A stretch of 30,076 nucleotides of DNA, from IMG/VR virus record IMGVR_UViG_3300042453_000426, positions 1 through 30,076 of that record, one strand, 5' to 3'. The DNA is from a virus. The position numbers and the translations under genes are program-made. Positions 1-30,076 of this stretch are shown here, piece by piece; position 1 is the stretch's first letter; every line of letters starts with the position of its first letter. The notes under the pieces were generated by a model that did no database searches, was not told where the DNA came from, and saw only the letters and a program-made list of their open reading frames with translations.

Positions 1-405
1 GTTAACCCCAATTCGATAACCCTTTACTTCGAGATGTTAGAATACGGTTTTTACCAAGACCGCGGGGTTAGGGGTGTCAAGTCGGGACGTAGTTTAAGCG
101 ACTTCCAATTTGGCACGGGAACGGGAATAAAAGGCGGGTTAACCAAAGGCATAAAAGAATGGGTTAAACGTAAAGGGTTAAAGTTCCGCGACAAGCGAGG
201 AAAGTTTATTTCCTACGATATGACTGCCCAATTTATTATAAGGTCTATTTGGAATAGGGGAATAAAACCGAGTATGTTTTTTACACGACCTTTTGAACAA
301 GCATTTAAGAATTTACCCGACGAAATGGTAGAACTTTACGGATTAGAAGCCGAAGAATTATTTGACACAATAATGAAAGAAAATTTTAAGAATTATGGCG
401 ATTAA
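1..405 (+). CDS. Tail completion (HK97 gp10-like) protein, 5'-truncated
   Basis: The frame is open from base 1, and the first codons match an internal part of the complete gene at 29368-29901, so this is the C-terminal three quarters of that protein, cut by the window edge. It is basic and resembles the small neck or tail-completion proteins of Bacteroidetes siphophages that sit between terminase and tail genes; that role is inferred from type and position, without a diagnostic motif. It ends 11 bases inside the next gene. Against the other copy it has seven amino acid replacements, including Ile-Lys for Thr-Glu in the Gly-rich stretch and Arg for Thr in the FFT-PFE motif, so it represents a second allele. 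Confidence 0.6.
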   Translation, partial: VNPNSITLYFEMLEYGFYQDRGVRGVKSGRSLSDFQFGTGTGIKGGLTKGIKEWVKRKGLKFRDKRGKFISYDMTAQFIIRSIWNRGIKPSMFFTRPFEQAFKNLPDEMVELYGLEAEELFDTIMKENFKNYGD

Positions 406-580
406 CAGAATATTTGCACGAAGCCCCTACATTATAGAAATTAACCAACCTACCCAAGAAGGTAGCAAGGTAGAATTATACATATATCAAAACGGAAACC
501 CGCCCCCAATAGCACCAAGTTACACGTTGGAGAAACTGATTCCTGCAAGTAACAACACCCAAACCCTTTACAATATTTCG
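1..580. repeat. Terminal near-repeat, copy A
   Basis: This segment aligns without gaps to 29497-30076. The first 127 bases and the last 87 bases are identical. Between 128 and 493 I count about 32 substitutions, mostly at third codon positions, giving 8 amino acid changes across the two genes covered. An exact packaged terminal repeat should be identical, so I infer assembly closure of a circular or circularly permuted genome through a strain variant. A true tandem duplication is less likely but not excluded. Confidence 0.95.
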
Positions 581-1495
581 CCCTACTTATTAGAGTATAT
601 AGAACACACGACTTTTAATAATAACTACGCCACAGATGAAGGTTTACTAAACGTAAACGAATACATATTAGTAGACGTTAAAGAATATTGGTTAGACCCC
701 TTTACGCAATCCTATGTACTTTTAGGAACTACAACCTATTGGGCATACGATGGATTCGGTTATTATTCGCAAGGTTACAACCCAAGCCATATATTTACAA
801 TGCCCGTACACCTTGACAAAAAAGACTATTACTTTTGGAGCGACGCAAACAATAACCCATTGTTAAATAGCCTTGAACGGGCGGGTACTTTTACGGCATA
901 TTTAGAAACCCATTGGACGGTAAAATACACGCAGTTACAAACGGGTTTGTTTTGGCAGTATTCAATTACGGGTGGAAATTCTATGTACAATCTTTACCGA
1001 GTTCGACCAAGTTATTATCTTACGGGAAACAAGGTAGAAATATTTAACGGAGCGCAATTACTTTGGACTGCTACTTTTAATCCAATCGAAGAATGTAAAT
1101 ACGATGTTCAAGTAGTGGACTTCATTAATATGTACGGGGCTTGGCAAAGGGAGTTTTTCTTCAAGGCATCTTACGAAAGTTTGGAAACTTCTACAACCGA
1201 GTTTAATTTAATGCAAGAAATGGGATTGTTTGGAAGTTGGGACACCCAAGCCAACCAAAGACAAACCTTCAACACGAACGGAATAATTAGCTACCGAGTT
1301 AACACGGGTTGGGTAGACGAATCCTTTTCTTCTAATCTTCAGCAATTAATGTTAAGCGAAAGAATCTTATTGAATAACGAACCCGTCAAATTAAAGACGA
1401 AAGGAATCGACAAACAAAAGAGCATTAACAACCATATGATAAATTACGTTTTGGAGTTCGAGCAAAGTAACGACTTAATTAATAACGTTATCTAA
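395..1495 (+). CDS. Putative tail structural protein
   Basis: The gene encodes 366 residues rich in Tyr, Asn and Thr, with a beta-strand-like alternating pattern and no signal peptide or membrane segment. It starts 11 bases inside the upstream tail-completion gene and its stop overlaps the next start as TAATG, so the three genes look translationally coupled. Position between tail-completion genes and the large tail and tape-measure genes suggests a virion tail or baseplate component. I do not recognise an enzyme motif. A second partial copy lies at 29891-30076 because the window passes once around the genome. It could also be a receptor-binding or adhesion component; the sequence does not decide. 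Confidence 0.6.
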   Translation: MAINRIFARSPYIIEINQPTQEGSKVELYIYQNGNPPPIAPSYTLEKLIPASNNTQTLYNISPYLLEYIEHTTFNNNYATDEGLLNVNEYILVDVKEYWLDPFTQSYVLLGTTTYWAYDGFGYYSQGYNPSHIFTMPVHLDKKDYYFWSDANNNPLLNSLERAGTFTAYLETHWTVKYTQLQTGLFWQYSITGGNSMYNLYRVRPSYYLTGNKVEIFNGAQLLWTATFNPIEECKYDVQVVDFINMYGAWQREFFFKASYESLETSTTEFNLMQEMGLFGSWDTQANQRQTFNTNGIISYRVNTGWVDESFSSNLQQLMLSERILLNNEPVKLKTKGIDKQKSINNHMINYVLEFEQSNDLINNVI

Positions 1496-3789
1496 TGAAA
1501 AGACAAGTACGTGTTTTTGTAGAAGGTCAACAACTTGACCTATTTAACGACGAAGTAATAGAAGTAACTTCTACGATTCAAAACATACAAGACATAAGCA
1601 AAACGTTTACCGACTTTTCGCAGTCGTTTACGATTCCTACAAGCCCAAAGAATAACGCTATTTGGGAATACTTCTACGAGAACGCCTTGAATAGTTCTAT
1701 TAACTACCAAGAACGTTTAGACGGGTACATAGAAATAGATATGACTTTTTTTCGTAGGGGCAAAATCCAAATGGAAAAGAGCCAACTAAAAAACGGGCAA
1801 CCCGACTCCTATACGATTACTTTTTATGGAGACGTTACAACCCTTAAAGACCTTGTAGGTGAAGACCTATTAAGCGATCTTGACTACACCCCAATAAACC
1901 ATACCTATAGTTTTGCAGAAGTCTACCAAAGAGTAACTAACGGGGCTATTGATTGGGACGTATGCTACCCGCTAATTACTTCGAATCGTATTTGGGAATA
2001 CGGCGCAGTTCAACCAACTGCAACCCTTCCTAATTGGTTACCTTTTGTTAATATTCCTATGAACACTAACGACATAAGGACGAACCAAGGGGCAATAGAC
2101 TACAGAGAACTATTCCCTGCCGTTAGGGTAGCTTCTTTGTTTAATTTAATTGAAAATAGATACGGAGTAAATTTTACGGGTACTTTTTTAAGCGACCCGA
2201 AGTTTACGCAATCTTATCTTTGGTTTAAAAATAGAAACAACTTTACGTTTAATAGCCAACCCGAAAATATTACTTTAAATAGTTTTGTCGGTGGTGGTGG
2301 GTTTGGGACTTACAACCTTATGCCTTATGTAGACATACCAAATAGTACGGTAACTTTAAACTACTTAAACGGGGTTTTATTTCATAATATTGTTTTAAAC
2401 GTAAACACAAACTCAAACCCTGCCGTTAATTTTTACATAGATGTTTATCGAAACGGAATCCTTTACACCACAATAAACGGATTAGGATTTACAACCAACG
2501 GAAATTTACAAGGGATTCCAAACGTTCAAGGATTAAACGACGTGTACACCTTTCAAGTTCGAAGCGACGTTGGTTTAAGCATTGATTTTTTATTAACGTA
2601 CCAAGTTGATTATTATGCTCCATTGTATGTTAACGATTATGTAGACTATCTAACTAATAATATAACCACCGCCGCGACTACTAACCTATCTTGGTTAGCC
2701 CCAACGATGAAGGTACAAGATTTCATAACGGGAATCCTAAAAGAATACAACCTAACTTGTTACGGAACTGCGCCCAATACTTACGAACTTATGCCGTTGG
2801 ACGATTGGTATTCAGCGGGGGCAATTATCGACATAACTAAATTCACGGACAAAACCGAAATAGGAATAGACCGCGTAAAGTTATACAAAAAGATTGCGTT
2901 TAAATATCAGCAGTCAAATAGCTTTATGAACAAAGCCTTTTTTGACCAAGCGTTAAGGGAATACGGAAACACGGAATATCAATACCCATACGACGGCGGG
3001 GAATTTAATATAGAACTTCCTTTTGAGAATTTACTATTTAATCAATTCTTTGAATTAGGAAACCCAACGGGGCTTCAAGTAGGGTACTCATTAGACAATG
3101 CGTTTGCGCCTTACATACCTAAGCCTTGTTTACTTTACAAATTTGGTTCGGTGACATTACCGCACCATATCCATTACACCGATGGAACGGGACACGTTAC
3201 CAACCCCGACTATGTAATGTTTGGTCAAGACTTGCAAGTTTTAGGAATTGATTACTCTTTGAACTTTGCGCCTGAAACTTCTACCTATTGGTTACAAGTT
3301 ATTAACCAATCAATGTTCGCAACTTACTATTTTCCGTACTTAACGAATTTGTTTAATCCTAAAAACAGATTGACCACAATTAAGGCGAATCTTCCTACAA
3401 GTTTACTTACAAGTCTACAATTAAACGATAGGTTAGTTATCCGAGACAAACGATACCTAATCAATCAGATGAAAACAAATATGGTAACCGGTGAAACTAC
3501 GTTCGAACTACTTAACGACTTTATGCCTATTAGCCCAATAAGAACTATTCAAGTAGGCTACGAAGAAACGAATATAGAAATAGGTATTAATCTTCCTAAT
3601 ATGGCCTACAAGGCTACGTTTTCAAGTGGGCAAAGTGACGTTCTAATTGACCCGTTAGAAATAACCAAAAGCCAAGTAATTAATATTACTTTAAGTGTTG
3701 ACCAAGTAACGACCATATTCGTAGTTTACGATTTAAACAACGGAGAAACGCAAGACGAAACTATTAACATAATAAGGCAAACGCGATGA
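1495..3789 (+). CDS. Large tail/baseplate protein (distal tail or hub type)
   Basis: This 764-residue protein begins with a conserved-looking block around residues 25-55 (DISKTFTDFSQSFTIP), which I associate with large tail proteins of flavobacterial phages. The remainder is Asn/Thr/Tyr-rich, predicted beta, with a short Gly run near residue 265. In siphophages a protein of this size beside the tape measure gene is usually the distal tail protein, hub or tail-associated adhesin; which of these it is cannot be told here. The start codon overlaps the previous stop (TAATG), and the stop overlaps the next start (ATGA), giving tight coupling. No catalytic motif is seen, so a peptidoglycan-degrading tail lysin role is not supported. 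Confidence 0.6.
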   Translation: MKRQVRVFVEGQQLDLFNDEVIEVTSTIQNIQDISKTFTDFSQSFTIPTSPKNNAIWEYFYENALNSSINYQERLDGYIEIDMTFFRRGKIQMEKSQLKNGQPDSYTITFYGDVTTLKDLVGEDLLSDLDYTPINHTYSFAEVYQRVTNGAIDWDVCYPLITSNRIWEYGAVQPTATLPNWLPFVNIPMNTNDIRTNQGAIDYRELFPAVRVASLFNLIENRYGVNFTGTFLSDPKFTQSYLWFKNRNNFTFNSQPENITLNSFVGGGGFGTYNLMPYVDIPNSTVTLNYLNGVLFHNIVLNVNTNSNPAVNFYIDVYRNGILYTTINGLGFTTNGNLQGIPNVQGLNDVYTFQVRSDVGLSIDFLLTYQVDYYAPLYVNDYVDYLTNNITTAATTNLSWLAPTMKVQDFITGILKEYNLTCYGTAPNTYELMPLDDWYSAGAIIDITKFTDKTEIGIDRVKLYKKIAFKYQQSNSFMNKAFFDQALREYGNTEYQYPYDGGEFNIELPFENLLFNQFFELGNPTGLQVGYSLDNAFAPYIPKPCLLYKFGSVTLPHHIHYTDGTGHVTNPDYVMFGQDLQVLGIDYSLNFAPETSTYWLQVINQSMFATYYFPYLTNLFNPKNRLTTIKANLPTSLLTSLQLNDRLVIRDKRYLINQMKTNMVTGETTFELLNDFMPISPIRTIQVGYEETNIEIGINLPNMAYKATFSSGQSDVLIDPLEITKSQVINITLSVDQVTTIFVVYDLNNGETQDETINIIRQTR

Positions 3790-3968
3790 ACTATTTAAAT
3801 ACGATAATCCAACTTTTGCAAATAGATGAATTCGTAAATAAACACGAAACAATAGAAATAGCGAAGGGAAAATACAAACTACATACGTCGGTTAAAGGAG
3901 CGTACAAACAAGCCAAAAGAGAGTTAATTATAAAAAGACAAAACCAATGGCAGAAAAGCGACAAATAG
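3786..3968 (+). CDS. Small protein coupled to tape measure gene
   Basis: The 60-residue product is basic at its C-terminus, largely helical by composition, and has no membrane segment. Its start overlaps the preceding stop (ATGA), and its end runs 22 bases into the tape measure gene, so it is held in the tail operon. Proteins in this place can be tail chaperones or tape-measure partners, but I recognise no family and do not assign a function. Confidence 0.55.
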   Translation: MNYLNTIIQLLQIDEFVNKHETIEIAKGKYKLHTSVKGAYKQAKRELIIKRQNQWQKSDK

Positions 3969-6433
3969 AAGTTGAAATAAAAGATAACGTAAAGTCTTTA
4001 AAGTCTCAGTATAGGGAAGCGTTAGCAGAACTTCAAAAAGTTACAGAACAATACGGGGCAACTTCTGAAGAAGCGGTAAAAGCCGCCAAGGCAGCTGCCG
4101 AATTAAAAGACCAAATAGAAGACTCCAAAAACTTAGTCGATGCATTTAACCCCGACGCAAAGTTTAACGCTTTGTCGGGTTCGATTGGGGGCGCACTAAA
4201 CGCTTTCCAAGCATACGAAGGGGCGATGGGTTTAATCGGTGTTCAATCGGAGAACCTACAAAAAACAATGGTACGAATCCAAAGCGCAATGGCATTAAGC
4301 CAAGGTTTACAAGGCGTAATGGAAGCGAAAGACCAATTCAAAAACTTGGGTACGGTGTTAAGCCAAACCGCAGTAGGTCAAGGATTATTAACCGCCGCAA
4401 CCGCCGCTTATAGGTTTGTACAAACGGGAAGTTTTAAAGCGACCAAAGAAAACATTGTAGCCAAGCAAACGGAAACGGTAGCGACCAAGGCGCAAACAAC
4501 CGCCCAAACGGGGTTAACTACTGCTACTTCTGTTGGAAGTATTGCGTTAAAAGCCTTTCGAGCCGCATTAATTTCCACGGGAATAGGTGTCTTAATAGCG
4601 GGGGTTGGTTATTTGATTTCCAACCTTGACAAATTAAGCGATGCGTTTAGTTACGTAGGTGGTAAGATAGCCGAGTTTACAGATTGGATTGGACTAACGG
4701 ACGGGGCTTCCGAACAAATGTCTGAAAACGACAAGAAGCGAACAAACCAACAGATAGCTAACATAGATAGGGAAATAGCAAAAGCCCGACAACGAATGGC
4801 AGTTAGGGAAGAATCCTTTAACACCGAAGACCAAGCGTTTAATCGCCAAATAAGTTTAGCCAAAGCACAAGGAAAAAATACCACAGACCTTGAAAGAGCG
4901 CGACTTAAAGCGTCTATTCAATACCGAAAAGACTTGGTAAAGGAAAACGAAGGCATCGTTAAGCAAACGAAACTACAATACGACCTTTTTAAAAGTACTT
5001 TACGAAAAGGCGAAGGTTCTACCGTGTTTGGGTCTAAAGAAGAAATCGCGAGACTAAATGAACTTTGGTCTACCATTGAAAAAAGTACTAAAGATTTAGC
5101 GACTTCCAAAAATGATTTAGCCAACGCGAACAATGACCTAAAAGTATTCGAAGCGGATTTAGCACGGACACAAAAAGAACAAGCCGCCCAACAAGCAAAG
5201 AATAGTAACACAACTACAAAAACTACTATAAGCAATAACCAAAAAGTAGTTAAGGATACCAAAGCGGCGAACAAGGAAATAATAGATAATATAAACAAAA
5301 CCCAAGACGAAGAAGCGAAGATACGCAAGGAGAAAATTAACCAAGACTTGGCGTTATTAGAAGAAGGGATAGACAAGGAGAAACAAGCCCGTAATAATGC
5401 GTTTGTAGAATTTAGGGACAACTTCCTAAAAGAACAAAACAAAGCGGAACGGGAAGCCTTAGATAAAAAATTTATCGACGGAAAAATAAACCGCACTAAA
5501 TACGAAGAAGAACTAAAGAATCTTCAACTTAACTACGCAAAAAACCTAACTGAAGAAGAAGCCGCTATTTTAAAAACCGCTGAAGAAGTCTTACAAAAAG
5601 ACCTTAAAGCAATAGATGACAAGTACAAAGAAGTCGAACTAAACGCTATTAACGAAGCTAATAAAAATAAGTTAGCCAAAGAACAAGAATTCCAAGCGAC
5701 GATTGAAGGAATAGACGAACAAAACTTCCAAAAACGAACCGAAAAACAATTAGGCGCACAAGGTTACGAACTTGAGTTGGTACGCCAAAAATACTTCGAG
5801 TTGGAAGAGTTAGCAAAAGGAAACGCGGAACAAGAAGCAATTATAGCCGAAGCGAAAAGAAACGAAATAAACGAAATAGAAAAGAAATACGACGAAGAAG
5901 ACAAAGCACGAAGACAAGCCGCTATACAACGAAATGCTGATTTTGCTAAACAAGGATTAAAACTTATTGCAGATATTACAGACTTGTTTGGTAAAAAAGG
6001 AGAAAAACAAGCTAAACGAGCATTTCAGATTAAAAAAGCGGCAAGTATTTCGACCGCATTAATTGATACTTACCTAAGCGCACGAGCAGCATATTTTTCG
6101 CAGTTTACACCCGTTGCCGACGCAAGTAGCCCCGTTCGTGGTGGTATTGCCGCAGGGTTAGCCGTTGCAAGTGGATTAGTTGGGGTTGCAAAGATTGCCG
6201 CCCAAAAGTTTGAAGGTGGTTCTATTTCGGGTGGTGGTGGCGGTGGTGCTAACGGTGGCGGGGCGTTGGGTGGTATGTCACCACAAGCCCCAACGTTTAA
6301 CGTTATAGGAAACAACGGACTAAACCAATTAGCACAACTTCAACAACAACCCACCCAAGCGTATGTGGTTAGTGGACACGTTACGACTGCTCAAAGTTTG
6401 GACAGAAACAGAATAGAAAACGCAACACTTTAA
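3947..6433 (+). CDS. Tail tape measure protein
   Basis: At 828 residues this is the longest protein in the genome. Its N-terminal 130 residues are helical and Ala/Lys/Glu-rich, a hydrophobic segment follows around residues 198-225 (membrane-insertion-like stretch ending near Gly-Tyr-Leu), then a long charged coiled-coil region from about 255 to 690, and a Gly-rich tail near 755-775. That order is typical of siphophage tape measure proteins, which set tail length and take part in DNA delivery across the inner membrane. The start overlaps the small upstream gene by 22 bases, and the next gene starts 22 bases after its stop. The coiled-coil segment gives several long antisense frames, which are composition artefacts. 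Confidence 0.88.
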   Translation: MAEKRQIEVEIKDNVKSLKSQYREALAELQKVTEQYGATSEEAVKAAKAAAELKDQIEDSKNLVDAFNPDAKFNALSGSIGGALNAFQAYEGAMGLIGVQSENLQKTMVRIQSAMALSQGLQGVMEAKDQFKNLGTVLSQTAVGQGLLTAATAAYRFVQTGSFKATKENIVAKQTETVATKAQTTAQTGLTTATSVGSIALKAFRAALISTGIGVLIAGVGYLISNLDKLSDAFSYVGGKIAEFTDWIGLTDGASEQMSENDKKRTNQQIANIDREIAKARQRMAVREESFNTEDQAFNRQISLAKAQGKNTTDLERARLKASIQYRKDLVKENEGIVKQTKLQYDLFKSTLRKGEGSTVFGSKEEIARLNELWSTIEKSTKDLATSKNDLANANNDLKVFEADLARTQKEQAAQQAKNSNTTTKTTISNNQKVVKDTKAANKEIIDNINKTQDEEAKIRKEKINQDLALLEEGIDKEKQARNNAFVEFRDNFLKEQNKAEREALDKKFIDGKINRTKYEEELKNLQLNYAKNLTEEEAAILKTAEEVLQKDLKAIDDKYKEVELNAINEANKNKLAKEQEFQATIEGIDEQNFQKRTEKQLGAQGYELELVRQKYFELEELAKGNAEQEAIIAEAKRNEINEIEKKYDEEDKARRQAAIQRNADFAKQGLKLIADITDLFGKKGEKQAKRAFQIKKAASISTALIDTYLSARAAYFSQFTPVADASSPVRGGIAAGLAVASGLVGVAKIAAQKFEGGSISGGGGGGANGGGALGGMSPQAPTFNVIGNNGLNQLAQLQQQPTQAYVVSGHVTTAQSLDRNRIENATL

Positions 6434-6439
6434 GAATAA

Positions 6440-6458
6440 TTTAATTAATTAGATATGA
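6440..6458 (+). promoter_or_regulatory. A/T-rich start context, copy 1
   Basis: The 19 bases ending in the ATGA of the protease gene match those in front of the gene at 8325 with only two mismatches (TTTAATTA then TAGATATGA). There is no Shine-Dalgarno sequence. An A/T-rich, unstructured leader is the usual translation-initiation context in Bacteroidetes. The near identity suggests either a shared initiation signal or descent from a duplicated segment. Confidence 0.5.
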
Positions 6459-7339
6459 GAATAATCGAACTCATTATAGACGATAAAGACGAACAAAGCG
6501 GAATAGATGCGGTTAGCGTTGTACATAGCCCCGCTATCGAAGAAAACTTTATAGCCCTAAACAAACACGAAGTAGAACTAAAAGAAGTTGACACCGAGAA
6601 AAAGATTTTAATGGGTGCAGCTTTAATTCCAAACAAACAGATTTACCGCAAAAATGCAAAAGGCGAAGAATACTATATTTACTTTTCACCCGACACAATT
6701 AGAAAAGCAAGTGAATTATTCTTGATGCGCTCAAACCAAAACAACGCTACCTACGAACACGAAAAAAAACTAACCGGTTTAAGTGTTGTAGAAAGTTGGA
6801 TAATCGAAGACGAACAAAAAGACAAATCTAAACTATACGGATTCGACTTACCTAAAGGAACTTGGATGATTTCTATGAAGGTAAACAACGACGAAGTTTG
6901 GAACGATGTCAAAGAAGGCAAAGTAAAAGGTTTTTCGATAGAGGGTTACTTCGCGGATAAATTCGAAATGAGTTCGGAAGAAGACGAAGCAACCGAAGTT
7001 GTAAACGAGTTAAAAAGGTTGTTAGGTATCGAATTAGAATCTTACACGGACTACCCAAAAGGCGCAATAGAAAACGCAAAGATAGCAATTAGGTACGCAG
7101 AAGAAAACGGTTGGGGAGAATGCGGAACTGACGTAGGTAAACAACGTGCAAACCAATTAGCCAACGCCGAACCAATAAGCGAAGAAACTATTTCAAGAAT
7201 GGCAAGTTTTGAACGCCACCGCCAAAACTCAACTAAGGAATTAGGAGACGGGTGTGGGCGTTTAATGTGGTTAGCTTGGGGTGGCGATGAAGGTATAGAA
7301 TGGGCGCAACGTAAATTAGAACAAATCAAAAATAAATAA
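6455..7339 (+). CDS. XkdF-like prohead serine protease with extra C-terminal domain
   Basis: This 294-residue protein resembles the XkdF/S78-type phage prohead proteases that cleave scaffold and capsid during head maturation. Candidate catalytic residues are His102 in ATYEHEKKLTG and Ser161 in GFSIEGYF, spaced as in that fold. Residues 37-42 read KHEVEL, a hexamer found again in two small neighbouring proteins. From about residue 195 there is a separate domain with GWGECGTDVGKQRANQL and a Trp-rich end, which I have seen fused to head proteins of Bacteroidetes phages and whose role is unknown. It stands upstream of the scaffold and capsid genes, as expected of a protease. Assignment to the exact protease family would need a profile search. 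Confidence 0.72.
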   Translation: MRIIELIIDDKDEQSGIDAVSVVHSPAIEENFIALNKHEVELKEVDTEKKILMGAALIPNKQIYRKNAKGEEYYIYFSPDTIRKASELFLMRSNQNNATYEHEKKLTGLSVVESWIIEDEQKDKSKLYGFDLPKGTWMISMKVNNDEVWNDVKEGKVKGFSIEGYFADKFEMSSEEDEATEVVNELKRLLGIELESYTDYPKGAIENAKIAIRYAEENGWGECGTDVGKQRANQLANAEPISEETISRMASFERHRQNSTKELGDGCGRLMWLAWGGDEGIEWAQRKLEQIKNK

Positions 7340-7340
7340 A

Positions 7341-7787
7341 ATGAGCAACTTAAACACTATCCTAAACAAGTTAGGAAAAATCGAAGAAATCCACGAAACG
7401 AACTTAGGTAAACACGAAATCGAGTTAAGCGCTATTGATAATTTATTAAAAAAATATAAAACACTTGGCGAAGAACTTGGAAATAGATTAGTAGTTGAAT
7501 TACAAAAAATAGATAGTATTATTAATGAAAGTAATAATATTAAATCTATTGTAAATAAATATAAACCACTTGAACAAGACATAGACAAAATAAGTAAAAT
7601 GTTAAACGAACTTGGTATAGGTGATGAATTTACGCACGAAGTATTTTCGTGGAGTATAAACGCAGATAATAGATTAAAAAATGTAGACAAGCACATAACG
7701 ACTTTAAACGATAGTTTAGCAAAAGCAAAATGGCAATTAAAACAAATTGGTATTCCCGACGCGTTAACGGGAAATATGTTAAAATAA
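7341..7787 (+). CDS. Small helical protein carrying KHEIEL motif
   Basis: A 148-residue, strongly helical protein with probable coiled coils (residues 30-80 and 105-135). Residues 24-29 are KHEIEL, matching KHEVEL in the protease and in the protein at 8325. Bases from about 7440 to 7570 are much more A/T-rich and poorer in CpG than the flanks, so the middle may have been exchanged. It follows the protease by one base. Such small helical proteins near the capsid genes could be scaffold helpers or minor head proteins; I cannot say which. Confidence 0.6.
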   Translation: MSNLNTILNKLGKIEEIHETNLGKHEIELSAIDNLLKKYKTLGEELGNRLVVELQKIDSIINESNNIKSIVNKYKPLEQDIDKISKMLNELGIGDEFTHEVFSWSINADNRLKNVDKHITTLNDSLAKAKWQLKQIGIPDALTGNMLK

Positions 7788-7811
7788 ACACAAAAATACA
7801 AATTAATAAAA

Positions 7812-7946
7812 GTGGCAAAGCAAACTAACGTAAAAGTTCACGTTGCAAAACCAAAAGTAAAACGTCCAAATGTACACGCAAAAAGTAAAGCGAGTAAGTT
7901 AAAAAGTAGCAAGAATTACTTAAAAATATACAAGGGACAAGGGTAA
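7812..7946 (+). CDS. Small basic protein with GTG start
   Basis: A 44-residue Lys/Val/His-rich protein (begins MAKQTNVKVHV, ends YKGQG) starting at GTG. There is no earlier in-frame ATG after the upstream gene, and the pattern of Lys-Pro, Lys-Arg and Ser-Lys pairs resembles short basic proteins found among Bacteroidetes phage structural genes. Its high charge suggests nucleic-acid or scaffold binding, but that is only inference. It is one of three short reading frames that fill a stretch otherwise lacking longer genes. Confidence 0.5.
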   Translation: MAKQTNVKVHVAKPKVKRPNVHAKSKASKLKSSKNYLKIYKGQG

Positions 7947-7963
7947 AACTGCAAAAAACTAAA

Positions 7964-8104
7964 ATGCGTTTTAAGGCTATTTTTAGGCGATTTAAGAGAC
8001 TTTGGGTATTAAGTGGGGTTACTATATTAAAATATAAAGATAATAAAAAATCCTTATTTTATAAGGGTTGTAGAAGGGCAAAGTGTAAGTTTAACACTAA
8101 CTAA
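7964..8104 (+). CDS. Doubtful small basic ORF
   Basis: A 46-codon frame (begins MRFKAIFRRFKRLW) between two better supported small genes. It is very basic and has two Cys near the C-terminus. The DNA here contains small inverted repeats (CCTTAT-TTT-ATAAGG near 8050 and AGTGT-ACACT near 8085), so the segment may instead be a non-coding spacer. I list it because it would otherwise be an unexplained 165-base gap; confidence is low. Confidence 0.25.
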   Translation: MRFKAIFRRFKRLWVLSGVTILKYKDNKKSLFYKGCRRAKCKFNTN

Positions 8105-8111
8105 AAAAAAT

Positions 8112-8285
8112 ATGATACAAGGTAAAAGAAGCAGCCCAATAGGGGGCAAAAGAGGGTGTCTATGCAAAGACGGAAAATACCGTAAAAAATGTTGTACGGG
8201 TGAACTTCCTAACCAAGGAATAGGAAGCGACGTAACGCCACCGAACCCCGTTCCACCACCCCCGCTTTGGTATCCGAAGCCGTAA
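8112..8285 (+). CDS. Small Cys-rich protein (CLCKDGKYRKKCC)
   Basis: A 57-residue protein with a tight cysteine cluster of the form C-x-C-x2-G-x-Y-x3-C-C at residues 16-28, followed by a conserved-looking QGIG and a proline run (PPNPVPPPPLWYP) at the end. Four closely spaced cysteines suggest a zinc-binding knuckle or disulphide-stabilised fold. I have seen similar short proteins beside head genes in Bacteroidetes phages, without a known function. The ATG is preceded by an A-rich leader, as with its neighbours. Pro-rich ends often mediate contacts with virion proteins, but here that is speculation. Confidence 0.6.
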   Translation: MIQGKRSSPIGGKRGCLCKDGKYRKKCCTGELPNQGIGSDVTPPNPVPPPPLWYPKP

Positions 8286-8309
8286 GAAAATGCAACAAAA
8301 CTTTTAACA

Positions 8310-8328
8310 TTTAATTATATAGATATGA
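8310..8328 (+). promoter_or_regulatory. A/T-rich start context, copy 2
   Basis: This is the second copy of the 19-base segment described at 6440-6458, with two mismatches, again ending in the start codon of a gene whose product carries KHEVEL. It may be a translation-initiation signal or the remnant of an ancestral duplication. Confidence 0.5.
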
Positions 8329-8726
8329 AAAACATTTTAGACAAAATTAACCGAGCGGACGAAATCCAAGCCAACTTGGAATTGGATAAAACCGAGTTAG
8401 CTAAACACGAAGTTGAATTAGGAGCGGCACAAGATTTAGAAAAAGAATTATCTAATATTAAAAACCTTCAAAATCCGCTTGCTCAAAATATTGATAGATT
8501 AACAAATTTAGACGCTTCTTTAAAAGCTGAAAAGAAATTAGCAAATGACAATTTATTGAAATTAAATGCTTCTTACGAAAAGGCGGTACAAATACATGAT
8601 AAATTAAAAGTTAGTGCAAAAGAATTAGGTATAGATTTACCAATTGTAAATAGTGCATTAAATGTTTTAAAAGGCGCTGAAGCTGATTTTAAAGAAATAA
8701 AAAGTTTACTTAATCAAATAAAATAA
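8325..8726 (+). CDS. Small helical protein carrying KHEVEL motif
   Basis: A 133-residue, Lys/Leu/Asn-rich, almost wholly helical protein. KHEVEL occupies residues 27-32, at nearly the same distance from the N-terminus as in the protein at 7341; the rest of the two sequences is not clearly alignable. From about 8440 the gene turns A/T-rich with few CpG, unlike its first 110 bases, again hinting at a swapped C-terminal part. It lies just upstream of the scaffold-like gene (2 bases apart), so a head-assembly role is plausible but unproven. Confidence 0.6.
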   Translation: MKNILDKINRADEIQANLELDKTELAKHEVELGAAQDLEKELSNIKNLQNPLAQNIDRLTNLDASLKAEKKLANDNLLKLNASYEKAVQIHDKLKVSAKELGIDLPIVNSALNVLKGAEADFKEIKSLLNQIK

Positions 8727-8728
8727 AA

Positions 8729-9325
8729 ATGAAAAATAGCACACTACTTGAAAAAATCAAAGCAATGTTATCTAACGAAGTTAAGTTAGAGCAAATGTTA
8801 ATGGGCGACGGGGTTACCAAAATCGAAGCGGAAACTTTCGAAGCGGGTAAAGAAGTTTTCGTCGTAACTGAAGACGAACAAAAAATAGCCGTTCCCGTTG
8901 GCGAATACGAACTCGAAGACGGAAGAATTCTTGTTATCGTTGAAGAAGGTATTATTTCTGAAGTAAAAGAAAAAGAAGAAGAAGTAGAAGAAGAAGTTAA
9001 AGAAGAGGAAACTACCGAAGAAATGCCTAAAGAAGAAGAAATGTCCGAAGCCGTAGCAACGCCTAAAAAAACTATCGAGTCTATTGTTAAAGAAACTTTC
9101 TTTAGCGAAATCGAAAGACTAACAAATGAAAACGAAATGTTAAAAGCTGAATTGGCGAAACTTTCTAAAGTTGACGAAGTAGCAACAGAAGCTACCGAAC
9201 TTTCAGAAATTCCCGCGCCTATTTCTTTTAACCCCGAAAATGAAAGCGCAGTAACCCACGTAAAAATTGGTTCTAAAGCGCCAAAAGGAATTATTGATTC
9301 CGTATTAAACAAAATGTATAAATAA
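8729..9325 (+). CDS. Putative capsid scaffold protein
   Basis: A 198-residue, very acidic protein. A small beta-like N-terminal part (residues 25-80, including VGEYELEDGRILVI) is followed by a Glu-rich low-complexity stretch (80-110) and a coiled coil (120-150). Acidic, coiled-coil proteins placed immediately before the major capsid gene are typical scaffolds, removed by the prohead protease during maturation. The gene ends 15 bases before the capsid gene. The assignment rests on composition and position; no motif proves it. Confidence 0.6.
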   Translation: MKNSTLLEKIKAMLSNEVKLEQMLMGDGVTKIEAETFEAGKEVFVVTEDEQKIAVPVGEYELEDGRILVIVEEGIISEVKEKEEEVEEEVKEEETTEEMPKEEEMSEAVATPKKTIESIVKETFFSEIERLTNENEMLKAELAKLSKVDEVATEATELSEIPAPISFNPENESAVTHVKIGSKAPKGIIDSVLNKMYK

Positions 9326-9340
9326 TTAAAATTTAATAAA

Positions 9341-10279
9341 ATGCCAAATCCAACAATTACTACAACGTATGCAGGTCAATGGGCAGGGAAATATGTTTCC
9401 GCAGCCCTACTTTCCGCACCAACTATCGAAGGTGGCGGGGTTACCGTTATGCCTAACGTAAAATTTAAAGCGGTTATCCAACGTTTGGAGACTACCGATT
9501 TCTTGAAAGATGCTACTTGCGACTTTACCCCCGTGGGTACGGTAGACCTTACCGAGCGAGTTCTTGAAGTTAAAGACCTTCAAGTAAATATGACTCTTTG
9601 TAAATCAGAGTTCCATAGAACTTGGCAGTCTATCGAAATGGGTTATTCCTCTTTCGATACTTTACCAAAATCTTTTGCTGATTATCTAATAGCTTATGCC
9701 GCTGAAAAAGTAGCAGCCGCTAACGAGATTTCTATTTGGCAGGGTTCTGCTTCTACAAGTGGTCAATTCGACGGGCTTTATTCAACTGCTTTAGCTGATA
9801 TCAACTTACCACCCGCTCAATTAGTTCCTTCGGTTGCTATTACTGCGGGTAACGTTATTGCACAAATGCAATTAGTTTACGATGCTATACCTTCTACTCT
9901 TTACGGAAAGCCCGACTTGAAAATCTATGTTTCTCAAAACGTTGCTAAAGCATACGTTGCCGCTCTTGGTGGTTTCGGATTGCTTACTAACTCTGAAGCT
10001 AACGCGGGTACTAACAACTTGGGTACACAATGGTATGCTAACGGAAGCCTTACTTTTAACGGACTTCCCGTATTTATGGCAAACGGACTTCCTGTTGACT
10101 CTATGATGGCTACAACTGTATCTAACCTTTACTTTGGATGTTCACTTTTAAGCGACACTCAAGAAGTAAGAGTAATTGATACAAGCGCTACATTGGGAGA
10201 CGATAACGTACGAATCGTTATGCGAATGGCAGCGGGTGCGCAATACGGAGTTATCGAGGACATCGTAGTTTACGGATAA
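9341..10279 (+). CDS. Major capsid protein (HK97-fold type)
   Basis: A 312-residue protein with the composition of a major capsid protein (rich in Ala, Thr, Gly, Val, few charges), lying right after protease and scaffold-like genes and followed by its own strong terminator. The central part has features common to Bacteroidetes phage capsid proteins, including EISIWQGS near residue 132 and a C-terminal GAQYGVIEDIVVYG strand. Codon use here is richer in T/C endings (GCT, TCT, CTT) than in most other genes, as expected of a very highly expressed gene. The start ATG follows an A/T-rich leader. Together these make the call secure although the fold itself is inferred. Confidence 0.85.
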   Translation: MPNPTITTTYAGQWAGKYVSAALLSAPTIEGGGVTVMPNVKFKAVIQRLETTDFLKDATCDFTPVGTVDLTERVLEVKDLQVNMTLCKSEFHRTWQSIEMGYSSFDTLPKSFADYLIAYAAEKVAAANEISIWQGSASTSGQFDGLYSTALADINLPPAQLVPSVAITAGNVIAQMQLVYDAIPSTLYGKPDLKIYVSQNVAKAYVAALGGFGLLTNSEANAGTNNLGTQWYANGSLTFNGLPVFMANGLPVDSMMATTVSNLYFGCSLLSDTQEVRVIDTSATLGDDNVRIVMRMAAGAQYGVIEDIVVYG

Positions 10280-10299
10280 TCAATAACTAAAATATAACG

Positions 10300-10329
10300 G
10301 GGTGGTGGATAAACTGCCACCCTTTTTTT
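10300..10329 (+). terminator. Rho-independent terminator after capsid gene
   Basis: GGGTGG at 10300-10305 pairs with CCACCC at 10317-10322 across an 11-base loop and is followed by seven T. It would end or reduce transcripts just after the capsid gene. Confidence 0.85.
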
Positions 10330-10352
10330 AAACTTTTAAAAACTAAAATAAA

Positions 10353-10916
10353 ATGAGTTGCGATATAACACACGGACGCGAAGAGCAATGTAAAGACGCG
10401 GTTGGTGGGCTTCGAAATATCTATATTTTGAACTATGGATTATACGACCCACAAACCGACATTACTTACGACCCTACACCCGCCCTTTCAGATTTAATTA
10501 CGGGGATTTCTTTACCCGCCTTATCTTCTATTTACAAGTTCGAATTAAAGGGTACAAACTCTTTCGAACAAACTATCACAAGTTCACGTGAAAACGGAAC
10601 TACTTTCTTTGAGCAAGTGTTGTCTATTCAGTTGAAAAAACAAGACGCAGTAACACACAAAGAAATTAAATTGTTATCTTACGGACGACCTAACATTATC
10701 GTTGAAAATAACAATAACCAATACTTTATCGCAGGTCTTGTAAGAGGTATGGACGTTACTGCGGGGACTATCTCAAATGGTACTGCGTTGGGCGATATGA
10801 ACGGATACGGATTGACTTTTACGGGGCAAGAGCCCGTAATCGCCAACTTCCTTGATTGTTCAGACGAAGCGGCATTGGTTGCTTTGTTAAATAACCCTAC
10901 GGTAGTTAATTCATAA
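10353..10916 (+). CDS. Putative major tail tube protein
   Basis: A 187-residue beta-rich protein. It starts with a Cys-containing segment (SCDITHGREEQCKDA), and its C-terminal part has DMNGYGLTFTGQEP at about residues 147-160, a pattern I associate with tail tube-like proteins of Bacteroidetes phages. It is bracketed by two strong terminators and has codon use similar to the capsid gene, so it is probably an abundant virion protein. Its place between capsid and portal, away from the other tail genes, is unusual; a second head or decoration protein is the main alternative. Confidence 0.5.
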   Translation: MSCDITHGREEQCKDAVGGLRNIYILNYGLYDPQTDITYDPTPALSDLITGISLPALSSIYKFELKGTNSFEQTITSSRENGTTFFEQVLSIQLKKQDAVTHKEIKLLSYGRPNIIVENNNNQYFIAGLVRGMDVTAGTISNGTALGDMNGYGLTFTGQEPVIANFLDCSDEAALVALLNNPTVVNS

Positions 10917-10940
10917 GAACTTTTGTTCATAGCGTAAATT

Positions 10941-10964
10941 GGGGGTTAATAGCCCCCTTTTTTA
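10941..10964 (+). terminator. Rho-independent terminator after tail-tube-like gene
   Basis: GGGGG at 10941-10945 pairs with CCCCC at 10953-10957 over a 7-base loop, followed by seven T. A longer upstream TTG-started reading of the next gene would run through this hairpin, which argues for the later ATG. Confidence 0.85.
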
Positions 10965-10998
10965 TTGCACAAAAAAACGAATAAAGAGTTATTATAAT

Positions 10999-11331
10999 AT
11001 GATAGTAGTTCAAGAAACAAATGTAAGCCAAACGTTCGACTTTATACCACGATACGGAACGCCCGTAACTTTAGAACTTACCGACGAAAATACCAATGTT
11101 ATGGTAGTGGTTACGGGTGTGTTCACGGGTGGCGATTATGTACACTCTTTTAGTGGTGTGCTACCCACGGAAGAAAACCATTTTTATTGGATGGTACTAA
11201 AAGACGGGGGTTCAAACATAGTTTTAAAGGAACGTATTTTTTGTACTAACCAACCTATTAACACTTTCTCTGTAAATAACGGGGGCTACGTTTCTAATCA
11301 AACCATTAACGACTTTATAATGTATGAATAA
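10999..11331 (+). CDS. Hypothetical virion-associated protein
   Basis: I start this gene at the ATG at 10999, downstream of the terminator hairpin, giving 110 residues. The protein is beta-rich (alternating hydrophobic residues, many Thr, Val, Asn), lacks Lys-rich or membrane segments, and its end overlaps the portal gene by 8 bases. Such a small beta protein between tail-tube-like and portal genes could be a head decoration or joining protein, or a fibre-like protein. I recognise no family. Confidence 0.55.
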   Translation: MIVVQETNVSQTFDFIPRYGTPVTLELTDENTNVMVVVTGVFTGGDYVHSFSGVLPTEENHFYWMVLKDGGSNIVLKERIFCTNQPINTFSVNNGGYVSNQTINDFIMYE

Positions 11332-13102
11332 TATACACGTTTTACATTTAGCAGAATACCAACAACCAACGATTCAAGAATCGAAGCGCGATAATTGGGT
11401 AGAGTTCGGCGAAGATAATAATTACTTCGGTTACTTAATAGATAGGTACACTAAGTCGACCACGAATAGCGCCATTATAAACAACGTAGCGCGACTTATT
11501 TACGGAAAAGGTCTAAGCGCCTTGGACGCTTCAAGAAAGCCCAACGAATACGCTCAAATGATGACTTTATTTTCTACCGATTGCGTTCGTAAAATGGTAT
11601 TCGATAGGAAATTATTTGGTCAATTTGCTATTCAAGTACACTATAACGACAAGCACGACAAGATTCTAAAGGCTTATCATATACCCGTTAATCTATTACG
11701 CGCAGAAAAATGTAACGAAAAAGGCGAAATTACGGGTTATTATTACTCGGATAATTGGGAAGACACACGAAAATACGAACCTAAAAGGCTACCCGCGTTT
11801 GGATTCTCAAAGGAGAAAGTAGAAATCCTTTATGTAAAGCCTTACGGGGTTGGAATGAAATACTATGCCTACCCCGACTATCAAGGGGCGATACCTTACG
11901 CAGTTCTTGAAGAAGAAGTAAGCGACTACCTTATTAACGAGGTACAACACGGATTCAGCGGAACGAAGGTAATCAACTTTAACAACGGGGTCCCAAGCGA
12001 AGAACAACAAGACCTAATAGCCCAAAAGGTTATGGGTAAGTTAACGGGTTCGAAGGGAGAAAAAGTAATAGTAGCTTTTAATCAAAATTCGGAATCCAAG
12101 ACGACAATAGACGACGTACCATTAAACGACGCGCCCGACCATTATACATACCTTTCAGAAGAATGTTTAAGAAAAATAATGTTAGGACACAACGTTACTT
12201 CGCCTTTGCTTTTTGGTATTGCAAGTTCTAACGGGTTTAGTTCGAATGCAGACGAATTGCAGAACTCTTTTATTCTTTTTAATAATATGGTTATTAGACC
12301 ATTTCAAGAAGAAATATTAGAAGCCTTTGACCGCATTTTAGCGTATAACGGAATCAGTTTAAAACTATTCTTCAAGACGCTTAAACCTTTAGAATTTACC
12401 GACCTTGAAAACGCACAAACCGAAGAACAAGTAGCCGAAGAAACGGGAGCGGACACTACAGAACTAAAAGCCCAAAGTAATTTAGACAACGAAGTAGCTA
12501 CGGCACTAATTGAACTTGGCGAAGACCCTAACCCCGAATGGTTATTAGTAGACGAATACGAATTAGATTACGACACCGACGAAGCGGAAAACGAACTATT
12601 TAAAGAGCGCAAAAAAACACTTTTCGAAAAAGCGAAAAAGATAGTTTCCACGGGAGTAGCGTTTCCCAACTCAAAGAGTAAACAAGACGACGTTATAGAC
12701 GGCATTAAATTTATTACACGTTACGTTTATGCAGGAGTTACAACGGCAAAGAGTCGGGAGTTCTGTAAAAAAATGATAGCCGCAAATAAGATTTACCGAA
12801 AAGAAGACATAGAACGAATGTCCAATCAAGTGGTTAACGAAGGTTGGGGTCCAAGAGGCGCTAACACTTATTCGATTTGGTTTTACAAAGGGGGCGGTAA
12901 TTGCCACCACAGATGGAATAAACAAGTTTACGCAAGTTTTGAAGGCACGGGAATAGACGTTAATTCCCCTAACGCTAAAGTAATTGCAGGGACTAAAGCG
13001 GAAAAATTAGGCTACGTTATTAAGAACGATAAGAAGGTAGCGCAAAGACCCGTGGATATGCCGTACAACGGCTTTTTACCAACCAATAAAAGATTTAAAT
13101 AA
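11324..13102 (+). CDS. Portal protein with C-terminal extension
   Basis: The 592-residue protein has the layout of a phage portal: an N-terminal part with YGKGLSALD around residue 60, a central mixed region, and a helical crown-like segment near 290-350 ending in FNNMVIRPFQEEI. Portals form the dodecameric ring at the capsid vertex through which DNA passes. From about residue 420 there is an added domain of about 170 residues with GWGPRGANTYSIW and GGGNCHHRWNKQVYA, a Cys/His/Trp-rich motif that I associate with head-morphogenesis proteins of Bacteroidetes phages. The start overlaps the upstream gene by 8 bases and the stop overlaps the next start (TAATG). Portal identity is fairly firm; the function of the extension is unknown. 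Confidence 0.75.
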   Translation: MNNIHVLHLAEYQQPTIQESKRDNWVEFGEDNNYFGYLIDRYTKSTTNSAIINNVARLIYGKGLSALDASRKPNEYAQMMTLFSTDCVRKMVFDRKLFGQFAIQVHYNDKHDKILKAYHIPVNLLRAEKCNEKGEITGYYYSDNWEDTRKYEPKRLPAFGFSKEKVEILYVKPYGVGMKYYAYPDYQGAIPYAVLEEEVSDYLINEVQHGFSGTKVINFNNGVPSEEQQDLIAQKVMGKLTGSKGEKVIVAFNQNSESKTTIDDVPLNDAPDHYTYLSEECLRKIMLGHNVTSPLLFGIASSNGFSSNADELQNSFILFNNMVIRPFQEEILEAFDRILAYNGISLKLFFKTLKPLEFTDLENAQTEEQVAEETGADTTELKAQSNLDNEVATALIELGEDPNPEWLLVDEYELDYDTDEAENELFKERKKTLFEKAKKIVSTGVAFPNSKSKQDDVIDGIKFITRYVYAGVTTAKSREFCKKMIAANKIYRKEDIERMSNQVVNEGWGPRGANTYSIWFYKGGGNCHHRWNKQVYASFEGTGIDVNSPNAKVIAGTKAEKLGYVIKNDKKVAQRPVDMPYNGFLPTNKRFK

Positions 13103-13605
13103 TGGCTGAAGCATTATTAATAACCCGCGACGATTTAGTAAGGTTCACCGCAGTTAACGGAAATATGGACACGGACACGTTTATACAATGGATAAAGGTA
13201 GCCCAAGACATACATATACAAAATTACACGGGTACGGACTTATTAGAGAAGATTAAAACCGACATAATAAACAACACGTTAATAAACCCTTATTTAACCC
13301 TTGTCGAAACGTATTTAAAGCCTATGTTAATCCATTGGGCAATGGTTGAATTCTTACCCTTCCAAGCCTATACAATCGCGAACAAAGGAATCTTTAAACA
13401 TAGTTCCGAAAACGCCACAAACATAGATAAAAACGAAGTAGACTTCTTAATAGAGAAACAACGGCAGTTGGCAGTATATTACACCGAAAGATTCATAGAT
13501 TATATGTCTTTTAACAATGCGTTGTTTCCCGAATACACTACGAATAGTAACGGAGATGTTTACCCTTCTTCAGATTCCACAACTTATACGGGTTGGTACT
13601 TATGA
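13102..13605 (+). CDS. Putative head-tail connector protein
   Basis: A 167-residue, mainly helical protein directly after the portal gene, of the size and place of gp6/gp15-like head-tail connectors that sit below the portal. It has a helical N-terminal part (LLITRDDLVRF) and a central Trp/Pro-containing stretch (MLIHWAMVEFLPFQAY) as in Bacteroidetes connector-like families. Its start overlaps the portal stop (TAATG), and its stop overlaps the next microprotein (ATGA). No catalytic residues are visible. Confidence 0.55.
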   Translation: MAEALLITRDDLVRFTAVNGNMDTDTFIQWIKVAQDIHIQNYTGTDLLEKIKTDIINNTLINPYLTLVETYLKPMLIHWAMVEFLPFQAYTIANKGIFKHSSENATNIDKNEVDFLIEKQRQLAVYYTERFIDYMSFNNALFPEYTTNSNGDVYPSSDSTTYTGWYL

Positions 13606-13679
13606 AAAAGATTTATACCCCTAAAAAACAAAACATTATTAAACTAACGAAGTTATTAATTAAACTAAATAAAAAATGA
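13602..13679 (+). CDS. 25-residue basic microprotein
   Basis: A short frame (begins MKKIYTPKKQN) of 25 residues with 9 Lys and no acidic residue, probably one amphipathic helix. It is linked at both ends: its ATG overlaps the connector stop as ATGA, and its own TGA overlaps the start of the next microprotein as ATGA. Two such joints in a row make chance unlikely. Function unknown; a DNA-binding or membrane-active helix just ahead of the lysis genes is possible. Confidence 0.55.
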   Translation: MKKIYTPKKQNIIKLTKLLIKLNKK

Positions 13680-13798
13680 ACTATTGGGGACAAGGCGCAG
13701 TTAATGCCATAGGTTGGGGACAAGCCGCAAAAAATATAATAGGTTGGGGTTCTATTTGTGCCGATAGTTGGTCACCCAATACAAATTTAGTCGGGTGA
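13676..13798 (+). CDS. 40-residue Trp-Gly repeat microprotein
   Basis: The product contains three copies of a W-G-[QS] unit, two with similar spacing: YWGQGAVNAIGWGQ and then NIIGWGS, and ends in a Trp-Ser-Pro segment. I have met closely similar short WGQ/WGS proteins beside tail or lysis genes in Bacteroidetes phages, with no known role. Its start overlaps the previous stop (ATGA), and its TGA overlaps the GTG start of the next gene (GTGA). The repeated Trp-Gly-Gln pattern could form a small beta or collagen-like stack or a membrane-surface peptide; the sequence does not decide. Confidence 0.65.
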   Translation: MNYWGQGAVNAIGWGQAAKNIIGWGSICADSWSPNTNLVG

Positions 13799-13974
13799 AA
13801 AAATTAGACCACCTTCAAGGATTAGGACTTATATATTATATATGCGGTTACGCGGGTTTCCTGTTTGCCGTATTCGATGACATACCAATTTACCAAAAAC
13901 TATTTAGCGCTACCTTTTGCGCATACATTACATACCAATTAATCGCCTATTGGAACTACACAGATGAAAACTAA
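13795..13974 (+). CDS. Small two-helix membrane protein
   Basis: I choose the GTG at 13795, which overlaps the upstream TGA as GTGA, over an earlier TTG. The 59-residue product has two likely membrane helices, GLIYYICGYAGFLFAVF at about residues 10-27 and a second near 36-53. It overlaps the holin gene by 11 bases. A small membrane protein directly before a holin could be an antiholin, a second holin or a pinholin-like partner; this is inference from place and topology. Confidence 0.55.
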   Translation: MKKLDHLQGLGLIYYICGYAGFLFAVFDDIPIYQKLFSATFCAYITYQLIAYWNYTDEN

Positions 13975-14392
13975 ACTTTCCCTTTTCTTACTTTCGATAC
14001 TATCAATATTAGCACCTATAAAACCGCTTCTTGGTATTGTAATTACGTTTACTATTTTAGATTTATTTTTTGGTATATGGAAAAGTGTAAAATTAGGAGG
14101 ATGGAAAGTTTTTAGGTCATTTGAATTGACAAAAACAGTTTCTAAAACTTTGTTATATATCGGAGCGATTGTGTCTGTTTATTTTTTAGAAAAATATTTA
14201 CTTGAAGATATTTTAGGACTTTTCGTAAGCGTTCACTTGGTCTTAACCAAGGCGTTTACTTTCTTTTGTACGTTTATCGAAATTAAATCTATAAACGAAT
14301 CGTACGAAGACGTTACGGGTAAGAACGTACTAAAGTCTTTTAAGGAGTTTTTGACGCGAACCAAGAACGACCTTACCGAGTTTAAAAACTAA
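13964..14392 (+). CDS. Holin
   Basis: A 142-residue protein with about four hydrophobic segments (near residues 5-19, 22-39, 62-79 and 84-106) and a charged C-terminal helix (KEFLTRTKNDLTEFKN). The central DLFFGIWKSVKLGGWK followed by helices resembles holins of the phage_holin_4 type. Its job would be to form inner-membrane lesions that release or activate the endolysin at the end of infection. The next gene, endolysin-like, starts 2 bases after its stop. Part of the gene (about 14040-14170) is A/T-rich, as expected for membrane helices. Confidence 0.72.
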   Translation: MKTKLSLFLLSILSILAPIKPLLGIVITFTILDLFFGIWKSVKLGGWKVFRSFELTKTVSKTLLYIGAIVSVYFLEKYLLEDILGLFVSVHLVLTKAFTFFCTFIEIKSINESYEDVTGKNVLKSFKEFLTRTKNDLTEFKN

Positions 14393-14394
14393 AT

Positions 14395-15000
14395 ATGTAC
14401 ACAAATATGTACACACGCGAACAAATTGAAAAAGCCGTTAAAGATAAGGGCTACAAATGGTTTGAAGATAATTCAAATAAAGGGTACGACGTTAATATAG
14501 TAGGGGTTAGAAATAACGCCCCTTCGATAGCCGATAAGGTAACAAACGTGTTCGACGATTTTATAACTATTTCGTTTAAAGATGCAAACGGAATATGGCA
14601 GTTTTTCTGTTGGAATGCGACCACAGACGCGGGGAAAAAAGGCGTTGAAAAATTCGGAAACCCAAAAGGAGTTGCGCGGTTAGTAGCAGGTCAATATCGA
14701 GGCGTTTGGGCTATTGACAAGCACCGAGGCAAGTACGACGCATTATGCCAAAGATTAGGAAACGTTACGGTGTGGCGCGATGCCAACCGAGACTTAAAGT
14801 TTGACGAAATCAAAACGGACACGGGAATGTTTGGAATCAATATTCATAAGGCGGGAACGGATTCGACTTGGGTGGAAAATTGGTCAGAAGGTTGCCAAGT
14901 TTTTAAAAGAGTAAAGGACTTCGAAACCTTTATGTTTATCTGTAAGAAAGCCGCGAAGATTCACGGCAACAAGTTTAGTTACACTTTGCTCGAAATATGA
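14395..15000 (+). CDS. Endolysin-like protein with YkuD-type motif
   Basis: The 201-residue protein carries GINIHKAG at residues 147-154 and WSEGCQVF at 163-170; His151 and Cys167 are 16 apart, as in the H-x14-17-S-x-G-C active site of YkuD-type L,D-transpeptidases and related L,D-carboxypeptidases. Upstream parts (VAGQYRGVWAIDKHRG) resemble a Bacteroidetes phage lysin family. It follows the holin by 2 bases and precedes the spanin candidate, so peptidoglycan attack during lysis is the likely role. No signal peptide is present, so export would depend on the holin. Two start codons lie in a 12-base tandem repeat (14395 and 14407); I give the first. A transpeptidase acting in wall remodelling instead of lysis is the alternative. 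Confidence 0.65.
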   Translation: MYTNMYTREQIEKAVKDKGYKWFEDNSNKGYDVNIVGVRNNAPSIADKVTNVFDDFITISFKDANGIWQFFCWNATTDAGKKGVEKFGNPKGVARLVAGQYRGVWAIDKHRGKYDALCQRLGNVTVWRDANRDLKFDEIKTDTGMFGINIHKAGTDSTWVENWSEGCQVFKRVKDFETFMFICKKAAKIHGNKFSYTLLEI

Positions 15001-15491
15001 GACTATTTTTAATAGCGTTTTTAATCGTTTTAACGGCGTTTTCGTGTTCAAGTGAACGCCAAGCACAATACCATTACAGAAAGGCTCTTAAACACGGGCT
15101 AAAGGTGGTACAAGAAACCGACACAATAAGGATTACTACAATAGATTCTTTCCCCGTTATAATTAACGATACTATCGTATGGGAAAAGTTTATAAGTACA
15201 AAAGACACTTTGATAGAATATAGAAACGTTTATATTCCAAAAGATAGATGGCAAACTAAAATTGAATACCGCGAACGAATAAAGACCTTAAAAATCAAAG
15301 GCGACACCCAAGTTAAGATAGTTAAACACGAAGCCAAAGCCAAGGTCAAAACCAAACAAATAGTTAAATATCGTACTTCGTGGTGGGTGGTTTTAGTAGC
15401 TTTTGTTTTAGGCTTCTTTTTAAGGTTTATTCTTAATTCTTCGTTTTTTAATAGGATTAGTTTACTTTTACGTTATAGAAATCAGTTATAA
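14997..15491 (+). CDS. Candidate unimolecular spanin (u-spanin)
   Basis: The 164-residue product starts with a lipoprotein-like signal, a hydrophobic core from residue 3 to 16 ending in TAFSC with the putative lipidated Cys17, and has a single C-terminal membrane helix at about 128-147 (WWVVLVAFVLGFFLRFIL). Between them lies a periplasm-sized, charged linker. An outer-membrane lipid anchor joined to an inner-membrane helix in one chain is the layout of u-spanins such as T1 gp11, which fuse the two membranes at the last step of lysis. Its start overlaps the endolysin stop (ATGA). The lipobox is looser than in enterobacteria, as is common in Bacteroidetes. Confidence 0.68.
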   Translation: MRLFLIAFLIVLTAFSCSSERQAQYHYRKALKHGLKVVQETDTIRITTIDSFPVIINDTIVWEKFISTKDTLIEYRNVYIPKDRWQTKIEYRERIKTLKIKGDTQVKIVKHEAKAKVKTKQIVKYRTSWWVVLVAFVLGFFLRFILNSSFFNRISLLLRYRNQL

Positions 15492-16357
15492 TGAAAGTAA
15501 TTAAACACGGGCGAAATGTCCACGAACTAAAGTTAGAAGGCAAATTAGTTCACGTCGCTATGTTATCTGACATACATTGGGACAATCCACACTGCGATCG
15601 CGACCTATTAAAAAAGCATTTAGATTTCTGCAAAGAGAATGACATTCCCGTAATAATTAACGGCGATTTCTTTTGTTTGATGCAAGGGCGGGGCGATAAT
15701 AGACGTAATAAATCGGACATACGACCCGAACATAACAACGCGAGGTATTTAGATTCGATTGTAGAAACTGCCGTAGAATGGTTCGAACCTTACGCTGAAA
15801 TCATTAAAGTAATCGGATACGGAAACCACGAGACCGGAGTAATTAAATTTCAAGAAACAGACCTATTAAGAAGATTCGTAGACCTACTTAACTACAAGTG
15901 CCAAACCGAAATACATACGGGTGGGTACGGGGGTTGGATAATTGTTAAACAAAACTTCCATAGTAATTCAACAATTAGTACGAAAATAAAGTACTTTCAC
16001 GGAAGCGGCGGCGGTGGAATAGTAACAAAGGGTGCATTGAATCTTACAAGGGCTTTAGAAATGTACGAAGATATGGACGTATTTTCAATGGGACATATAC
16101 ACGAAAATAGTGGACGAAACGACCAACGCGAAGAACTGCATTTTAATTCGAAGCAAGGTTACTCAGTTAAACAAAGGGCTATTCATCTTATGCTAACGGG
16201 AACTTACAAAGAGGAATATAACGACGGATACATAGGTTGGCACGTTGAAAGAGGCGCACCGCCAAAGCCATTGGGTGGACGAATTCTTAAAATAGAAACA
16301 AAAGAAGTTAATAACTCTTTTATAAAAAACATAGATTCTTTTAAATTTCCGTTGTAA
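15491..16357 (+). CDS. Metallophosphoesterase (calcineurin-like)
   Basis: The 288-residue protein shows the ordered motifs of the calcineurin-like family: LSDIHWD near residue 26 (DxH), INGDFF near 57 (GD), GYGNHETG near 108 (GNHE) and MGHIHENSG near 203 (GHxH). These bind two metal ions and hydrolyse phosphoester bonds; substrate cannot be told. The gene begins at the last base of the spanin gene and is the last of the long late operon, directly before a terminator. Possible roles are nucleic-acid processing or destruction of a nucleotide second messenger of host defence; both are inference. Confidence 0.82.
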   Translation: MKVIKHGRNVHELKLEGKLVHVAMLSDIHWDNPHCDRDLLKKHLDFCKENDIPVIINGDFFCLMQGRGDNRRNKSDIRPEHNNARYLDSIVETAVEWFEPYAEIIKVIGYGNHETGVIKFQETDLLRRFVDLLNYKCQTEIHTGGYGGWIIVKQNFHSNSTISTKIKYFHGSGGGGIVTKGALNLTRALEMYEDMDVFSMGHIHENSGRNDQREELHFNSKQGYSVKQRAIHLMLTGTYKEEYNDGYIGWHVERGAPPKPLGGRILKIETKEVNNSFIKNIDSFKFPL

Positions 16358-16380
16358 TTTAGCGCATAGCGTTTTAATTA

Positions 16381-16402
16381 GGGGGCAAAAGCCCCTTTTT
16401 TT
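16381..16402 (+). terminator. Terminator closing the late operon
   Basis: GGGGC at 16382-16386 pairs with GCCCC at 16391-16395 over an AAAA loop, followed by seven T. It separates the late genes from the early promoter downstream. Confidence 0.9.
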
Positions 16403-16476
16403 ATGTCTTAAAAACGCTTGTAAATCAAAGGTTTAAAAAATAATTTGTTAAAAAATCAAAAAAAAATGTTAAAAAG

Positions 16477-16508
16477 TTTGGTAGATTGAAACTTGGTGTT
16501 TATATTTG
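16477..16508 (+). promoter_or_regulatory. Early promoter, Bacteroidetes type
   Basis: TTTG at 16477-16480 and TATATTTG at 16501-16508 are separated by 20 bases, a full match to the Bacteroidetes housekeeping promoter (TTTG-N19-21-TAnnTTTG). The expected start of transcription is near 16513-16515. This makes the ATG at 16545 the likely first start codon. Confidence 0.85.
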
Positions 16509-16544
16509 CGTATGATTATTAACGAAACAATTAAAAAAAACGCT

Positions 16545-16706
16545 ATGAAAACTTTTAAAATTGAATTTTTAGACAAAGATGGAAATGAACTTTGGACTTC
16601 ATTAACCGAGCAGTACGATTTGGAAGACTGCCAACTTTACGCAGAACTATTGTTTGCCAACTCGAATGTAAATGATTTATGTAACTATTTAATAACTGAA
16701 TTATGA
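16545..16706 (+). CDS. Small early hypothetical protein
   Basis: A 53-residue acidic protein (begins MKTFKIEFLDKDGNELW). I start at the ATG at 16545 in the context ACGCTATGAAAA, which recurs exactly at the ERF gene, and not at the TTG at 16506 inside the promoter. It is the first gene behind the strongest early promoter, a common place for host-takeover proteins, but no family is recognised. Its stop overlaps the next start (ATGA). Confidence 0.55.
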   Translation: MKTFKIEFLDKDGNELWTSLTEQYDLEDCQLYAELLFANSNVNDLCNYLITEL

Positions 16707-16798
16707 AAGACCCTTACGTTAACTCGATAGTTAGTTTTTTAGCTTTGGTTGCTATGTACATTTTATCTTATAACCTTTTATTCTTAATCATATGTTAA
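16703..16798 (+). CDS. 31-residue single-helix membrane protein
   Basis: A short frame (begins MKDPYVNSIVSF) nearly all of which forms one hydrophobic helix (residues 8-30). Its ATG overlaps the upstream stop as ATGA, and the next gene starts inside its last codons (ATG at 16792), so it is held in place by overlaps on both sides. Early phage membrane microproteins can act in superinfection exclusion; that is only a guess. Confidence 0.5.
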   Translation: MKDPYVNSIVSFLALVAMYILSYNLLFLIIC

Positions 16799-17091
16799 TT
16801 ACCTTAAATAAACAAAAAGAAACGTTGGAGTTTGAATACTTCGACCGCTACGGGACTTGTGAATACCAAATTAAAGTAGACAAACACGGGGCTTACGAAA
16901 TCGAATTAAGTAACATCTATTGTGAACTATGCCACTCTGATTATTGCGAACCCTACGAAATGAAGGAAGCCGAAATAGAAGGTCTTTACTATTGGACTTG
17001 GGAAGAATTAGCCGCTGAAGGTGTTTTTGATTGGTGGCAATCAATAGAAGACGATTGGCATAACTACGGACTTGAAAACGAAAAATACTAA
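16792..17091 (+). CDS. Early acidic protein with Cys pairs
   Basis: A 99-residue, strongly acidic and aromatic protein. Residues 44-52 hold CELCHSDYC, a possible metal-binding cluster, and the C-terminal half is Trp-rich (DWWQSIEDDWHNYG). Acidic early phage proteins of this size sometimes mimic DNA or bind host enzymes, but no family is recognised. It overlaps the membrane microprotein by 7 bases and is followed 2 bases later by another small gene. Confidence 0.6.
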   Translation: MLITLNKQKETLEFEYFDRYGTCEYQIKVDKHGAYEIELSNIYCELCHSDYCEPYEMKEAEIEGLYYWTWEELAAEGVFDWWQSIEDDWHNYGLENEKY

Positions 17092-17093
17092 CG

Positions 17094-17282
17094 ATGAAAA
17101 ATAATTTAATAGAACAAATAAAGTGGTGGGTTCAGGATAAGGATTGGACACACCGAAACGGACACTTTAACTTTAACCATTATTGCAACGTAATACAAGC
17201 GAAATATGAAGAAGTATATCATAACACACTATTATCAACCGAACCCGAAAGCAAGGAAGAAACGAACGACTACGATAGTTAA
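17094..17282 (+). CDS. Small early hypothetical protein
   Basis: A 62-residue protein with several aromatic and His residues in its first half (IKWWVQDKDWTHRNGHF) and an acidic Ser/Glu-rich end. No domain recognised. It belongs to the same early operon. Confidence 0.5.
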   Translation: MKNNLIEQIKWWVQDKDWTHRNGHFNFNHYCNVIQAKYEEVYHNTLLSTEPESKEETNDYDS

Positions 17283-17354
17283 CGCATACGATACTAACCA
17301 CGCTAAATTAGTGTTGGACATTTGGGAAAAATTAATAATAAATATAAAACAGAT

Positions 17355-17741
17355 ATGACACTTTACGAAAAGGCGAAAGACCTAATTAGCCAACTTGAAC
17401 TACAAACTAAATGTCGAAAAAGAAGATTCGTTAACCAACGTAGCTACCTTGTTTTTTTCCTACGAAGACACGGTGCAAGTTACCCATACATTGCAGAACT
17501 TCTTAAACAGAACCACGCTACTTGTATTCACGCTTATAATAACGCAAGGTATTGGGAAAGAAAAAACGACAAGTTCTATTTTTTAGACACGGAGTTTTTA
17601 CGCAACGAACTTAACAACTTCGAAATTAGCAGAAGCCTAAACGACTTGTTTGTAGACGTTATAAATTGTGGTAGTATAAAAGAACTTGAAGCAATCCAAG
17701 AAAGAATAAAAAGAAATGAATATAAAACACAAATAGAATAA
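17355..17741 (+). CDS. DnaA domain IV-like DNA-binding protein
   Basis: I start at the ATG at 17355, giving 128 residues; an upstream TTG is less likely. Residues about 24-66 follow the pattern of the DnaA C-terminal DNA-binding domain: an N-terminal helix with FVNQRSYLVFFLRR, then SYPYIAELL as the turn helix, then NHATCIHAYNNA matching the DnaA signature D-H-[ST]-T-V-x-H-A. No AAA+ domain is present, so it is the DNA-binding part alone. It could bind DnaA boxes on phage or host DNA, to start phage replication or block host initiation. It lies just ahead of the structured RNA and the replication genes. Confidence 0.65.
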   Translation: MTLYEKAKDLISQLELQTKCRKRRFVNQRSYLVFFLRRHGASYPYIAELLKQNHATCIHAYNNARYWERKNDKFYFLDTEFLRNELNNFEISRSLNDLFVDVINCGSIKELEAIQERIKRNEYKTQIE

Positions 17742-17747
17742 TTTAGT

Positions 17748-17755
17748 TATATTTG
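17748..17755 (+). promoter_or_regulatory. -7 element of a middle promoter
   Basis: TATATTTG at 17748-17755, preceded by GT and followed by TA, like that at 20838-20845. No clear TTTG is found 19-21 bases upstream, so the -33 box is weak or replaced by an activator. Predicted start of transcription, 17760-17762, falls exactly at the first base of a stable hairpin. Confidence 0.65.
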
Positions 17756-17759
17756 TAGA

Positions 17760-17850
17760 CGATTCCTTCCGACATTATAGAATCGAAAAGAAGTTACTAA
17801 CCCTTGTAATGAAGTAGAAGTCGGAAGCTACGGATTTGCAGGGGTTTTTT
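17760..17850 (+). ncRNA. Structured RNA leader or small RNA, kissing-loop fold
   Basis: Three helices are compatible with one another. H1 pairs CGATTC (17760-17765) with GAATCG (17780-17785). H3 pairs AACCCTTG (17799-17806) with CAGGGGTT (17839-17846), one G-U pair, followed by T bases. H4, inside H3, pairs GTAG (17814-17817) with CTAC (17828-17831). The loop of H1 contains TTCCGAC (17767-17773), and the loop of H4 contains its perfect complement GTCGGAA (17820-17826), so a 7-base-pair loop-loop contact can form. With a promoter at its 5' end and a T tract at its 3' end it looks like a 90-base autonomous RNA or a riboswitch-like attenuator for the gene at 17871. I do not recognise the class. 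Confidence 0.6.
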
Positions 17851-17870
17851 ATTGATTAAAAAGTTTAGTT

Positions 17871-18053
17871 ATGGAATTAATTGCAAAGGTTGAAAGGGAA
17901 AACGAAAGTATTCAATTTATTAGAATTTCTAACAAAGGAATGTTTGTTGAAATAGAGTACACAAATTTACCCGCGTTAAGTTTTATTTTAAATAACGAAG
18001 AAGTAGAAGCGTTAAAAGATTATATTTTGCTTACTGATAAAAACGAAATATGA
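17871..18053 (+). CDS. Small protein behind the RNA leader
   Basis: A 60-residue acidic protein (begins MELIAKVERENE), mixed alpha/beta by pattern, family unknown. It starts about 20 bases after the T tract of the RNA element, so its expression, and that of the initiator gene overlapping its stop (ATGA), may be set by that element. Confidence 0.55.
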   Translation: MELIAKVERENESIQFIRISNKGMFVEIEYTNLPALSFILNNEEVEALKDYILLTDKNEI

Positions 18054-18730
18054 GCGGTTGGATTAAAATACACAGAAAGTTTTTAAGTTGGCAATGGTTT
18101 GAGAAAAGCGAAGCGGTACACTTATTTTTATACTTGTTATTAAAGGCAAACCATAAAGATTCACAATGGCAAGGAATGGACATAAAACGCGGTCAATTTA
18201 TTTCGTCTTTAGGTAAGATTTCAGCGGAAACGGGAATAAGTATTCAGACGATTAGAACCTTGTTAAATAAGTTTGAAAAGACGAACGAAATAATAGTAAA
18301 ATCAACAAACAAAAATAGCCTTATAACTATCTGTAAATATGATTGTTACCAAGACGAAACAGAAGAAACTAACAAGCCACTAACAAACAAACAACAAACA
18401 ACTAACAAACAACTAACAACAAACAAGAATAATAAGAAAGAAAAGAATGAAAAAGAACTATTATTAGACAAGTGGGTAGCATATCGAAAACAGATTAAAA
18501 AACCAATTCAAGAAGCTACACAGGAAACAATTTTAAATAAGATGCAAAACTTTACTGAAGAAGAATGTAAGTTTGTTATAAATAATTCTATCGAAAACGG
18601 TTGGCAAGGTTTATTTTGGGACAAACTACCTAAACACGAAGAAGAATTATCCGACGATATGAAGGCTTATAACTACGTTCAAAAAATGAAAAATTACATA
18701 GACACTAAAGATTACAGAAATGCTGACTAA
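18050..18730 (+). CDS. Replication initiator / replisome organiser
   Basis: A 226-residue protein built like phage replication initiators. The first 95 residues form a winged-helix-like domain (SGWIKIHRKF at the start, then ISAETGISIQTIRTLLNKFE as a helix-turn-helix). A Thr/Asn/Lys/Gln linker at about 105-130 is encoded by repeated DNA. The C-terminal part has ENGWQGLFWDKLP, seen in DnaD/O-like organisers. Its work would be to bind the origin and load the helicase encoded by the next gene, which overlaps it by 11 bases. As in lambda O, the origin may lie within this gene. Confidence 0.72.
   Translation: MSGWIKIHRKFLSWQWFEKSEAVHLFLYLLLKANHKDSQWQGMDIKRGQFISSLGKISAETGISIQTIRTLLNKFEKTNEIIVKSTNKNSLITICKYDCYQDETEETNKPLTNKQQTTNKQLTTNKNNKKEKNEKELLLDKWVAYRKQIKKPIQEATQETILNKMQNFTEEECKFVINNSIENGWQGLFWDKLPKHEEELSDDMKAYNYVQKMKNYIDTKDYRNAD
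18368..18419 (+). repeat. Iteron-like repeats, candidate origin
   Basis: The octamer ACTAACAA occurs at 18368, 18379, 18401 and 18412: spacing 11, 22 and 11 bases, with a degenerate copy (AACAACAA) at 18390 in the gap. The copies fall in two different codon frames, so the repetition is at the DNA level and not simply due to a repeated peptide. One helical turn spacing inside the initiator gene is what origin iterons look like. Low-complexity coding for a Thr/Asn/Lys linker remains possible. Confidence 0.6.
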
Positions 18731-19583
18731 ACAAGGAGATACTATTAAATACTTATTAGACTACAAAGAAGGGAAGATTAAAGAAGGGTTGGGGATAGGT
18801 TGCGGGTTAGATGACTACCTACGATTCAAACGCAAACAACTAAATATTATTTTAGGACACGATAATGTCGGAAAAACATATTGGATTAATTGGTACTTCC
18901 TTGTATTGGCATTAAAACACGGGTTAAAGTTCTGTTTGTGGAGCGGTGAAAATCAAAAAGGACAAATATTAAGAGACTTAATACAGATGTATGCGGGTGA
19001 ACCATTTAAAAACCTAACTGCCCAACAGATTCAAAGTTACTTGGGTTATTTAGAGCAATTTTTTTACTTCGTGGATAACTCAAAACTTTATAAGCCGTTG
19101 GAACTTTTGACCATATTTGAAAATTCGGGGTGCGACGTTGCGTTAATTGACCCTTTTACGGGGTTAGATAGGGAAATGACATACGAAGGGAACTACACTT
19201 TTATGAATAAAGCCCGTGAGTTCGTTAATCGTACGGGTATGACTATCTATATTAACACGCACCCTAATACGGAAAGTGGACGAAGTGGCAATTTATATAC
19301 CGAAGGAGATTGGAAAGGACACCTTAAACCCCCTTTAAAAGACCACATAGAAGGCGGGAAGGCTTTTCTGAATCGTTGCGACGATATGTTTGTTATTCAC
19401 CGGTTAATAAAACACGAAGAAATGAAGTACAAAACTATGGTAGGAGTAGAAAAAGTTAAGGATATGGACACGGGCGGTAAGCACACGGGGTTAAACGAAC
19501 AGGTTTTATGTAATTTTAACTACGGATTAGGCTTTGAAGTGTACGGAGTTAACCCAATAGAAGTAATAAAACACGGATTTTAA
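18720..19583 (+). CDS. DnaB/RecA-type helicase ATPase
   Basis: A 287-residue RecA-fold ATPase: GHDNVGKT at 46-53 is the Walker A motif, Glu77 in LWSGENQ fits the catalytic Glu place, VALIDPFTGL (Asp144) is Walker B, and INTHP (His181) is the following sensor-like strand. This matches the C-terminal motor of DnaB-type replicative helicases without the N-terminal primase-contact domain, common in phages that use the host primase and polymerase. It follows the initiator gene with an 11-base overlap. A RecA/KaiC-like recombination ATPase is the alternative, but the neighbour favours helicase. Confidence 0.72.
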   Translation: MLTKQGDTIKYLLDYKEGKIKEGLGIGCGLDDYLRFKRKQLNIILGHDNVGKTYWINWYFLVLALKHGLKFCLWSGENQKGQILRDLIQMYAGEPFKNLTAQQIQSYLGYLEQFFYFVDNSKLYKPLELLTIFENSGCDVALIDPFTGLDREMTYEGNYTFMNKAREFVNRTGMTIYINTHPNTESGRSGNLYTEGDWKGHLKPPLKDHIEGGKAFLNRCDDMFVIHRLIKHEEMKYKTMVGVEKVKDMDTGGKHTGLNEQVLCNFNYGLGFEVYGVNPIEVIKHGF

Positions 19584-19593
19584 ATAAATAACT

Positions 19594-19887
19594 ATGGACG
19601 ATTACACACTAATTAAAGCAAGTGTACTTTTAAACCACACTTTTACAAAGGTTCGAGTAAGTGTTGACGAGATTAAAGAAAAACACCCCCATAGAAAAGA
19701 CCTTATAGATTCAATGGAGCAAAGCCTAATAGACTTAAACGACGTTAGAAACGCTTACCATACATTGGAGAAAGAATATAGGGCAGCTATGCAAACTTGT
19801 TTTAGGCTTGAAAGAATCAATTTAGAACTGAAGTTGGAAAACAAGGAACTAAAAACGGAAATAGAAAGCCTAACCACGGAGTTATGA
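19594..19887 (+). CDS. Coiled-coil hypothetical protein
   Basis: A 97-residue helical protein with a heptad-rich C-terminal half (residues 45-97, LERINLELKLENKELK). It sits between helicase and NinG and overlaps the latter by 4 bases. It could be an accessory replication or recombination factor; nothing more specific is visible. Confidence 0.6.
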   Translation: MDDYTLIKASVLLNHTFTKVRVSVDEIKEKHPHRKDLIDSMEQSLIDLNDVRNAYHTLEKEYRAAMQTCFRLERINLELKLENKELKTEIESLTTEL

Positions 19888-20399
19888 GGTGTAAAAACTG
19901 CAAAGCCGTATTTACTCCCGTTCGATTTAATCAAAAATATTGTTTGGAATCCGATTGCGTTCGTGTTTGGGTAGAAGTTGAAAAGGAAAAGCAATGGAAG
20001 AAAAAGAAAAAACAACTAAAAGACGAACTCCAAACCTTACCCGAACTTCTTAAATTGGCTCAAATAACGTTTAACAAGTACATACGACTACGCGATAAGG
20101 ACAAACCTTGTATAAGTTGCGAAAAGCCGTTAGGCGCTAAATACGACGCAGGACACTATTTTTCAATGGGTGGCCACAAAGCCGTAACGTTTGACGAAGA
20201 CAACGTACACGGGCAGTGTGTAACGTGCAATCAATATAAACACGGAAACTTACTTAACTACCAAATAGGAATCCAACAGAGAATAGGCGCTGAAAGATTA
20301 ATAGAACTACACGCCAAAGCCCACGAAGTAAAGAAGTGGACAAAAGACGAACTAAAAGAAATCATTAAACGCTATAAATGTAAAATAAATGAGATTTGA
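19884..20399 (+). CDS. ninG: NinG/Rap-like recombination protein
   Basis: A 171-residue protein matching the NinG (Rap) family of lambda-type phages, which acts on recombination intermediates and aids recombination toward products of one polarity. An N-terminal zinc finger has CKNC at 3-6 with Cys20 and Cys25; then a Lys-rich helix; then a nuclease-like core with CISC at 76-79, DAGHYFS with His91, and CVTC at 112-115 followed by N-Q-Y-K-H-G-N. This agrees with the HNH-like layout of the family. It overlaps the genes before and after it and stands near ERF and the exonuclease, forming a recombination module. Confidence 0.85.
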   Translation: MRCKNCKAVFTPVRFNQKYCLESDCVRVWVEVEKEKQWKKKKKQLKDELQTLPELLKLAQITFNKYIRLRDKDKPCISCEKPLGAKYDAGHYFSMGGHKAVTFDEDNVHGQCVTCNQYKHGNLLNYQIGIQQRIGAERLIELHAKAHEVKKWTKDELKEIIKRYKCKINEI

Positions 20400-20796
20400 A
20401 ACACTTAAAGACCTTCAAAACGAATACGAAGCAATCTCGATTTTTTGCGATGAATACGAATTAAGTTGCAGAAAGTTGGACGAAAACGACATAGATTTTG
20501 AATTACTAAAAGACCAACGAATAATAGGTTACGCAGAAGTAAAAGGGAGAAACAAAACAATAGAAGAAGCCTACCCGTTACCCATAGCCGTAAGAAAGTT
20601 AGTTAAGCTAATGGACAAAAAGACGAAGCCCGTAATTATTTGGAAATGTTACGATGGAATAATTTACGGCAAACTTAAAAAACTCAAAGGAGAAATAAGG
20701 TTAGGAGGTAGAACACCCCGCGAAAATTCCTTTAATGACATTGAGTTAATGGCTTACTTTGAAAGGTCTAAAGAACTAATCGAAAAAAAAATTTGA
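20389..20796 (+). CDS. Putative PD-(D/E)XK nuclease
   Basis: A 135-residue protein in which Asp (IDFELL, residue 36) and Glu-Val-Lys (YAEVKGRN, 51-53) are spaced like the D...ExK active site of PD-(D/E)XK nucleases, followed by a helix and two strands. Placed right after NinG, a Holliday-junction or structure-specific nuclease would fit. The motif is short and common by chance, so the call is tentative. It starts 11 bases inside NinG and is followed by a promoter, so it ends its transcription block. Confidence 0.45.
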   Translation: MRFETLKDLQNEYEAISIFCDEYELSCRKLDENDIDFELLKDQRIIGYAEVKGRNKTIEEAYPLPIAVRKLVKLMDKKTKPVIIWKCYDGIIYGKLKKLKGEIRLGGRTPRENSFNDIELMAYFERSKELIEKKI

Positions 20797-20837
20797 AAAA
20801 ATTTATATCGAGGTATTTTTATTTAATTTGGTTTTGT

Positions 20838-20845
20838 TATATTTG
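20838..20845 (+). promoter_or_regulatory. -7 element before the ERF operon
   Basis: TATATTTG at 20838-20845 in the context GTTATATTTGTA, the same as the element at 17748. The -33 region is only T-rich (20815-20820). The leader to the ATG at 20869 ends ACGCTATGAAAA, identical to the leader end of the first early gene. Confidence 0.7.
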
Positions 20846-20868
20846 TATCTAATTAAAATTTATACGCT

Positions 20869-21396
20869 ATGAAAAATTTATTTAAATCGTTGGCAGCCTT
20901 CCAACAAGAAGTTCCCGTAATTCACAAAGGTACGCAAGGCTACGGGTATTCTTATGCAGATTTACCCGCTATCTTTGAAAAGATTAACCCGCTACTAAAA
21001 AAACACGGATTAGGATTCACTCAGTTGCTTAATTCTGAAAAAGGGGAAAACTATTTAGTTACCGTTCTTTTTCACGTTGAAAGCGGGGAATCAATCGAAA
21101 GCACTACATTAATTCCGCAAGTTGAACTTAAGGGGATGAATTCTTACCAATCATTCGGGAGCGGTTGCACCTATTTCCGTCGTTACTGCCTTAGTTCAAT
21201 TTGTGGTTTAGTAACGGACAAAGATACGGACGCAAGCGGTGAACAAGTAAAAGACGAACCAAAAAAGCCTAGCATAGACGATAAACGATTAGGAAAGGCT
21301 TTAGAAGCTATTGCGCAGGGGAAATACACTAAGGAAGATTTATACGCGCAATTTTCATTAACAACGGCGCAGGCTAAATTACTTGAAAACGTATGA
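20869..21396 (+). CDS. erf: ERF-family ssDNA annealing protein
   Basis: A 175-residue protein of the ERF family, single-strand annealing recombinases of phages. Residues about 20-55 show GYGYSYADLPAIFEKI followed by P-L-L-K-K-H-G-L, and residues 90-115 show the family's GSGCTYFRRYCLSSICGL. These match the conserved core; the C-terminal 45 residues are a variable Lys/Glu-rich linker and small helical end. Together with the downstream exonuclease it forms a two-component recombination system that may also support genome circularisation and mosaic exchange. Its stop overlaps the exonuclease start (ATGA). Confidence 0.85.
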   Translation: MKNLFKSLAAFQQEVPVIHKGTQGYGYSYADLPAIFEKINPLLKKHGLGFTQLLNSEKGENYLVTVLFHVESGESIESTTLIPQVELKGMNSYQSFGSGCTYFRRYCLSSICGLVTDKDTDASGEQVKDEPKKPSIDDKRLGKALEAIAQGKYTKEDLYAQFSLTTAQAKLLENV

Positions 21397-22064
21397 AAGT
21401 CAGGGCTTCTCAAATTGGTAAAATAATGGCAACCCCGCGTAAAGCGGGGGAAGTCCTTTCGCAAACCGCTAAAACGTACGTTCAAGACCTTGTTTTAGAA
21501 GAAAAGTACGGCATTAAAAAAGAATTTAGTTCACGTTACACGGATAAAGGAAACGAAGTAGAAGACCTTTCGATAGGGTTGGTTAACGAGGTTCTCAATT
21601 ATAACTTTATTTACAAGAACGACGAATTTTTTGAAAACGAATGGATTAAAGGAACGCCCGACGTAAACACGGACGAAGTATTAATAGACGTTAAGAGTTC
21701 TTGGGACGCTGCTACCTTCCCGTGGTTTGAAACTGAAATACCAAATAAAGATTATTATTATCAGTTGCAGGGTTATATGTGGTTAACGGGTAAAAAAGAA
21801 TCCGTTTTAGCTTATTGCCTAATCGACACCCCTTTAGAAATAGTTGAAGACGAAATACGCCGTACCCATTGGAAACTTCATCTAATCGAAGAAAACACGG
21901 AAGTACGAAAAGAAGTTGAATCTAAACACAAGTTCGGACATATTCCGAAAAACAGACGCGTTAAATATTGGTTCGTACAAAAAGACGAACAAGTAATAGA
22001 ACAAATAAAAGAACGCGTGGAGCTATGCCGCGAGTATTATAATCTTTTAATGAAAACAATATGA
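21393..22064 (+). CDS. YqaJ/lambda-exonuclease-like recombination nuclease
   Basis: A 223-residue PD-(D/E)XK nuclease. The core reads GTPDVNTDEVLIDVKSSWD with Asp90, Asp99 and Lys101, and YYYQLQGYMWLTG with Gln124/Gln126 completes the motif of the YqaJ/lambda Exo group; Glu55 may be the first acidic residue. Such exonucleases trim duplex ends to leave single strands for the annealing partner, here ERF just upstream with overlapping stop and start. The next gene also overlaps by 4 bases. Confidence 0.8.
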   Translation: MKVRASQIGKIMATPRKAGEVLSQTAKTYVQDLVLEEKYGIKKEFSSRYTDKGNEVEDLSIGLVNEVLNYNFIYKNDEFFENEWIKGTPDVNTDEVLIDVKSSWDAATFPWFETEIPNKDYYYQLQGYMWLTGKKESVLAYCLIDTPLEIVEDEIRRTHWKLHLIEENTEVRKEVESKHKFGHIPKNRRVKYWFVQKDEQVIEQIKERVELCREYYNLLMKTI

Positions 22065-22267
22065 ACATAACACACGAACAAAAACACGAAGACACGGTAC
22101 TAATGGCAGTAATGACCAAGTATTACGAACGTAGTCAAAGAGGAATACGAAAATACGGAACTAACTTGGACAGAACCGACATAGATTTAATCGGATGGCT
22201 TGACCATCTACAGGAGGAGCTGATGGATGCGACTCTGTATATTCAAAAGATAAAAAAAGAGCTATGA
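22061..22267 (+). CDS. Small MazG-like helical protein
   Basis: A 68-residue protein with the string RKYGTNLDRTD then LDHLQEELMDATLYI, which recalls the EEx2-D helix of all-alpha NTP pyrophosphohydrolases (MazG/DUF550-like), but too short to hold the whole fold. The last third uses CTG, GAG, GCG and CAG codons, rare elsewhere in this genome, and includes an AGGAGG string, which suggests a recombined patch. Confidence 0.5.
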   Translation: MNITHEQKHEDTVLMAVMTKYYERSQRGIRKYGTNLDRTDIDLIGWLDHLQEELMDATLYIQKIKKEL

Positions 22268-22473
22268 AACAGACAGCAGTAGATTATTTAGTAGAACAAC
22301 TTAATGAAATAGGATTTCATACAATAGTTATTCAAAAGATTATTGACAAAGCCAAAGCAATGGAGAAGGAGCAGATAATTCAAGCTTATGAAACCGCAAT
22401 GGAAACAGATATATATAATGAGCCATTAAAGATTGGTAAAGATTACTACGAACAAACCTTTAAATCAGAATAA
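22264..22473 (+). CDS. Small accessory protein, paralogue 1
   Basis: A 69-residue helical protein. TAVDYL at the start, AKAMEKEQIIQAYE in the middle and YYEQTF at the end match the gene at 22806, so the two are paralogues in tandem. Similar short proteins are frequent in Bacteroidetes phage accessory regions with no known role. It starts 4 bases inside the previous gene. From here to 23272 the DNA is A/T-richer with few CpG. Confidence 0.6.
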   Translation: MKQTAVDYLVEQLNEIGFHTIVIQKIIDKAKAMEKEQIIQAYETAMETDIYNEPLKIGKDYYEQTFKSE

Positions 22474-22474
22474 G

Positions 22475-22612
22475 ATGTTAGGAAATATATTAATAGCAAT
22501 CAGGACTTTTTTTAAACAACATTTTTTTTGTATTCATAAATATAAATGAGTATATAGAAAAGATAATGGAGCTGACTTTGAATTATGTGAAAAGTGTGAC
22601 TTAATTAAATAA
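22475..22612 (+). pseudogene. Small Zn-ribbon-like gene broken by in-frame TGA
   Basis: The frame reads MLGNILIAIRTFF, then FFCIHKYK, then TGA at 22547-22549, then continues in the same frame with VYRKDNGADFELCEKCDLIK to TAA at 22610. The upstream Cys/His and the downstream CEKC make one plausible zinc-binding set, and similar small phage proteins have Trp after H-x-Y-K, so one TGG to TGA change would explain the stop. TGA is used as a normal stop in many genes here, so recoding of the whole genome is unlikely. Either it is a recent pseudogene or only a 24-residue peptide is made. Confidence 0.55.
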
Positions 22613-22630
22613 CCTTTAAATCAAAATAGA

Positions 22631-22831
22631 ATGGAAATACATAAAATTAAAAAGCGATTACAGACAATAGAAAAAGAGTTAGAAAAAGTAAGAAATTACA
22701 GTGTTCAAACTGATGGTTGGCAAACACAACGCTTTGCAAAGAAGTCAAGAAAATATGATTATTTAGCATTGGAAAAATTTGAATTACAGAAAAAACTTGA
22801 AGAATATGAAAACAGCAGTGGATTATATTAA
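22631..22831 (+). CDS. Small coiled-coil protein
   Basis: A 66-residue Lys/Glu-rich protein, two helices with heptad pattern (residues 3-25 and 42-60) around a short SVQTDGWQTQRF turn. It overlaps the next gene by 26 bases. Composition is A/T-rich like its neighbours. No function assigned. Confidence 0.5.
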   Translation: MEIHKIKKRLQTIEKELEKVRNYSVQTDGWQTQRFAKKSRKYDYLALEKFELQKKLEEYENSSGLY

Positions 22832-23021
22832 GGAAAAATTAATGTGCAATGAGTATTGGTATGAAAATATGACCTTTGACCAAATAATTGAACAAGCCAA
22901 AGAGATGGAGAAGGAGCAGATAATTGAAGCTTATTTAAAAAATCATTTGCAAGGATGTTGGATGAAAAATACACCTGAAGAATATGCAGAACAATACTAC
23001 AACGAAACATTTAACAAATGA
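22806..23021 (+). CDS. Small accessory protein, paralogue 2
   Basis: I start at the ATG at 22806 (MKTAVDYIKEKL), which aligns with the start of the paralogue at 22264; a longer reading from 22779 is not needed. The 71-residue product shares TAVDY, the AKEMEKEQIIEAY helix and a YYNETF end with it, but differs between. The stop overlaps the next start (ATGA). Confidence 0.6.
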   Translation: MKTAVDYIKEKLMCNEYWYENMTFDQIIEQAKEMEKEQIIEAYLKNHLQGCWMKNTPEEYAEQYYNETFNK

Positions 23022-23272
23022 GACTAATAGAATTTTTTAATGTTAGCATGTATAGATTAAAAGAGTTTTTCCTATACACCGTCTGTGGTATTGAATTTTA
23101 CAGAAACTACCAAAGATTTTATTGGGGACCTATCTACAATAAAACAAAGGAATCATACTCAAAAGAAGATGTAATTAAAATAGTAGAAAAAAGTAGAGAA
23201 ACGGGATTAACTGCGGAGTATTTACTATTAACCTTAAACAACAAGAACAAATCAATAAAGAATAAGGGGTAA
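23018..23272 (+). CDS. Hypothetical accessory protein
   Basis: An 84-residue protein with an aromatic N-terminal half (FFLYTVCGIEFYRNYQRFYW) and a helical C-terminal half with KEDVIKIVEKSRETGLTAE. No family recognised. A GGGG-CCCC inverted repeat spans its stop codon (23266-23282) but lacks a T tract. Confidence 0.5.
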   Translation: MRLIEFFNVSMYRLKEFFLYTVCGIEFYRNYQRFYWGPIYNKTKESYSKEDVIKIVEKSRETGLTAEYLLLTLNNKNKSIKNKG

Positions 23273-23301
23273 ATTTTGCCCCATTAACTAAAAAAGGGAA
23301 T

Positions 23302-23523
23302 ATGAAAGCAAAACTAACATTTGACTTACCCGACGAGCAACACGAATTTTATTGCGCTACTAAAGGTCAAGATATGATTAGTGTACTTTGGGAAGTACAA
23401 AAAGAACTTAGAACGCTATGGAAATACGAAGAACTAAACGCAGATGAACAATTAATAGTTGAGCGAATACGGGAAAAGTTTTACAGCATTTTAGAAGAAC
23501 ACGAAATAAACTTAAACAAATAA
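23302..23523 (+). CDS. Conserved-type small phage protein
   Basis: A 73-residue acidic protein (MKAKLTFDLPDEQHEF at the start, then ISVLWEVQKELRTLWKY). It resembles a short family repeatedly found in Bacteroidetes phage early regions; I know no function. Composition returns here to the genome norm with frequent ACG and CGA. Confidence 0.55.
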   Translation: MKAKLTFDLPDEQHEFYCATKGQDMISVLWEVQKELRTLWKYEELNADEQLIVERIREKFYSILEEHEINLNK

Positions 23524-23528
23524 ATAAA

Positions 23529-23765
23529 ATGGAAACAAAAGTAAACACGGGAGCAATCTTTAAGAACGACAAAAAGCAAGGTAACCAACCCGACTACCGA
23601 GGAAAAGTAAACGTAAATGGAAAAGAAATGGAGATAGCCCTATGGCTTAAAGAATCAAGTAAAGGACTAAAGTACTTTTCGTGTTCATTTAGCGAACCTT
23701 ACAATAACGAAAGCCCGAAACAAGTTCACACACAAATAATTGACGAAGACGATTTACCCTTTTAA
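23529..23765 (+). CDS. Small DUF736-like protein with SSB-type acidic tail
   Basis: A 78-residue protein: NTGAIFKNDKK then YRGKVNVNGKEMEIALWLKE gives a small beta domain like that of DUF736-type proteins, and the chain ends DEDDLPF. That end is very like the acidic tip (D-D-D-I-P-F) by which bacterial single-strand-binding proteins recruit replication and repair partners. It may be a small OB-like DNA-binding protein or a decoy for SSB partners. It is 5 bases after the previous gene and 2 before the next. Confidence 0.55.
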   Translation: METKVNTGAIFKNDKKQGNQPDYRGKVNVNGKEMEIALWLKESSKGLKYFSCSFSEPYNNESPKQVHTQIIDEDDLPF

Positions 23766-23767
23766 TT

Positions 23768-23974
23768 ATGTTTATAGACGATAATAGCCTACGGAAGGAG
23801 TTAAAAGAAATTCTCCTTAACAAAACACGAAACCAAGTAGTCAAGGAAATAAAGTCCAAAGGGTTAAAGATGCATCAATACACGATAGACCGATTTTTGT
23901 CGGGAGCGTTGGTAAGCATAAAAACGTTAAGAACCTTGGACGAATACGTTTACAGAGTAAGCAAGGGAATGTAA
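23768..23974 (+). CDS. Small HTH-like regulatory protein
   Basis: A 68-residue basic protein. The stretch QVVKEIKSKGLKMHQYTIDRF followed by LSGALVSIKTLRTLDEYV has the spacing of a helix-turn-helix in which the second helix would read DNA. It lies last in this block, right before a terminator and upstream of the sigma-factor gene, so a role in timing of gene expression is possible. No family match can be claimed by eye. Confidence 0.5.
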   Translation: MFIDDNSLRKELKEILLNKTRNQVVKEIKSKGLKMHQYTIDRFLSGALVSIKTLRTLDEYVYRVSKGM

Positions 23975-23981
23975 CATTAAG

Positions 23982-24006
23982 CCGACTTTTTTTAGTCGGT
24001 TTTTTT
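23982..24006 (+). terminator. Terminator before the sigma-factor operon
   Basis: CCGACT at 23982-23987 pairs with AGTCGG at 23994-23999 over a six-T loop, then seven T follow. It isolates the next promoter from upstream transcription. Confidence 0.9.
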
Positions 24007-24010
24007 GTTT

Positions 24011-24043
24011 TTTGTTGCGATTAAAAATTAATCATTATATTTG
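24011..24043 (+). promoter_or_regulatory. Promoter of the sigma-factor operon
   Basis: TTTG at 24011-24014 and TATATTTG at 24036-24043 are 21 bases apart, a match to the Bacteroidetes promoter. The start codon of the sigma-like gene is 16 bases after the -7 box, so the leader is very short. Confidence 0.8.
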
Positions 24044-24059
24044 ACTACAAACTAAACAA

Positions 24060-24590
24060 ATGGAATGGCTTAACATAGTAGCAAAAGACCACAAAGAATG
24101 GGTAAAAGTCGTCGAATCTTTCGGCGAAGATTTTTTTGCTGAAGATATTGTACAAGAAGCCTACTTACGAATTTATAAGTATTGCCAACCCGAAAACATA
24201 ATAAAGAATGGTCAAGTCAATAAAGGATTTATGTATTTTACTCTTCGCAATCTTTACCTTCTTCATTTACGCAGTAATTCACGATTGGAAAAAGTCCCGC
24301 TCGAACAAGTCCAAGTAAAAGACGAACCAAGCGAAATGGAGAAAGAAGAAGCCTACTATAAGTTATTAATGAAGATACAAGACGAGGTGGATAGTTGGCA
24401 TTGGTACGACCAAAAACTATTCGAAGTTTATAAGGATACGGATTTAAGTATTAGAGACATAGCCAAAGAAACTACTATTTCAAGCAGTTCGATTTTCAAC
24501 ACGTTAAAAAACTGCAAGGCAAAGATAAGAGAAGCCGTTGGCGAAGAATACGAGGACTACAAAAACACGGATTTTGAATTAATAAAATGA
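24060..24590 (+). CDS. Sigma-70/ECF-like sigma factor
   Basis: A 176-residue protein with the layout of a small sigma factor: a region 2-like helix set (DIVQEAYLRIYKY near 29-41, then FMYFTLRNLYLLHL) and a region 4-like helix-turn-helix near 128-165 (LSIRDIAKETTISSSSIFNTL). It has its own promoter and lies upstream of the terminase and structural genes, where few TAnnTTTG boxes are seen, so it may direct host RNA polymerase to late promoters. The acidic insert at 85-100 replaces the usual linker. A plain DNA-binding regulator is possible, but the region 2 motif favours sigma. Confidence 0.65.
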   Translation: MEWLNIVAKDHKEWVKVVESFGEDFFAEDIVQEAYLRIYKYCQPENIIKNGQVNKGFMYFTLRNLYLLHLRSNSRLEKVPLEQVQVKDEPSEMEKEEAYYKLLMKIQDEVDSWHWYDQKLFEVYKDTDLSIRDIAKETTISSSSIFNTLKNCKAKIREAVGEEYEDYKNTDFELIK

Positions 24591-24802
24591 AAGCAAAACG
24601 AAGGGTATTAACTGAAATGATAAAAAAAACGGGTTGGAGTTCCCAAGCCCTGCGAGAAATAAAAGTAAAGTTTTGGTTGTCGAAAGAATATACGATTTAC
24701 CCAAAAGAACACCACGGGTTAGAAGTAATTAAAACCGAAACACTAACCGACGACACAATAATATTAGGAACGAAAGAACAAGTATTAACATATAAACAAT
24801 AA
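24587..24802 (+). CDS. Small hypothetical protein
   Basis: A 71-residue protein starting in the stop of the sigma-like gene (ATGA). The first half is basic and helix-forming (KAKRRVLTEMIKKTGWSSQALREIK), perhaps DNA-binding; the rest looks beta. Its coupling to the sigma-like gene hints at a helper or anti-sigma role, without direct evidence. Confidence 0.5.
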   Translation: MKAKRRVLTEMIKKTGWSSQALREIKVKFWLSKEYTIYPKEHHGLEVIKTETLTDDTIILGTKEQVLTYKQ

Positions 24803-24805
24803 ATT

Positions 24806-25198
24806 ATGGCACGAAAGAAAAAACAAGCCGAAGGACTCGGAGACACCGTAGAAAACATATTAGAAGTTACGGGAGTCGCAAAGGTAGCAAAATGGATTTT
24901 AGGCGAAGATTGCGGATGCGAAGAACGTAAGCAAAAGTTAAACGAACTTTGGCGATACAAGAAACCCGAATGTCTAACTGAAGACGAATACAACTTTTTG
25001 GACAAATTCTACAACCGAAACCGAAGTAGCGTTAGTCCAAGCGAACAAAGAGAAATCTTAAAAATATACAATAGGGTTCTACACGAAAAACAACAACCTA
25101 CCCAATGTGGTTCTTGTCTCCGTGAAATCGTTAATAAATTGAATACACTTTACGCAGTTTACAAAGAAGAAAAAGATGCCGATACCGAAGCCGAATAA
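24806..25198 (+). CDS. Conserved-type Cys-containing phage protein
   Basis: A 130-residue protein with GEDCGCEERKQKLN near 53-66, CLTEDEYNFLDKF near 75-87 and CGSCLREIVNKL near 117-118 and beyond. I associate this combination with an uncharacterised protein found upstream of terminase genes in Bacteroidetes phages. The three Cys clusters may bind metal. It overlaps the next gene by 23 bases. Confidence 0.6.
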   Translation: MARKKKQAEGLGDTVENILEVTGVAKVAKWILGEDCGCEERKQKLNELWRYKKPECLTEDEYNFLDKFYNRNRSSVSPSEQREILKIYNRVLHEKQQPTQCGSCLREIVNKLNTLYAVYKEEKDADTEAE

Positions 25199-25385
25199 AG
25201 ACGAATCTAAAAAAGAATTCGTGCAACGTTGTATGGTAGACGATGTAATGGTAAAAGAATACGATAACACCGACCAACGTTTAGCGGTTTGTTCGTCTAC
25301 TTATGAAGAAAACTTATCAAATGAAAATAGAAAAAGTAAAACTATCGGAAATAAAACCGAACCCGAAAAACCCAAGGCTAATTAA
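25176..25385 (+). CDS. Small protein with FxxRCM-DQRxAVC motif
   Basis: A 69-residue protein starting MPIPKPNKDESKKEF, with FVQRCM and DQRLAVCSS, two Cys-bearing motifs that I have seen in short domains near or fused to phage prohead proteases. It overlaps both neighbours, the next gene by 65 bases. The C-terminal 25 residues lie wholly in the overlap and are low complexity, so the functional part is probably the first 48 residues. Confidence 0.55.
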   Translation: MPIPKPNKDESKKEFVQRCMVDDVMVKEYDNTDQRLAVCSSTYEENLSNENRKSKTIGNKTEPEKPKAN

Positions 25386-26499
25386 AGACGAAAAGTTTAA
25401 GAAATTAGTCAAATCAATTAAGGACTTTCCACAAATGTTGGAACTACGTCCAATAGTAGTGGATGAGAATAACATTATTTTGGGCGGAAATATGCGTTTT
25501 AAGGCACTTAAAGAAGCAGGGCATACCGAAGTGTCAATAGTTAGGGCAAACGAACTTACAGACGAACAAAAAGACGAATTTATTGTAAAAGATAACGTTG
25601 GCTTCGGGGAGTGGGATTGGGATACTTTAGCCAATGAATGGGAAGTAGATAAACTCGAAGAATGGGGTTTAGATTTACCCATCGATTTAAGTGTTAAAGA
25701 AGAACTCGAAGCAGAAGAAGATAACTACGAAATACCAAACGAAATAAACACGGATATAGTATTAGGCGACTTATTCGAAATAGGCGAACACCGTTTACTT
25801 TGTGGGGATAGTACGGATAGCGACCAAGTGGCAAAGTTAATGAATGGGCAGAAAGCGGATATGGTATTTACTGACCCACCTTATAGATATAAAAAAATGG
25901 GAAGTGGAGGTATATTTAATGATGGATTTGAAAAATTAAAAGAAGATATAAAAGATATAATAAATTTTGACCCAACTGATTTTTTACAAACTTTGCCATT
26001 GGTTTTTAATAAAAATATAAATGCGTATATATTTTGCAATACTGATTTAGTTCCTGATTATTGTATATGGGCAAAAGAAAATAAATTTAATTTTAATATA
26101 TTAACTTGGCATAAAAAATCTTTTATACCTGCTTCAAATAATCATCATTTCCCTGATACTGAATATTTGATATATATTTCAAAATCAGCAATTTTTAATT
26201 CGGGTTTAAATGTTAATTATGGTAAATATTTTATTTTAGATAATGAAAAATCAGATGACCATCCTACTATAAAACCAATAGAAATAATTTCTAATGAATT
26301 ACAAATAGGTTCAAATATTAATAGTTTAATATTTGATTTCTTTCTTGGCAGCGGTTCAACAATGGTAGCCGCCCACCAACTTAAACGCAAATGCTATGGC
26401 ATGGAATTAGACCCGAAGTATTGCCAAGTTATCATTGACCGAATGAGAAAACTTGACCCGAGTTTAGTTATTAAACGTAATGGAGTTGAATTAAAATAA
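25321..26499 (+). CDS. ParB-like / DNA methyltransferase fusion
   Basis: From the ATG at 25321 (an in-frame ATG at 25303 is possible) the protein has 392 residues. Residues 1-95 form a ParB/Srx-like domain (LSEIKPNPKNPR, LGGNMRFKALKEAG). A beta-class DNA methyltransferase follows: DPPY at 185-188 is catalytic motif IV, and FFLGSGSTM near 340 is the AdoMet-binding motif I. It probably methylates adenine or cytosine amino groups to protect phage DNA from host restriction. Bases about 25885-26340, from just after DPPY to just before motif I and thus covering the target-recognition part, are strikingly A/T-rich with almost no CpG, unlike both ends; a domain swap is likely. Confidence 0.8.
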   Translation: MKIEKVKLSEIKPNPKNPRLIKDEKFKKLVKSIKDFPQMLELRPIVVDENNIILGGNMRFKALKEAGHTEVSIVRANELTDEQKDEFIVKDNVGFGEWDWDTLANEWEVDKLEEWGLDLPIDLSVKEELEAEEDNYEIPNEINTDIVLGDLFEIGEHRLLCGDSTDSDQVAKLMNGQKADMVFTDPPYRYKKMGSGGIFNDGFEKLKEDIKDIINFDPTDFLQTLPLVFNKNINAYIFCNTDLVPDYCIWAKENKFNFNILTWHKKSFIPASNNHHFPDTEYLIYISKSAIFNSGLNVNYGKYFILDNEKSDDHPTIKPIEIISNELQIGSNINSLIFDFFLGSGSTMVAAHQLKRKCYGMELDPKYCQVIIDRMRKLDPSLVIKRNGVELK

Positions 26500-26514
26500 C
26501 AGAACAAAAACAGA

Positions 26515-26844
26515 ATGAGCAAAGAAGATTTAATACCATTTAAGAAAGGCGAAAGTGGAAACCCTGCAGGAAGACCGAAAGGAAGTAAGAACCGAAGCAC
26601 AATCGCAAGACGTTGGTTGGAAGTTAATCAGTCATTAAAGAATCCAATAACGGGCGAGAACGAAACAATGAGCCAAGAGGATTTAATGACCTTAGCGTTA
26701 ATTAAAAAAGCACGTGAAGGCGATGTAAACGCATACAAAGCGTTAATGGATAGCGGTTATGGCGCACCCGTTCAGCAAATCGAACAAACGAATATAGAAA
26801 TTCCACTTTTTCCCGATGTTCAAGAGGACAACCGCAACGAATAA
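26515..26844 (+). CDS. Putative small terminase subunit
   Basis: A 109-residue protein with KKGESGNPAGRPKGSKNRST at the N-terminus, a basic AT-hook-like segment often seen in DUF5681-type proteins encoded just before large terminases, followed by helices (MTLALIKKAREGDVNAYKAL). It overlaps the large terminase gene by 29 bases. Role would be recognition of phage DNA for packaging. The call depends on position more than on fold. Confidence 0.6.
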   Translation: MSKEDLIPFKKGESGNPAGRPKGSKNRSTIARRWLEVNQSLKNPITGENETMSQEDLMTLALIKKAREGDVNAYKALMDSGYGAPVQQIEQTNIEIPLFPDVQEDNRNE

Positions 26845-27976
26845 GGTACTCGGACTAAAAAACCGCGTTAAGATTATTCAGGGTGGCACGAGTGCTTCCA
26901 AGACGTATTCAATTTTGGCGGTGCTAATTAACAAGGCATTATCAATACACGGAATCGAAATAAGCGTCGTTGCGGAAACAATCCCCCATTTACGAAGGGG
27001 TGCGCTACGGGACTTCTTAAAAATAATGAAATTCACGGGCAGGTATTTCGAAGAACGTTTTAACCGATCATTACTTCGTTACGAGTTTGCCAACGGAAGC
27101 GTAATAGAATTTTTTAGCGCAGATGATTCGAGTAAGTTAAGGGGTGCAAGGCGCGACATTCTTTATATTAACGAATGTAATAACGTAACGTTTGACGCTT
27201 ACAACGAGTTGGCTATACGAACACGAAAAGAAGTTTATTTAGACTTCAACCCTGCTAACGAATTTTGGGTACACACGGAACTAAAAGACGAACCTGACTC
27301 CGACTTTTTAATTCTTACTTACAAGGATAACGAAGCGTTAGACCAATCAATTATTGACCAAATAGAAAAGAACCGCGAGAAAGCGAAAACGTCTACCTAT
27401 TGGGCGAATTGGTGGAAAGTTTACGGCGAAGGTCAGTTGGGTATGTTAGAAGGGGTTGTGTTCTCCAATTGGAAACAAATTAACACGATACCCAAAGAAG
27501 CCAAACTAATTGGAATAGGATTAGACTTCGGTTACACAAACGACCCGACCGCAATAATTGAAATATACAATTACAACGGGCAACGAATAGTTAATGAATT
27601 AGTGTACCAAACGGGGTTATTAAATAGCGACATAGCTAAGTTGCTACCAAAAAACGTAATAGTTTATGCTGATAGTTCCGAACCTAAATCAATAGATGAA
27701 ATAAGAAGATACGGAATAACGATTAAAGGAGTAACAAAGGGTAAGGATTCCATAAACTACGGAATAGACGTAATTCAGCGTAACGAATACTTAGTAACGT
27801 CAAATAGTAGTAATTTAATCAAAGAATTACGCTCGTACATTTGGGACACGGACAAGCAAGGCAAACGATTAAACAAACCAATAGATTTTAATAACCACGC
27901 CATAGATGCTTGGCGTTACCACGAAATGGAAACGTTAGGGTTAGGTTCATATTACGGGAGTTATGCAGTACGGTAA
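26816..27976 (+). CDS. terL: Terminase large subunit
   Basis: A 386-residue packaging motor of the PBSX-like group. GGTSASKT at 23-30 is the Walker A-like loop, ILYINE at 115-120 the Walker B with catalytic Glu120, and LDFNPA near 142 a following coupling-type motif. The nuclease domain has Asp237 and Asp243 in LDFGYTNDPTA, Asp286 in YADSSEP and Asp364 in NHAIDAWRY. All key residues are present. It lies after the small subunit with an overlap and before tail genes. Circularly permuted ends of the window fit a headful packaging terminase. Confidence 0.92.
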   Translation: MFKRTTATNKVLGLKNRVKIIQGGTSASKTYSILAVLINKALSIHGIEISVVAETIPHLRRGALRDFLKIMKFTGRYFEERFNRSLLRYEFANGSVIEFFSADDSSKLRGARRDILYINECNNVTFDAYNELAIRTRKEVYLDFNPANEFWVHTELKDEPDSDFLILTYKDNEALDQSIIDQIEKNREKAKTSTYWANWWKVYGEGQLGMLEGVVFSNWKQINTIPKEAKLIGIGLDFGYTNDPTAIIEIYNYNGQRIVNELVYQTGLLNSDIAKLLPKNVIVYADSSEPKSIDEIRRYGITIKGVTKGKDSINYGIDVIQRNEYLVTSNSSNLIKELRSYIWDTDKQGKRLNKPIDFNNHAIDAWRYHEMETLGLGSYYGSYAVR

Positions 27977-28145
27977 TACGAACGACCTACAAGTAATGAT
28001 TGCGCGGGTAGAATCGTACATTTACGAACGAACAGGAAAGCAGGTTAAAATAGTATTTAATAATATGGCACGTTTTCCCCAACACTTCGAAATGTTGGTA
28101 AGGGCGCACGAATTTGTTTTGAATTACAAAAACACGAAATCTTAA
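27963..28145 (+). CDS. Small hypothetical protein
   Basis: A 60-residue protein beginning 14 bases inside terL (MQYGNTNDLQVMIARVE). It looks mixed alpha/beta, with no motif. Position between terminase and tail chaperone suggests a structural or packaging helper. Family unknown. Confidence 0.5.
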   Translation: MQYGNTNDLQVMIARVESYIYERTGKQVKIVFNNMARFPQHFEMLVRAHEFVLNYKNTKS

Positions 28146-28155
28146 TTATAATAAT

Positions 28156-28857
28156 ATGAAGGTAGACATATATGTACCAAGTTCAATTAGTGAAATTCCA
28201 TTATGTCACTACCAAGAATTTTTGAAGCTACAAGCAACTTCTAACGACCAAGAGTTTATAGCGCAGAAAATGGTAGAAATATTTTGCGGGTTGCAACTAA
28301 AAGACGTAGTCAAACTAAAGGTAACTTCGGTTAACGAACTAATCGTACACTTTACAAAAATCTTTAAAGAGAAACCAAAGTTTAAACCGACCTTTAAAAT
28401 CGGAGACGTAGAATTTGGATTTATTCCTAACCTTGAAAATATAACCTTCGGGGAATATGTAGACCTTGAAAACTATTTAAGTAAGTGGGAAGATTTCCAC
28501 AAAGCAATGGCAGTAATGTACCGACCAATTACAATTCGTAAAGAAGACAAGTACGAGATTATGGAATACACGGGGGCAGCTGCATTTAGCGAAGGAATGA
28601 AGTTCGCGCCTATGGACGTAGCTATTTCTTCAAGTGTTTTTTTTTGGAATTTAGGAAGCGAGTTATTAAACGCTACCCTCGATTATTTGACGAACGAACT
28701 GAAGACGAACGAGAAAGAGTTTCAGACTTTAGCGCACGAACTCAGTTTGGGAAAAAGTGGGGGTGGTATAGTTCAATTTACGGACTTGCTAAAGGAGACC
28801 TTACAAAATATGACACAGTTACAAAATACGGATTATTTAAATGTCTCACATATTTGA
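28156..28857 (+). CDS. Tail assembly chaperone-like protein (0 frame)
   Basis: A 233-residue protein. The first 160 residues have a compact alpha/beta pattern (FKIGDVEFGFIPNLENITFGEYVDLE) known to me from proteins of Bacteroidetes phages near tail genes. After codon 163 the gene contains nine T, and a second frame (-1) opens that continues past this gene's stop with a convincing protein sequence. The arrangement matches the G/GT tail assembly chaperones that coat the tape measure protein before tail formation. It lies several genes before the tape measure, farther than usual. Confidence 0.55.
   Translation: MKVDIYVPSSISEIPLCHYQEFLKLQATSNDQEFIAQKMVEIFCGLQLKDVVKLKVTSVNELIVHFTKIFKEKPKFKPTFKIGDVEFGFIPNLENITFGEYVDLENYLSKWEDFHKAMAVMYRPITIRKEDKYEIMEYTGAAAFSEGMKFAPMDVAISSSVFFWNLGSELLNATLDYLTNELKTNEKEFQTLAHELSLGKSGGGIVQFTDLLKETLQNMTQLQNTDYLNVSHI
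28638..28644 (+). promoter_or_regulatory. Candidate -1 frameshift slippery site
   Basis: Nine T run from 28637 to 28645; in the reading frame the codons are GTT TTT TTT TGG, so T-TTT-TTT is an ideal X-XXY-YYZ heptamer. A -1 slip enters a frame open to 28916, giving a 253-residue product in place of 233. Confidence 0.5.
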
Positions 28858-28916
28858 CTTTTGAATCAGAGAAAAACGAAATAGAATTAATGGAAATAAA
28901 AAAAGCTAAACTATGA
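28644..28916 (+). CDS. -1 frame extension of tail chaperone (GT-like)
   Basis: This frame is open for 90 residues and has no ATG before its last 10 codons or so, only TTG at the slippery site, so it is best read as the frameshifted end of the preceding gene. Its sequence (FGKKWGWYSSIYGLAKGD, then LFKCLTYLTFESEKNEIE) looks like a genuine conserved segment that I have seen in Bacteroidetes phages. It overlaps the 0 frame by about 214 bases, where both frames read as plausible protein, and its stop overlaps the next start (ATGA). Confidence 0.6.
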   Translation: MEFRKRVIKRYPRLFDERTEDERERVSDFSARTQFGKKWGWYSSIYGLAKGDLTKYDTVTKYGLFKCLTYLTFESEKNEIELMEIKKAKL

Positions 28917-29368
28917 CAGGTTACTATTCTTTACTTGACACACTTAAAACACACTTTACAAACGACCCGCTCGTAAACACGATAACGCAAGGGTCAATTT
29001 TTAACGTTGATTTAGGGAAACAAAATATCTTTCCATTGGTTCACGTTATGGTTAACAATGTAAACTTTAACGACAATGTTATTAGCGCATCTGTTACGAT
29101 TCTTGCAATGGACAACGTAAGCCAACGCAAGGAAGAACCTACGGGAAAATTTGAAACTTCAGACAACGAAATAGACGTTTTAAACACTCAGTTAGCAATT
29201 TTAAACCGATGCTTCGAGATGCTAAAACACGGAAACATTTGGGACGACTTATACCAACTAAACGGAGCGCCTAACTGCGAACCTTTTATTGAGCGATTCG
29301 AAAACTATTTGGCGGGGTGGGCTATGACTTTTAACGTAGACTTCCCTAACGAAATGACTATTTGTTAA
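28913..29368 (+). CDS. Putative tail terminator/completion protein
   Basis: A 151-residue alpha/beta protein with NIFPLVHVMVNNVNF at about 38-52 and a LAGWAMTFNVDFPN end, of the size and place of tail terminator proteins that cap the tail tube. Start and stop overlap the neighbouring genes (ATGA and TAATG). The identification comes from context; no diagnostic motif is visible. Confidence 0.5.
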   Translation: MTGYYSLLDTLKTHFTNDPLVNTITQGSIFNVDLGKQNIFPLVHVMVNNVNFNDNVISASVTILAMDNVSQRKEEPTGKFETSDNEIDVLNTQLAILNRCFEMLKHGNIWDDLYQLNGAPNCEPFIERFENYLAGWAMTFNVDFPNEMTIC

Positions 29369-29901
29369 TGGAAAAGGAACGGCAATTAGAAGCGTTAAAA
29401 ATATTCCGCGACCACGTTATACAAGAAGCGCGAAATAACCTTTCCACGAAAAATAGTACGGGTAGTCTTCAACAGAGTTTAGAAGGTGAAGTAGCCGTTA
29501 ACCCCAATTCGATAACCCTTTACTTCGAGATGTTAGAATACGGTTTTTACCAAGACCGCGGGGTTAGGGGTGTCAAGTCGGGACGTAGTTTAAGCGACTT
29601 CCAATTTGGCACGGGAACGGGAACGGAAGGCGGGTTAACCAAAGGCATAAAAGAATGGGTTAAACGTAAGGGAATAAAGTTCCGCGACAAGCGAGGAAAG
29701 TTTATTAGTTACGATATGACTGCCAAATTTATAATAAGGTCAATTTGGAATCGTGGTATAAAACCAAGCCTTTTTTTTACAACACCTTTTGAAAAAGCAT
29801 TTAAGAATTTACCCGACGAAATGGTAGAACTATACGGATTAGAAGCCGAAGAATTATTTGACACAATAATGAAAGAAAATTTTAAAAATTATGGCGATTA
29901 A
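29368..29901 (+). CDS. Tail completion (HK97 gp10-like) protein, complete copy
   Basis: The ATG at 29368 overlaps the upstream stop (TAATG), giving 177 residues; a TTG two codons earlier is less likely. This is the full version of the protein truncated at the start of the window. An N-terminal helix (RQLEALKIFRDHVIQEARNN) is followed by a basic, Gly-rich region and RSIWNRGIKPSLFFTTPFEK. Proteins of this kind occupy the neck or tail-completion place in siphophages. It differs from the other copy at seven residues, all outside the most conserved stretches. Confidence 0.6.
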   Translation: MEKERQLEALKIFRDHVIQEARNNLSTKNSTGSLQQSLEGEVAVNPNSITLYFEMLEYGFYQDRGVRGVKSGRSLSDFQFGTGTGTEGGLTKGIKEWVKRKGIKFRDKRGKFISYDMTAKFIIRSIWNRGIKPSLFFTTPFEKAFKNLPDEMVELYGLEAEELFDTIMKENFKNYGD

Positions 29902-30076
29902 TAGAATATTTGCACGAAGCCCCTATATTGTGGAAATTAACCAACCTACCCAAGAAGGTAGCAAGGTAGAATTGTATATTTATCAAAATGGAAACCCGCC
30001 CCCAATAGCACCAAGTTACACGTTGGAGAAACTGATTCCTGCAAGTAACAACACCCAAACCCTTTACAATATTTCG
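29497..30076. repeat. Terminal near-repeat, copy B
   Basis: Gap-free second copy of bases 1-580 with about 32 substitutions confined to 29624-29989. It includes the 3' three quarters of the tail-completion gene and the first 186 bases of the tail protein gene. Confidence 0.95.
29891..30076 (+). CDS. Putative tail structural protein, 3'-truncated copy
   Basis: The first 62 codons of the gene that is complete at 395-1495, cut by the window end. It differs at one residue (YIV for YII near position 13) and at several silent sites. It starts 11 bases inside the upstream gene as in the other copy. Confidence 0.65.
   Translation, partial: MAINRIFARSPYIVEINQPTQEGSKVELYIYQNGNPPPIAPSYTLEKLIPASNNTQTLYNIS

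Follow-up and report, generated by a model that had tools for sequence, protein, structure and literature searches.

A phage RNA element with a conserved loop-loop contact and a built-in terminator, probably a cis-acting leader of replication genes

A phage record from the IMG/VR virus collection with a length of 30,076 bases (the window, i.e., the whole stretch of DNA analyzed here) contains a structured RNA element in which two hairpin loops are paired with each other, that of a hairpin at the predicted 5′ end and the apical one of an intrinsic terminator. As comparison of homologues demonstrates, this fold is conserved, and RNA, fold, and terminator are under selection. The element, which is present in many viruses of flavobacteria, is probably a 5′ leader that acts in cis and contains an intrinsic terminator of its own; it is usually located before replication genes, and the loop-loop contact would tune read-through.

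The element in the window

The window probably represents one circularly permuted genome of about 29.5 kb, assembled from mixed strains, as its ends (1-580 and 29497-30076) consist of the same 580 bp with 94.5% identity, 32 mismatches, and no gaps. The closest named phage, judged by the helicase, has an identity of only about 30%. Upstream of the element, an ORF matches Pfam Bac_DnaA_C slightly below the cut-off of 31.5 bits (E 2.8e-07, 30.9 bits), and genes for replication proteins follow downstream (Table 1), where NinG is also encoded. Iteron-like repeats with a period of 11 (AACTAACAAAC, 4.8 copies, 18367-18419) lie within the DnaD-like gene and are a candidate replication origin. A further ORF (24060-24590), located directly 3′ of a TATATTTG promoter, has weak matches to sigma-70 region 2 and YlxM-like proteins and possibly encodes a late-gene regulator.

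Table 1. Positions of the element, its parts, and the adjacent genes in the window
Feature	Position	Strand	Remarks
ORF with DnaA-type C-terminal helix-turn-helix	17322..17741	+	upstream of element; Pfam Bac_DnaA_C
Promoter -7 element TATATTTG	17748..17755	+	exact fit to Flavobacterium TAHHTTTG consensus
P1 hairpin	17760..17785	+	CGATTC/GAATCG, 17760-17765 with 17780-17785; begins at predicted +1
Loop 1, 14 nt	17766-17779	+	apical loop of P1
Loop 1 pairing strand CTTCCGAC	17766..17773	+	partner 17820-17827
Loop 1 3′ part, A-rich, unpaired ATTATA	17774..17779	+	consensus AYHATA; invariant positions in alignment
Linker	17786..17798	+	AAG and UUAYU conserved in alignment
P2 terminator stem	17799..17846	+	17799-17809 with 17836-17846, 11 bp
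Internal loop UGAA	17810..17813	+	faces GGAU 17832-17835; near invariant in alignment; joins P3 to P2
P3	17814..17831	+	GTAG/CTAC, 17814-17817 with 17828-17831
Loop 2 pairing strand GTCGGAAG	17820..17827	+	in P3 loop; loop-loop partner of 17766-17773
T tract TTTTTT of intrinsic terminator	17845..17850	+	P2 runs into T tract
First ORF past terminator, 60 aa	17871..18053	+	start codon 20 nt from T tract
DnaD-like helicase loader / replication initiator	18050..18730	+	PHROG 2514, E 1e-30
DnaB-like / primase-helicase-type replicative helicase	18720..19583	+	PHROG 239, E 2.2e-19; PHROG 19, E 6.3e-08

An initial sequence-only reading of this region had proposed a promoter-driven RNA starting at P1, and its coordinates for promoter box, hairpins, and helices are all correct. 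In the Flavobacterium -7 consensus TAHHTTTG, the first base corresponds to position -12 and the last to -5 (PMC6847099). TATATTTG, which occurs four times in the window, with every copy on the + strand and in the early region, would span these positions, so that +1 is predicted at 17760, the first base of P1, in support of the proposed start. The loop-loop contact, which had been given as 7 bp, is real and comprises 8 bp (CTTCCGAC with GTCGGAAG), and the outer helix, described as 8 bp (17799-17806 with 17839-17846), is present and extends to 11 bp. Loop 2 is the apical loop of the terminator hairpin. A minimal ATG-AAG-TAG frame (17809-17817), which had been noted in the joining segment, is present in the window, but its role as a part of the design is not supported. 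Homologues retain ATGAA as sequence of the internal loop and do not retain the stop codon, so that there is no conservation as an ORF. A second, weak match (16292-16322) lies within the end of a coding gene, consists mostly of linker-like sequence, and was treated as a chance match.

Comparative support and distribution among phages

When the window sequence is folded alone, its stability is not unusual (z = -0.93), and the significance of the element thus rests on the comparison of homologues. These were found via the helicase protein or via the promoter together with the conserved unpaired bases, with no use of the loop sequences. In the alignment used for the covariation test (A1; 40 distinct RNAs, 27 pairs), 97.9% of the cells are paired compared with 72.8% after shuffling, and the covariation score is 0.727 compared with 0.233 after shuffling and at most 0.123 with slid partners. 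Shuffles were lower in paired cells, double-change cells, and covariation score, and the slid versions were all far lower.

The three proposed helices and the loop-loop contact are each supported by covariation in these 40 homologues. The loop-loop helix is paired in 100% of the cells and has double compensatory changes, which the sequence-only reading had suggested searching for in relatives, at six of its eight pairs, the remaining two being invariant, and no one-sided change. It is devoid of G-U pairs in all 40 homologues and seems to need strict Watson-Crick pairing. P1 and P3 are paired in 99.5% and 96.9% of the cells, with double changes at five of five and four of four pairs, respectively. 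In P2 (95.8% of the cells paired, double changes at seven of ten pairs) G-U pairs are common, which points to pairing as RNA. In a blind corrected-covariation ranking of all column pairs, the top 13 are pairs of the structure, headed by a loop-loop pair. These data would fit loop pairing within one molecule as well as between two alike. A competing antiterminator helix that covaries was not found in the 40 sequences, the invariant segments of which are not assessable by covariation. A classical two-state attenuator is thus unlikely, and any control would be exerted via the tertiary contact, kinetics, or a factor.

The architecture was also found in a sample for which loci were picked solely by two replication-protein families: it is present in 66 of 124 distinct upstream regions, whereas shuffling leaves it in 0-3 of 124 and windows taken from elsewhere have it in 2 of 372 cases. 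When all viral loci were scanned with the promoter as anchor, 196 elements were obtained, 190 of them with an ORF within 70 nt, and about 64 loop sequences, a diversity that illustrates the class and is not a covariation test, as the scan requires loop complementarity. Bacterial-genome control loci gave four elements per 1.48 Mb, according to which perhaps 8% of the 196 elements are due to chance. In subtype 2, both loops comprise 6 bases (GUGCAG and CUGCAC), and a scan for the architecture only, irrespective of sequence, retrieved compensated loop variants such as GGGCAG/CTGCCC and GAGCAG/CTGCTC. At two loci (L496 and L497), the identical loop pair is swapped. About eight contigs or genomes carry two elements with unlike loop sequences, each before its own ORF (L117, L119, L173, L179, L346, L425, L428, L516/L522). 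In L119, L173, L346, and Flavobacterium phage tooticki6-1, one of the two elements (the second one in tooticki6-1) precedes an endonuclease-like gene. Regarding a host or prophage origin, 98 pattern matches were obtained in genome_contigs; for the 80 of them that were tested, the model did not reach significance (best E 0.16), and these 80 are thus considered chance matches.

Among cultured phages, the element is located upstream of the replication region in the Flavobacterium phages tooticki6-1 and hemulen9-1 (loop pair GTGAGACG/CGTCTCAC), elemoA 1-9A (TGAGAGC/GCTCTCA), and 11b (CGGGCAGG/CCTGCCCG). Cellulophaga phage phi19:3 has the loop pairing and a terminator upstream of the replication protein, with the 5′ hairpin not confirmed. 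Whole-genome scans found two elements in tooticki6-1 (36.9 kb; positions 11590 and 12625 of MN812240), one in 11b (36.0 kb), and one in the window, while five shuffles of each gave 0, 2, and 0 matches, respectively. The gene order in tooticki (DnaA-type helix-turn-helix, further genes, elements, small ORF, replication protein, primase, NinG-type protein) resembles that of the window. For the Baltic Flavobacterium phages, no lysogeny genes have been reported, and small RNA, ncRNA, and terminators do not come up in a word search of the respective paper (PMC7077304). As lytic cultured phages with known Flavobacterium hosts carry the element (e.g., tooticki6-1 with Flavobacterium sp. LMO6 and elemoA with strain BAL314), it can be studied at the bench.

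Leaders of other types were observed as well. Upstream of a MERDSM-type gene (L417, L419, L426, L427, L429, L430, L433-L436), a different leader contains a short conserved ORF like MKNILNPIFTALP* and then a terminator, with complementarity between the loop side of the terminator and the leader's 5′ end (e.g., GCGTACCCT/AGGGTACGC); this leader looks like a leader-peptide attenuator. In another leader with promoter and terminator (L300, L301, L332, L340), the 5′-end sequence AAGTGCAG pairs with CTGCACTT, which lies immediately upstream of the T tract.

Genomic arrangement and possible function

Of 105 distinct homologues, 102 have a run of at least six T residues behind P2, although the search pattern did not require it, compared with 2.2% of the control windows. 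P1 starts 4-5 nt past TTTG in 89 of the 105 homologues and 3-6 nt past it in 102, the other three having a distance of 13-14 nt; with the first T of the box at -12 and its G at -5, P1 would thus open at about +1/+2. A same-strand ORF follows the T tract at a median distance of 19 nt (range 0-44) in 135 of 135 type 1/2 contexts, which were gathered with patterns that include the T run. This spacing leaves the hairpin outside the region from -20 to +20 around the start codon, which tends to be unpaired in F. johnsoniae (PMC6847099). The proteins encoded downstream belong to 18 unrelated clusters. A further TAHHTTTG between element and start codon is missing in 130 of the 135 contexts, whereas 79 of 115 other intergenic terminators on the same contigs have such a box before the next ORF; of the 36 terminators without it, some follow a virion-protein gene. 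Therefore, the genes downstream of the element are most simply read by read-through of its terminator. The arrangement is that of an attenuator leader, i.e., a promoter, a leader, a G+C-rich hairpin with T tract, and a gene lacking its own promoter.

Two strong terminators in the window (10298-10329 and 10940-10963), located downstream of an ORF with a weak virion-structural PHROG match (9341-10279), also have no promoter before the next gene and are likely leaky intra-operon terminators. As promoterless terminators with short gaps also occur in the structural operon, a terminator before a gene is by itself no proof of regulation.

That the element acts in cis as a 5′ leader, and that the downstream gene needs read-through, is strongly supported by its genomic distribution: it is always located a short distance before a gene, the kind of gene differs from case to case, and where a genome has two elements their loops are unrelated. 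Transcription would start at the base of P1, the loop of which would pair with the apical loop of the terminator as the latter leaves RNA polymerase, so that the terminator would be made within a compact loop-loop fold. Part of the transcription would stop at the T tract, resulting in an RNA of about 90 nt, and the remainder would read through into the gene starting about 19 nt later. By setting the terminated fraction, the loop contact would determine the timing or dose of replication proteins. The contact presumably alters termination, and a trans factor may be involved. According to a length estimate, loop 2 would be out of the polymerase at about the time when the 3′ side of P2 is made, and contact and P2 closure would thus form in the same short interval. 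The fully closed form is perhaps under tension, given 13-15 linker bases, in which case the contact would favor read-through; this direction of the effect is a guess, for which there is a slight preference. A more far-reaching proposal is rather doubtful, namely that the tertiary contact alone, with neither an alternative helix nor a protein, sets read-through into the replication genes, the 5′-end hairpin capturing the terminator loop of the same transcript in a large phage-borne RNA class defined by its architecture. If the loop contact controls termination, tertiary structure would regulate this terminator, and the roughly 60 loop pairs found in nature might serve as parts. The element would also bear on replication timing in these phages, a little-known matter.

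The sequence-only reading had considered both an attenuator and a small RNA. The attenuator-like place before replication genes stands, whereas a stand-alone small RNA is disfavored by the genomic arrangement. As such an RNA, the terminated product of about 90 nt would act in trans, its target being an RNA or a protein of host or phage, and the downstream genes would depend on incidental read-through. Its own promoter, the 5′ end within P1, and the strong terminator would result in a compact, protected RNA, and a P1 that begins at +1 would fit a stable mature RNA as well. A position independent of a co-oriented downstream gene, as would be typical of a stand-alone RNA, was not found (ORF directly downstream in 135/135 contexts and in 190/196 elements). 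Furthermore, the loops are mutually paired in every aligned homologue, so that neither is a free seed, and the two elements of a genome differ in their loop sequences. Extra copies of loop 1 are located just before the start codon in subtype 2a (eight listed contigs) and in L070, L079, L124, and L182, but copies of at least 6 bases are limited to 4 of the 106 leader/loop combinations of type 1 and 6 of the 18 of type 2. Inspection of the contigs for loop 1 and loop 2 heptamers revealed no recurrent site beyond the start-codon copies. General trans targets were rejected, as extra loop 1 copies near start codons are found in a minority only. Thus, a stand-alone small RNA is unlikely, and a leaky terminator behind a promoter would also yield a small RNA with a possible additional function in trans. 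The copies themselves (L307, L310, L327, L331, L325, L334, L298, and L346, with the four loci named above) read GTGCAG 10-11 nt before the downstream ATG or CTTCGAC directly before the start, and loop 2 could pair with them instead of loop 1.

Still less probable is an RNA-only antiterminator like HK022 put, in which the loop-loop fold would, on emerging, bind RNA polymerase and enable it to pass the terminator of the element as well as later ones. The element does have two hairpins immediately behind an early promoter and before early genes, and the unpaired bases that are conserved in its loop 1, its linker, and its internal loop could form a binding surface. However, its second hairpin is itself a terminator, unlike in put, and freely varying loop sequences are hard to explain for a polymerase-binding RNA. 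Pairing of loop 1 with loop 2 of another molecule in a dimer or ring, either in a structural RNA or for dose sensing with terminated RNAs and nascent leaders as partners, is very improbable: the complementarity would permit it equally well, and a rough estimate (A-form rise, about 31 stacked layers, linker of 13-15 nt) leaves the linker nearly taut in the closed intramolecular form, but the linker seems long enough for a contact within one molecule, the element is always found as a leader before a gene, and there is no link to packaging, the terminase gene being 9 kb distant.

Comparison with known systems

The sequence-only reading could not assign the element to a class, and the comparison with Rfam that it had suggested matched no family. 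Rfam 15 gave no matches in the window at gathering thresholds and chance-level matches only at a relaxed threshold, and for 20 further loci including other subtypes it gave tRNAs only. In a literature search, for which subscription journals were mostly out of reach, no description of the element was found. The element is regarded here as a new RNA family and a new variation on the leader/terminator arrangement: supported by covariation and absent from Rfam, it is present at about 200 sampled loci of Bacteroidota-type phages.

In purine-type and other kissing-loop riboswitches, a three-way junction joins the kissing loops, the sequence of which is conserved. These riboswitches resemble the element in having a loop-loop contact beside a terminator expression platform, but the loops of the element vary freely, and it has no junction and no Rfam match. 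Nothing links it to a ligand, and the initially suggested riboswitch likeness is thus not supported in the strict sense. In phi29 pRNA, loops pair between molecules, which is a likeness only to the intermolecular reading of the element.

In phage lambda, the early promoter pR is followed by the RNA control element nutR, the terminator tR1, and the replication genes O/P. The order of the element and its surroundings is similar, and the window also encodes NinG. Whereas lambda nut RNA is a small boxA/boxB element with no kissing pair and requires N protein and Nus factors, the element has a kissing pair. A further possible likeness concerns the lambda origin inside gene O and the iteron-like repeats inside the DnaD-like gene of the window.

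In the pT181 repC attenuator, the kissing partner is an antisense RNA that acts on a competing antiterminator (PMC5435934). The repC leader shares with the element its position upstream of a replication gene, an intrinsic terminator, and kissing hairpins. In contrast to the separate antisense RNA of pT181, the partner in the element is part of the same RNA, and there is no competing covarying helix. Antisense control of the pT181 type was rejected, as antisense promoters are not enriched (antisense TAHHTTTG downstream in 17% of the loci versus 12% of the controls).

The put sites of HK022 (putL, putR) are, like the element, short two-hairpin RNAs near a phage early promoter that act in cis before early genes. 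The RNA of putL, which is located just downstream of PL, comprises about 70 nt with two stem-loops and begins with A3 in the structure, and put binds the zinc-binding domain of the RNA polymerase β′ subunit (PMC9378689). Loop-loop pairing, which the element has, is not among the features described there, and the second hairpin of put has no terminator, whereas that of the element is one. Taken together, the element would work most like HK022 put and the pT181 leader; it lacks the antisense partner and the competing helix that define the latter, and its likeness to put lies in the arrangement.
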